Shown piece after piece: positions 1 to 64,000 of a DNA stretch of 64,000 nucleotides. The stretch spans positions 58,213 to 122,212 of the forward strand of contig CANJJD010000005.1 in assembly GCA_947474645.1 (NCBI GenBank). Direction: 5' to 3'. Under the pieces are notes generated by a model, which did no database searches, had not been told where the DNA came from, and saw only the letters and a program-made list of their open reading frames with translations. Position 1 is the first letter of the stretch; the number at the start of each line of letters is the position of its first letter. This DNA comes from Alphaproteobacteria bacterium. GTDB taxonomy: Bacteria > Pseudomonadota > Alphaproteobacteria > Micropepsales > Micropepsaceae. The position numbers and the translations under genes are program-made.

Positions 1-1
1 A

Positions 2-604
2 GCCGCGCAGGCAGTGCTGGCGCAGACCGGCCTGGTCTTCCTCTTCGCCCAGACCTATCACCCGGCGATGAAGCATGTCGGCGCGGCGCGAAAGCAGATT
101 GGCCGGCGCACCATTTTCAATCTTCTGGGCCCCCTTGCCTCGCCCGCCCGAGTCACGCGCCAACTGGTGGGGGTCTTTTCATCGGACTGGCTGGTGCCCT
201 ATGCCGAGGCGCTGCGCGCGCTGGGCAGCAGCCACGCTGTTATCGTCCATGGCCGCGATGGCCTGGACGAGGTCTCGATCAGCGGGCCGACACAGGTCGC
301 GGTGCTGGATGGGGGCGCCATCACCATAGCTGAGATCACGCCGGAGGATGCCGGGCTGGAACGCGCAGCTCTGGCCGGCATCCGGGGCGGCGATGCCGCC
401 CACAATGCCGCGGCGATCCGCCGGCTGTTTGACGGTGAAGGCGGCCCTTACCGCGACATCGTCCTGCTGAATGCCGGGGCCGCCCTTATGGTGGCGGGAC
501 GGGCAAAAGATGTAAAAGAGGGTGCAGGCTTGGCAGCGCGGGCCCTGGACACGGGCGCGGCCAAGGCCAAATTGGAAGCGTTGATCGCAGCGTCGAATAA
601 ATGA
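2..604 (+). CDS. trpD: Anthranilate phosphoribosyltransferase, C-terminal part (5' truncated by window edge)
   Basis: Open frame from window start; [20 protein letters not shown]...[20 protein letters not shown] matches TrpD family; followed by trpC. Confidence 0.95.
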
Positions 605-1398
605 GCATTCTGGACAAGATCCTGGGTTACAAGAAAGAGGAAGTGGCGGCCGCCAAGTCCAAGGCCAACCACGCCGAATTGGAAGCGCGCGCCAGGGACG
701 TCGAGGCGCCGCGCGGCTTTGCAGCGGCATTGGACATCAAGAAGGAGATCGGCGAATACGGCCTGATCGCCGAGATCAAAAAGGCCAGCCCCTCCAAGGG
801 TCTTATTCGCGCCGATTTCGATCCGCCCGCCCTGGCCACCGCTTACGAAGAAGGCGGCGCCGCCTGCCTGTCGGTGCTCACCGATGAGCCGTCCTTCCAG
901 GGCAAGCCCGAATATCTCGCCCAGGCGCGCGAGGCCACCCGGTTGCCGGTGTTGCGCAAGGATTTCATGATCGAACCCTATCAGGTGGTGGAGGCGCGAA
1001 GCTGGGGCGCCGACTGCATCCTGATCATCATGGCGATGCTGGATGATGCCCATGCCAAGGCGCTGCTGGAAGAAACGGCGCGCTGGCAGATGGACGCGCT
1101 GGTCGAAGTGCATGACGAGGCCGAGCTGGAACGGGCGCTGGACCTGGACGCGCGCCTGATCGGCATCAACAACCGCAACCTGAAAACCTTTGTCACCGAC
1201 ATGGGCGTCACCCTGAAGCTGGCGCCCAAGGTGCCGCGCGACGTGCATGTGGTGGCCGAAAGCGGCATCAGCGCCCCCGCCGACCTCAAGCGGCTGGCCG
1301 GCGCGCATGTCACATCGGTGCTGGTGGGCGAAAGCCTGATGCGCCAGAAGGACGTCACCGCCGCCACCCGCCTGCTGCTGGGCAACGGCTTTCGGTGA
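601..1398 (+). CDS. trpC: Indole-3-glycerol phosphate synthase
   Basis: [38 protein letters not shown] motifs; overlaps trpD stop. Confidence 0.97.
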
Positions 1399-1814
1399 GC
1401 GACAAGCCAAGAAAGTCCGCCGGCATGCGCGGCCATCCGCTCAGTGCGGCGCCCGAACACCGGCCCATTTCCGCCGCCGTGCCCAACAAGCCGCGCGCCG
1501 AGCCCGCACCACCGGTACGAACCGCAAGTTCACACTTCGCCAAGCCCAAAATCCTGATGGGCGAAGTCGCCGCGCCGATTCAGAAATACGCCGCCGCTAG
1601 CGGCAAGGGCGAGCATTATGCCCAGCAGCGTTACCTGATCCGCAGCTTTATGCAGGCGCGAGGCTTGCGGCCCAGCGACTGGGCACGCAGCGCCGGCATC
1701 GCACCCGGCGAATTGCTGGGCTTTCTGACCGGCCGGGCCCGCACCATCCCGCCCGCCAGCCTCGCAAAGCTGGCACAGGCGGCGAAATGCGCTGTGAAAG
1801 ATTTCTTCCGCTAA
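1395..1814 (+). CDS. Hypothetical protein with disordered N-terminus and C-terminal helix-turn-helix (XRE-like) domain
   Basis: GTGA overlap with trpC stop; C-terminal [50 protein letters not shown] resembles an HTH fold. Confidence 0.7.
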
Positions 1815-1816
1815 AG

Positions 1817-1846
1817 AAAAAGGCGGCCCTTGCGGACCGCCTTTTC
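1817..1846. terminator. Bidirectional rho-independent terminator
   Basis: AAAAAGGCGGCCCTTGCGGACCGCCTTTTCT inverted repeat with A/T tracts between convergent genes. Confidence 0.8.
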
Positions 1847-1865
1847 TGTGGCGTCAGGCGTGGGA

Positions 1866-2141
1866 TCAGAAGGTGATCCAGACGCCGTTGCGGCCATAAT
1901 AGCCGCGATTATGGTCGCGCCAGCGATAACGGTGATTATCGCGCGCACTCCAGCGCCAATTGTCGTCATACACGCGCAGGCCCCAGGCCGGTCGATAGTC
2001 GTAGCGTGCCGAAGTCCGCCAGCAATCGCCATAGCTGTTGCAAACAACGCGGGCAGACGCGGTTTGCGCCGTGGCGACAAGCGCCCCGGTGGCAACGAGC
2101 GCGCTTAAAACAAGAGTCCTGATTTTCATGGGTATCTCCAT
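1866..2141 (-). CDS. Small exported Arg/Tyr/Trp-rich protein
   Basis: Signal peptide MKIRTLVLSALVATGALVATAQTASA followed by basic aromatic-rich mature part. Confidence 0.65.
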   Translation of the reverse strand: MEIPMKIRTLVLSALVATGALVATAQTASARVVCNSYGDCWRTSARYDYRPAWGLRVYDDNWRWSARDNHRYRWRDHNRGYYGRNGVWITF

Positions 2142-2235
2142 TGAAGGTGAAAACCGCCTCCGAAAAATCAGAACGGGGGAACCCGGATCAGGTTCCGATA
2201 GCCCATGAAAGACTCAAGCGGGCCTGCGGCGCACG

Positions 2236-2264
2236 TTGACGGGGCTGTGGAACTAAAGTAGAAC
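2236..2264 (+). promoter_or_regulatory. lexA promoter with embedded SOS (LexA) box
   Basis: TTGACG (2236-2241), 17 nt, TAGAAC (2259-2264); GAACTAAAGTAGAAC (2250-2264) fits the alphaproteobacterial GAAC-N7-GAAC LexA box. Confidence 0.88.
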
Positions 2265-2342
2265 GATTCGCGTATGTACCGGCTTTGTTCGCCAGCCATT
2301 TTGGGCTGTGACGCCCAAAAAAGCTTAAGGGAGACCGTCTCA

Positions 2343-3080
2343 ATGCTGACCCGCAAGCAGTACGAACTTCTCATGTTCATTCATGAGCGGGTGCGCGAAA
2401 GCGGCATACCGCCCTCCTTCGACGAGATGAAGGAAGCCCTGGATCTCAAGTCCAAGTCCGGCATCCACCGCCTGATCACCGCCCTGGAAGAGCGCGGCTT
2501 CCTGCGCCGCATGGAAAAGCGCGCCCGCGCCCTGGAAGTGCTCAAGCTGCCCGACAACATGGCCGAAACTTTGCGTCCCGCCACCACCCGCAGCCAGGTT
2601 CAGCGCGCCGGCGTCCGCCACGGCCGCGGCGGCGATATCCGCCTGGCCGATGCGCGTAGCCCAGCCCCCCGCCGCGGCTATGGCGAAGGCGGCGAAGGCG
2701 CCGTCAATGTCCCCCTGGTCGGCCGCATCGCCGCCGGCACCCCGATCGAGGCATTGCAGAACAAGGTCAGCGACATTCCCGTGCCCGGCGGCATGCTGGG
2801 ACGCGGCAGCCATTACGCCTTGGAAGTCACCGGCGATTCCATGATCAATGCCGGCATCCTGGACGGCGACACCGTCATCATCCAGGAATCCGATACCGCC
2901 AACACCGGCGAGATCATCGTCGCCCTGGTGGACAATGAAGAAGCCACCTTGAAGCGCCTGCGCCGCCGTGGCGACTCCATCGCGCTGGAAGCCGCCAATC
3001 CCGCTTACGAGACGCGCCTTTATGGCGCCGACCGGGTCAAGGTCCAGGGCAAGCTGGTCGGGCTGATCCGCAGATACTGA
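2343..3080 (+). CDS. lexA: SOS response repressor LexA
   Basis: [33 protein letters not shown]; cleavage site AAG, GDSM serine and TLKR lysine motifs. Confidence 0.97.
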
Positions 3081-3087
3081 TCCAAAG

Positions 3088-3125
3088 AAAAACCCCGCGA
3101 GCGCATGACGCGCCACGGGGCTTTT
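3088..3125 (+). terminator. lexA terminator
   Basis: CCCCGCG...CGCGCCACGGGG followed by CTTTTC. Confidence 0.6.
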
Positions 3126-3142
3126 CAAACAGGCGCGGGCCG

Positions 3143-3295
3143 TTAGTCGCGGCTGACGGTCTTTTCCTCGATCGTCACCGTTTTCTTGACGGTCTCGACA
3201 TGTTCCGGCTCCGGCCGCTCGGTGACATCGCGCACCAGCTTGACGCCATCGCCCAAGGGAACCTCCTCGGTTTCAGTGATTGTAACTTTCGCCAT
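3143..3295 (-). CDS. 50-aa highly charged hypothetical protein
   Basis: MAKVTITETEEVPLGDGVKLVRDVTERPEPEHVETVKKTVTIEEKTVSRD; ATG at 3295 inside ORF 3143..3352. Confidence 0.5.
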   Translation of the reverse strand: MAKVTITETEEVPLGDGVKLVRDVTERPEPEHVETVKKTVTIEEKTVSRD

Positions 3296-3425
3296 TTTGC
3301 TCTCCATGAAGGGCACAATGGTGCAACGCCCGTGATGGCCGGGCGGGCCCAAACTAAGCGTGAGAACCGGGCCCGTCGTTCCCGCACACGGGGCTCGGCA
3401 CTTACACGATCAGTTGATCAGCGGT

Positions 3426-5447
3426 TCAATACCGTACCACCCAGGGCCGCGCGCCCCGATAGCTCCGTACGCTGACGGCTGATGGGTAGGGCTTCAGGGT
3501 GACGCGCCAGCCCTGGCCGTCTTGCGCCGCCGCGCCGTCAATCACCACCGCCGGGCCTGCGCACGCACCCGATGCGGCGCTGACCATCACCTGGGCGCGG
3601 GCGCAGTCTTCCAGCAAGGCCTCGGGCTTGAGCGAGGCTGCGACCAGATCCTTGCCCGGCACCACACAACCCAGGCCATCGCATTCCAGGCCCGGCACGC
3701 CCACGGCATCGGCGATATCGCGGACATCGCCGTCCCGCCGCAGCCAGTCGCGGGCGGCGTATTTGTCGCGCGGCTTGCGCAGGAACTGCAGCCGCCCATC
3801 CGCGCCACGCAGCGCGACCGTGGCGCCGTCGGAGGCCACCAGCATGTCCGGCGACGGCGCGGCGAAGGCCAGGGCCACGCCCGCCACGATCGGCGCCAAA
3901 CCCCACCAGCGCCAGCGCGTCCGCCAGATCGCCAGCCACAATCCGCCCAGCGACATCAGGACGAGCGCGCTGAGCGGCATGGCCGGCGCCAGCGATACGG
4001 CGCCGGGAAGGCCAGATACCCAGGCGCCCAGGCGCACCATGATTTCAATGCCCTCGCCCAACAGGGGCAAGACCCGCCCCTCCAGACCCAGCGGCATCAG
4101 CATCACCGCCAGCGCCGCCAGCGGCATGATCCAGAAGCCGATGATCGGCATCACGATCAGATTTCCCAGCACCGCATAATGCGCCGCGCGTCCGAAGTGA
4201 AACAGCGTGAAGGGCGTCGTCGCCAGGCTCGCCACCAGGCTGGTCAGCACGATGCCGCGAAGATAGCGATGCGCGATGCCATGGGGCGCGGCGCGCTCTC
4301 GCATTTGATCGCGCTCCGCCACGGCGATCAGCGCCGCCACAGCGGCGAAGGACATCTGAAAACCGGGATCGGCGACGCTTTCGGGCCGCAAGCACAGCAG
4401 CAGGATGGCCGCCAGCGCCAGGGAGCGCATGGTCAGGGCCGGCCGGTCCAGCAGCACGGCCGTCATCATGGTGGCCAGCATCACAAAGGACCGCACCGCC
4501 GCAGCCTCGACGCCGCTGATCACCAGATAAAAGGCGGCCGCGGCCAACGCCATCACCGCTGCCCATTTCTTCACGGGATACCGCAGCACGATGGCGGGGA
4601 CCGCCGCCAGCACTGCGCGCAGCAGCCAGAAAATGCCGCCGCCCACCAGCGCCATATGCAGGCCGGAAATGGACAGCGCATGCGCCAGGCCGGCATCGCG
4701 CAAGGCGGCGTCGTCCTCTTCGCTGATGGTGCCGCGCGCCCCGGTCACCAGCGCCGATGCGATCCCACCGGTGCTGCCCGGAAGGCCGGCCTGGATCCGC
4801 CGCGTCATGTCCAGCCGCAGCGCTTCGGCCTTGAAGGCAAGGCGTTCCCACGCATCCGGCGTACGCCCCGGCACGATGGTGCGCGCCCGGCCATAGGCAA
4901 AACCGATGGCGCCGATACCCTGGAAATACAGGCGCCGTCCGAAATCGCTGGCGCCCGGTTCGCTGGGCGATGGCGGCGTGTCCAATCGCGCCGTCAGGCT
5001 CAGCCACTGGCCGGGACGAAGTTTTTGCTCAGAAGTGGGGGCACCGCCCGCCCGCAGCGCCACCCGTATCCGGCGCGGCGGCTGCGGCAGTGCGCCGGAG
5101 CGGACTTCGTCCAGCACCACCCGCACGCCCTGTTCGCGCGGCTCCAGGCTGACGATGCGCCCCGTCAGGTGCGCCACCAGCGCATGATCCAGCACGGGCG
5201 TCGCCACCCTGTCCTCGCGCAGCTTGGCCAGCCCGAAACCCAGCAGCAGCGCCGCCGCCAATCCCAAGGGCAAATGCCATCGGATCCGCACGGCGGCAGC
5301 GCCCAGGCCCAGCACCAAGGCTGCCCAACCCACGGCCACGGGCGGCTCTATCGGAAGCGCGAAATAGCCTGCCGCCCCGGTCCCCAACGCCACCGCCAGC
5401 CATATCGGCCAACGATCCCGCTCCGCCATCAGAAAGGTGTTTGCCAA
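3426..5447 (-). CDS. comEC: ComEC/Rec2 family DNA internalization membrane protein
   Basis: LAHALSISGLHMALVGG and many TM segments; position between lexA and gltX. Confidence 0.93.
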   Translation of the reverse strand: MANTFLMAERDRWPIWLAVALGTGAAGYFALPIEPPVAVGWAALVLGLGAAAVRIRWHLPLGLAAALLLGFGLAKLREDRVATPVLDHALVAHLTGRIVSLEPREQGVRVVLDEVRSGALPQPPRRIRVALRAGGAPTSEQKLRPGQWLSLTARLDTPPSPSEPGASDFGRRLYFQGIGAIGFAYGRARTIVPGRTPDAWERLAFKAEALRLDMTRRIQAGLPGSTGGIASALVTGARGTISEEDDAALRDAGLAHALSISGLHMALVGGGIFWLLRAVLAAVPAIVLRYPVKKWAAVMALAAAAFYLVISGVEAAAVRSFVMLATMMTAVLLDRPALTMRSLALAAILLLCLRPESVADPGFQMSFAAVAALIAVAERDQMRERAAPHGIAHRYLRGIVLTSLVASLATTPFTLFHFGRAAHYAVLGNLIVMPIIGFWIMPLAALAVMLMPLGLEGRVLPLLGEGIEIMVRLGAWVSGLPGAVSLAPAMPLSALVLMSLGGLWLAIWRTRWRWWGLAPIVAGVALAFAAPSPDMLVASDGATVALRGADGRLQFLRKPRDKYAARDWLRRDGDVRDIADAVGVPGLECDGLGCVVPGKDLVAASLKPEALLEDCARAQVMVSAASGACAGPAVVIDGAAAQDGQGWRVTLKPYPSAVSVRSYRGARPWVVRY

Positions 5448-5478
5448 GGCCCCCGCCCTGTCTTAAAGCCCTCCCATC

Positions 5479-6885
5479 ATGTCACAAAAACCTGTCTTGC
5501 GCTTCGCGCCTTCGCCCACCGGCATGCTGCATATCGGCGGCGCCCGCACCGCCTTGTTCAACTGGCTTTATGCCCGCCACAGCGGCGGCACTTTCCTTTT
5601 GCGCATCGAGGATACCGACCGGGAACGCTCCACCCCCGAAGCGGTCCAGGCCATCCTCAACGGCATGACCTGGATGGGCCTGAACTGGGACGGCGAGGTG
5701 ACGTATCAGTTCGCCCGCGCCACCCGTCACCGCGAGGTTGCCGAAAAGCTGCTGGCCGAGGGCAAGGCCTATCGCTGCTACGCCACCGCCGAAGAACTCA
5801 CCCAGATGCGCGAGGAACAGAAGGCCGCCGGCAAGCCCATGCGCTATGACGGCCGCTGGCGCGACCGCCTGGCCGGCCCCGCCGAAGCAGGCAAACCATC
5901 CGTGGTGCGGCTGAAGGCGCGCCAGACCGGCGAGACCATCGTGCATGATGTGGTACTGGGCGATGTGCGGTTCGAGAATGCCCAGCTCGACGACATGGTG
6001 CTGCTGCGCTCCGACGGCACGCCGACCTACATGCTGGCGGTGGTGGTGGACGATGCCGATATGGGCGTGACCCATGTCATCCGCGGCGCCGACCACCTCA
6101 ACAATGCCGCCCGCCAGCTACAGCTCATCGAAGCGATGGGCGCCGCGGTGCCGGTCTATGGTCACCTGCCCCTGATCAACGGGCCGGACGGCGCCAAGCT
6201 GTCCAAGCGTCACGGCGCGCTGGCGGTGGAAGCCTATCAGGGCATGGGCTACCTGCCCGAGACCATGCGCAACTACCTGCTGCGGCTGGGCTGGAGCCAT
6301 GGCGATGACGAAATCATTTCCACCGCCCAGGCCATCGAATGGTTCAACTTCGAATCCATCGGCAAAAGCGCTGCGCGGATGGATTACAAGAAGCTGGATA
6401 ATCTCAACGGCCATTACATCCGCGAGACCGCCGATGCCACATTGGCGGCGGAAGTCATCGCCTTCCTCGCCCGCGAGACGCCGCCGCGCATCCTGTCCAT
6501 GACGGCGCGCGAACGCCTGCAAAGCGCCATGCCGTCCCTGAAGGAACGGGCCAAGACCCTGATCGAGCTGATCCAGGGCGCCGAATTCCTGTTCACCGAC
6601 GGCCCCCGCACCCTGGATGCGGCGGCCGAAAAGCTGCTCACCCTCGAAGGGCGCGCCAGCCTGGCCGCCGTGATGCCGGCGCTGGAGGCCACCGATTGGA
6701 CCGGGCCGGCGCTGGAAGCGGCCGCCCGCGCCTTCGCCGAAGGGACCGGCGTCAAGCTCGGCCAGGTGGCCCAACCCCTGCGCGCCGCACTGACCGGAAA
6801 AGCCTCCTCGCCGCCCTTGTTCGAAATGTTGGCGCTGTTAGGACGCGAAGAATCCCTTATCCGATTAAGGGCTTACGCGAGCTGA
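5479..6885 (+). CDS. gltX: Glutamyl-tRNA synthetase
   Basis: [34 protein letters not shown] motif. Confidence 0.97.
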
Positions 6886-6917
6886 GACAAACACGCCGGT
6901 GCGCAGCTAAGCCCTAG

Positions 6918-6941
6918 TGACGGGCCGATAAAAGCCCGTCA
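6918..6941 (+). terminator. Inverted repeat / possible terminator or attenuator between gltX and gltA
   Basis: TGACGGGC-CGATAAAA-GCCCGTCA perfect 8-bp stem. Confidence 0.45.
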
Positions 6942-6979
6942 TATTGCAGCGCAAGAACACTGGGGATAGGGGATTTTCC

Positions 6980-8290
6980 ATGCGCGAGAGCAAGATCAAG
7001 GCCGAGGGCAAAGCCAAGCTCAGCTATGACGGCAAGGACTTTGAGTTCCAGATCTATAGCGGCACCCAGGGCCCCAACGCCATCGACATCCGCAAGCTCT
7101 ACGACCAGGTGGATGTTTTCACCTACGATCCGGGCTTCACCTCCACCGCCTCGACCGAATCCAACATCACCTTCATCGATGGCGACAAGGGCGTGCTGCA
7201 GTATCGCGGCTATTCCATCGGCGATCTGGCGGAACACTCCACCTTCCTGGAAAGCTGCTACCTGCTTCTTTATGGCGAGTTGCCCAATGCGACCCAGATG
7301 GAAAAGTTCACCTATTCCATCACACGCCACACCATGGTGCATGAACAGTTGGCGACCTTCTTCCGCGGCTTCCGCCGCGATGCCCATCCCATGGCGATCA
7401 TGTGCGGCGTGGTCGGCGCCCTGTCGGCCTTCTATCACGACTCCACCGACATCTCCGATCCCAGGCAGCGCGAGATCGCCAGCCACCGGCTGATCGCCAA
7501 GCTGCCCACCATCGCGGCCATGGCCTTCAAGTATCACGTCGGCCAGCCCTTCGTGTATCCGCTGAACAAGCTGGGCTATACCGAGAACTTCCTGCGCATG
7601 TGCTTCTCGGTCCCGGCCGAAGAATATGTGGTCAACCCCGTGCTGGCCAAGGCGCTGGACACCATCTTCATCCTGCACGCCGACCACGAGCAGAACGCTT
7701 CGACCTCCACGGTGCGGCTGGCCGGCTCGTCGGGCGCCAATCCGTTCGCCTGCATCGCCGCCGGCATCGCCTGCCTGTGGGGCCCCGCCCATGGCGGCGC
7801 CAATGAAGCGGCGCTGAAGATGCTGGAAGAAATCGGCACGGTCGACCGCATTCCCGAATTTGTCGCCAAGGCCAAGGACAAGAATAGCGGCTTCCGCCTG
7901 ATGGGCTTTGGCCACCGCGTCTACAAAAATTACGATCCGCGCGCCAAGGCGATGCAGATCCAGGCCCATGCTGTGCTGGACGAACTGGGCCTGCACGACG
8001 ACCCGCTGCTGAAGGTGGCGATCGAGCTGGAAAAGGTGGCGCTGAACGACCCCTATTTCATCGAAAAGAAGCTCTATCCCAACATCGACTTCTATTCGGG
8101 CATCACCCTGAAGGCGCTGGGCTTCCCCACCTCCATGTTCACTGCCCTGTTCGCCCTGGCCCGCACCGTGGGCTGGATCGCGCAGTGGAAGGAAATGCTG
8201 GACGATCCGCACCAGAAGATCGGCCGCCCGCGTCAGGTCTATACCGGCCCGACCGAGCGCGCTTACACGCCGATGGCGAAACGCAAATAG
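6980..8290 (+). CDS. gltA: Citrate synthase
   Basis: [59 protein letters not shown]. Confidence 0.97.
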
Positions 8291-9451
8291 TCAGCTTTTC
8301 TCGACGAACTCGAGCAGGACACGGGCGGCACGCCGGGACGGGGGTTCATCGCCCTCGCCCAGCAGCCGCCCGAATTCCTTCATGGCTTCGATCTGTGCCT
8401 TGCGCGCACTTTCATCGCTGAACAGCCGGCCCACCGCCAGCGCCAGGTTTTCCGGCGTGGCGCCGGCTTGCAGGAATTCCGGAACCGCCTCGCGGCCCAG
8501 CAGGATGTTGATCAGAGTGATGTGCTTCACCGTCATCAGGAACTTGGACAGGAAATAGGTCAGCCCGCCCACCTTGTAGCCCACCACCATCGGGGTATGG
8601 GCCAGGGCCAGCTCCGCCGTCACCGTGCCGCTGGCCGCCAGCGCCACATCGGCCGTGTCGAAAGCGGCATACTTGTCGGCCTCGCCTTCCAGAATGTGCA
8701 GCGGGGTCGGCCAGTCCAGTGTGGCGGCCCGCACTTTGCCGGCCACATGCGGCACGGTGGGCAGCACCGTTACCAGCCCGGGAACAAGCCCGGCCAGGAT
8801 GCTGACCGCGCCATAAAACACCGGCAGGATGAAGCGGATCTCGCTGGTGCGGCTGCCCGGCAGCAGCACCAGCAGCGGCGCATCGGCCGCAATGCCAAGC
8901 CGGGCGCGCAACTCTTCGCCGCCCGTCACATGGGCGGCGCGCTCGATCACCGGATGGCCGACAAAGGCCGCCTTCAATCCGAATTTCTCGAAGAACGGCA
9001 CTTCAAAGGGAAACAGCGCCAGCACCAGATCGAAATAGCTCGCCATCGCCTTGGCGCGATAGGCGCGGCTCGCCCACACCTGGGGCGCCACATAATCCAC
9101 TGTGCGAATGGACGGGTCGCGCTTCTTGATGCCGCGCGCCACCCGATGAGTGAAATCGGGGCTGTCGATCACCACCACCGCATCCGGTTTGGTCTGGACC
9201 GCGAAAGTCACCGCCTGTTTCACCCGCCGCAGGATGGCGGGAATGGCCGGCACCACTTCGCGCAAGCCCATCACCGCAGTGGTATCCAACGGATAAAGAC
9301 TCTCAAGGCCCTCGCGCGCCATCGCCAGCCCGCCGACGCCGGTAAAGCGCACCCGGTCGCCCGCTAGCGCCCTGAGGCCCGCCATCAACTGCGCGCCCAG
9401 CGCGTCGCCAGACGGCTCGCCGCACACCAGCATTAAAGTTATGGGTTTCAC
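8291..9451 (-). CDS. lpxB: Lipid-A-disaccharide synthase
   Basis: LVCGEPSGDALGAQLM, FTGVGG, LLPGSRTSEI motifs. Confidence 0.96.
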   Translation of the reverse strand: MKPITLMLVCGEPSGDALGAQLMAGLRALAGDRVRFTGVGGLAMAREGLESLYPLDTTAVMGLREVVPAIPAILRRVKQAVTFAVQTKPDAVVVIDSPDFTHRVARGIKKRDPSIRTVDYVAPQVWASRAYRAKAMASYFDLVLALFPFEVPFFEKFGLKAAFVGHPVIERAAHVTGGEELRARLGIAADAPLLVLLPGSRTSEIRFILPVFYGAVSILAGLVPGLVTVLPTVPHVAGKVRAATLDWPTPLHILEGEADKYAAFDTADVALAASGTVTAELALAHTPMVVGYKVGGLTYFLSKFLMTVKHITLINILLGREAVPEFLQAGATPENLALAVGRLFSDESARKAQIEAMKEFGRLLGEGDEPPSRRAARVLLEFVEKS

Positions 9452-10281
9452 GGTTTAATGCCAATCACGAACAGGCCCAGCCGGTCGGCTTCCGCCGCCA
9501 CCGCCGTCTTGTCCAGGATCAGGGCGGCGCCCGCTTCCAGCGCGATTCCGGCGAGATGCGCGGCGTGCGCATTCTTCACCGTCTGTACGCCCACCACCGG
9601 CAGGTCGGTTTTCCGGTCCTGGGTGGGCTTGAGCGCCTTGACCAGAACGCCGCGCTTTTTATCCGCCGTGCCGCGCAGGCTTTCGCGCAACGACCCGATC
9701 CGCGACAGCATCATGTCGGTGCCCTCGGCGGCTTCCACCGCCAGCGCCAGCCCCTCGCACACCACCGCCGCCTGGCCCACATCCAGCGCACCCAGGGCAT
9801 GCACGATCTTGAACCCCCGCAGGATGTCGGCCTGGTTCTCGCCGTCCGGCGCGATGCGGCCCAGAAGGCCCTCATCTGCCACCAGCGAAGGTACCGCCTC
9901 GGCCACACTGACGGCCTGAAACCCTTCGTCCTCGCAAATGCCGACAATGAAGCGCAACAGCGAGTCATCGCCCTTTTTGGCGGCGGCAATGGCGCGCGGC
10001 AGCAGCAGCATGCCCTTGGCATCCAGCTTCATTTCGGAGAATTTCGGCCGGTCCACCCGGCCGCACAGCAGCACCTGGGCCACGCCGGCCGTCTTCATCG
10101 CCTTGACGATGCGGCCCGGCTCGCCCGGCGAGAGAAATTCATGGGGGAAATCGCGCACCCAGTCCTCGGTGACGCTGCCCAGCAGCGGCACCACGAACAC
10201 CTCGCGCCCGGCGGCGCGCGCGGCATGCGCCACCGCGCGCGGCAGCTCGCCGCCGCCGGCGATCAGGCCGAGGCCGCTCAT
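9448..10281 (-). CDS. lpxI: UDP-2,3-diacylglucosamine diphosphatase LpxI
   Basis: LGLIAGGGELPRAVAHAARAAG...; located between lpxA and lpxB. Confidence 0.93.
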   Translation of the reverse strand: MSGLGLIAGGGELPRAVAHAARAAGREVFVVPLLGSVTEDWVRDFPHEFLSPGEPGRIVKAMKTAGVAQVLLCGRVDRPKFSEMKLDAKGMLLLPRAIAAAKKGDDSLLRFIVGICEDEGFQAVSVAEAVPSLVADEGLLGRIAPDGENQADILRGFKIVHALGALDVGQAAVVCEGLALAVEAAEGTDMMLSRIGSLRESLRGTADKKRGVLVKALKPTQDRKTDLPVVGVQTVKNAHAAHLAGIALEAGAALILDKTAVAAEADRLGLFVIGIKP

Positions 10282-11081
10282 TCAACCTCTCCCCGGCGAC
10301 GGGCCAGGCACAAGGGCTGCTTGGCGTCCGCCAGGATGAAGTCGGCGATCTCGGCCACTTCCGCCATCCCGGCATATTTCTCCTTGGCCGCGTGGGCGCG
10401 GGCCGCCATGTCGCCGTCCTCGCCATAAAACACCGAACGGAAGGTCGCGCGCAGCGCGTTGATGGTGTCGCGCGGCAACCCGCGACGCTTTAGCCCGATC
10501 AGATTCAATCCCGCCAGTTCGACATGATCACCGAAGGCCATGGCGTAAGGGATGATGTCGCGATTGACTCCCGTCAATCCGCCCACCATCGCGCCCTTGC
10601 CCACCCGGCAGAATTGCTGCACCGCCGCCAGCCCGCCGAAGATCACCCCATCGCCGATCTCGACATGCCCGCCCAGCGCCACCGAATTGGCGAAGGTGAC
10701 GCCCTCGCCCACCATGCAGTCATGGCCGACATGGGAATTGGCCATGAAATAACCGTTCGCGCCCACGCGCGTCACGCCGCCGCCCTTCAGGCTGCCGACA
10801 TTCATCGAGACCATTTCGCGCAGCACGCAAGCCGCGCCGATCTCCAGCCGTCCGTCGGCAAATGTGTTGCCCCGGATCTGGCCGGCGCCGCCCAGCACCA
10901 CGCCGGGATAGAGATCGCTATTCTTGCCGATGCGAGTAATGCCGGTGACCGACACATGGCTGCGCAGCTTGACGCCGTCTTCCAGCACCACGCGCGGACC
11001 GACATGACAGAAAGGCCCGATTTCGACGCCAGCTCCCAGCGCGGCGCCGTCCTCCACCACCGCGGTGGGATGGACCGTCAT
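10278..11081 (-). CDS. lpxA: UDP-N-acetylglucosamine acyltransferase
   Basis: Hexapeptide repeats, MANSHVGHDCMVGEGV, GLNLIGLKRRG. Confidence 0.96.
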   Translation of the reverse strand: MTVHPTAVVEDGAALGAGVEIGPFCHVGPRVVLEDGVKLRSHVSVTGITRIGKNSDLYPGVVLGGAGQIRGNTFADGRLEIGAACVLREMVSMNVGSLKGGGVTRVGANGYFMANSHVGHDCMVGEGVTFANSVALGGHVEIGDGVIFGGLAAVQQFCRVGKGAMVGGLTGVNRDIIPYAMAFGDHVELAGLNLIGLKRRGLPRDTINALRATFRSVFYGEDGDMAARAHAAKEKYAGMAEVAEIADFILADAKQPLCLARRRGEVE

Positions 11082-11524
11082 CCGGTACCGTCATGGATCA
11101 TGGCGCTGAACTCCGCCTCGGCGCAGAGATCCTCGCCGACAAAAGCCTTGCCTTCGAATTTCCACACCGGTCCGCGCTGGCGCAGCTTCTTGACCGGCAT
11201 GCGCAAGAGATCGCCCGGCACCACGGGCTTGCGGAAGCGTGCATTGTCGATGGTGAGAAAATAGACCGACGAGGTGGTTTTACCGCTCAGGCTGTGCACC
11301 ACCAATGCGCCCGCCGTCTGGGCCATGGCCTCCACGATCAGCACGCCGGGCATCAGGGCGCGCTCGGGGAAATGGCCCATGAAGAAAGGCTCGTTGATAC
11401 TGACCGCCTTGTAGCCGGTGGCGCTTTCCAGGGGCACGATATCGGCCAGCTTTTCCACCAGCAGCATGGGGCTGCGGTGCGGCAACAGCTTCTTGATCTG
11501 CTCGACGTCCAGGCTGTCAGTCAT
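11078..11524 (-). CDS. fabZ: 3-hydroxyacyl-ACP dehydratase FabZ
   Basis: [39 protein letters not shown]. Confidence 0.97.
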
Positions 11525-12575
11525 CTTTGCCCTGCTTGCGCGGCTTGGCCAGACGCGCCAGCGCGTGAATCTCCCTGGCCCATTCTCTTACAGGTTTCGC
11601 CGGGGCCCCGCCATAATCCACCCCGCCTTCCAGGAAGAAGGCCGAGCCGGTGCCCGAGCGCGCGCCCATGCGCGCCCGCGCGCCCACGCGGCTATGGTCG
11701 CCCAGGCCCACCTGGCCCGCCAGCACCACGCCGTCTTCCAGCACCACGCTGCCCGCCAGCCCGGTCTGGCCGGCGATCACGCAATGACGGCCGATCTGGC
11801 AGTTGTGGGCGATCATCACCAGGTTATCCAGCTTGCTGCCCTCGCCGATCACTGTGTCGCCCAGGGCGCCGCGGTCAATGGTGGTGGCGGCGCCGATCTC
11901 CACATCGTCCTGCACGATGACGCGGCCCAGTTGCGGCACCTTGAGATAATCCTCGCCATTGGTGGTGAAACCGAAGCCCGGCTGGCCGATATGGGCGCCC
12001 GGCAACATGATGACCCGGTCACCGACATAGGCATGGCTGATGGTGACCAGGGCGCCGATCTCGCAATCGCGTCCGATGGTGACACCCGGACCGATCACCG
12101 CGCCGGGACCCAGGCTGGTGCGGTCGCCGATCTCCGCGCCCGCGCCGATCACCACGCCGGGCGCGATCTGCACGCCCTCGCCGATGCGGGCTTCGGGCGA
12201 AATCGCCTCGCCTTGGTTCCAGCGCGGCTGGGAATATTGGGGATAGAACAGGACCGCGACGCGGGCGAAGGCCTGGGAGACCGCGGCGCTTTCCAGCACC
12301 ACCATCCCGCGCGGCGCATCAGGCCGCTTGCCGCCCTTGATCGAGGCTGTGGGCGGCACCAGGCAGGCCCCGGCCTGCGAAGCCGCGAACGCCTCATGCA
12401 ACGGCTTTGCGCCGGAAAAAAACGCCAGATGCTGGGGCCCCGCACCGGCCAGATCGGCCAGGTCAGCTATCGGCGTCGCCCCATCTGCGCCGGCGGGAAG
12501 AACGATCCCGGCTTTTTCGCAAATCTGCGCCAGCGTGAACGGCCCAAGATTTTTGAAGAAGCGGGGATCGGCCAT
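11517..12575 (-). CDS. lpxD: UDP-3-O-acylglucosamine N-acyltransferase
   Basis: Left-handed beta-helix repeats, [22 protein letters not shown]. Confidence 0.96.
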
Positions 12576-12586
12576 CTTGTTCTTTT

Positions 12587-13159
12587 TTACTTCTTGGGCG
12601 GCGCGGGCTTCGGCGCGTTCAAGTTGATCTTGAAGGCCGGCAACTTCTGGTTCAGCCGGTTGATGGCGTCGGAGGTGATATCGAAACCGCCCTGGGTGGC
12701 GAACACCACCGCCTGTTTGTCCAGCACCATGTTGGCGCCCCGTTCCTTGACCAGTTGCTGCAGGATCGGGCCGAGCTGCTGCTCGATCGCGCCGCGCGCC
12801 TGGGCGAAGGCAGCCTTGAGCTGGTCGTCCTTGCGCTGCGCGGCGCCCTGAAGCGACTGGGCCTTGGCCTGGAAGGCGGCCAGGCGCTTGGCCTTCACGT
12901 CGGGCGCCAGGATCGCGACCTGCTGCTGCAGGTTGCGTTCCTCGGCCTGCAAGGCCCTGCCCTGTCCGGACAGGTCGGCCTTGGCCTGGTTGGCGGCGGC
13001 CTGCATCTGCTTGGAGATGTCCTGGCCCACCTTGGAGAATTGCAGGATGGCGGCGCGGTCGATCACCACGATCTTGGGTTGGGGCGGGTCGGCGAATACG
13101 GGGGTGACGAAAGCTGTCGCGACAGCGGCGAAAGCGAGAGTGCGCAAGTTGGGGGTCAT
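12587..13159 (-). CDS. skp: OmpH/Skp family periplasmic chaperone
   Basis: Signal peptide, [23 protein letters not shown], coiled-coil; next to bamA. Confidence 0.85.
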
Positions 13160-13160
13160 T

Positions 13161-15620
13161 TTAATATCCTGTGGCAGTGCTGAAGTGGATGATCTGGGCT
13201 CTATCATAGCTTGTTTTGACGTAAGGCAGGCCAAGGTCGATCTGGACCGGGCCGAAGGGCGATTTCCAGCTCAAGCTGATACCGGCGGTGCCGCGGAAGG
13301 CCAGATTGTCCCTCACGCAGGTGCCGACGCCGGAATATTGCGCGCCAGTGCAAATCCGTCCGCCGCTGAGATTGTCCAGCCGGCCCATGGTGCCGAAATC
13401 GGTGAACAGCGAAAAGCCGACGCCGTAGCTTTCCGGGATAAGGCCGGGGAAGCGCATTTCCGCCGAGCCGATGGCGCGCACCGTGCCGCCAAGCGCGCCG
13501 GTGTTGCTGGGCGCCACGATATCGCGCGCGCCGACACCCGCCAAGGCAAAGCCGCGGAAGCTGTCGCCGCCGTCGAAGAAACGGTTGTTGAACGGCACCA
13601 GCGATCCGTCATAGCCGGTGATATAGCCGAAGCGGCCGACCAGGCTGGACACGATGGCGCCTTCGAACATGGGCGAATAGGTGGCGGCGGTGGCGCCGGT
13701 CTGGATGAATTTCAGGTTGCCGCCGAAGCCCGAAATGCTCTGGCTGAAGGAGAAGGCCGAGCCTGAGGTGGGTTTGCGGACATCGTCCAGGTCGTTATAG
13801 GCATAGGTAAAGCCGACCGACGAGCCGTTCAGCGAACCGGCGGCGAGCTGCACGTCCAGCGGCGCACCGGCATAGGGGCGCACGTCCTGGATCTGGTAGG
13901 AGTAGATCAGCGAAACCGAACTAAATTCCGAAATCGGGAAGGCCAGGCGCAGCACCGCCGCGCTGGTGTCGCTCTGATAGGTCGCCTGGTCGAAATTGGT
14001 CTGGGTTTGATAGATGTCGAAACCCGCCGCCAGTTCGCGGTCCAGGAAATAGGGTTCGGTGAAACTGAACAGCGCCTGCTTGGTGATATAGGACGCCTGC
14101 ACGCTGATGCGCAGGCTTTGGGCGCGGCCGAACCAGTTGGAGTCGGAGTAGCTGACTTCGCCCAACAGCGAGGTGTAGGAGGAATAGCCCAGGCCCACCG
14201 ACAGCGAGGCGGTGGACTGTTCGGTAACATTCACCGTCAGGTTGGTGCGGTCGGGCTGGGTGCCCGGCACGTTCTTGACCTCGACGTCCTTGAAGAAACC
14301 CAGGCCCCGGATGCGGGTGCGCGAACGGTCGATCAACACGCGGTTGAAAGCGTCGCCTTCCTGCAGGCGGAACTGGCGGCGGATGACCTTGTCCAGGGTG
14401 CGGGTGTTGCCCGCTATGTTGATCTTCTCGATATAGACGCGCGGGCCCTGAACGATCTCGAACCCCAGATCGATGGTGCGGGTCTTGGGATCGCGCTTGA
14501 TGCGCGGATGGACCTCGGCAAAGGCATAGCCCTTGGTGCCGGCCGCGTTGGTCAGGGCATCGATCGCCTTCTGCACTTCTTCCTGGGCATAGATTTCGCC
14601 GGGCTCGGCGTCGATCAGGGGGCGCAACTGCTCGGCCGGCAGCTCGCGGATCTTGGACTCGACGTAGATCTTGCCGAAGCGGTAGCGGACGCCCTCGTCC
14701 AGCGTGAAATTGATGTAGAAGCTTTTGCGGTCGGGCGTGAGGTTCGCCACCGCGGCGAGAACCTTGAAGTCGGCATAGCCGCGGTTGATGTAATAGCGGC
14801 GCAAGGTCTCGCGATCGAATTGCAGCCGGTCGGGATCGTAATTGTCGTTGCTGGCCAGGAATTTCCACCAGCGGCTTTCCTCGGTGGCGAGCTGGCCCTT
14901 CAGCGTGTCGGTGGGAAAGACCTTGTTGCCGGTGAAATTGATCTTGCTGACACCGGTGGTGGGGCCGTCGGTGACCGAGAAGATCAGGTCAACGCGGTTC
15001 TGCGGCCGCTGGATGATCTGGGGATCGACGCGGGCGGCGAACTTGCCGTTGCGGCGGTAGAGCTCGATGATGCGCTGGACGTCGGCCTGCACCTTGGCGC
15101 GGGTGAAGACGGCGCGCGGCCGGATCTGGACTTCCTTGGTGAGGTCCTTGTCGGAGACCTTGGAATTGCCCTCGAACACCACCTGGTTGACGATGGGATT
15201 TTCGGTGACGCGGAAAGTCAGCGTGCCGGTGGAACCGTCAAAGCTGGTCTTGACGTCGGAGAACAGGCCGGTGGTGACCAGCGCCTTCAGCGCCTGGTCC
15301 GCTTCGGCCGCGGTATAAGTATCGCCCTCGCGCACCCCGACATAGGTCAGGACGGTGCCGGCTTCCACGCGCTGGGTACCGCGCACCACGATGTGCTGGA
15401 TGATGCGCGGCGCGCCGGCGGCAGCGGCCGCGGGCTGGGCGGCCGGATTGGCGGCGGCGCTGACGGCGGCATTGTTGGACGGCGTCGCGGCGTTCAGTTC
15501 CTTGGCGCGTTCGGCGGCGCCGGGACGAAGCTGCGCCACGGAGGGACCGGCGGCCAGCGCCAGGCAGAGTCCGGCCGAGGTCGCGCGCAACAACCTGCTT
15601 CTAAGGCGCAAAATCCGCAT
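13161..15620 (-). CDS. bamA: Outer membrane protein assembly factor BamA
   Basis: POTRA repeats, VRGTQRVEAGTVLTYVGVREGD; C-terminal barrel with GRFGYITGYDG and FRGFALAGVGARD. Confidence 0.96.
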   Translation of the reverse strand: MRILRLRSRLLRATSAGLCLALAAGPSVAQLRPGAAERAKELNAATPSNNAAVSAAANPAAQPAAAAAGAPRIIQHIVVRGTQRVEAGTVLTYVGVREGDTYTAAEADQALKALVTTGLFSDVKTSFDGSTGTLTFRVTENPIVNQVVFEGNSKVSDKDLTKEVQIRPRAVFTRAKVQADVQRIIELYRRNGKFAARVDPQIIQRPQNRVDLIFSVTDGPTTGVSKINFTGNKVFPTDTLKGQLATEESRWWKFLASNDNYDPDRLQFDRETLRRYYINRGYADFKVLAAVANLTPDRKSFYINFTLDEGVRYRFGKIYVESKIRELPAEQLRPLIDAEPGEIYAQEEVQKAIDALTNAAGTKGYAFAEVHPRIKRDPKTRTIDLGFEIVQGPRVYIEKINIAGNTRTLDKVIRRQFRLQEGDAFNRVLIDRSRTRIRGLGFFKDVEVKNVPGTQPDRTNLTVNVTEQSTASLSVGLGYSSYTSLLGEVSYSDSNWFGRAQSLRISVQASYITKQALFSFTEPYFLDRELAAGFDIYQTQTNFDQATYQSDTSAAVLRLAFPISEFSSVSLIYSYQIQDVRPYAGAPLDVQLAAGSLNGSSVGFTYAYNDLDDVRKPTSGSAFSFSQSISGFGGNLKFIQTGATAATYSPMFEGAIVSSLVGRFGYITGYDGSLVPFNNRFFDGGDSFRGFALAGVGARDIVAPSNTGALGGTVRAIGSAEMRFPGLIPESYGVGFSLFTDFGTMGRLDNLSGGRICTGAQYSGVGTCVRDNLAFRGTAGISLSWKSPFGPVQIDLGLPYVKTSYDRAQIIHFSTATGY

Positions 15621-15671
15621 CCTAAGTTTCGGCCAACTCGTAGTTGGGGCGCGTCAAGCGCGGCCCGGTTT

Positions 15672-16832
15672 TCAGAAAAGATTCAGCCGGACCAGGTCAT
15701 TCCAGGTCGTCAGGAGCATCAGCCCCAACACCAAAACCAGCCCAAGCCGAAACCCGACGTCCTGGGCCCGCTCACCGAGCGGGCGCCCCAAAACAGCTTC
15801 CACTCCATAGTACAGAAGATGGCCCCCGTCGAGGAGCGGAATCGGAAAAAGATTGGCCAGCCCGATGCTTACAGAAAGGATAGCCACCAGATTCAGCAGC
15901 GGCAGGAAGCCGAAATCCGCCACTTGGCGGGTCATGCTGGCAATCCCCACGGGACCGGTGAGCTGGTCGGTGCTGACCCGGCCGGTGATCATCTGGCCAA
16001 TGCCCAGGATCGTGTTTTTGACGATCATCCAGCTTTCGGAACAGGCCGCGCCAAAGGCGCCCCCCAAACCATAGCGCTGATGGGTCACCGCGGCACGGGT
16101 GTCGGGGCGAACACCGATCACCATCTGGCTGCGCACGTTGCTCTGGTTGCCGGTCTTCATCAGGCGGGGCGTCACCCACAGGATCAGGTCCTGGTTGCCG
16201 CGATGGATGCCCATCGCCAGGGGCGCACCGCCCGACATGGAGATGATCTCGGGCAACTGCTGGAAGTCGGTGATGACGGTGCTGTCAATCCTGGTGACCC
16301 GGTCGCCGGCCCGGATACCGGCAGCCGCTGCCGGGCTGTCCTTTGTCACCTGGCCGATAACGGGGGCGATGACATTGTGGCCGCTATAGAGGAACAGGCC
16401 GGTCAGCAGGATGATGGCGAGAATGAAATTGGCGAAGGGCCCGGCCGCGGCCACGGCGGCACGCTGGCCCACCGGCTTGAGGGTAAGGGCGCCTTCGCGC
16501 TCCGATGCGGTCATCCTGGCGGTCGCTTCGGCATCGGGGCGCGATGAGGCATCGGCGTCGCCGGCGAATTTCACGTAACCGCCGACGGGAATCCAACTGA
16601 GCTTCCAGCGGGTGCCGCGCTTGTCGGTAAAGCCGACGATCTCGCGGCCGAAGCCGACCGAAAACACATCCACCTTCACGTTGAAAAATCGCGCCACCAG
16701 GAAATGGCCCAGTTCATGAAAGAACACCACCAGGGTGATGACGAACAGGAAGGCGGGAACGCCCAACGGCGTCCACGCCACCAACCCACGGACGAGATCC
16801 ATCAAATGCGTCATGTCCCTACTCTCTGACAA
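15672..16832 (-). CDS. rseP: Site-2 zinc metalloprotease RseP
   Basis: VVFFHELGHFLVARFF HExxH; PDZ domain; NLFPIPLLDGGHL. Confidence 0.95.
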   Translation of the reverse strand: MSESRDMTHLMDLVRGLVAWTPLGVPAFLFVITLVVFFHELGHFLVARFFNVKVDVFSVGFGREIVGFTDKRGTRWKLSWIPVGGYVKFAGDADASSRPDAEATARMTASEREGALTLKPVGQRAAVAAAGPFANFILAIILLTGLFLYSGHNVIAPVIGQVTKDSPAAAAGIRAGDRVTRIDSTVITDFQQLPEIISMSGGAPLAMGIHRGNQDLILWVTPRLMKTGNQSNVRSQMVIGVRPDTRAAVTHQRYGLGGAFGAACSESWMIVKNTILGIGQMITGRVSTDQLTGPVGIASMTRQVADFGFLPLLNLVAILSVSIGLANLFPIPLLDGGHLLYYGVEAVLGRPLGERAQDVGFRLGLVLVLGLMLLTTWNDLVRLNLF

Positions 16833-18049
16833 ATTTCTTCAGCCACCACCCGCGCCCGCGCGTCGGTGCCCAGCACGCTTTCCAGGTCCCCTGCCCGCCC
16901 ATTACTGCCCATGTCCCGATCCATGGCGGCGGCGACCACGCGCGGAATATCGAGGAAGCCGATGCGGCGGTCCAGGAAGGCCTGCACCGCGATTTCGTTG
17001 GCGGCGTTCAGAACGGTGGGCGCCATGCCGCCGGAGCGCATGGAGTCGATGGCGAGGTTGAGCGCCGGAAAACGGTCATGCGCCGGGGGATGGAAGACCA
17101 GGCTGCCCAGCGCGGCCAGGTCCAGCCGCCGCGACGGCGACGGGATGCGGCGCGGCCAGCCCAGGGCATGGGCGACGGGGGTGCGCATGTCCGGCGCCGA
17201 CAGATGCGCCATGGTGGTGCCGTCCTCGTAGGACACAAGGCAATGCACGATGGACTGGGGATGCACCACCACCGCCAGCTTTTCGGGCGGCAGAGCGAAA
17301 AGGAAATGCGCCTCGATCAGCTCCAGCCCCTTGTTCATCAAGGTGGCGCTGTCGAGGGAAATCTTGCGGCCCATCGCCCAGTTGGGATGGGCAACCGCCT
17401 CTTCCACCGTGGCGCCGCGCATGCGCTCGATGGTCCATTCGCGGAACGGGCCGCCCGAAGCGGTGATGGTGACAAGGTCAGCTTCCGAAGCGTCCCCTGA
17501 ACCCAGCACCTGGAAGATGGCGTTGTGCTCGCTGTCCACCGGCAGCACCTGGGCGCCGGATTTATCCATGGCGTCACGGAACACCGCGCCCGCCGCCACC
17601 ACGCATTCCTTGTTGGCCAGCGCCACCACCACGCCGCGGCGGATGGCGGCCAGCGCCGGCTCGATCGCCGCCGCGCCCATGATCGCCACCATGACGAAGT
17701 CGGACGGCCGCGAGGCAGCATCGATCACCGCCGCGCGTCCGGCAGCGGCTTCGACGCCGGTCCCGGCCAGCCCGGCCTTCAATTCGGCCAGTTGCTTTTC
17801 ATCGCCGATCACCGCCAAGGCGGGCTTCATGGCGCGCGCCTGCTCGATCAGCAGTCTCACATTGTTGCCGGCGGTCAGCGCCGTGATCGGCATGGCATCG
17901 GCGCCATGAATCTTCCGCACATGGGCGATCACATCCAGCGTGTTGACGCCGATGGAGCCTGTGGAGCCCAGCACCGTGACCTTGCGCGCCAGGACCTCGT
18001 CCATGGGCGGCAGTTCATCGAATATCTTGGTGGCCGCGATCGCCTTCAC
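16811..18049 (-). CDS. dxr: 1-deoxy-D-xylulose-5-phosphate reductoisomerase
   Basis: VTVLGSTGSIGVNTLDV; LPVDSEHNAIFQ; ITASGGPFR. Confidence 0.96.
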   Translation of the reverse strand: MKAIAATKIFDELPPMDEVLARKVTVLGSTGSIGVNTLDVIAHVRKIHGADAMPITALTAGNNVRLLIEQARAMKPALAVIGDEKQLAELKAGLAGTGVEAAAGRAAVIDAASRPSDFVMVAIMGAAAIEPALAAIRRGVVVALANKECVVAAGAVFRDAMDKSGAQVLPVDSEHNAIFQVLGSGDASEADLVTITASGGPFREWTIERMRGATVEEAVAHPNWAMGRKISLDSATLMNKGLELIEAHFLFALPPEKLAVVVHPQSIVHCLVSYEDGTTMAHLSAPDMRTPVAHALGWPRRIPSPSRRLDLAALGSLVFHPPAHDRFPALNLAIDSMRSGGMAPTVLNAANEIAVQAFLDRRIGFLDIPRVVAAAMDRDMGSNGRAGDLESVLGTDARARVVAEEICQRVGT

Positions 18050-18921
18050 GAATGGCCCCCGAACATGGGATTGAGATCCAGGACGAACACCAGCAGCGCC
18101 AGAACGACACTGGCGGCGAACATCGAATCCATGCGGTCCAGCATCCCGCCATGGCCGGGGATCAGGCCGCCAGAGTCCTTGGTGCCGAAATGGCGCTTGA
18201 CCCAGGACTCGAACAGGTCGCCCAGATGCGCGACCACGCTGAGACCCACGGCGAAGACCAGCCCCGACAGAACGTCAAAGGTGAAAAAGGCGATGTATAG
18301 GGCAAATACCACCGCCGCCGTGACGGTGCCGCCGATGGTGCCGGCCCAGGTCTTGCCGGGCGAAATTCGCGGCGCGATCTTCTTGCCGCCGATCAGCTTG
18401 CCGAACACCAGGGCGCCGGTGTCGGTGGCCCACACGATAAAAAACAGCCCCATCACATACCAGATGCCCTGCCCCTGGGGCGGCAGCACCTTGAGCGCTA
18501 CGAGCGCGACGGATGGCAGGCCGATGTAAAGCACCCCGCCCGCATGCCAGAGCGGATTGTCCTGGCGCTGCCTGGCCACCACGAACGCGGCCGCCGTGCC
18601 GATGGCCAGGAAGATGAACGCCGCCAGCGGTACCTGCAGAACCAGCGCGGCAACCGCACAGGCGATGGTGGCAACAGTGATGATGGTCTGGACATGAATG
18701 GGCTGCTGGTCGGCAACCTGGCGCTGAGCGGGGCTGCGCACCAACCGGTGCCATTCGTGCGCCGCGAACAGGGCCATCACCACGGTGACGATGGCAAACG
18801 GCACCGAAGCCGGAAGCGCCGCCAGCGCGATAGCGATCAATGCCAGAAAGACGCCGAACAGCACGCGCAGGAAGCCTTCGCTGCCGCTGCGGAGAATGTT
18901 GCCGGGATGAGGCTGCGTCAT
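18046..18921 (-). CDS. cdsA: Phosphatidate cytidylyltransferase
   Basis: ISPGKTWAGTIGG and GDLFESWVKRHFGTKDSGGLIPGHGGMLDRMDS. Confidence 0.93.
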   Translation of the reverse strand: MTQPHPGNILRSGSEGFLRVLFGVFLALIAIALAALPASVPFAIVTVVMALFAAHEWHRLVRSPAQRQVADQQPIHVQTIITVATIACAVAALVLQVPLAAFIFLAIGTAAAFVVARQRQDNPLWHAGGVLYIGLPSVALVALKVLPPQGQGIWYVMGLFFIVWATDTGALVFGKLIGGKKIAPRISPGKTWAGTIGGTVTAAVVFALYIAFFTFDVLSGLVFAVGLSVVAHLGDLFESWVKRHFGTKDSGGLIPGHGGMLDRMDSMFAASVVLALLVFVLDLNPMFGGHS

Positions 18922-18923
18922 GC

Positions 18924-19658
<735 letters not shown>

Positions 19659-19663
19659 TCTGG

Positions 19664-20224
19664 TCAGACCTGCATGATTTCCTGCTCCTTGGCATAGAGC
19701 GCGGCATCGATATTCTTGATGTGTTCGTCGGTCAGCTTCTGCAGCTCATCGCCCTTGGTGTGCTGGTCGTCCTGGCTGATCTTGCCGTCCTTCTCCAGCT
19801 TCTTGAGCAGGTCGTTGCCGTCACGGCGTACATTGCGCACGGCCACACGGGCCGCTTCGGCATATTTCGCCGCCAGCTTGGAAAGCTCCTTGCGGCGTTC
19901 CTGGTTCAGCTCCGGCAACGGAATACGCAGAAGCTGGCCGTCCATCTGCGGGTTCAGGCCCAGGCCGGCATCGCGGATCGCCTTGTCCACCGCCTTGGCC
20001 AGGCTCTTGTCCCACACCTGTACGGTGATCATGCGCGCTTCGGGGGTGCCGATGGAGCCCACCTGGCTGATCGGAACGGCATTGCCATAGGCCTCCACCT
20101 TGACCGGATCGAGCAGCGCGGCGCTGGCGCGGCCGGTACGCAGCCCCCCCATTTCGGACTTGAGGGTGCTGATCGCGCCATCCATGCGGCGCGACAGTTC
20201 ATCCTTGTTGTAGGCCTCAGCCAT
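19664..20224 (-). CDS. frr: Ribosome recycling factor
   Basis: [55 protein letters not shown]. Confidence 0.97.
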
Positions 20225-20286
20225 GGCAGTCGCTCCAACCCCCTAAATGCTTATAGGGCAGATTACCCTAAGACCCCGGCCCCGCT

Positions 20287-21009
20287 TCATTTTTCTTCGA
20301 TAATGGTTGCCCGTCCCTCGCCCCGCAGCACCTTGGCCAGGGCGCCGGGCTCAGACAGGGCGAAAACCAGGATCGGGATGCCGTTTTCCCGGGACAGCGA
20401 GATGGCCGCCGCATCCATAACCTGAAGATTCTGGGCTAACACCTGATGATAGCTGAGAGAATCATAGCGCTTCGCCCCCGGCACCTTCTTGGGGTCGGCG
20501 TCATAGACCCCGTCCACCTGGGTGGCCTTGAGCATGGCGTCACAGGACATTTCGGCCGCCCGCAGGGCAGCCGCCGTGTCGGTGGTGAAGAAGGGGTTGC
20601 CGGTCCCGGCCCCAAAGATCACCACCCGGCCCTTTTCCATGTGCCGGATGGCCCGGCGGCGGACATAGGGTTCGCAGACATTGTTCATGGCGATGGCAGA
20701 CTGGACCCGGCTGGTCAGGCCGACCCGCTCCATGCCCGCCTGCAGCGCCAGGGCGTTCATCACCGTGGCCAGCATGCCCATGTAATCGGCGGTGGAGCGG
20801 TCAATGCCCTTGGCCGAACCGGCCAGGCCGCGAAAGATATTACCGCCGCCCACCACCATGCAGATTTCGGTGCCGGATTCGTGCGCTTCCTTCACATCGC
20901 GGGCGATGCGGTCGATCACGTCGATGTTGATGCCGAAGGCGTCGTCGCCCATCAACGCCTCGCCGGAGACCTTGAGCAGGATGCGGCGGTAGTTCGGCGC
21001 GGGGGGCAT
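20287..21009 (-). CDS. pyrH: UMP kinase
   Basis: [39 protein letters not shown]. Confidence 0.97.
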
Positions 21010-21024
21010 GTATCTCGACCTTGG

Positions 21025-21948
21025 TTAGCGGGTGCCCGCCATCTGGGCGACTTCGTCGGCAAAATCGGAGTCGACCTTCTCGATGCCCTCGCCCACCTTG
21101 AAGCGGACAAAGCCCTCGATCTCGACCGGGGCGCCCAGATCCTTGGACGCCTTCTCGATCAGCTTGGCGATCGGGGTCTCGCCGTCCAGCATGTAGACCT
21201 GCTGCATCAGCACCACTTCTTCGTAGTACTTGCGCATGCGGCCTTCCATCATCTTCTCGACGACGGCTTCGGGCTTGCCCGACTGCAGCGCGATGTCCTT
21301 CTGGACATTGTATTCGCGTTCGATCACGGCCTTGTCGAGATGCTCGCGGGTCAGCGCCAGCGGGGCGGCGGCGGCGACATGCATGGCAAGCTGCTTGGCC
21401 AGGGCCGACAGCTTGTCCTTGTCGGCAGTGGACTTCAGGCCGACCAGCACGCCGATATTGCCCAGCTCGGGCGACGCGGCATTGTGCACATAGGCAGCGA
21501 CCACGCCCGGATTGACCGACAGCGCGGCGGCGCGGCGCACCGACATGTTCTCGCCGATCTTGGCGACCAGTTCGGTCAGGGTCTGCTGCACGGTGGACGA
21601 ACCCATCGGATGGGCCAGCAGCTTCTCCATGTCGCCGCCTTGGCTCAGGGCCAGCTTGGAGGCGTCCTTCACAAAGGTCTTGAACTCGTCATTCTTGGCG
21701 ACGAAGTCGGTTTCGGCATTCACTTCCAGCAGCACGCCGGTATTGGCGTCCACGGCGACACCCACCAGGCCTTCGGCGGCGGCGCGGCCGGCCTTCTTGG
21801 CGGCCTTGGAAATGCCCTTCTTGCGCAGCCAGTCGATGGACGCTTCCATGTCGCCATTGTTTTCGGTCAGGGCGTTCTTGCAGTCCATCATGCCCGCGCC
21901 GGTCTTGTCGCGCAGGTCCTTCACCATGGAAGCGGTGATGTTCGACAT
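21025..21948 (-). CDS. tsf: Elongation factor Ts
   Basis: VKDLRDKTGAGMMDCKNAL; NAETDFVAKND. Confidence 0.97.
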   Translation of the reverse strand: MSNITASMVKDLRDKTGAGMMDCKNALTENNGDMEASIDWLRKKGISKAAKKAGRAAAEGLVGVAVDANTGVLLEVNAETDFVAKNDEFKTFVKDASKLALSQGGDMEKLLAHPMGSSTVQQTLTELVAKIGENMSVRRAAALSVNPGVVAAYVHNAASPELGNIGVLVGLKSTADKDKLSALAKQLAMHVAAAAPLALTREHLDKAVIEREYNVQKDIALQSGKPEAVVEKMMEGRMRKYYEEVVLMQQVYMLDGETPIAKLIEKASKDLGAPVEIEGFVRFKVGEGIEKVDSDFADEVAQMAGTR

Positions 21949-22010
21949 TGCAGTCTCCATTCAGGCCCGCGACGCCTTTGGGGCGTACGCGGGCGTAAAG
22001 CGTATGAAAG

Positions 22011-22790
22011 TTAAGCGGTGGCCGGTTCGGCTTCGACAGCTTGCGGGCCGCTGTCCACGATCTCTTCGGCTTCGCCCAGGTCCACGCCGGCATCGGTCTG
22101 GCCCTGGCCAAGACCGTCAATCACCGCACGGGCCGCCAGGTCGCAATACAGCGCGATGGCGCGGGCGGCGTCGTCATTGCCGGGAATCGGGAAGGCAATG
22201 CCGTCCGGATCGGAGTTGGAATCGAGGATCGCCATGACCGGGATGCCCAGCTTCTTGGCTTCGGCGATGGCGATGGCTTCCTTGTTGGTGTCGATGACGA
22301 ACAATAGGTTCGGCACGCCGCCCATTTCCTTGATGCCGCCCAGGGAGCGTTCCAGCTTGTCCTGCTCACGCAGCAGGCCCAGCAATTCCTTCTTGGTCAG
22401 GCCGGATTCGCCGGCGCTGGTCAGGGTCTCTTCGATGGTGCGCAGGCGCTTGATCGAATGGCTGATGGTCTGCCAGTTGGTCAGCGTGCCGCCCAGCCAG
22501 CGATGGTTGACGTAATACTGGGCGCAGCGCTTGGCGGCCGCGGCGATCGGCTCGGACGCCTGGCGCTTGGTGCCGACAAACAGGATGCGGCCGCCGCCGG
22601 CGGCGGTCTCGCGCAAGGTGACCAGCGCGCGGTGCAACAGCGGCACCGACTGGGTCAGGTCGAGAATGTGGATGTCGTTGCGCTGCCCATAGATGAAGGG
22701 GGCCATCTTCGGATTCCAGCGCTGCTGGCGGTGACCGAAATGGGCGCCCGACTCGAGCAGTTGGCGCATGGAAAATTCTGGCAAAGCCAT
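22011..22790 (-). CDS. rpsB: 30S ribosomal protein S2
   Basis: [28 protein letters not shown]. Confidence 0.98.
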
Positions 22791-22819
22791 AAGATCAGTC
22801 TCCTTTACCGGTTAGCCAG

Positions 22820-22889
22820 ATGCGGGGATTACCTCCTGGGAGGCACCGGACGGCGACGGCAGAACACCTGCCGAAAGCCATCCCCGCAT
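22820..22889 (-). promoter_or_regulatory. Structured 5' leader of rpsB (candidate cis-regulatory RNA)
   Basis: On minus strand ATGCGGGGAT ... ATCCCCGCAT perfect 10-bp closing stem enclosing CGGCAG-GTGTT-CTGCCG and CCTCC-CAGG-AGG hairpins, 30 nt before rpsB ATG. Confidence 0.6.
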
Positions 22890-22913
22890 GCGAGATGGCG
22901 GGCTTATAGGAAG

Positions 22914-24116
22914 TTAGCCCTTGGCTGGCAAGGGTTTTTGACCACCAACCAGGCCCAAAAACCCCGCCAGAAGCGCCAAAATCACCAAAGGCGTGATCAG
23001 GCCCAGCGGCAGCGCCCGGGGCGGGTTGTAAAGCGGGGCCAACCAGGCGGCCAAAGGCAGGATCAGGGCCAGGGGGCGGGAACTTTCTGGCAGCGTCCGG
23101 ACCGCCCACAGGGCGGCGATGGCGAGCAGGATCAGGTCGTAATTGGAGACATGGGGGCTGGCCAGCAGCGCCGCGCACAGCAGCACCGCCAGCCGGGCGG
23201 GATGCGCGATGCGGGAAGCGCGCCACACCGCGGCGGCGGCGATCAGAATTGCGGCGCCCTGCCCCGCCATGGCCAGCGCCTTAGGGGCGCCGAGTAGAGT
23301 GAGACAGGTGGAGACACTTTCATCCCAGCTATGGCCCCACTCGGTGCCGTTCACCCCCGATACCGCCTGCGGCTGCAGATAGACATTGAACCAGTCCACC
23401 CACAGCGACGGACCGAACAGCGCCACGCTGAGCAGGGTCAGCGCCACGGCGCTGGCCATCATCCCGGCCAGCGCACGTCCCTGCCGCGCCGCCAGCAACG
23501 CCAGCGGCAACAAGACAAAAAATTGCGGCTTGAACATCACCACGCCCAGCAAGGCGCCGGCCAGCAAGGGCCTTGTCGGCAGCAGCGCTATGCCGCCCAC
23601 GATCAGCGCCGCCACCAGCACCGCATTGGATCCCGCCAGCACATTGTTGGCGGCGGCGGGCGCCAGCAGCGCGCCGATCAGGAAGAACAGATACGACTTG
23701 TCCGGCGCCAGTTTGCGCAGTGCCAAAGCCAAAGCCACGAACTGCACCAATTGGCTCAGCAGCAGCGAGACACCAGCCGACAGCTTGGCGAAGGGCAACA
23801 CCAGCAGCAGGTAGACTGGCGGATAGGGAAACAGCGGAAAGGGCAGCGGCTCGGATAGCCAATAGGCAAACTGGCTGTTCGTCGCTTCCGTGATCCAGGC
23901 CTGGTTGTAAATGAGCGAAAGATCGCCGGTGAAGAAAGCGCGGACCGCCGCCTGGAAGATCACCCAGTCCGCGCCCAAGGCGTTAAAGCGCGGGCCGATC
24001 AGCCCGTCATGGCCGCTGCCGGTGGCCGCGACCAGCGCCCAGCCGTAAAGTCCGAACAGCATTGCGATGCCCGCAAGGGGCAAATGCCGTTTGAGGACTG
24101 GTGGCAGCGAATCCAT
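22914..24116 (-). CDS. DUF2029/GT87-type polytopic glycosyltransferase-like membrane protein
   Basis: GADWVIFQAAVRAFFTGDLSLIYN; FPYPPVYLLLVLPF; MFKPQFFVLLPLALLA. Confidence 0.75.
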   Translation of the reverse strand: MDSLPPVLKRHLPLAGIAMLFGLYGWALVAATGSGHDGLIGPRFNALGADWVIFQAAVRAFFTGDLSLIYNQAWITEATNSQFAYWLSEPLPFPLFPYPPVYLLLVLPFAKLSAGVSLLLSQLVQFVALALALRKLAPDKSYLFFLIGALLAPAAANNVLAGSNAVLVAALIVGGIALLPTRPLLAGALLGVVMFKPQFFVLLPLALLAARQGRALAGMMASAVALTLLSVALFGPSLWVDWFNVYLQPQAVSGVNGTEWGHSWDESVSTCLTLLGAPKALAMAGQGAAILIAAAAVWRASRIAHPARLAVLLCAALLASPHVSNYDLILLAIAALWAVRTLPESSRPLALILPLAAWLAPLYNPPRALPLGLITPLVILALLAGFLGLVGGQKPLPAKG

Positions 24117-24150
24117 GGCGCATTATGCGCGCTTTCGGTACACAGCATCC

Positions 24151-25338
24151 ATGACCCGCAAGAGCCCCATCCGCCCAGTCATTGCCGCGCTGGAGCCCAG
24201 CGGCATCACCAAGGTCACCGCGCTCGGGCTGGGAAATCCCGACATATTGCCGCTGTGGTTCGGCGAAACCGACCTGGTCACTCCACCCTTCATTCGCCAG
24301 GCTGCCGTCCAGGCGCTGGAGGCCGGCGGCACCTTCTATACCAATGCGCGCGGCATCCTGCCCCTGCGCGAGGCCATCCGCGATTTCCACAAGCGCACCA
24401 TCGGCGCCGATATTCCGGTGGAGCGCATCACCGTTCCCGGTGCCGCCATGCTGGCGGTGGTGACGGCGCTGCAGATGGTGTGCGAGAGCGGCGACAATGT
24501 GGTGATCGTCTCGCCCATCTGGCCCAACATCTTCCAGGCCGCAAAAGTCGTGGGCGCCGAGCCCAGGCTGGTGCGGCTGGACGAGGACTGGACTGCGGGC
24601 CGCTGGCGCCTCGACCTCGACAAGCTGTTCGACGCCTGTGACGGGCGCACCAAGGCGATGTTCCTGGCCTCCCCCGGCAACCCCACCGGCTGGATGCTGA
24701 CGGCGGACGAGCAAAAGAAGATTCTGGATTTCACCCGGGAACGCGGCATCGCCATCATCGCCGACGAAGTCTATGGCACCCTGGTCTATGACGGCGCCAA
24801 ACATGCGCCGTCCTTCCTCTCCATCGCCGATGATGAAGACGCGGTGTTCGCCATCAACAGCTTCTCCAAGCCCTGGGCGATGACGGGCTGGCGCATCGGT
24901 TGGCTGGTCCATCCCAAAAGCGTGGAAGGCGCCGCCGCCGCCCTGGCCCAGTGCAACAACACCGGCGCGACCCACTTCCTGCAATATGGCGCCCTGGCGG
25001 CGCTGTCGCCCGAAGGCGACGCCTTTCGCGGCACCCTGCTGGAGCGCTGCCGCGCCGGGCGCGACGTGGTGGAAAGCTGGATCAACCGCCAGAACCGGGT
25101 GCGCTGGTTCAAGCCCGATGGGGCCTTTTACGGCTTCCTGCACGTGGACGGGCTGAAGGACAGTCTGGGCTTCTGCCAGGACATGGTGCGCAACGATCAG
25201 GTGGGCGTCTCGCCCGGCTGGGCCTTTAGCCTGGGCGATGCGCGCGACGATTCTTATTTGCGTATCTGCTTCGCGCAGGACACGGCAAAACTGTCCGATG
25301 CCCTGACGCGCCTGGAAGGCGCCATCCGCAAACTATAA
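24151..25338 (+). CDS. PLP-dependent class I/II aminotransferase
   Basis: LASPGNPTGWML; IIADEVYGTLVYDG; INSFSKPWAMTGWRIGW (PLP lysine). Confidence 0.92.
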   Translation: MTRKSPIRPVIAALEPSGITKVTALGLGNPDILPLWFGETDLVTPPFIRQAAVQALEAGGTFYTNARGILPLREAIRDFHKRTIGADIPVERITVPGAAMLAVVTALQMVCESGDNVVIVSPIWPNIFQAAKVVGAEPRLVRLDEDWTAGRWRLDLDKLFDACDGRTKAMFLASPGNPTGWMLTADEQKKILDFTRERGIAIIADEVYGTLVYDGAKHAPSFLSIADDEDAVFAINSFSKPWAMTGWRIGWLVHPKSVEGAAAALAQCNNTGATHFLQYGALAALSPEGDAFRGTLLERCRAGRDVVESWINRQNRVRWFKPDGAFYGFLHVDGLKDSLGFCQDMVRNDQVGVSPGWAFSLGDARDDSYLRICFAQDTAKLSDALTRLEGAIRKL

Positions 25339-25352
25339 TTCGACGTCGTGAA

Positions 25353-25661
25353 CTAGAGCATAATTGCAATAATATATGCCCAAGTTACACCGACTATAAA
25401 ACTGCAGCTTGCAGCGACTAAACCAAATATCATGACGCCGTCGGAATACCCAGTTGCTGAAGGCGGTTTTGATCTATTGATCTGGTCTACAGCCCAGCCT
25501 AAGCACGCCGCGAAAAATCCAAAAAGGAAAAGTCCGCCGCAAACTTTTATGTCTAACGACACATGCTCCGACATTAGGCCTATGGCCCCAGCAACCCCTG
25601 CGCCGTTGAATGCAACAAGTGCCCGTATTGATTCAGCGCCAAATGGCGTAAGTTTGGCCAT
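25353..25661 (-). CDS. Small multi-pass membrane hypothetical protein, AT-richer than surroundings
   Basis: 102-aa ORF with about 3 hydrophobic segments; ATG 2 nt after dnaE stop. Confidence 0.65.
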   Translation of the reverse strand: MAKLTPFGAESIRALVAFNGAGVAGAIGLMSEHVSLDIKVCGGLFLFGFFAACLGWAVDQINRSKPPSATGYSDGVMIFGLVAASCSFIVGVTWAYIIAIML

Positions 25662-25663
25662 GT

Positions 25664-28600
25664 TTAAACAGCCTCCACGCTCATAACACCCGGCAGCGCG
25701 GCAATGCGCGAGCGCAGAGTGGCGTTCACCGCGATGCGTTTCTTCAGCTCGATCTCGACTTCCTCGCCAGCGCCGCCCGGCACCACGATGTTCACCAGCC
25801 CCTTGCCGGCTTGCGACAGTTCGGCGGCCAGCGCGCCCAGCGCCTTGGCATCGGCGAGCTTGATCACCATACCTTCGCCGGCCTGGGCGGCGGCGGCATC
25901 CAGGTCGATGATCGAAGCAGCGCGCAGTTTCAGCTCATCGCCGTCCCACTCCGCGCTGGCCGTGATCAGCAGCGACTTGCCCGCTTCCAGCAGTGGCCGG
26001 CTGGCGGCCAGCACTTCGGGGAACAGCATGATCTCAAACATGCCGGTGGGATCGGAGAAGGACACAAAGGCATAGCTGTGGTCGTTGCGGCCGCGCCGCT
26101 CGGATTTCTTGATCAGGGTGCCGGCGATCTTGGCCTTGAAGCCTCCGCGGCGGCGGTCTTCCAGCAGCGCGGCATAGGTCGAGGCGCCCAGCCGCTTGAG
26201 CGCCGGGCCATAGGCATCCAGCGGATGCCCCGAAAGATAAAAGCCCATGGCGGCGAATTCCTCGCCCAGCCGCTCATGCACCGGCCAGTCCGGCATCGCC
26301 TGCAGGCGCAAGTCTTCCGATGGGCTATTGTCGCCGCCAAACATCGAGACCTGCCCACTTTCGCGCTCGCGCTGGGCAGCCTGCGCCCCGCCCAATATGC
26401 GGTCGGAATTTTCCACCACCTGGCGGCGATTGGGATTGAGGCTGTCAAAGGCGCCGGCCCGCGCCAGATTTTCGAAGGCGCGCTTGTTCACCAGGCGCGG
26501 ATCCACCCTTCGGGCGAAATCCGACAGCGACTTGAACTTGCCGCCGGCGATGCGGGCCTCGACCACATGGTCCATGGCCTGCTTGCCCACGCCCTTCACC
26601 GCCGCCAACGCATAGAAGACGGTGTTGGCCGCCGCGTCGCAGGTGAACACCGCCTCGCTGCGGTTGATGTCGGGCGGGGCGATGGTGACGCCCAGCCGCT
26701 GGGATTCCTGGCGGAAGATATTGAGCCGGTCGGTATTGCCGATATCCAGTGTCATGGAGGCCGCGAGGAATTCGACCGGATAATTCGCCTTCAAGAAAGC
26801 GGTCTGGTAGGCGACCTGGGCATAAGCCGCGGCATGGCCCTTGTTGAAGCCGTAGCCGGCGAATTTTTCCGCCTGTTCGAAGATTGTCTCGGCCACGGAT
26901 TGCGTAATCTTGCGCTCGGCTGCGCCTTTCATGAACTTGGCGCGCTGCGGAATCATTTCTGCCGGGATTTTCTTGCCCATGGCGCGGCGCAGGATGTCGG
27001 CCTCGCCCATGGTGTAGCCGGCCAGTTCGCGGGCGATGCGCATGACATCATCCTGATAGGTCATCACGCCATAGGTTTCCTTGAGGATCGGCTCCAGCAA
27101 GGGATGCAGATATTCCACCTGCTCCTTGCCGTTCTTGCGCGCGATATAGGTGGGGATGGCGTCCATCGGGCCCGGCCGGTACAGCGCCACCAACGCGACA
27201 AGGTCGTTGATGTGGTTCGGCTTCATCTTGCGCAGCAGGTCGCGCATGCCGGCGCCTTCCATCTGGAAGACGCCGACGCTGTCGCCATGGCTGAGCATTT
27301 CAAAAGTGCCGACATCGTCGAAGTCGATGGTCTGGGTGTGCAGCGCGATATCGCGCTTCTTCAAAAGCTCTTCGGCCTTGGCGATCACGGTCAGGGTCTT
27401 CAGGCCCAGAAAGTCGAACTTCACCAGCCCGGCTTTTTCCGCATCCTCATAGTCGAACTGGGTCACCGGCATGTCGGAACGCGGATCGCGATATAGCGGC
27501 AAAATTTCGTCCAGCGGCCGGTCACCGATCACCACGCCGGCCGGATGGGTGGAGGCGTGGCGGTACAGCCCCTCGATCTTCTCGGTGATCTCGAACAGGC
27601 GTTGGGCGATGGGTTCCTGCTCGGCGATCTGTTGCAGCCGCGGCTCGCTGGCCACAGCTTCCTTCAGCGAAATGGATTTACCCGGTGGATTGGGAATCAG
27701 CTTGGCGATGCGATCCACCAGCCCCAGCGGCATCTGCAGAACGCGCCCCGCATCGCGCACCGCGGCGCGCGCCTGTAATGAACCCAAGGCGATGATCTGC
27801 GCCACTCGGTCGGCGCCATATTTGTCGCGCACATAGCGCACGACTTCATCGCGCCGCTCCTGGCAGAAGTCGATGTCGAAGTCCGGCATGGACAGGCGTT
27901 CGGGATTGAGGAAACGCTCGAAGAACAGCTCGAAGCGCAGCGGGTCCAAGTTGGTGATGTCCAGCGCCCAGGCCACCAGCGAGGATGCGCCCGAACCGCG
28001 AACGCCCACCGGAATTCCCTGCCCGCGCGTCCATTTCATGAAGTCGGACACGATCAGGAAGTAGCCGGGAAAGCCCATGCGGTTGATGATGCCCAGCTCA
28101 TAATCCAGCCGCTCATCGTAAACCTTGCGTTCGGCAAAAAGCTTGGCGCCGGTCAACCGCCGCTCCAAGCCCTCGACCGCCTGCGCCTTAAGTTCTTCTT
28201 CCGCCGTGCGCCCCGACTCCGGCACGAACACCGGCAGGATGGGCTTGCGCTTCATGGGCCGGAAGGCGCAACGGCGCGCGATCTCCACCGTGTTCTCGAT
28301 CGCCTCGGGCAGGTCGGCGAACTGGGCCTGCATTTCAGACGCGGTCTTGAAGCGGTGCTCGCGCGTCAACCGGCGGCGGTCGTCCTGGCTGACAAAGGCG
28401 CCATCGGCGATGCACAGCAGCGCATCATGCGCCTCATACATCTTGGCCCGGCCGAAATGCACGTCGTTGGTGGCGACCAGCGGCAGGCCGCGGGCATAGG
28501 CCATGTCCAGCAGATGATCCTCGGCGGCGCGTTCTTCCGCCAGGCCATGACGCTGCAGTTCGACATACAGCCGGCCGGCAAAGGCGCCGGCGAATTTTTC

Positions 28601-29080
28601 CAGCATCGCGTCGGCCGCTTCGCGCTGGCCATCCAGCAGAATTTGGTTGACCACCCCGCCCGGCCCGCCGGTCAGAAGGATGAGGCCCTCGGCATGGGCG
28701 AACAGCTTCTCGGCCTTCACATGCGGCCAGTCACCGGGTTCGACTTCCAGATAGGCGGCAGAGAGCAGCTTGGTGAGGTTGCGGTAGCCCGCCTCGTTCT
28801 GCACCAGCAGCGCGACATGGGGCGGCTTGCGGCGCGATCCGGTCTGGTGGGCGCTGCGGGCCGCGACTTCCACCGACAGCAGGGCGCCGACGATGGGCTG
28901 AATGCCGCCCTTGGCCAGGGTGTCGGCGATCTCATAGACCCCGAACAGGTTGTTGGTGTCGGTGACGGCCATCGCCGGGGTGCCGGCATCGCGCGCCAGC
29001 TCGACCATTTCGCTGGGGCGTACGGCCCCTTCCAACAGCGAATAGGCGCTCTTGACGCGCAGATGGACGAAGGAGGCCAT
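25664..29080 (-). CDS. dnaE: DNA polymerase III alpha subunit
   Basis: FVHLRVKSAYSLLEGAV; PDFDIDFCQERRDEVVRYV; FNKGHAAAYAQVAYQTA; OB-fold C-terminus. Confidence 0.98.
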   Translation of the reverse strand: MASFVHLRVKSAYSLLEGAVRPSEMVELARDAGTPAMAVTDTNNLFGVYEIADTLAKGGIQPIVGALLSVEVAARSAHQTGSRRKPPHVALLVQNEAGYRNLTKLLSAAYLEVEPGDWPHVKAEKLFAHAEGLILLTGGPGGVVNQILLDGQREAADAMLEKFAGAFAGRLYVELQRHGLAEERAAEDHLLDMAYARGLPLVATNDVHFGRAKMYEAHDALLCIADGAFVSQDDRRRLTREHRFKTASEMQAQFADLPEAIENTVEIARRCAFRPMKRKPILPVFVPESGRTAEEELKAQAVEGLERRLTGAKLFAERKVYDERLDYELGIINRMGFPGYFLIVSDFMKWTRGQGIPVGVRGSGASSLVAWALDITNLDPLRFELFFERFLNPERLSMPDFDIDFCQERRDEVVRYVRDKYGADRVAQIIALGSLQARAAVRDAGRVLQMPLGLVDRIAKLIPNPPGKSISLKEAVASEPRLQQIAEQEPIAQRLFEITEKIEGLYRHASTHPAGVVIGDRPLDEILPLYRDPRSDMPVTQFDYEDAEKAGLVKFDFLGLKTLTVIAKAEELLKKRDIALHTQTIDFDDVGTFEMLSHGDSVGVFQMEGAGMRDLLRKMKPNHINDLVALVALYRPGPMDAIPTYIARKNGKEQVEYLHPLLEPILKETYGVMTYQDDVMRIARELAGYTMGEADILRRAMGKKIPAEMIPQRAKFMKGAAERKITQSVAETIFEQAEKFAGYGFNKGHAAAYAQVAYQTAFLKANYPVEFLAASMTLDIGNTDRLNIFRQESQRLGVTIAPPDINRSEAVFTCDAAANTVFYALAAVKGVGKQAMDHVVEARIAGGKFKSLSDFARRVDPRLVNKRAFENLARAGAFDSLNPNRRQVVENSDRILGGAQAAQRERESGQVSMFGGDNSPSEDLRLQAMPDWPVHERLGEEFAAMGFYLSGHPLDAYGPALKRLGASTYAALLEDRRRGGFKAKIAGTLIKKSERRGRNDHSYAFVSFSDPTGMFEIMLFPEVLAASRPLLEAGKSLLITASAEWDGDELKLRAASIIDLDAAAAQAGEGMVIKLADAKALGALAAELSQAGKGLVNIVVPGGAGEEVEIELKKRIAVNATLRSRIAALPGVMSVEAV

Positions 29081-29162
29081 GACCGGTCCGAGGGGATTCA
29101 GGGCGCCAGTATCGCCTGCCTGCGGGCCCCAGGGGCCCGGGAAGCGTCCCTATCCACAGCGA

Positions 29163-29267
29163 TCAGAGGGCGTGGTTCAGAACGACGTGGGCGCCATTGG
29201 CCAAAACAAAGGCCGACACCATGAAAAGGATCAATCCCGCGCCCGCCGCTGCATCCTTGGCCCACAT
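29163..29267 (-). CDS. 34-aa single-pass membrane micropeptide under SOS-box control (candidate SidA-like)
   Basis: MWAKDAAAGAGLILFMVSAFVLANGAHVVLNHAL*, SD-like GGGAG 9 nt upstream, promoter and LexA box immediately upstream. Confidence 0.7.
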   Translation of the reverse strand: MWAKDAAAGAGLILFMVSAFVLANGAHVVLNHAL

Positions 29268-29296
29268 GATCACGATCTCCCGCTTCGTTAGATTTT

Positions 29297-29325
29297 GTTC
29301 TACTTTGGTTCCTGTCGGAACGCAA
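29297..29325 (-). promoter_or_regulatory. Promoter with embedded SOS (LexA) box
   Basis: Minus strand TTGCGT (29325-29320), 17 nt, TAGAAC (29302-29297); LexA box GAACCAAAGTAGAAC at 29311-29297, one base different from the lexA box. Confidence 0.82.
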
Positions 29326-29480
29326 GAACAAATCGTGATCGCATTGCCATGAATTTCGGTGGCGGTGGTCCAATAGCCGGGGGTGCGCTGATAGCTCATG
29401 ACATGACAAAGCATCAGAACTCGGACGGTTTCCCACGCCGCCAAGATACCTCAGGCGTTAACAACGGCCGCCGAAAAGTA

Positions 29481-30185
29481 TTAACGCGGGAGCTGCGTAC
29501 CCTCGATCAGCTTGCCCTGGTGCAAGAGCAAAGCGCGATCCATCCGGGACGCCAGTTCGAAATTGTGGGTGGCGATCAGGGCCGCCAGGCCTTCGGCGCG
29601 GGTGATGGCGATCAGGGCGTCAAACACCCCGCCCGACGTCTTGGGATCCAGATTGCCGGTGGGCTCATCGGCCAGCAGCAGCCGCGGCTTGTTGGCCAGG
29701 GCGCGGGCGATGGCGACGCGCTGCTGCTCGCCGCCCGACAGTTGCGAAGGCCGGTGCGTCAAACGCTTGCCCAGTCCCAGCACACCCAGCAGCCGCGCGG
29801 CTTCCGCCGCCGCATCGGCACGGCTTCGGCCCGCGATCATCTGCGGCAGCACCACATTCTCCAAGGCGTCGAACTCCGGCAACAGGTGATGAGCCTGATA
29901 GACAAAGCCGATGGTCTCGCGGCGGATGCGGGTGCGCTCTGTATCATTGAGCTTGGAGGTGGCGGCGCCCGCGATCGTTATCTCGCCACTGGTCGGCGCT
30001 TCGAGCAGCCCCGCGATATGCAATAGCGAGGACTTGCCCGAGCCGCTTGGTCCCACCAGCGCCACGATCTCACCCGGCTTCAGCGACATGGAAAGACCGC
30101 TGAACACTTCCAGCTGGCCCTCGCCCTCGCGATAGAGACGGGTGATGTTGTCCAGACGTAATACGTCAGTCATGGGGCGCTTCAC
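29481..30185 (-). CDS. lolD: Lipoprotein-releasing ABC transporter ATP-binding protein
   Basis: [18 protein letters not shown] Walker [16 protein letters not shown] signature, [11 protein letters not shown]. Confidence 0.95.
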
Positions 30186-31465
30186 TCATAACGCAGCGCC
30201 TCGACCGGATCGAGCCTTGCCGCGCGCCATGACGGATACAGTGTCGCCAGGAAGGTCAGCACCAGCGCCATCACCACCACCGACGCCACTTGCATCGGCG
30301 CCATTTCGGCCGGCATGCGCGACAGGAAATAGACGGTGGGATCGAACAGGGTGGTGCCGGTGAGCTTGCTCAACCCCTGGCGAATATTCTCGATATTGGC
30401 GCAGAACAGCACGCCGACGACAAAGCCGATCACCGTGCCCGATACCCCGATGCTGGCGCCGGAAATGAAGAAGATGCGCATTACCGCCCCGCGCGTCGCC
30501 CCCATGGTGCGCAGGATGGCGATGTCGGCCGACTTGTCCTTCACCAGCATGATCAGGCCGGAGACGATGTTCAGCGCCGCCACCAGGATGATCAGCGACA
30601 GGATCAGGAACATCACATTGCTCTCGACCTGGATGGCCTCGAAGAAGGCGCTGTTGAGCGCCTGCCAGGGCACCGCCTTCATCATCGGCCCCGCCGCCTT
30701 TTCCAGCGCCGGCAGCATGGGCAGGTCCGCTTCCGGATCGTGGATCATCACCTCGATGCCGCTGACCCGGTTTCCAAGATCGAAATAATTCTGCGCCTCG
30801 CCCAGCGGCATGAAGATGTAGTTGTTGTCGTACAGCGTATTGCCGATGCGGAAGCTGGAGATCACGTGATAGGTCTTCACCCGCGGCGTGGTGCCGAAGG
30901 GCGTGACATTGCCCTTGGGCGCGATCAGGGTGATCTCCCCGCCGACCCGCACGCCCAGCTTGGCGGCCAGGCCCGAACCCACGATCACCGCGTCATCGCC
31001 GTCGAACCAGGGCAAGGATCCGGCGCGCAATTTCTCGGCCACCGCCAGCTTGGCCAGGTCCTGGCGGCGGAGGCCGCGCACGATCACGCCCAGGTTGGTG
31101 TTGTTCTGGCTGGCCATCACCTGGCCGTCCACCACCGGCGTGGCGCGGACCACGCCGGGTACCTTGCTGATGCGCCCCGCGATCGCATCGTAATCGGCCA
31201 TGTTGCCCATCTGCGACTGGATGGTGACATGGCCCGACAGGCCCAGGATGCTTTTGAGCAGCTCCACCTTGAAGCCGTTCATCACGCTCATCACGATGAT
31301 CAGGGTGGCGACGCCCAGCGCGATGCCGATCAGCGAGAACAGCGAGATCACCGAGATGAAGCTTTCCTGGCGCTTGGCGCGCAGGTAGCGGGCGGCGATC
31401 ATCCACTCAAAGGGCGCGAAGATTCCCGAGCTTTTTGGTTTCCTGGCGGGGGGCGATTCTGGCAT
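30182..31465 (-). CDS. Lipoprotein-releasing ABC transporter permease LolC/LolE family
   Basis: [47 protein letters not shown]. Confidence 0.95.
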
Positions 31466-31558
31466 GCGCCAGAAGGTAAGGGCCCTGCGCGAATCCGTCC
31501 ATGCCAAACAGGGTTACAAAGCCTTGCGCGGCGCTTTGGCCCGCCCCATACCCCTTTT

Positions 31559-32773
31559 ATGACCGACTCCGGGGCCAATGCCGAGATTACGGGCCTCAGG
31601 CGAGTGCAACTGATCGCCCTGTTCGGGCTCCTGACGGTCTTCACCCCCATCGGCATTGATATGTACCTGCCGGCGATGCCCACCATCGCGCGGGAGTTCG
31701 GCACCCCCATCGCCGACGTCGAACATTCCATGGCGGCCTTCTTTCTGGGCCTGTGCGTAGGCCAGGTGATGATCGGCCCCCTGTCCGACCGTTTCGGGCG
31801 GCGCTGGCCCATCCTGATCGGTCTGCTGCTTTACGTTGTGGGCGCCGCCGGCTGCGCCCTGGCACAAGGGCCGCTGACATTGGACGCCGCCCGCCTTGTT
31901 GAAGCGGTGGGCGGCTGCGCCGGCACGGTGTTGGCGCGGGCCTGCGTGCGCGACCTGTTCCCGCCGCAACAGGCGGCACGCATCTTCGCCCAGATGCTGC
32001 TGATCCTGTCGGTGTCGCCGCTGTTCGCGCCGTTCGTGGGCGGCTGGCTGCTGCCGCTGACCGGCTGGCGCAGCATCTTCTGGCTGCAGGGCGGGGCCGC
32101 GGCGCTGACCTGGGGCTTTGTCTGGTGGCTCTTGCCCGAAAGCCATCCCGGCTCGGACCGGCGGCTGCATCCGCTGCATGTGCTGAAGGACTATTGGGTG
32201 ATCGCACGCGACCGGCGCTTTTTCCGCTTCGTCCTTCCCGCCTTGCTGACCAATGCGGGCCTGTTTGTTTTCCTCACCGGCTGGGCGCATGTGGTGATCG
32301 ACATCTTCCAGGTGCGCCCCGAATTTTTCGGCTTCACCTTTGTGCTGAACGGCATCGGGCTGATCATCTTCAGCCAGAGCGCCGCCCGCTGGCTGAAAAC
32401 CCGTCCCGGCGAGCCCCTGTTCTGCGCCGCCCTGATCGCCAACGCGACCGCCGGCGTGCTGGCACTGGTGTTCGGCTATACCGGCTGGGGCGGGCTGCTC
32501 GGCCTGCTCCCCTTCACCTTCGTCTATTGCGCCATGATCGGCACCATCAACGCCACCGGCTCGGGTCTGTCCATGCTCCATTTCGGACATGCCGCCGGCA
32601 TGGCCAGCGCGCTGATCGGCGTGTTGCTGTATGGCGGCGGTACCCTGGCCTCGGCCCTGATGGGCGCCTTTGTCACCCCCACCACGCCGGTGCCCCTGAC
32701 CGGGCTGATGGCCCTGTTCGGGGTGGGCGGCGCGGCCACTTACCTGCTGTTCAGGCCCCGGCAGCCGCGCTAA
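31559..32773 (+). CDS. MFS transporter, Bcr/CflA multidrug efflux family
   Basis: GIDMYLPAMPTIAREFG; GPLSDRFGRRWPILIGLLLYVVGAAGCALA. Confidence 0.9.
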   Translation: MTDSGANAEITGLRRVQLIALFGLLTVFTPIGIDMYLPAMPTIAREFGTPIADVEHSMAAFFLGLCVGQVMIGPLSDRFGRRWPILIGLLLYVVGAAGCALAQGPLTLDAARLVEAVGGCAGTVLARACVRDLFPPQQAARIFAQMLLILSVSPLFAPFVGGWLLPLTGWRSIFWLQGGAAALTWGFVWWLLPESHPGSDRRLHPLHVLKDYWVIARDRRFFRFVLPALLTNAGLFVFLTGWAHVVIDIFQVRPEFFGFTFVLNGIGLIIFSQSAARWLKTRPGEPLFCAALIANATAGVLALVFGYTGWGGLLGLLPFTFVYCAMIGTINATGSGLSMLHFGHAAGMASALIGVLLYGGGTLASALMGAFVTPTTPVPLTGLMALFGVGGAATYLLFRPRQPR

Positions 32774-32816
32774 ACACGGTCAAACCATTCTGATTTCTGG
32801 CCCTTCGGAGCTTCCC

Positions 32817-34346
32817 ATGCAGCGCGCCCTCGACATCAACCGCACCCGGTTCGCCGACTGGTACCAGGCGGTGGTGCGCGACGCCGACATGGCCGAGACC
32901 AGCCCGGTGCGCGGCGCCATGGTGATCAAGCCCTGGGGCTATGGCGTGTGGGAGCAGATCCAGCAGGAGCTGGACCGCCGCATCAAGGCCACCGGCCATG
33001 AGAATTGCTATTTCCCCATGTTCATCCCGCTCTCCTTCATCGCCAAGGAGGCCGAGCATGTCGAAGGCTTCGCCAAGGAAATGGCGATCGTCACCCATCA
33101 CCGGCTGAAGATGATCGACGGCAAGCTGCAGCCCGATCCCGACGCCAAGCTGGAAGAGCCGCTGGTGGTGCGCCCCACCAGCGAAACCATCATCGGCGAC
33201 GCCTTTGCCCGCTGGGTGCGTTCGCACCGTGACCTGCCGCTGCTGATCAATCAGTGGGCCAACGTCGTGCGCTGGGAAATGCGGCCGCGCCTGTTCCTGC
33301 GCACCACCGAGTTTCTCTGGCAGGAAGGCCATACCGCCCATGCCAGCGAGGCCGAAGCGGTGGAAGAAACCAGGAAGATGCTGGAAGTCTATCGCACCTT
33401 CTCCGAGGACACGCTCGCCATGCCGGTGATCGCCGGTGAGAAGCCGGAGAATGAACGCTTCCCCGGCGCGGTGAACACCTATTCCATCGAAGCCATGATG
33501 CAGGACGGCAAGGCGCTGCAGGCCGGCACTTCGCATTTCCTGGGCACGCATTTCGCCGAAGCCCAAGGCATCAAGTTCCAGGACGATGCCGGCACTGTCA
33601 CCCTGTGCAACACCACAAGCTGGGGCGTTTCCACCCGGCTGATCGGCGGGGTGATCATGACCCATGGCGATGATGACGGCTTGCGCCTGCCGCCCGCCAT
33701 CGCGCCCAAGCAGATTGTCATCGTGCCCATGCTGCGCGACAAGCCGGAAGATGCCGACGTCTTGAAATATTGCGAAGACCTGGTGGCGATGCTGCGCAAG
33801 CTCAGCATCTTCGGCCAGCCCGTGCGTGCGCATCTGGACACCAAGAAGATCAAGTCGGCGGAAAAGCGCTGGAACTGGGTACGCCGCGGCGCGCCCATCA
33901 TCATCGAGATCGGGCCGCGCGACGCGGCCGGCGGCAATGTCACCTATATGCGCCGCGACCAGTTGCGCGAGGGCGACAAGATCAAGTCCATCGCCCTGCC
34001 CCGCCAGGAATTCCTGGAAGAAAAGGCCGTGCAGCTTTTGGCGGAGATTCAGCATGGCCTTTACGCCGAAGCCAAGGCGCGGCTGGACGGCAACATCAGA
34101 TGCGGCGTCACCGACTGGAAGGGCGTGGAGGATTACTACGCCGGCAGCGACGACGACTTCAAAGGCTGGCTGAGGGTGAGCTGGTCAAAGCCGACGGCTG
34201 CGGCGCTGGACGCGGTGGACACCAAGCTCAAGGGATTGAAGCTGACCATCCGCAATGCGCCGCTGGACCAGCCGGCCTCGTTCGCGCCCTGCCTGTTCAC
34301 CGGCGCCGCCGGGGTGGAAGAAATTTTGATCGGACGCGCTTACTAG
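32817..34346 (+). CDS. proS: Prolyl-tRNA synthetase (short, archaeal/eukaryal-like form)
   Basis: RGAMVIKPWGYGVWEQIQQELDRRIKATGHENCYFPMFIP; VVRPTSETIIGDAFARWV. Confidence 0.95.
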   Translation: MQRALDINRTRFADWYQAVVRDADMAETSPVRGAMVIKPWGYGVWEQIQQELDRRIKATGHENCYFPMFIPLSFIAKEAEHVEGFAKEMAIVTHHRLKMIDGKLQPDPDAKLEEPLVVRPTSETIIGDAFARWVRSHRDLPLLINQWANVVRWEMRPRLFLRTTEFLWQEGHTAHASEAEAVEETRKMLEVYRTFSEDTLAMPVIAGEKPENERFPGAVNTYSIEAMMQDGKALQAGTSHFLGTHFAEAQGIKFQDDAGTVTLCNTTSWGVSTRLIGGVIMTHGDDDGLRLPPAIAPKQIVIVPMLRDKPEDADVLKYCEDLVAMLRKLSIFGQPVRAHLDTKKIKSAEKRWNWVRRGAPIIIEIGPRDAAGGNVTYMRRDQLREGDKIKSIALPRQEFLEEKAVQLLAEIQHGLYAEAKARLDGNIRCGVTDWKGVEDYYAGSDDDFKGWLRVSWSKPTAAALDAVDTKLKGLKLTIRNAPLDQPASFAPCLFTGAAGVEEILIGRAY

Positions 34347-34450
34347 AAGCGGCTCACGGCCTCGAACACAACCACCATTGCGGCGGCAGCGCTCAGCAAG
34401 GGCACGATCAAGGATCGCTTGCGCGGATGGAAAATCCGCTTCCTGGGCAT
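34343..34450 (-). CDS. Candidate 35-aa membrane micropeptide
   Basis: MPRKRIFHPRKRSLIVPLLSAAAAMVVVFEAVSRF*; basic N-terminus then hydrophobic segment; stop overlaps convergent proS stop. Confidence 0.35.
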   Translation of the reverse strand: MPRKRIFHPRKRSLIVPLLSAAAAMVVVFEAVSRF

Positions 34451-34519
34451 GCGTGTTTCGTAAAAGCACCAGCTGTCCTGCAGCATCGGTCAAGCCCCTC
34501 AGCGATCCCCCAAGGGTAG

Positions 34520-34528
34520 TTATCCACA
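34520..34528 (+). promoter_or_regulatory. Consensus DnaA-box sequence
   Basis: TTATCCACA exact match to the classical 9-mer; single site. Confidence 0.35.
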
Positions 34529-34575
34529 GATTACCGTGACTTTAAAGGGCGGCTTAAAATGCCCGGCATCGCCCC

Positions 34576-36150
34576 TCAGGGCAGGGCGGACTGCCGGTCG
34601 CCGGGCATGCGCTGGACCCAGGGGGCCCGGGCCGGCATGGCCGCGATAAGTCCCCGAATATCCACGTCTTGTGGCCCCGCCGGCAGATGGCTGTCCCGGT
34701 CCACTTCATGCCGGGCCGGCTCTTCCAGGGCATACCAGCGGCGCTTCCCGGCCTGGTCGGGGCAGGCTCCCAATTGGTCTGGCCCATCATCCCCCCAGCG
34801 CAGCTCGACACAGTGATACGGGTCGAAGCTCATGGCGAACAGGCGGCGGGCCATGTCGTCAAAGCTCAGCGGCACCGGGCGCTTGTCGCTGGACAGGTAG
34901 GTGATGGTGCAGGCCGCGCTCTGCCGGTCATAGGCCGCCAGCAGGTCGCGCTTCAGGTCCAGCCCGTCATAGGCGATGCGCGGATCGCGGTTCAGCCACA
35001 GCCCGATCATCCGCGCCAGTTCCTGGCGGAAGGCGACAAAGCCCGCCTTCAGCCGCGCATCCCGCGCCGGGGTGGCATAGCTTTCCCATTCCGTATCGTC
35101 GCTGTTGTAGATGTTGGGCGGAATGGCGGAAGGATGCAGCTTGGCCGAGATGCCGTTGGCCACCGCCTGGCTCACCGCCTGGGCGCGGTCGTTCAGGTCG
35201 TTGCACAGGGTGCCCATGGTGGCCTGCAGCTCATAGACCGGATTGAAATCCGTTTTGCCGCCCGACACCGCCACCCGCGCATATTCGTAATAGCCCAGCC
35301 GCGCGCCATTGTAGCGCCAGCTTCCGTCCCGCTCGGTGCCGAAATACTGGACCAGCGAGAAATCCGCGATCTGACTGTTGCGGGCGAAGGAGTAGCGGCC
35401 GCCCACCAGCGCGCCATCCTGCCGGCGCGCGCCTTGCAGTTGCAGCGGCCGCCAATTCTTCAGTCCGCCCCCCAGCGCCGCCGGGCTTTGGCCGAATTGC
35501 GGCCCATAAACACTGCGCGTAATGGTGAAGTCGGGATGGGCGTCCATGTAATAGATGCGCCCCGCAGCATCCACCCGATAGACCACGCCGATATGGGCGT
35601 TGGTGTCATAGATCATGGTGCCGGGACGGATGCTGCCCGGCTGCAAGGCCGGCGAATAGAAATCCGCCGGGATGGCGCTGTCCTGGGTGGCATCGGTGCG
35701 GAAGGTGCCGGAATAGACATTGCCCAGCAGGGTGCGGATGGCGGATGCGCCGTCTATGCCGCCGCCCTGGTCAATGATCCCGGCGCGGCTGACGATGCGG
35801 TTCGAGGAATGCCCGAAGCGCGAGCCTGACACGGCATCAACATAGGAAAAGGGCAGCCCGTTCTTCCAGGCATAATAGGCGCGCAGCAGGTAAGGCAGCT
35901 TGGCGCAGTCCACGTCGATATCCAGGAAGCGGCCGTCGCTGCCGCGATAGGGATTGGCCGGATCGCGCAGGCAGCTTTGCGACGAGGAACAGCCGGAGTC
36001 CCCCAAGGCGGTGATGAAGGCGCCATAGCCCGCCTCGTCCGATGCGTCCCAATGATCCTTGGTGATGCGCCATTGCGAATTGAAGTGGGGTGCGGCCTGC
36101 GCAGCAGCGCAGCCGGCGATCAGGATCAGGGCGGCGAGAAGGGCGCGCAT
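34576..36150 (-). CDS. Exported protein, possible papain-like/NlpC-P60-type cysteine hydrolase
   Basis: Signal peptide MRALLAALILIAGCAAAQA; DCAKLPYLLRAYYAWKNGLPF then GTMIYDTNAHIGVVYRVDAAGRIYYMDAHPD (Cys-His arrangement). Confidence 0.6.
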   Translation of the reverse strand: MRALLAALILIAGCAAAQAAPHFNSQWRITKDHWDASDEAGYGAFITALGDSGCSSSQSCLRDPANPYRGSDGRFLDIDVDCAKLPYLLRAYYAWKNGLPFSYVDAVSGSRFGHSSNRIVSRAGIIDQGGGIDGASAIRTLLGNVYSGTFRTDATQDSAIPADFYSPALQPGSIRPGTMIYDTNAHIGVVYRVDAAGRIYYMDAHPDFTITRSVYGPQFGQSPAALGGGLKNWRPLQLQGARRQDGALVGGRYSFARNSQIADFSLVQYFGTERDGSWRYNGARLGYYEYARVAVSGGKTDFNPVYELQATMGTLCNDLNDRAQAVSQAVANGISAKLHPSAIPPNIYNSDDTEWESYATPARDARLKAGFVAFRQELARMIGLWLNRDPRIAYDGLDLKRDLLAAYDRQSAACTITYLSSDKRPVPLSFDDMARRLFAMSFDPYHCVELRWGDDGPDQLGACPDQAGKRRWYALEEPARHEVDRDSHLPAGPQDVDIRGLIAAMPARAPWVQRMPGDRQSALP

Positions 36151-36205
36151 GCTCCGGTTTTAACAGCCCGGATGGGGCGAGGATGCGGCAGAAGCGCGGG
36201 TTCGG

Positions 36206-36562
36206 TTAACGGCCGGGGTTCCGGCAAGGCGGCGGATTGAGCAGCGGCGCCAGCCTGCGGCCGTCCAGGCTGACATAGGCGCTGTCGCCCCTGCCGGGAC
36301 GGCCCCGGGGGCCGGCCTTGCCGCGGGGGACGGCGATATTATCGGGCATCGGCACCGGGGCTTGGGCCACATCGGCGGGGGCAACCCGGCGGCCGTTCAC
36401 GTCGGTGCCTTCGGCATAGTCGGGACTGGCGGCGCAAGGCGCAGTGGGGCCGCCATCCAGCAAGGGATCAGGCTTGTGCGGTTTGGCGATGGTACCGGCC
36501 AGCGCAGGGGCAGCCAGCAAAGCCACAATCAACACCGCGAAATTATATTGCGCTCGCTGCAC
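36206..36562 (-). CDS. Small exported hypothetical protein
   Basis: Signal-like MQRAQYNFAVLIVALLAAPALA; two related NGRRVAP / DGRRLAP segments. Confidence 0.5.
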   Translation of the reverse strand: MQRAQYNFAVLIVALLAAPALAGTIAKPHKPDPLLDGGPTAPCAASPDYAEGTDVNGRRVAPADVAQAPVPMPDNIAVPRGKAGPRGRPGRGDSAYVSLDGRRLAPLLNPPPCRNPGR

Positions 36563-36667
36563 TGCAACAGACCTATTAATTCGTGACTCCGCGACGGAAG
36601 CACTATATCAAACCACTCAATAAAAGAACGTGACCGCATTAGAACGGCCAAGTTCGGGGAGAATTTC

Positions 36668-36696
36668 AAAGGCCGGAGCGATGCTCCGGCCTTTTT
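36668..36696 (+). terminator. Rho-independent terminator without an annotated upstream gene
   Basis: AAAGGCCGGAGCGATGCTCCGGCCTTTTT. Confidence 0.8.
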
Positions 36697-36731
36697 CATA
36701 TTGGGGTGAGGAGCGGTAGGCCAAAGGCCTA

Positions 36732-36756
36732 CGAAACGGTCCAGTGGACCGTTTCG
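36732..36756. repeat. 25-bp perfect palindrome, part of REP-like element
   Basis: CGAAACGGTCCA-G-TGGACCGTTTCG; followed by GCCCTGAGCCTAAGCGAAGGGC. Confidence 0.75.
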
Positions 36757-36791
36757 AGCGACGAACGCCCTGAGCCTAAGCGAAGGGCCGG

Positions 36792-38087
36792 GTGGTGCAG
36801 ATACTGGAGCGATTGTTCGGCCTGCGCGCCGAAGGGGTGACCGCCAAAAGCGAGATCCTGGCCGGGGTCACGGTGTTCTTCACCATGGCCTATATCCTGT
36901 TCGTCAATCCGCAGATCCTCGGCGCCGCCGGCATGGACCGTGGCGCGGTGTTCATGGCCACCGCCATCGCCGCCGCCCTGACCAGCCTGATGATGGGGCT
37001 TTACGCCAACCTGCCGGTCGCCCTGGCGCCGGGCATGGGCCAGAACGCCTATTTCGCCTTCACCGTGGTGCCGCTGCTGGCGGGCGACTGGCGGCTGGCG
37101 CTGGGCTGCGTGTTCATCTCGGGCGTGTTGTTCGTGGCGATCTCGGCCTCGCCGCTGCGCGAAGGGTTGATCAACGCCCTGCCCCAAAGCCAGAAACGCG
37201 CCATCGGCGCCGGCATCGGTTTCTTTCTCGCGCTTATCGGCTTCGAGGGCGCGGGCTGGATCAAGGCCAGCAGCGCCACCCTGCTCCAGCCCGGCAACTT
37301 AGGTGACCCCAAGGCGCTGATCGCGGCCGGCGCACTGCTGCTGATGGCGGCGCTGTGGGCCAGGAAAGTTATGGGGGCCGTGCTGATCGGCATTGTTGCC
37401 GCCACCGCCGCCAGCATAGCGCTGGGCCTTTCGGCCCTGCCCGCCCTCACCGCCGCGCCACCATCCATCGCGCCCACCTTCGCGGCGCTGCATTTCACCG
37501 GCAGCGCCTCGATGGGCGCGCTGGTGTCGGTGGTGCTGGTGTTCCTGCTGCTGGACCTGCTGGACACCTCCGGCACCCTGACCGCGGTAGGCAACCAGGC
37601 CGGACTGATGAAGGATGGCCGGCTCAAGAACGGCCGCCGTGCCCTGGTCAGCGACGCCACCGGCACCATGATCGGCGCCGTGCTGGGGACCTCGCCCGTC
37701 ACCGCCTATATCGAAAGCGCCGCCGGCGTCGGCGGCCGCACCGGCCTGGTCGCCGTCACCGTCGCCGTGCTGTTCCTGGCCGCGCTGCTGCTGGCCCCGT
37801 TGGCCGGCGCAGTGCCCGCCTACGCCACAGCCCCGGCCCTGATCTTCGTCGCCGCCCTGTTCGCCAAGGAACTGAAAGAGGTGCCGTGGGACGACGTCAC
37901 CGAAGCCCTGCCCGCCCTGGTCACGGCCCTGGCCATCCCCTTCACCTTCTCCATCGCCACCGGAATCGGCATCGGCTTTACCGCTTATGCAGTCCTCAAG
38001 CTGCTGACGGGGCGGTGGCGTGAAATCGGGCCGGGCGTGGCGGTGATCGCGCTGGCTTTCGCGGCGAAAGTGGCGTTCGGCATTTAG
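36792..38087 (+). CDS. NCS2 family (AzgA-type) purine/guanine permease
   Basis: EILAGVTVFFTMAYILFVNPQILGAAGM; LAPGMGQNAYFAFTVV; GTSPVTAYIESAAGV. Confidence 0.92.
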   Translation: MVQILERLFGLRAEGVTAKSEILAGVTVFFTMAYILFVNPQILGAAGMDRGAVFMATAIAAALTSLMMGLYANLPVALAPGMGQNAYFAFTVVPLLAGDWRLALGCVFISGVLFVAISASPLREGLINALPQSQKRAIGAGIGFFLALIGFEGAGWIKASSATLLQPGNLGDPKALIAAGALLLMAALWARKVMGAVLIGIVAATAASIALGLSALPALTAAPPSIAPTFAALHFTGSASMGALVSVVLVFLLLDLLDTSGTLTAVGNQAGLMKDGRLKNGRRALVSDATGTMIGAVLGTSPVTAYIESAAGVGGRTGLVAVTVAVLFLAALLLAPLAGAVPAYATAPALIFVAALFAKELKEVPWDDVTEALPALVTALAIPFTFSIATGIGIGFTAYAVLKLLTGRWREIGPGVAVIALAFAAKVAFGI

Positions 38088-38093
38088 CTCAAC

Positions 38094-38225
38094 TGTCATT
38101 CCCGGCGAGCCGCGCGGCCACGCGCGGTGAGGGAAGGGAATCCAGGCTGTTAAAATCTATAGGTGGCAAAAGCCTGGATCCCCTTCCCTCGCACTCGCTA
38201 TCGCTCGTGCTCGCCGGGGATGACA
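38094..38225. repeat. 132-bp nested palindromic REP-like element
   Basis: TGTCATTCCCGGCGAGC ... GAGGGAAGGGAATCCAGGCT / AGCCTGGATCCCCTTCCCTC ... GCTCGCCGGGGATGACA. Confidence 0.85.
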
Positions 38226-38235
38226 CAATGACGTC

Positions 38236-38475
38236 TCAAAGCTCCAGCCAGCCAAAGCCGATGAAGGCGTAGAATACCACCCAGATCACCGCCGCGACGA
38301 CGGCCGACCACAGCATCTTCTTCTTCAGCATGGGATTGAGCGGGGCGCCGCTTTCCGGGTCGCGTTCGCTGCCCAGGCCCACCGGCAGCAGGCAGAAAAG
38401 GACGAGGAACCACAGCACCGCATAGGCGCTGAACAGCACGACATAGTGGAGACCGGCGGCCAGGCTCATACACAT
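38236..38475 (-). CDS. DUF1467 family small membrane protein
   Basis: LWFLVLFCLLPVGLGS...NPMLKKKMLWSAVVAAVIWVVFYAFIGFGW; typical position between rnj and proS. Confidence 0.75.
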   Translation of the reverse strand: MCMSLAAGLHYVVLFSAYAVLWFLVLFCLLPVGLGSERDPESGAPLNPMLKKKMLWSAVVAAVIWVVFYAFIGFGWLEL

Positions 38476-38481
38476 CCCAAA

Positions 38482-38586
38482 TTGTCATGGCCCACCGGAG
38501 TGTGGGCCATCCAGTTTGGTTCGCACCACGCTGGAAGGCAAGGCGCCGGCGTCACCTGGATGGCCCGCAGTCGCGGGCCATGACAA
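38482..38586. repeat. 105-bp nested palindromic REP-like element
   Basis: TTGTCATGGCCCAC-cggagt-GTGGGCCATCCAG ... CTGGATGGCCCGC-agtc-GCGGGCCATGACAA. Confidence 0.85.
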
Positions 38587-38593
38587 TGGGGGC

Positions 38594-40243
38594 TTAAATC
38601 TCGCTTACCAGCACCCGCGTGACGGGCTTCTTGCCCCAGGCATCATGGGCCGCCCGCCGCGCGGCGCGGCGGACATTCTCGGCCAGGTCGTCAATGTCGC
38701 TGCGCTTGTTCTTGTCCAGCGTCTCTTCCACCGCCTTCAGCACCGCGTCTTCCACCGGCTCGGGCATGCCTTCGCCCAGCACCACGGGCGGGGCGGCGAT
38801 GCGGCCCTTTTGATCCACCACCAGTGCCACCACCAGCAATCCGGCGAACGCCATGGCGCGGCGCCCCTTGGACAGGCCCTCGCCCTCGCCCACCAGTATC
38901 CGGCCATCCATATGGATGCGGCCCGAGGGCACTTCGTCGATCAGTTCGGGGCGGCCGGGCGCCAGGCGGAACATCTGGCCATTCTCCGGCACCATCGCCT
39001 GCGGCACCTGCAGCGAGCGCGCCAGCTTGGCGTGGCTGACCTGGTGGCGCATTTCGCCATGTACGGGCAGCGCCAGCTTGGGGCGGATCCAGCGATACAT
39101 CTGGGTCAGCTCGTCGCGGCAGGGATGGCCGGAGACATGCACGAAATGATCCTCGGCCGTCAGCAGGGCGATGCCCCTGGCCGCCAACTGATTCTGGATC
39201 TCGGCGATGGCCAGTTCATTGCCGGGAATGACCCGGCTGGAAAAGATCACCGTATCGCCTTCCGCCAGCGCGACATGGGGATGGCTGCCATTGGCGATGC
39301 GCGCCAGCGCGGCGCGCGGCTCGCCCTGGCTGCCGGTGCACAGATACAGCACCTTGTGGGCCGGCATGTCGGCCACGTCGGTCTCGTCCAGAACTTGCGG
39401 AAAGTCCTTGAGGTAACCGGTCTCGCGCGCCGCCGACACCATCTTCTGCATCGAGCGGCCGACCAGCGCCACCCGCCGGCCATGCGCCTTGGCGGCGCGC
39501 GCCACCGTATCCAGCCGCGCCACATTGGAGGCAAAGCCGGTCACCGCCACCCGCCCCTTCAAAGTGCCGATCAGTTCGGTCAGGCTTTCTCGCACTTTCG
39601 CTTCCGAACCCGAACTGCCCGGCACCAGCGCATTGGTGGAATCGCACACCAGCGCCAGCACGCCTTCATCGCCCAGCTTTTCCAGCGCGGCGGTGTCGGT
39701 GGCCTCGCCCAGCATGGGATCGGGATCGATCTTCCAGTCGCCGGTATGGGCCACCACGCCCAAAGGCGTGCGGATGGCCAACAGGTTGGGTTCCAGGATG
39801 GAATGGGTGATGGAAATGAAATCCAGCTCGAACGGCCCCAAGGTCAGCTTGCCGCCCACCGGCACTTCCTTGACCTTCACCTTGGACGACAGCCCCGCTT
39901 CCTCCAGCTTGCCGGCGATCAACCGGGCGGTGAAAGGCGTGGCATAGACGGGACAGCGCAAGCTTGGCCACAAAGGCGCGATAGCGCCGATATGATCCTC
40001 ATGCGCATGGGTGGCGATGATGGCCAGCACATTTTCCCGCCGCTCGACCAGGTAGCGGATGTCAGGCATCAGCAGGTCCACGCCGGGCGTGTTGCCTTCG
40101 CGCCCGAACAGCACACCGCAATCCACGATGATCCATTGCCGGTCGTGCGGCGGGCCATAACCATAGGCGTTGAAATTCATGCCGATCTCGCCCGACCCGC
40201 CCAAGGGCAGGAAGACCAGCTCATCGTGGGTGACACGCGCCAT
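38594..40243 (-). CDS. rnj: Ribonuclease J
   Basis: FLPLGGSGEIGMNFNAYGYG; THAHEDHIGAIAPLW; beta-CASP domain. Confidence 0.95.
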   Translation of the reverse strand: MARVTHDELVFLPLGGSGEIGMNFNAYGYGPPHDRQWIIVDCGVLFGREGNTPGVDLLMPDIRYLVERRENVLAIIATHAHEDHIGAIAPLWPSLRCPVYATPFTARLIAGKLEEAGLSSKVKVKEVPVGGKLTLGPFELDFISITHSILEPNLLAIRTPLGVVAHTGDWKIDPDPMLGEATDTAALEKLGDEGVLALVCDSTNALVPGSSGSEAKVRESLTELIGTLKGRVAVTGFASNVARLDTVARAAKAHGRRVALVGRSMQKMVSAARETGYLKDFPQVLDETDVADMPAHKVLYLCTGSQGEPRAALARIANGSHPHVALAEGDTVIFSSRVIPGNELAIAEIQNQLAARGIALLTAEDHFVHVSGHPCRDELTQMYRWIRPKLALPVHGEMRHQVSHAKLARSLQVPQAMVPENGQMFRLAPGRPELIDEVPSGRIHMDGRILVGEGEGLSKGRRAMAFAGLLVVALVVDQKGRIAAPPVVLGEGMPEPVEDAVLKAVEETLDKNKRSDIDDLAENVRRAARRAAHDAWGKKPVTRVLVSEI

Positions 40244-41031
40244 TATGCTTTTTTGATTTCTTTTGGGACATTGCGCGCGTGGATCAGCATCAACCCCCGC
40301 ATGGTGAGATCGGGGTCAATATGCTCGATGGCCGGAATGTCGGGGCGGAACAGATGCGACAGCCCACCGGTCGCCACCACCGTCATGGGCTTGCCGTACT
40401 CGGCCTTGATGCCGTTGATCAGGCCGGTGATCAGGCCGACATAACCCCAATAGACGCCGGACTGCATGCTGGAAATCGTGTCGCGGCCGATCACCTTCTG
40501 GGCGCGGCCGATGGCGACGCGCGGCAGCAGGGCCGCGGCCTGGTGCAGCGCCTCGATGGAAAGGTTGGCGCCCGGCGCGATGACGCTGCCGTCAAAGGCG
40601 CCGTCGGCCGAGACGATGTCGAAATTGGTGGCGGTGCCGAAATCCACCACGATCACCGCGCCCTTGTAGCTGGCATGCGCCGCTACGGTGTTGCACAGCC
40701 GGTCGGCGCCCACGGTTTCGGGCCGGTCGACTTTGGGCTTGGGGCCCAGATCCAGCGCCGGATCCCCCACGCGCAAAGGTTCGGTCTTGAGATACTTGCG
40801 GCACATGTCGCGCAAATCGAACAGCACCGCCGGCACCACCGTGGCGATGATGGCGGCATCCAGGTCGGCGAAGGACAGGCCTTCCAGTTCCAGCAGGCTT
40901 CCCAGCCACACGGCATATTCGTCGGCGGTGCGGCTGACTTGCGTGACCGCGCGCCACTGGGCGCGCATCTTGTCGCCCTCATAGAGCGCAAAGACGATAT
41001 TGGTATTGCCGGCGTCGATGGCGAGCAGCAT
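40243..41031 (-). CDS. coaX: Type III pantothenate kinase
   Basis: MLLAIDAGNTNIVFALYEGD; GADRLCNTVAAH; VVDFGTATNFD. Confidence 0.96.
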   Translation of the reverse strand: MLLAIDAGNTNIVFALYEGDKMRAQWRAVTQVSRTADEYAVWLGSLLELEGLSFADLDAAIIATVVPAVLFDLRDMCRKYLKTEPLRVGDPALDLGPKPKVDRPETVGADRLCNTVAAHASYKGAVIVVDFGTATNFDIVSADGAFDGSVIAPGANLSIEALHQAAALLPRVAIGRAQKVIGRDTISSMQSGVYWGYVGLITGLINGIKAEYGKPMTVVATGGLSHLFRPDIPAIEHIDPDLTMRGLMLIHARNVPKEIKKA

Positions 41032-41765
41032 CAGAAGAATACCTCGCCCGCCGCGATGGCGCGCACCTGGGCCCCGTCGTTCAGCAGCAAGGCGCCCGTG
41101 CCGTCTATGCCTTCGAACACGCCCTGGCGGGTTTCCTGCGCCAGCCGCGCGGTGATGCGCCCGCCCAGCCCCCCGGCCCGCGCCAGCCAGGCGGTACGCA
41201 CTGTGTCAAAACCCTGGTTCATCCAGACACCATACCAATGGGCGAAGCGCGCGGCGAGGACGCACAAGGCATCATCGGGCGATGGCGGCGCAAGGCCCAG
41301 TTGCGCCAGGGACGTGGCCGGGAACGCGGTGCCTTCGGGCGCGGCCGCCAAGTTGACGCCAATGCCGACCGCCAGCCAGCCGGGACCGGCTTCGAGCAAT
41401 ATGCCCGCCAACTTGCGCCCATCGGCCAGCACGTCATTCGGCCATTTCACGGTGATGCTGGTTTTGGGCGCAAAATGCGCCGCCATCTCGGCCGCCGCCA
41501 GCGCGGCGACGAATGAGAGTTGTCCGGTGACGCTGGGCGCCGCATCCGGGCGCAGTAACAAGGTCGCCGCCAGGTTGCCCGCATCGGTCTGCCAGACCCG
41601 GCCGCGGCGGCCGCGCCCCGCTGTCTGATTGTCGGCGGTGATCCAGACGGGACCGGCTTCACCGGCCTCGGCCAGACGGCGCGCCTCGCTGTTGGTGGAA
41701 TCCAGTTCGGGATGCCGGATTTTTCGGTAGCCTTCCGGCCAGGCGGTCAAGGAAGCAGCGCTCAA
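41031..41765 (-). CDS. birA: Biotin--[acetyl-CoA-carboxylase] ligase
   Basis: LDSTNSEARRL; TADNQTAGRGRRGRVW; VKWPNDVLADGRKLAGILLE; probable TTG start overlapping nuoN stop. Confidence 0.9.
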   Translation of the reverse strand: MSAASLTAWPEGYRKIRHPELDSTNSEARRLAEAGEAGPVWITADNQTAGRGRRGRVWQTDAGNLAATLLLRPDAAPSVTGQLSFVAALAAAEMAAHFAPKTSITVKWPNDVLADGRKLAGILLEAGPGWLAVGIGVNLAAAPEGTAFPATSLAQLGLAPPSPDDALCVLAARFAHWYGVWMNQGFDTVRTAWLARAGGLGGRITARLAQETRQGVFEGIDGTGALLLNDGAQVRAIAAGEVFF

Positions 41766-43198
41766 GGAATCAAAGAACGCGCCGCGGCGTCGGCGGCGGT
41801 GATCACCGGGGAAGCGGCGAAAATGAACAGCAGCGCCACCACGCCGGACAGAACCATGATGGCCTTGGAGCCGATGCCGGTGATGAGATCGAAGGCGTGC
41901 GCCGGTTCGTCGAAGAACATCACCTTCACGACGCGCAGGTAATAGACCAGGCCCACGGTGCTGGCGAGCACGCCCAGCACGGCCGGAATGAACAGCCCCG
42001 CCTGGATGGCGGCGAGGAAGACATAGAACTTGCCGAAAAAGCCGGCCAGCGGCGGCAGGCCCGCGAGACTGAGGAACAGCATGGAGAAGACCACCGCCAG
42101 CTTCAGGTCGTTGCGCGCCAGCCCGGCCAGGTCGGAGATATTCTCCACCGCCTTGCCGCCGCGGCGCATCGCCTGGATGCAGGCGAACACGCCCAGGTTG
42201 GTGAAAACATAGATGGCCAGATAGATCAGCACGCCTCGCGCGCCCAGTGAAGTGCCGGCCGCCAGGCCCAGCAGCGCATAGCCCATGTGACCGATGGAGC
42301 TGTACGCCATCAGGCGCTTGATGTTGGTCTGGCCGATGGCGGCGACGGCGCCCAGCACCATAGACAGCACCGAGATGGCGATAATGACCTGGCGCCACTG
42401 GTGGATCAGGTCGGGGAACGGCGTCAAGATCGCGCGCAGGAACAGGCACAGCGCCGCCACCTTGGCGGCGGTGGCGAAATAGGCGGTGACCGGCGTCGGC
42501 GCGCCTTCATAAACGTCCGGCGTCCACATGTGGAACGGCACGGCGCTGACCTTGAAGGCCAGGCCGGAAATCAGGAACACGATGCCGAAGATCACGCCCA
42601 GCCCCGGCGCGGCGCCATGGGTCGCGGTCGCGATGGCGGCGAAATCGGTCGAGCCGGTAAAGCCGTAGATCAGCGAGATGCCGTAGAGCAGCATGCCCGA
42701 CGACAGCGCGCCCAGCACGAAATACTTCAGACCAGCCTCGCTGGAGCGCAGATGATCGCGGTTGAAGGCCGCCAGCACGTACAGCGCCAGGGATTGCAGC
42801 TCCAACCCCATATAGAGCGACAGGAAGTTGGAGGCTGACACCATCAGCATCATGCCCAGGGTCGCCAGCAGCATGATCACCGGCAGCTCGAAGCGCGACA
42901 GCTTGACGGACACGAAGAACTCATCCGCCAACAGGATGGACAGGGCCGCCCCGGACAGGATCAACAACTTGGCGAAGCGCGAGAAACCGTCGGCGATGAA
43001 GGCATTGTGGAAGGCGGACGCCTGTTCCGGGCCCATCACCGTGGCCGCACCGGCCACAACCAGCAAGGCAATGGCGCCCCAGCTCACCACCGGCGCACTC
43101 TTTTCACCAGTAATGGCGCCGAACAGCAGCAGCGCCATGGCGCCGATCGCCAGGATCAGTTCGGGCAGAAGAACGAGAAGATCGGTTTGAAGACTCAC
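41762..43198 (-). CDS. nuoN: NADH-quinone oxidoreductase subunit N
   Basis: Polytopic antiporter-like subunit; [17 protein letters not shown]; operon position. Confidence 0.96.
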
Positions 43199-44739
43199 CG
43201 TCCCGCTCCTTTGTGCAATTCTGCCACGACTTCTGTTTTGGTCGCTCTCGCTCGCGCGAACGCTCCGGTGGCATGGTCCATCGCCAAGGCGGTCTTGTTG
43301 TCAGCGATCAGCTTGGCCACGGCGGGCGTGGTCACGTCCAGCACCGGCTTGGGATAGAAGCCCAGCGCGATGGTGATCACCACCAGCGGCGCCAACAGCG
43401 CGATCTCGCGGGCGGTCAGGTCCTCGATCGCCTGCAAAGACGGCTTGACCAGCGCCCCGAAGATGATGCGGCGATAGAGGAACAGCGCATAGGCGGCCGA
43501 CAGGATCACGCCGGTGGCCGAGAAGATCGCCAGCCAGCTATTGTGCAGATAGGCGCCCATCATGGTGAGGAATTCGCCGATGAAGCCGCTGGTGCCCGGC
43601 AGGCCGACATTGGCCAAGGTGAACACCAGGAAACAGGCGGCATACAGCGGCATGCGGCTCGCCAGCCCGCCATAAGCGGCGATCTCGCGGGTGTGCAGGC
43701 GGTCATAGACCACGCCGACGCAGAGGAACAACGCGCCTGACACCACGCCATGGCTGATCATCTGGAAGATGCCGCCTTCCACGCCCTGATGCGTCAGGGT
43801 GAAGATGCCCAGGGTGACAAAGCCCATATGCGCCACCGAGGAATAGGCGATCAGCTTCTTCATATCCTCCTGCGCCAGCGCCACCAGCGAGGTGTAGATG
43901 ATCGCCACGATGCTCATGGTGAACACCAGGGGCGCGAACATCTCGGTGGCAGACGGGAACATGGGCAGCGAGAAACGCAGGAAACCGTACCCGCCCATCT
44001 TCAGCAGAATGCCGGCCAGGATCACCGAACCGGCGGTGGGCGCCTCGACATGCGCGTCGGGCAGCCAGGTATGAACCGGCCACATCGGCATCTTGACCGC
44101 GAAGCTGGCGAAGAAGGCCAGCCACAGCCATATCTGCATGTGCGGCGGGAAATGCACGCCGTTCAGCAAGGTCACGATGTCGGTGGTGCCCGAATACCAG
44201 TACATGCTCATGATCGCGAGCAGCATCAGCACCGAACCGACAAAGGTGTAGAGGAAGAACTTGAAGCTGGCATAGACACGCCGCTTGCCGCCCCAGATGC
44301 CGATGATCAGGAACATCGGGATCAGGCCGGCCTCGAACAGCACATAGAACAGCACCAGGTCCAGGGCGCAGAACACGCCGATCATCATGGTTTCCAGCAC
44401 CAGGAAGGCGACCATGTATTCGGCGACGCGGGTTTCAATCGATTCCCAACTCGCGGCGATGCAGAAGGGCATCAGGCCGGCGGTCAGCACCACGAACAGG
44501 ATGGAAATGCCGTCCACGCCCATGTGATAGGAGATGCCGCCGCCCAGCCAGTCCAGCTTCTCCACCATCTGGAAGCCGGGATTGGAATTGTCGAACCCGG
44601 CCCACGTCACCAGCGACAGGATGAACACCACCACCGTGGTGCCCAGCGCGATCCAGCGCGCCGCGTTCGGCATCAACAGAATGGCCAGCGCCCCCAGCAG
44701 GGGCACGAAGGTCACGAGCGAAAGAATGGGAAGGCTCAC
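43195..44739 (-). CDS. nuoM: NADH-quinone oxidoreductase subunit M
   Basis: [42 protein letters not shown] start overlapping nuoL stop. Confidence 0.96.
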
Positions 44740-46763
44740 AGTGCGCCTCCCATGCGGAACCAGGTGACCAGCGCCACCACGCCCAGCAGCATCGCCAGGG
44801 CATAATGATAGATGTAGCCGGTCTGCAGCCGCACCGCGCCGCGCGCCGCATCCAGCACTCGGGCGGCGATGCCGTCCGGCCCCAGCCCGTCGATCACCGT
44901 GCCGTCGCCGCGCTTCCACAGGAAGCGGCCGATGCGGAAAGCCGGGCGCACGAACAGGAAGTCATACAGCTCGTCGAAGTACCATTTGTTGTAGAAGAAC
45001 AGATAGAGCATGCCCCGCTGGGCCGCGAGCTTGCGCGGCAGGTCGGGGTGCAGGATGTAGTAATAGAAGGCGATCAAAAAGCCGATGATGGTGACGGTCA
45101 GCGGCGCCAGCTCCACCCAGACCGGCAGATGGCCTTCTTCGCCGCCGACAACGACCGAGGCGCGCCAGAATTCATGGGCGCCTTCGCCGACGAAGAAGTG
45201 GAAGAAAGCCGCGCCCGCGAACAAAGCGCCCAGCGCCAGCAGGCCCAGCGGCACCAGCATCACCTTGGGCGATTCATGTATCTCGGACAGGGCCGGCAGA
45301 TGATGCTGATGCACCTGCTCATGGCCGGTATCGTCCACGCCCCGCAGCGGCTCATCATGCTCTTCGTCATGATGCATCTCATGCGGCTCCATGTCGGCGC
45401 CGCGATAGCGGCCATGGAAGGTCATCAGGAACTGGCGCCAGGAATAGAAGCTGGTCATGCCGGCCGAGACGATCAGCAGGATAAAGGCATAGGTCGCCAT
45501 GCCGCCATGGCCGGCGAAAGTGGAATTGATGATGGCGTCCTTGGAATAAAAGCCCGCCAGGCCAACGCCCAGATAGGGAATGCCCACGCCGGTCAGCGCC
45601 AGGTTGCCGATCAGCATCATCGCCCATGTGAAGGGAATGGCGCGCGCCAACCCGCCCATCTTCCGCATGTCCTGCTCGTGATGCATGGAATGGATCACCG
45701 CGCCGGCGCTTAAGAACAGCAGCGCCTTGAAGAAGGCATGGGTGAACAGGTGGAACATGGCCGCGTTGTAGGCCGCCACGCCGGCGGCGGCGAACATGTA
45801 GCCCAACTGCGAGCAGGTGGAATAGGCGATCACCCGCTTGATGTCGTTCTGGAACAGGCCGACCGTAGCGGCAAAGAAGGCAGTGGTGGCGCCGATGAAA
45901 GTGACGAACTCCAACGCCACGGGGGCAAGCTGGAACATGGGCGAGCAGCGGCAGACGAGGAACACGCCCGCCGTCACCATGGTGGCAGCATGGATCAGCG
46001 CCGACACAGGGGTGGGGCCTTCCATCGCGTCCGGCAACCAGGTGTGCAGGCCAAGCTGCGCCGACTTGCCCATCGCGCCGATGAACAAGAGCAGGCACAG
46101 GGTGGTCAGGATGTCGACGTTATAACCGGCAAAGAAAAAGCTCTTGCCCGCCATGGCGGGGGCGGCGACAAACACCGCGTCGAAATCCAGTGTGCCGAAC
46201 ACCGCCCAGATGCCGAAGATGCCCAGCGCGAAGCCGAAATCGCCCACCCGGTTGACGACGAACGCCTTGATGGCGGCGGCATTGGCGGACGGACGCGTGT
46301 ACCAGAAGCCGATCAAGAGATAGGACGCCAGGCCCACCCCTTCCCAGCCGAAGAACAATTGCAGGAAGTTGTTGGCCGTCACCAGCATCAGCATGGCGAA
46401 GGTGAACAGCGACAGGTACGAGAAGAAGCGCGCCCGGCTGGGATCTTCGTGCATGTAGCCGATGGAGTAGAGGTGCACCAGGCTCGACACGCCGGTCACC
46501 ACCACCAGCATCACGGCCGTGATGGTGTCGATCCGCACCGTCCAGTCCACCGCGAAACTCGCCGAATGGATCCAGGGCAGGATGGGAATGATGTAATTGT
46601 GGCCTTGCAGCGCCACGTCATAGAAGGCCACCGCCGACAAGGCGGCGGAAGCGAACAGGCAGCCCGTGGTCACCAGCTCGCTGGCGCGGGCGCCGATGAT
46701 GCGGCCGAACAGCCCCGCGATGGCGGAACCGAGAATGGGCAGGAAGACGATCAGGGAATACAT
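44736..46763 (-). CDS. nuoL: NADH-quinone oxidoreductase subunit L
   Basis: [39 protein letters not shown]. Confidence 0.97.
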
Positions 46764-46764
46764 C

Positions 46765-47073
46765 TCAGCCCTTCATCAGATTGACGTCCTCAACCGCGAT
46801 GGTGCCGCGGTTGCGGAAATAGACGACCAGGATGGCCAGCCCGATGGCGGCCTCGGCGGCGGCCACGGTCAGCACGAACAGCGCAAAGACCTGCCCCACC
46901 AGATCGCCCAGATAGGCGGAGAAGGCGACGAAGTTGATGTTCACCGCCAGCAGGATCAGTTCCACCGACATCAGGATGATGATGATGTTCTTGCGGTTCA
47001 GAAAAATTCCCAGCACCCCGATGGTGAACAGGATGGCGGCGACGGTGAGATACTGGGTGAGGCCGATTTCCAT
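46765..47073 (-). CDS. nuoK: NADH-quinone oxidoreductase subunit K
   Basis: [39 protein letters not shown]. Confidence 0.97.
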
Positions 47074-47679
47074 TTACGCGCCCTCGCCCGGCTTGATGTC
47101 GTGCATGTCCACCGCCATGGCGGCGGTGCGCGCATTCTGGACGCTGACCACCTGGCGGCGCACGCCGGGCCGCGACCGCAAGGTCAGCACAATGGCGCCG
47201 ATCATCGCCACCAGCAGCACCAGGCCGGAAATCTGGAAGTAATAGACATAGTCGGTATAGAGAATGCGCCCCAGCGCCTCGGTATTGGTGACGCCGGCGG
47301 GGGTGGCATTGGCCTTGGCGGCGGCAAAGGTGGGCTTCATCACCCACACGCTGCCGGCCATCACCAGTTCGGCCACCAGGATCAATCCGATCAGCACACC
47401 GAAAGGCAGATATTGCAGACTGCCGCGCTTCAGTTCGGCAAAATCAATGTCCAGCATCATCACCACGAACAGGAACAGCACGGCGACGGCGCCGACATAG
47501 ACCACCACCAGGATCATCGCCAGGAACTCGGCCCCCAGCAGCACGAACAGACCGGCGGCGTTGAAGAAGCTCAGGATCAGGAACAGCACCGAATGCACGG
47601 GATTCTTGGCAGCAATCACCATGACCGCGGAGGCGATCAGGATGGCCGAGAAGAAGTAGAAGGCTATCGCTTCAAACAT
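47074..47679 (-). CDS. nuoJ: NADH-quinone oxidoreductase subunit J
   Basis: KNPVHSVLFLILSFFNAAGLFVLLGAEFLAMILVVVYVGAVAVLFLFVVMMLDID. Confidence 0.96.
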   Translation of the reverse strand: MFEAIAFYFFSAILIASAVMVIAAKNPVHSVLFLILSFFNAAGLFVLLGAEFLAMILVVVYVGAVAVLFLFVVMMLDIDFAELKRGSLQYLPFGVLIGLILVAELVMAGSVWVMKPTFAAAKANATPAGVTNTEALGRILYTDYVYYFQISGLVLLVAMIGAIVLTLRSRPGVRRQVVSVQNARTAAMAVDMHDIKPGEGA

Positions 47680-47693
47680 GCTTTTTCCTGCGC

Positions 47694-48179
47694 CTAACGA
47701 TAAGGCGCGTCCAGTTCCAGATTGCGGGCGATTTCCCCTTCCCAGCGGTCGCCATTGGCGAGCAGCCGGGCCTTGTCGTAGTAAAGTTCTTCGCGCGTCT
47801 CGGTGGAGAATTCGAAGTTCGGCCCCTCCACGATCGCGTCCACCGGGCAGGCTTCCTGGCAGAAGCCGCAATAGATGCACTTCACCATGTCGATGTCATA
47901 GCGGGTGGTGCGGCGCGAACCGTCGTCGCGCGGCTCGGCCTCGATGGTAATGGCCTGGGCCGGGCAGATCGCCTCGCACAGCTTGCAGGCGATGCAGCGT
48001 TCTTCGCCATTGGCATAGCGGCGAAGCGCGTGTTCGCCGCGGAAGCGGGGCGACAGCGGGCCTTTTTCAAACGGATAGTTCAGGGTCGCCTTGGGCGAGA
48101 AGAAATAGCGCATGGTCAGCGCGAAGCTCTTGATGAACTCCCAGAAGAAGATCTGGCGTGCGGTGCGATCAAAACTCAT
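47694..48179 (-). CDS. nuoI: NADH-quinone oxidoreductase subunit I
   Basis: [42 protein letters not shown]. Confidence 0.97.
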
Positions 48180-49249
48180 AGCCACCCCGGAAGATGAATG
48201 TGCGGCCGCACGAAGACGACATAGGCCGCCGTCAGCACCACCCACAATAGCGATGTCGGCAGGAAAATCTTCCAGCCCAGCCGCATCAACTGGTCATAGC
48301 GGTAGCGCGGCACCATCGCCTTCACCATCGCCATCATGAAGAACAGGAAGGCCAGCTTCCCCAGGAACCAGAAGATGCCCAGCGCCGGAATGTTCAGCGG
48401 CCAGATATTGATCGGCGACAGCCAGCCACCCAAGAACAGGATGCTCATCAGCCCGCAGAGCAGCATCACGTTCATGTATTCGGCCAGGAAGAACAGCAGG
48501 AAGGGGCCGGAGGAATATTCGACAAAGAAGCCGGCCACCAGTTCGGATTCCGCCTCCAGAAGATCGAAGGGCGGGCGCTGGGTCTCGGCCAGGGACGAAA
48601 CGAAGAAGATCACCAGCATGGGGAACAGCATGGTGAAGACGTTCCAGTGCAGCAGCGCGAAGACGCCGGTGGATTCCTGGGTGTGCACGATCTGGGAGAC
48701 GTTCAGCGAACCGGCGAACAGCAGCACCGTGATCATCACAAAGCCGATGGAGACTTCGTAGGACACCATCTGGGCGGCGGCGCGCAGCGCCGACAGGAAG
48801 GGATATTTGGAATTGGAGGCCCAGCCCGCCATCACCGTGCCGTAAACGCCCAGCGACGACACCGCGAACAGGTACAGGATGCCGACATTGATGTCGGACA
48901 CCACCCAGCCCTTGTTGAAGGGGATCACCGCCCAGGCGATAAAGGCCACCATCACGCTGACCAGCGGCGCCAGGAAGAAGATCACCTTGTTGGCGCCGGC
49001 CGGCACGATGACTTCCTTGAACAGGAACTTCATGGCGTCGGCGATGGTCTGCAGCAGGCCGAAAGGACCCACGACATTGGGGCCGCGGCGCATCTGCACC
49101 GCCGCCCAGATCTTGCGGTCGGCCAGGATCACCGCCGCCACGCCCAGCATCAGCACCAGGCAGATGACGGTGATGAATACCGACTGGCTGATGAACCAGG
49201 CCCAGCCATAGGGCAGTCCGTGGGTTTGCAGGAACGGGATCAGCGCCAT
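48176..49249 (-). CDS. nuoH: NADH-quinone oxidoreductase subunit H
   Basis: [49 protein letters not shown]. Confidence 0.97.
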
Positions 49250-49252
49250 CGC

Positions 49253-51379
49253 CTACTCCGCCGCCATCTGGGTGGCGCCATGAACGAGTTCCTGGCTGCA
49301 CTTGGCCATGGTCTCGCTGGCGCGCGCGATGGGATTGGTGAGGTAGTAATCCTCGATCGCCGCCGTCACCGGCGCGCTGTCCAATGTGCCGCTTTCGCCA
49401 ATGTCACCCCAGGTGGCGGCAGAGGTGTCGGCATGCACCGGCGTCTCGCCCAGTTGCGTGAAATGCGGCGCATCCTTTTCGATGGCGGCAAGCAATGTGG
49501 CGCGATTGTCGTAAGGCAGCCGTACGCCAAGCACATCGGACAGGGCCCGCAGAATGGCCCAGTCTTCCTTGGCATCCCCTGGCGGGAAGGCGGCGCGGCG
49601 GCCGCGCTGCACCCGGCCTTCGAAGTTCACATACAGCCCATCCTTCTCGGTATAGGCGGCGCCCGGCAGGATGACGTCGGCATGATGGGCGCCGGCATCG
49701 CCATGGCTGCCCTGATAGACCACAAAGGCGCGGCCCAGATGCGCCAGGTCAATCTCGTCGGCGCCCAGCAGATATATAAAGTCGATCTCGCCCTTCTGCG
49801 CGCCGTCCACGATGCCGGCCACGTCGCGGCCGCCCTGCCCCGGCACAAAGCCAAGATCGAGCGCCGCCACGCGCGATGCCGCGGTGTGCAAAATGTTGAA
49901 ACCGTTCCAGCCGCCTTCGGCTGCGGTGCCGGCGGGACCGATCATGCCGGTGTCGGACGCAATCTTGGCCGCCAGTTTCAGGATGGCGGCGCCATCCTTG
50001 CGGGTCAGCACACCAGCACCCAGCACGATCATCGGCCGCTTGGCGTCGGTCAGCAGCTTGGCGAAGGCATGAGTGCCGTTCGCAATCTCTTCCAGCACAT
50101 TGATATCGGTGCCCAACTGCTCGGCGGGATAGGTCAGTTCCACCGCCGGGCCGATGTTGGCCACTTTCACGCCGGTCGCCAGCCAGGCCTTACGGATGCG
50201 GGCGTTCAGCACCGGCGCATCCCAGCGCGGATTGGCGCCCACCAAAAGAATGGCGTCGGCGGCTTCGACCCCAGCAATGGTGGAGTTGAACAGATAGGTC
50301 TGGCGCGGGCCGCCGATCTTGGCGCCATCCTGGCGGCAATCCAGGTTGGAGACGCGCAAGGCGCCCATCAAATCCTTCAGCGCCTTGATCTCTTCCGCCG
50401 CGGCCAGGTCGCCGACAATGGCGGCCATCTTGTCGGGCGAGGTGTCCGCGACCTTGGCGGCGATGGCGGCGAAGGCTTCCGCCCAGCTCACCGGCTTCAG
50501 CTTGCCGGCGACGCGAATATAGGGACGATCCAGACGCTGGCGTACCAACCCGTCACAGGCATGACGCGCCTTGTCGGAAATCCATTCCTCATTCACGTCT
50601 TCATTCAGGCGCGGCAGCACCCGCATCACCTGCGGTCCGCGCGTATCGACCCGGATGTTGCAGCCCTGCGCGTCCATCACGTCCACGCTTTCGGTCTTGC
50701 GCAGCTCCCAGGGGCGGGCATTGAAGGCGTAAGGCTTGCTGGTGAGCGCGCCAACCGGGCACAGGTCCACAACATTGCCCGACAGTTCGCTGGCAAATGC
50801 CTTTTCCAGATAGGTGGTGATCTCCATATCCTCGCCGCGGCCGGTGGCGCCGAGGTCCGGCACACCAGCCACCTCGGTGGCGAAGCGCACGCAGCGGGTG
50901 CACTGGATGCAGCGAGTCATGATGGTCTTGACCAGCGGGCCCATATACTTGTCTTCAACGGCGCGCTTGTTCTCGTTGAAGCGGTGGAAGGCGGCGCGGC
51001 CATAGCCCATCGCCTGGTCCTGAAGATCGCACTCGCCGCCCTGGTCGCAGATCGGGCAATCCAGCGGATGATTGATGAGCAAGAATTCCATCACCCCTTC
51101 GCGCGCCTTGCGGGCGTAAGGGCTGGCGGTGTTGATCTTGGCCGGGGTGCCGTCCTTGTTCGGCATGATGTCGCGCACTTGAAGGGCGCAACTGGCCTGT
51201 GGCTTGGGCGCGCCGACCCATTCCACCAGGCACATGCGGCAATTGCCCGCCACCGACAGGCGCTCGTGATAGCAGAAGCGCGGAATCTCGGCGCCGGCCT
51301 GCTCGCAGGCCTGGAGCAGCGTGATGCTGTCATCCGCCTCGATTTCCTTGCCGTCAACGATCAGCTTGCGGGTGGGCAT
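49253..51379 (-). CDS. nuoG: NADH-quinone oxidoreductase subunit G
   Basis: PRFCYHERLSVAGNCRMCLVEW; CPICDQGGECDLQDQAMGYG; CIQCTRCVRF. Confidence 0.97.
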   Translation of the reverse strand: MPTRKLIVDGKEIEADDSITLLQACEQAGAEIPRFCYHERLSVAGNCRMCLVEWVGAPKPQASCALQVRDIMPNKDGTPAKINTASPYARKAREGVMEFLLINHPLDCPICDQGGECDLQDQAMGYGRAAFHRFNENKRAVEDKYMGPLVKTIMTRCIQCTRCVRFATEVAGVPDLGATGRGEDMEITTYLEKAFASELSGNVVDLCPVGALTSKPYAFNARPWELRKTESVDVMDAQGCNIRVDTRGPQVMRVLPRLNEDVNEEWISDKARHACDGLVRQRLDRPYIRVAGKLKPVSWAEAFAAIAAKVADTSPDKMAAIVGDLAAAEEIKALKDLMGALRVSNLDCRQDGAKIGGPRQTYLFNSTIAGVEAADAILLVGANPRWDAPVLNARIRKAWLATGVKVANIGPAVELTYPAEQLGTDINVLEEIANGTHAFAKLLTDAKRPMIVLGAGVLTRKDGAAILKLAAKIASDTGMIGPAGTAAEGGWNGFNILHTAASRVAALDLGFVPGQGGRDVAGIVDGAQKGEIDFIYLLGADEIDLAHLGRAFVVYQGSHGDAGAHHADVILPGAAYTEKDGLYVNFEGRVQRGRRAAFPPGDAKEDWAILRALSDVLGVRLPYDNRATLLAAIEKDAPHFTQLGETPVHADTSAATWGDIGESGTLDSAPVTAAIEDYYLTNPIARASETMAKCSQELVHGATQMAAE

Positions 51380-51834
51380 CAGGCGGTTCTCTGCTGCTGG
51401 ATCAGCCGGCGCATGCGCCCGCTATAATGCTTCAGGTAATCCTGCTTGGCGTAATATTCCGACGCCAGGTAATGCTTGTGATTGGCAAGCTGTGTCCTGG
51501 CCACCGCGCGCCATTGCTGGAACGGCGCCAGCCGCATCGCCCCGTCCAGCACATAGACCAGGCGCGCGACATACCATTCATAGCGTTCGAACTGGGTCTT
51601 CTCGCCGTCGAAGGTCCTGTCGCGCAGATCCAGCTTGCCCAGATCGGGATTGGAGAAATTGGGATTGGCCAATGCCACATCGCACTGCCCGGCATACAAC
51701 ATCGCCGCCCAATAGGTGCGATGGGCCAGGGTCGCCAGCACGGTGACAAAAAAGATCACCACCGCCGCAATGGTGGAGAGCCATTCGAGGAAGGTGTCTA
51801 TCTGTGCGAACCAGCCGATGACCGTATCCATCAT
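51379..51834 (-). CDS. Hypothetical protein with N-terminal TM helix, embedded in nuo operon
   Basis: [49 protein letters not shown]...; start overlaps nuoF stop, stop overlaps nuoG start. Confidence 0.8.
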
Positions 51835-53108
51835 TCGGCGGCCATCCTGGAAAAGTCCGCGATGCGCTTTTCGATCTCGGGGCGGAAATGGCGGATCAGG
51901 CCCTGGATCGGCCAGGCCGCCGCGTCGCCCAGGGCGCAGATGGTATGGCCCTCGATCTCCTTGGAGACTTCGTGCAGCAGGTCGATCTCCGCCACCTGGG
52001 CGTTGCCCTTCACCATGCGGGTCATCACCCGCCACATCCAGCCGGTGCCTTCGCGGCACGGCGTGCACTGGCCGCAGCTTTCATGCTTGTAGAAATAGGC
52101 CAGCCGCTGGATCGCCTTGATCACGTCGGTGGACTTATCCATCACGATCACCGCGGCGGTGCCAAGACCGGTCTGAACCGCCTTCAGGCTGTCGAAATCC
52201 ATCAGCACATCATCGCAGATGGACTTGGGCAGCAGCGGCACCGAGGCGCCGCCCGGAATGACCGCCAGCAGATTGTCCCAGCCGCCGCGCACGCCGCCGC
52301 AATGCTTGTCGATCAATTCGCGCAGCGGGATGCCCATTTCCTCTTCAACATTGCAGGGCTTGTTCACATGGCCGGAGATGCAGAACACCTTGGTGCCGGT
52401 ATTGTTGGGCCGCCCGATGCCGGCGAACCAGTCGGCGCCACGGCGCAGGATGGTGGGCGCCACCGCGATGCTTTCGACATTGTTGACGGTGGTGGGGCAG
52501 CCATAAAGGCCGACATTGGCCGGGAATGGCGGCTTCAGCCGCGGCTGGCCCTTCTTGCCTTCCAGGGATTCCAGCAGCGCGGTTTCCTCGCCGCAGATAT
52601 AGGCCCCTGCCCCGTGATGGACATAAAGGTCGAAATCCCAGCCATGGATATTGTTCTTGCCGATCAGCTTGGCGGCATAGGCTTCGTCCACCGCCCGCTG
52701 CAGCGCCTCGCGCTCACGGATGAACTCGCCGCGCACATAGATGTAGCAGGCATGCGCCCGCATCGCGAACGAGGCCACCAAACACCCTTCAACAAGAGTA
52801 TGCGGGTCGTTGCGCATGATGTCGCGGTCCTTGCAGGTGCCCGGCTCGGACTCGTCGGCATTGACCACCAGGTAATGCGGCCGCTCCTTCACTTCCTTGG
52901 GCATGAAGGACCATTTCAGGCCGGTGGGGAATCCGGCGCCGCCGCGGCCGCGCAGGCCCGACTTCTTCATGATGTCGACAATGCCTTCGGGACCCAATTC
53001 CAGGATCGCCTTGGTATTGTCCCACTGGCCGCGCTTCTTCGCGGCCTCGAGGCCGGGGCTCTGGAAGCCGTACAGGTTGGTGAAAATGCGATCCTTGTCG
53101 GCAAGCAT
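51831..53108 (-). CDS. nuoF: NADH-quinone oxidoreductase subunit F
   Basis: [34 protein letters not shown]. Confidence 0.97.
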
Positions 53109-53860
53109 CAGGTGGCTGCTCCCGGCGGTTTCTGTTTGGGCGCCTCGCGGTCGCTGGCGGCCTTGGTGGGTTTCTTGGCTTCGGCGTCGGTGTTGGCAGG
53201 CTGCGGCGGCGCCGGCGCTTGCACCTTGTATTTTCCGATCATGGAGCCGTCATACAGCGCCTTGTCAGTCAGCGTGCCGGCGCCGCCTTCGGGCTCCGAC
53301 GATGTGCGGTTGTTCTGCGGGCCGGGCTTCAGCGCCTTGCCGGCGCGCAGGTCGGCGATCATCTGTTCGGTGATCGGCCCGTCAATGTCTTCGTAGAAAT
53401 CGCTGCCGATCTGCAGCATGGGGGCGTTCACGCAGGCGCCCAGGCATTCCACTTCCATCCAGGAAAACTTGCCGTCATCCGACACGGTCTTTTCGTGCGG
53501 GTGAATGTGCGTCTTGCAGGCCGCCACCACGGCGTCCGAGCCGCGCAGCCAGCAGGGCGTGGTGGTGCAGACCTGCACCAGATAGGTACCGACCGGCTGC
53601 AAATTGAACATGGTGTAGAAGGTCGCCACTTCCAGCACCCGAATGAAGGGCATGGACAGCATCCTGGCGATGCTCTCGACCATCGGGTGCGAGACCCAGC
53701 CTTCCTGCTCCTGGCCGCGCCACAACAGCGAGATCACCGCCGAGGCCTGGCGGCCTTGCGGATACTTGGCGATGGTCGCCTTGGCCCATTCCGCATTCTC
53801 CGCGTTGAACGCGAAGCTGGCGGGCTGGATGTCCGGCGGGGCGAGACGGCGAAGCGACAT
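53108..53860 (-). CDS. nuoE: NADH-quinone oxidoreductase subunit E with Pro/Ala/Lys-rich C-terminal extension
   Basis: [33 protein letters not shown]; low-complexity tail. Confidence 0.95.
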
Positions 53861-53864
53861 GGTC

Positions 53865-54197
53865 CTACTTTGCGAAATCCACGCGGGCGATCAGCCCGTC
53901 GCGGAAGGTATAGATGGCGATGATCTCGAACTGTTCGCCGCCGGGGCTGCGGATCACCAGTTCATGATCCACGATGGTGTTGCCCACGACGATGCGGTTC
54001 TTCAGTTCGGCCTTGTTCTGGGGAAACTGGGCGAAGGCCTTCGCATAACGCGCCTTGACGGCGTCACGGCTGGTTTCCGTCGGCGTGCCGTTCAGGCCCG
54101 ACACGATGCAGTCCTCGGTGAAATACGAGACGTACTTGTCCAGGTCCTGGGCGTTGTAGGCGTCGAGCTGCTTTTGGGCGACATCGAGATTACTCAC
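53865..54197 (-). CDS. SnoaL-like/NTF2-fold protein embedded in nuo operon
   Basis: [27 protein letters not shown]...[23 protein letters not shown] overlap with nuoD stop. Confidence 0.82.
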
Positions 54198-55402
54198 CGG
54201 TCCACCTCCCCGAACACGATATCGAGGCTGCCCAGCACCGCCGAGACGTCGGCCAGCATGTGACCCTTGCACATGTAATCCATCGCCTGCAGATGCACGA
54301 AACTGGGCGCGCGTATCTTGCAGCGATAGGGCTTGTTGGAGCCGTCGGCCACCAGATAGACGCCGAACTCGCCCTTGGGCGCTTCCACCGCGGCGTAGGA
54401 TTCGCCCGCCGGCACGTGATAGCCCTCGGTATAAAGCTTGAAGTGATGGATCAGCGCTTCCATCGACTGTTTCATCTCGCCGCGCTTGGGCGGCACCACC
54501 TTGTTATCGGCCGAAACCACGGGACCGGCCGGCATCTTCTCGATGCACTGGCGCATGATCTTGGTGGATTCGCGCATCTCTTCCATGCGCATCACATAGC
54601 GGTCGTAATTGTCGCCGTTCTTGCCGATGGGAATCTTGAAGTCCAGTTCGTTGTAGCACTCGTAAGGCTGGCTGCGGCGCAGGTCCCACTTCACGCCCGT
54701 GGAGCGCAGCATCACACCCGACATGCCCCACATTTCGGCTTCGGCGCGGGTGACCACGCCGATATCGACATTGCGCTGCTTGAAGATGCGGTTTTCGGTC
54801 AGCAAGCCTTCGATATCATCCAGCACGGTGACGAAGTGATCGCAGAATTTCAGGATGTCTTCGCCCAGGCCGGGCGGCATGTCCTGGTGCACCCCGCCGG
54901 TGCGGAAATAAGCGGCATGCATGCGGCTGCCCGAGATGCGCTCATAGAACACCATCAGCTTTTCGCGCTCTTCAAAGCCCCACAGCGGCGGGGTCAGCGC
55001 GCCCACATCCATCGCCTGGGTGGTGACATTGAGCAGATGGTTCAGCAGCCGGCCGATCTCGGAGAACAGCACGCGGATATACTGGCCGCGCTTGGGCACT
55101 TCCAGGCCCAGCAGCTTCTCGATCGCCAGGCAGAAGGCATGCTCCTGGTTCATCGGCGCGACATAATCCAGCCGATCGAAATAGGGCAGCGCCTGCAGAT
55201 AGGTCTTGTGCTCGATCAGCTTCTCGGTGCCGCGATGCAGCAGGCCGATATGCGGATCGACACGGGTGACGATCTCGCCGTCCAGGTCCAGGATCAGGCG
55301 CAGCACACCATGCGCCGCCGGATGCTGGGGACCGAAATTGATGGTCATTTGCGGATCGTCGGAAACGTGACCCTGCTTGGCGTCGAGTGTGACGGTGGTC
55401 AT
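54194..55402 (-). CDS. nuoD: NADH-quinone oxidoreductase subunit D
   Basis: [32 protein letters not shown]-terminus. Confidence 0.98.
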
Positions 55403-56025
55403 GGCTTCTTCCCCGGATCGCCGGAGGTGGCATTGGGCGCCATGGCGGCCTTTTCGTCGCCTGGCAGGATATGGGGCGCGCCTTCCCAGGGGCTCATGAA
55501 ATCGAAGTCGCGGAATTCCTGCACCAGTTGCACCGGCTGGTAGACCACGCGCTTGAGCTCGTCGTCGTAACGCAGCTCGACATAGCCGGTGAGCGGGAAA
55601 TCCTTGCGCAGCGGATACCCGCTAAATCCGTAATCGGTGAGGATGCGGCGCATGTCGGGATGATCGCTGAAGGCCACGCCGTACATGTCGAAGGCCTCGC
55701 GCTCGAACCAGCCGGCGGCGGGATAGACCCCGATGATGGAGGCGATGGCCTCGCCCTCGCCCACCTGCGCCTTGACGCGGACGCGGACATTCTTCGTCAA
55801 CGACAGCAGGTGATAGACGACATCGAAGCGCTTGGCGCGCTGCGGCCAGTCCACGCCGCACAGATCCACCAGGATCTTGAAGTCGCCGGTATTATGCAGA
55901 TGCACCATGGTGCGCAGGATTTCGGCCGCCGGGACTTCCACGGTCAGCTCGCCGCGCGCGACGGTGACATTCGTCACCGGCAGCGCCGACTTGATGCTCT
56001 CGCTCAGGGCGTTCAGGTCGCTCAT
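55399..56025 (-). CDS. nuoC: NADH-quinone oxidoreductase subunit C
   Basis: [41 protein letters not shown]. Confidence 0.97.
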
Positions 56026-56026
56026 G

Positions 56027-56596
56027 TCAGCGCTCGATGGTGCCGGTGCGGCGGATTTTCCGCTGCAGCAGCATCACGCCATAGACCAGCGCCTCGGCGG
56101 TGGGCGGGCAGCCGGGCACATAAATGTCCACCGGCACGATACGGTCGCAGCCGCGCACCACGGCATAGGAATAATGATAATAGCCGCCGCCATTGGCGCA
56201 CGAACCCATGCTGATGACATAGCGCGGCTCGGGCATCTGGTCGTAAACCTTGCGCAGCGCGGGCGCCATCTTGTTGGTCAGGGTGCCGGCGACGATCATC
56301 ACGTCCGACTGGCGCGGTGAGGCGCGCGGCGCAAACCCGAAGCGCTCCAGATCGTAGCGCGGCATGGAAGCCTGCATCATTTCCACCGCGCAACAGGCCA
56401 GGCCAAACGTCATCCACATCAGCGAGCCGGTGCGCGCCCAGATCACCAGCGCTTCCGAGCTGGTGATCAGAAAGCCCTTGTCGGCCATCTCGGCCTGCAG
56501 CGCCTTGAAATAGGGATCGTTGTCGGTGATGCCGGGAGCTGCGCCTTCAACGCCGGCGCGGGCCGCGGTGCCGTGCGGGGTCAGGATCACTCCCAT
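56027..56596 (-). CDS. nuoB: NADH-quinone oxidoreductase subunit B
   Basis: [29 protein letters not shown]. Confidence 0.97.
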
Positions 56597-56952
56597 TCCA
56601 GCGCCCCCTTCTTCCATTCATAGATGAAGCCGACCGTCAGCACGCCCAGGAACACCATCATGGACCAGAAAGCGAAGACGCCGGTGGTGCTGAGCGTGAT
56701 CGCCCAGGGAAACAGAAACGCCACTTCCAGGTCGAAGATGATGAACAGGATGGCGACCAGGTAGAAGCGCACGTCGAATTTCATGCGCGCATCGCCGAAG
56801 GCGGGAAAGCCGCATTCATAGGCCGACAATTTCTCAGGATCGGGCTTGGAGGGCGCAATGATCAGCGGCACCACGATCAGGGCGCCGCCCAGAACGGCCG
56901 CCAACCCGATGAAAATCAGGATCGGCAGATACTCCAGCAGCAGATCTTCCAT
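56587..56952 (-). CDS. nuoA: NADH-quinone oxidoreductase subunit A
   Basis: [44 protein letters not shown]. Confidence 0.97.
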
Positions 56953-57167
56953 ACGCCAGGCCCCGTGGTCCGTGGCCTGGCGCGCGAGCGCCCCAACTTG
57001 CCGGACCGGTGTTATTTCGCGGGTGCAGTATAGGCAGGCACTGCCCCGTCGCAACGCGGGTTTAAAGGAAGATTCGCCGCAGAAAAACAGGAAAATTCGC
57101 GGGCGCGCACGGGCCAAAAGATGGCGGTGGACACAGCCCTGCTAGCTGCGAACGGTTCTTAAAAACT

Positions 57168-57279
57168 GCCATTTCCGGAAGGAAAATGGCAGGAGGTTGC
57201 CTAGCGACAGCGTAGGCAACGGGCGAGAACCCGCGACGTCGCGGGCAACAAACTGAGCCATTTCCGGAAGGAAAATGGC
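57168..57279 (-). repeat. Tandem hairpin array downstream of tRNA-Asp, with duplicated GCCATTTCCGGAAGGAAAATGGC
   Basis: 23-bp unit at 57168-57190 and 57257-57279, with GTTGCCTA/TAGGCAAC and CCCGCGACGTCGCGGG stems in between. Confidence 0.8.
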
Positions 57280-57352
57280 GGGAGCGACGGGGCTCGAACC
57301 CGCGACCTTCGGCGTGACAGGCCGACACTCTAACCAACTGAGCTACGCCCCC
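57276..57352 (-). tRNA. tRNA-Asp (GTC)
   Basis: GGGGGCGTAGCTCAGTTGGTTAGAGTGTCGGCCTGTCACGCCGAAGGTCGCGGGTTCGAGCCCCGTCGCTCCCGCCA folds as cloverleaf, anticodon GTC. Confidence 0.97.
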
Positions 57353-57444
57353 GCAGCGGTTCCCTTTTGGGGCAACGCGCGAAGGGGGCCGATGTAGGGG
57401 AGCCCCCCTTTCAAGTCAAGCAACCGGGGGGCAAGTCAAGCAAG

Positions 57445-57936
57445 TCAGGGCGCGGGCGGGGCGCCGCCGGGGCCCGCCTGGGGCTCCTTCGGCTTGGCGC
57501 CGGCGCGCTGCAGTTCCTTGGGCTCCAGCTTGCCATCGTGATTAATGTCGAGCTGGTCGAACAGCGAATAGGGCACGGCGGAAAATTCGGTATAGCCGAT
57601 GCAGCCATCCTGGTTCCAATCCATCACGGGCGTGGCGGTGGACTGGTCGGCATCCACCCGCGCCTGGTTGATGGCGCCGGCCTGTGCGGCATCCAGGCAG
57701 CCATTGCGATGGGTGTCGTAAAGGGCGAACTCGGCCTTCAGGCCATTGATCAGTTCGTCGCGGGTCAGGGTTCCATCGTGATTGGCATCATGCTTGACCA
57801 GCATGGCGGCGTTGCCGCCGTGATAATTCTCGTCACGCGGCTTTTCGGTGGGCCGCATCCAGGGCGGCGGTTGCTGGGGCCCGCCACAGGCGGTCAGCGC
57901 CAGAGTCGACAGCAGGATCAGGTGCAAAAGGCGCAA
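57445..57936 (-). CDS. EF-hand domain lipoprotein
   Basis: Lipobox LTAC; loops DANHDGTLTRDE, DTHRNGCLDAAQ, DWNQDGCIGYTE, DINHDGKLEPKE. Confidence 0.8.
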   Translation of the reverse strand: MRLLHLILLSTLALTACGGPQQPPPWMRPTEKPRDENYHGGNAAMLVKHDANHDGTLTRDELINGLKAEFALYDTHRNGCLDAAQAGAINQARVDADQSTATPVMDWNQDGCIGYTEFSAVPYSLFDQLDINHDGKLEPKELQRAGAKPKEPQAGPGGAPPAP

Positions 57937-58036
57937 GCAGCGTGTCCTTGTGTTTGCGGCAGACTAGGCCGCGCGGGCAGCTTTGGCGAATGAGCCGTAG
58001 CTCGCGGAAGCCTTCTCTCGCTTCGCGAGCGAAGGC

Positions 58037-58112
58037 TGGTGGGCGGTGACGGGCTCGAACCGCCGACCCTATCGGTGTAAACGATATGCTCTACCAACTG
58101 AGCTAACCGCCC
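58037..58112 (-). tRNA. tRNA-Val (TAC)
   Basis: GGGCGGTTAGCTCAGTTGGTAGAGCATATCGTTTACACCGATAGGGTCGGCGGTTCGAGCCCGTCACCGCCCACCA, anticodon TAC. Confidence 0.97.
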
Positions 58113-58122
58113 GGATGCGGCC

Positions 58123-58299
58123 TCATACCATGCCGGGCGGCGGCGGCAAGGCGATGCGCCGGTTCCGGCCCAGCACAAACCACAGCGCCGCGCCCGCCAT
58201 CAGCATCAGCAGCGCCGCCTTGGCGGTGAGGAATTTGAGGCTGAGGATCACCGCCAGCAACGCCGCATGCACCGCCAGCCAGACAACGGCCAGCGGCAA
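58123..58299 (-). CDS. Candidate small two-TM protein
   Basis: (TTG)PLAVVWLAVHAALLAVILSLKFLTAKAALLMLMAGAALWFVLGRNRRIALPPPPGMV*; below track length cut-off, weak start. Confidence 0.35.
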   Translation of the reverse strand: MPLAVVWLAVHAALLAVILSLKFLTAKAALLMLMAGAALWFVLGRNRRIALPPPPGMV

Positions 58300-58322
58300 C
58301 AGGGTGGATTTCAGCCCAGGCT

Positions 58323-58595
58323 TCAGTTCAAGGAATCCTTGAGCTGCTTGCCGGCGCGGAAGCGCGGCTGCTTGGACGGCTTGATGGTGATTTCTTCGCC
58401 GGTCTGGGGATTGCGGCCCTTGCCGCCGGCGCGCGTGGCGACCACGAACACGCCAAATCCCGTCAGGCGGACTTCTTCTCCCGCCTTTAGCGAGGCGGCA
58501 ATCAGGTCGAACACGCCGTCCACGGCCTTGGCCGAGACGTTCTTGTCCAGACCGGCATGGTCGGAGAGCTTCTGGATGAGATCGTTCTTGTTCAT
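58323..58595 (-). CDS. hupB: DNA-binding protein HU
   Basis: MNKNDLIQKLSDHAGLDKNVSAKAVDGVFDLI; GFGVFVVATRAGGKGRNPQTGEEITI. Confidence 0.96.
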   Translation of the reverse strand: MNKNDLIQKLSDHAGLDKNVSAKAVDGVFDLIAASLKAGEEVRLTGFGVFVVATRAGGKGRNPQTGEEITIKPSKQPRFRAGKQLKDSLN

Positions 58596-58750
58596 GGGAT
58601 GGCTCCTTTTTTCTGGGTCATGCCGGACGAAAGCCGGGTGCCGTGACGCGATTCTTCTCCCGCTGTCACAGACTCTATGGGTCCGGGCATTGGCCCGTAA
58701 AGGCGAAAAACCCCGGAATCGGCGGATTTTTGCCTTGTGGAACAACAAAA

Positions 58751-58783
58751 AACAGGGCCCGGACTTGGTATCCGGGCCCTGTT
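58751..58783 (-). terminator. lon rho-independent terminator
   Basis: AACAGGGCCCGGA-ctTGGTA-TCCGGGCCCTGTT followed by T-run on minus strand. Confidence 0.9.
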
Positions 58784-58798
58784 CGAGGCTTTGGGTTG

Positions 58799-61228
<2,430 letters not shown>

Positions 61229-61337
61229 ATTGATGCTCCTGCCGGGATACGCCCGGCCATAACGAGGCTTCCCCAACCGGGCGAAGCCTTTGAAAATGAA
61301 GCCGCCCAACCGTTTCGGCCGACTCTGGATACTGTAA

Positions 61338-61366
61338 AGTGGGCCCCCTAACAGGGTGTTTCAAGC
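61338..61366 (-). promoter_or_regulatory. Possible sigma-32-type promoter for lon
   Basis: Minus strand CTTGAA-N16-CCCACT upstream of lon. Confidence 0.4.
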
Positions 61367-61505
61367 CAGCGCAGGGGGTTAAGACCCCCAAGTTCCCGGC
61401 CGCACACAAAAACCCGCCGGGAAAGGGCGTTTTTCCGCCGCTCGTGGCGGATTTGCCCGCAAACCAAGGCCGCCCTATCGTCGCGCAAACCATGAGGGGA
61501 CGGGA

Positions 61506-62780
61506 ATGCTGGACCGGCGGACATTTGCGGGATTGCTGGGGGCGGTGGCCTTGCCGGGCACGGCGCAGGCCAAAACCAACCTGCCCTTCTATGCCGCGAC
61601 CGGCCCCAACCTGGCGCTCTATCACCTGGACCCCGATGCCGGCGCGCTGAGCCATCGCGCCAACATCACCCTGCCCGCAAATGTTCAATATGCCTGGCCG
61701 CATCCATCGCGCCGGTTTCTCTTTGTCATCGCCAGCAACGGCCAGCCGCCCAGCGGCCCCGCCGGCGTGGCCGGCAGCGACACGCGTCACTACGCGTTCG
61801 CATTTCGCGTCGGATCGGACGGCACCCTGACGCAGGCAGGCGAGCCGATGCTGCTGCCGGTGCGCCCTGTGCATTGCACCACCGACAATAGCGGACGCTA
61901 TCTTCTGATCGCCTACAACAATCCCAGCGCGGTCACGGTGCACGCCATCGCGCCCAATGGCGTCATCGGCCCGTCCATCGAGCAGGTTCGCAGGCCCCGA
62001 TTCGGCGTCTATGCCCACCAGGTGCGGGCCACGCCGTACAACAACACCGTCACCGTGTGCAGCCGGGGCAATGACGGGATTCCTCCCAGGGTCGGCAACA
62101 TCGGCAAGCCGGAAGATCCCGGCCATATCGAAGTGTTCGACTTCATCGGCGGCCAGCTGGTTCCCATCCAGAGTGTCACGCTGAACGCCGGGATGGACTT
62201 TGGACCGCGGCACCTGGATTTTCATCCCAGCAGGCCCTTCGCCTATGTCTCGATGGAACGCCAGAACGCGCTCTATGTGTATTGGGTGCTGGAAGACGGC
62301 AAGCTGAGTGACGCTCCCCGGTTCAAGCTCAGCGCCGTGGCCGACAAGAACGGCAAGCAAAAGCATCCCGGCCAGACCGTGGGACCGATCCATGTCCATC
62401 CCAACGGCAAGTTCGTCTACCAGACCAATCGCGGCTCGGGCACCATCGAGGTGAACGGGCAGAAAGTTTCCAACGGCGGCGAAAACAGCATCGTGGTCTG
62501 GGAGATCGAGCAGAGGACCGGCGCCCCAAGGCTGATCCAGCGCATCGACGCGCGCGGCTTCGAACTGCGCACCTTCACCATTGATCCGGAAGGCAAGATA
62601 CTGGTCGCCGCCGCCACCACGCCCATGCTGGTGCGCGAAGACGGTGGCGTGCGTTCTGTCAGCGCGGGATTTTCGATTTACCGCATCCGGGAGGACGGCA
62701 CGCTGGACTTCCTGCGCAAGATCGACGTGGACACCAGCCAGGGCATCCTGTTCTGGTGCGGCCTGCTGACGATGGCATAG
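61506..62780 (+). CDS. Exported lactonase-family beta-propeller protein (6-phosphogluconolactonase-like)
   Basis: Tat-like MLDRRTFAGLLGAVALPGTAQA; repeats such as HPSRRFLFVIASNG, HPSRPFAYVSMERQNALYVYWV, HPNGKFVYQTNRGSGTIEV. Confidence 0.85.
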   Translation: MLDRRTFAGLLGAVALPGTAQAKTNLPFYAATGPNLALYHLDPDAGALSHRANITLPANVQYAWPHPSRRFLFVIASNGQPPSGPAGVAGSDTRHYAFAFRVGSDGTLTQAGEPMLLPVRPVHCTTDNSGRYLLIAYNNPSAVTVHAIAPNGVIGPSIEQVRRPRFGVYAHQVRATPYNNTVTVCSRGNDGIPPRVGNIGKPEDPGHIEVFDFIGGQLVPIQSVTLNAGMDFGPRHLDFHPSRPFAYVSMERQNALYVYWVLEDGKLSDAPRFKLSAVADKNGKQKHPGQTVGPIHVHPNGKFVYQTNRGSGTIEVNGQKVSNGGENSIVVWEIEQRTGAPRLIQRIDARGFELRTFTIDPEGKILVAAATTPMLVREDGGVRSVSAGFSIYRIREDGTLDFLRKIDVDTSQGILFWCGLLTMA

Positions 62781-62792
62781 CCCAAAAATGCA

Positions 62793-62817
62793 ATCGCCCG
62801 GCACAGGGCCGGGCGAT
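62793..62817 (-). terminator. clpX rho-independent terminator
   Basis: ATCGCCCGGC-cctgt-GCCGGGCGAT followed by TGCATTTTT on minus strand. Confidence 0.8.
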
Positions 62818-62838
62818 GCCATTTCTTGAAAAGACCGT

Positions 62839-64000
62839 TTAAGAGGCGCTCTTCTCGCGCGCTTCGGCCTTGTCGCTATAGGTGTAGAGCGGACGAGCCT
62901 TGCCATCCACCACATCCGAAGTGATGACCACTTCCTGCACGCCCGACAGGGTGGGCAGTTCGAACATGGTCTCCAGCAGTATGCCTTCCAGGATGGAACG
63001 CAATCCGCGGGCGCCGGTCTTGCGCATGATGGCGCGCTTGGCGATGGAGTGCAGCGCCTCTTCCTGGAAGCGCAGCTTGACGCCTTCCATCTCGAACATG
63101 CGCATATACTGCTTGGCCAGCGCGTTCTTCGGGCGGGTCAGGATTTCGATCAGCGCGGTTTCCTGCAGGTCGCCCAGGGTGGCAAGCACAGGCAGACGGC
63201 CGATGAATTCCGGGATCAGGCCGAACTTCAGCATGTCCTCGGGCTCGACTTCGCGCAGCAACTCGCCGGTGCCGCGTTCGTCCGGGCCCTTGGGGTTGGA
63301 GCCGAAGCCCATCGAGGAGCCCTGGGTACGCTGGGCGATGATCTTGTCCAGGCCGGCAAAGGCACCGCCGCAGATGAAGAGGATGTTGGTCGTGTCCACC
63401 TGCAGGAATTCCTGCTGCGGATGCTTGCGCCCGCCCTGCGGCGGCACGGAGGCAACGGTGCCCTCCATGATCTTGAGCAGGGCCTGCTGCACGCCTTCGC
63501 CCGACACGTCGCGGGTGATGGACGGGTTGTCCGACTTGCGGCTGATCTTGTCGACTTCGTCGATATAGACGATGCCGCGCTGGGCGCGTTCGACATTGTA
63601 GTCGGCAGCCTGCAGCAGCTTGAGGATGATGTTCTCGACGTCTTCGCCGACATAACCGGCTTCGGTCAGGGTCGTGGCGTCGGCCATGGTGAAGGGCACA
63701 TCCAGGATGCGCGCCAGGGTCTGGGCCAGCAAGGTCTTGCCGCAGCCGGTGGGGCCGATCAGCATGATGTTGGACTTGGCCAGCTCGACATCGCCGTTCT
63801 TGCCGGACGAATTGATGCGCTTGTAGTGGTTGTGGACGGCGACCGAGAGCACCTTCTTGGCGTGGCTCTGGCCGACGACATAGTCGTCCAGCACCTTGAA
63901 GATTTCCTGGGGGGTGGGCACGCCCTCCTTGGACTTCATGAAGGAGGTCTTGTTCTCCTCCCGGATGATTTCCATGCAGAGTTCGACGCATTCATCGCAG
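62839..64000 (-). CDS. clpX: ATP-dependent Clp protease ATP-binding subunit ClpX (N-terminus outside window)
   Basis: [14 protein letters not shown] zinc-finger remnant at window edge; [38 protein letters not shown]. Confidence 0.97.

Follow-up and report, generated by a model that had tools for sequence, protein, structure and literature searches.

A candidate SidA-type membrane micropeptide with a LexA box upstream of dnaE in an alphaproteobacterium

The 64,000-nucleotide stretch of alphaproteobacterial DNA analysed here (the window) carries, directly upstream of dnaE on the minus strand and behind an exact GAAC-N7-GAAC LexA box, a short ORF that we consider, with a probability of about 0.78, to encode a LexA-repressed peptide of the SidA family blocking FtsW/FtsI/FtsN-driven division after DNA damage. 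In Caulobacter crescentus, SidA is a 29-aa, LexA-regulated inner-membrane division inhibitor that acts on FtsW/FtsN (PMC4211646); its gene is CCNA_02004 (PMC10769358), and dnaE in Caulobacter is CC1926 (PMC1839093). The window peptide would be an additional SidA-type member, its function assigned by analogy. What lifts the locus above chance is its conservation, and not the box alone.

Table 1. Features at the micropeptide locus and at lexA, in window positions.
Feature	Position	Strand	Details
SidA-like membrane micropeptide ORF, 34 codons (MWAKDAAAGAGLILFMVSAFVLANGAHVVLNHAL)	29163..29267	-	ATG at 29267, stop codon ends at 29163
LexA box GAACCAAAGTAGAAC, 15 nt	29297..29311	-	exact GAAC-N7-GAAC, overlaps -10
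-35 hexamer TTGCGT	29320..29325	-	17 nt from -10; from sequence
-10 hexamer TAGAAC	29297..29302	-	overlaps second LexA half-site; from sequence
Shine-Dalgarno-like GGGAG	29277..29281	-	9 nt 5' of ATG
dnaE, replicative DNA polymerase III alpha subunit, 1138 aa	25664..29080	-	Pfam PF07733, PF17657, PF02811
lolD-like ABC ATPase, upstream neighbour (context)	29481..30185	-	Pfam ABC_tran
lexA, presumed repressor	2343..3080	+	Pfam LexA_DNA_bind and Peptidase_S24
lexA LexA box GAACTAAAGTAGAAC, reference operator	2250..2264	+	within TTGACG-N17-TAGAAC

The promoter-like pair, the box lying over its -10, the GGGAG motif and the 34-codon ORF had all been described in an earlier reading made from the letters of the window (the sequence-only reading), and on checking every detail was confirmed base for base (Table 1). 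Hydropathy and inspection indicate that the micropeptide has one hydrophobic helix. The gap between peptide and dnaE, which lie on the same strand, is 82 nt in the window, and no unusually stable fold was found between the peptide stop and the dnaE start (z 0.62), so SOS induction may also reach dnaE. Directly 3' of dnaE lies a 102-aa ORF with hydrophobic stretches (window 25353-25661, minus strand) and no Pfam match.

The sequence-only reading had also likened the micropeptide box to that of lexA, and the two indeed differ by one spacer base and share the same register. The exact GAAC-N7-GAAC pattern is not enriched in the window (2 occurrences versus 0.94 expected, with 22 of 100 shuffles reaching 2) or genome-wide (45 versus 58 for the reversed pattern), and box-only counts, being significant at neither scale, were therefore not used as evidence. 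Two overlapping LexA boxes precede recA of the window genome, and the motif also lies upstream of ssb (a gene identified by visual inspection of its sequence), occurrences that very probably mark GAAC-N7-GAAC as the LexA operator in this genome. The recA boxes share one half-site (GAACACCACAAGAACGCTGTGAGAAC; G000 contig C48:8999-9024). LexA boxes were also seen near ORFs in L023, L246 and L247 and were not assigned to SOS genes.

Conservation of box and frame in relatives, on which the sequence-only reading had staked its proposal, was borne out. Of 37 same-genus genomes, 35 gave a match to the peptide at E <= 0.006 in searches with the single sequence, which gave no convincing match in 24 genomes of other families; an order-wide profile search recovered it in 65 of 96 genomes (49 of the 60 of good quality). 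Among the other genera of the order, several carry the peptide, and in some it was not seen. The relatives' peptides are 31-35 aa long and lie upstream of dnaE, and in each of the 30 loci read an exact GAAC-N7-GAAC box precedes the peptide by 41-76 nt. The -35 is TTGACA or TTGACG in 16 relatives, its TTCTTG context is conserved, and most of the more distant relatives have a TTGACA- or TTGACG-type -35 together with a GGGAG-like Shine-Dalgarno motif. Among ten close relatives, pN/pS was 0.25 in the peptide frame, whereas reading the other two frames gave 1.23 and 2.38, and codon-position differences were 194/87/423; judged from these substitutions, the peptide reading frame, and only that frame, is under purifying selection. 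Four relatives have several hundred extra bases between peptide and dnaE, room for another gene.

We located the Caulobacter counterpart in a genome (G550) whose PopZ is 100% identical to a query sequence that we take to be PopZ of Caulobacter crescentus. The assignment is supported by its FtsW, in which the positions of the published suppressors are occupied by A31, F145 and A246. In this genome, at locus L238, dnaE is immediately preceded by a box (GAACATCTTGTGAAC) and an ORF that starts with ATG and encodes exactly 29 aa, and from its length, LexA box and locus we take this ORF as SidA. The analogy with SidA drawn in the sequence-only reading thereby gains support and becomes more than an analogy. 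A recognisable peptide was found upstream of dnaE in 27 of 28 Caulobacteraceae loci, L219 giving no match among those listed. Like SidA, the window peptide is encoded by a short ATG ORF that follows a LexA box and comes immediately before dnaE on its strand; again like SidA, it has, after a charged N-terminal start, a single hydrophobic stretch and next to no tail. Unlike SidA, it has 34 rather than 29 aa and begins W-A-K-D-A-A-A-G-A-G, a start that differs from that of SidA. Compared directly, window-genus peptides and Caulobacteraceae SidA did not score above transmembrane or ORF controls (hhalign 0.4%).

The two are joined through intermediate profiles and a single DnaE clade. A bridging profile that drew on other genera of the order and on other families, but on neither the window genus nor Caulobacteraceae, ranked the peptide first in 29 of 30 loci of the window genus and in 13 of the 14 from Caulobacteraceae. 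In hhalign, each step of the chain scored highly, from the window genus to other genera of the order (97%), from these to other families (96%) and from other families to Caulobacteraceae (95%), versus less than 2% for reversed-alignment controls. With peptides so short and hydrophobic, some of the sequence similarity can stem from helix composition alone. A short hydrophobic ORF stands behind an exact box in 17 of 105 dnaE upstream regions sampled across the class, and over all 133 regions, the 105 and 28 of Caulobacteraceae together, the box-ORF motif scored 34 where eight control motifs scored 0-4. A profile of 32 peptides from dnaE loci of the class (alignment A3), run over 385 whole alphaproteobacterial genomes, had all 30 of its best matches directly upstream of dnaE; among its short-ORF matches, 12 lay outside the profile itself, and of these an exact LexA box precedes 11 by 22-87 nt, while the box of the twelfth has one mismatch. 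Two further class matches (L288, L289) turned out to be parts of long ORFs with no box and were set aside. Outside the class, a phylum-wide search yielded only two matches, both weak.

The carriers of the peptide all fall into a single clade (support 0.969) of a DnaE tree built from 38 loci; the tree took only the families then in hand, those from later matches not being placed, so the true range of the family may be wider. No exact LexA box with peptide was found upstream of dnaE in genus g29 and most of genus g30, both of the window's order (L313, L315, L318-L320, L325, L326), which may reflect loss, divergence or relocation. Position, box, profile chain and DnaE clade are best read as the marks of one inherited gene, and the SidA family would thus be spread over much of Alphaproteobacteria at the dnaE position. 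Where the sequence-only reading had offered a functional analogue of SidA or else a new SOS membrane effector, common descent with SidA is indicated by the bridging profiles, the genome-wide linkage to dnaE and the DnaE tree.

Some loci depart from the common arrangement. G035 (L050 start, contig C12 near 59045) has the peptide twice in a tandem-like arrangement, the extra copy (WLKDLGAALGLVAFIASTSVLMDALSA) lying about 1.4 kb upstream of the copy linked to dnaE. G323 has a family-like peptide (MQIWLKDTLALVSLFALTWMGMAWIAVLDLT; L286, contig C77:7006-7077) with a one-mismatch LexA box on a contig other than that of dnaE, and this is possibly a relocated copy. Two exact LexA boxes in tandem precede the peptide in L268, L277, L284 and L285, which suggests tighter repression.

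In the mechanism that we propose, LexA on GAACCAAAGTAGAAC would, judging from the motif, cover the overlapping -10 and repress the promoter, which would be freed when DNA damage leads to RecA-stimulated cleavage of LexA. The 34-aa peptide would then be translated, inserted in the inner membrane as a single N-in helix and, if Caulobacter genetics is a guide, stall the FtsW/FtsI/FtsN septum-synthesis complex, so that cells would filament until repair is complete. Damage induction, membrane insertion, the FtsW target and the division block are each carried over from Caulobacter work and would apply here by analogy. FtsW is present in the window genome. The published Caulobacter FtsW changes that suppress SidA are A31K, F145L and A246T, and at these positions the window-genome FtsW has C31, L145 and A246, L145 being the residue of one of the suppressors; this set would neither prove nor exclude a SidA-type contact.

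A peptide of the same family, equally under SOS control and equally a single helix, might act on the membrane itself and not on the divisome, depolarising it or slowing growth much as TisB or DinQ does. That role would fit its length, hydrophobicity and SOS control just as well, DinQ being an SOS-regulated single-transmembrane toxic peptide (PMC3567139), and the contacts of the SidA target are not all kept in the FtsW of the window genome. We nevertheless consider such an action unlikely, given descent and a locus shared with SidA, a peptide that targets FtsW/FtsN (PMC4211646), and given a conserved polar W-x-K-D start and a fixed length that exceed the needs of a generic membrane-disturbing helix.

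Still less probable is that the ORF is a mere short leader and that the LexA box serves to induce dnaE after damage. Purifying selection acts on the amino-acid sequence, which can be recognised across families, the product at the equivalent place in Caulobacter is a proven inhibitor, and in the four relatives with the enlarged gap peptide and dnaE stand several hundred extra bases apart; these points outweigh, in our judgement, the shared strand and the closeness of dnaE in the window, the lack of an unusually stable fold before its start, and its constant presence downstream of the peptide. As for a chance ORF beside a chance box, which the unenriched box alone would allow in both window and genome, the fact that relatives keep box, frame and peptide alike makes it scarcely credible. 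A SidA-family division inhibitor thus stays the preferred reading.

Among other known systems, TisB and DinQ of E. coli resemble the window peptide as SOS-controlled single-helix membrane peptides, but are set apart by description as toxic membrane effectors under antisense-RNA control with no linkage to dnaE. YneA, SosA and ChiZ are likewise set apart by description, being larger, with extra domains or tails, and encoded at other loci. These proteins of Bacillus, Staphylococcus and Mycobacterium, respectively, are SOS-induced small membrane proteins with late-division-protein targets (PMC13396833). DidA of Caulobacter is a small single-helix, damage-induced division inhibitor (PMC4211646), but differs from the window peptide in being larger (71 aa), SOS-independent and driven by DriD instead of LexA, in acting on FtsN and in having no link to the locus upstream of dnaE.

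No Pfam or NCBIfam family matches the micropeptide, and in the literature searched, which mostly excluded subscription papers, the original SidA paper included, no description of SidA relatives beyond Caulobacter was found; the breadth of the SidA family thus appears undescribed in the searchable literature. ORFs of such size are easily overlooked by gene callers. SOS division inhibitors usually look unrelated across bacterial groups. Tentatively, and at odds clearly below even, we suggest that a division-blocking micropeptide and dnaE share one LexA-controlled transcript in much of Alphaproteobacteria, with SidA as one example. If this is true, the SOS response would couple a division brake to extra replicative polymerase in an ancient, class-typical checkpoint operon. 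The tie between SidA and a conserved peptide at dnaE in many alphaproteobacterial families lets the checkpoint be sought simply by position, from a LexA box, about 30 codons and dnaE, and supplies dozens of natural variants for mapping how such a short helix stops FtsW.
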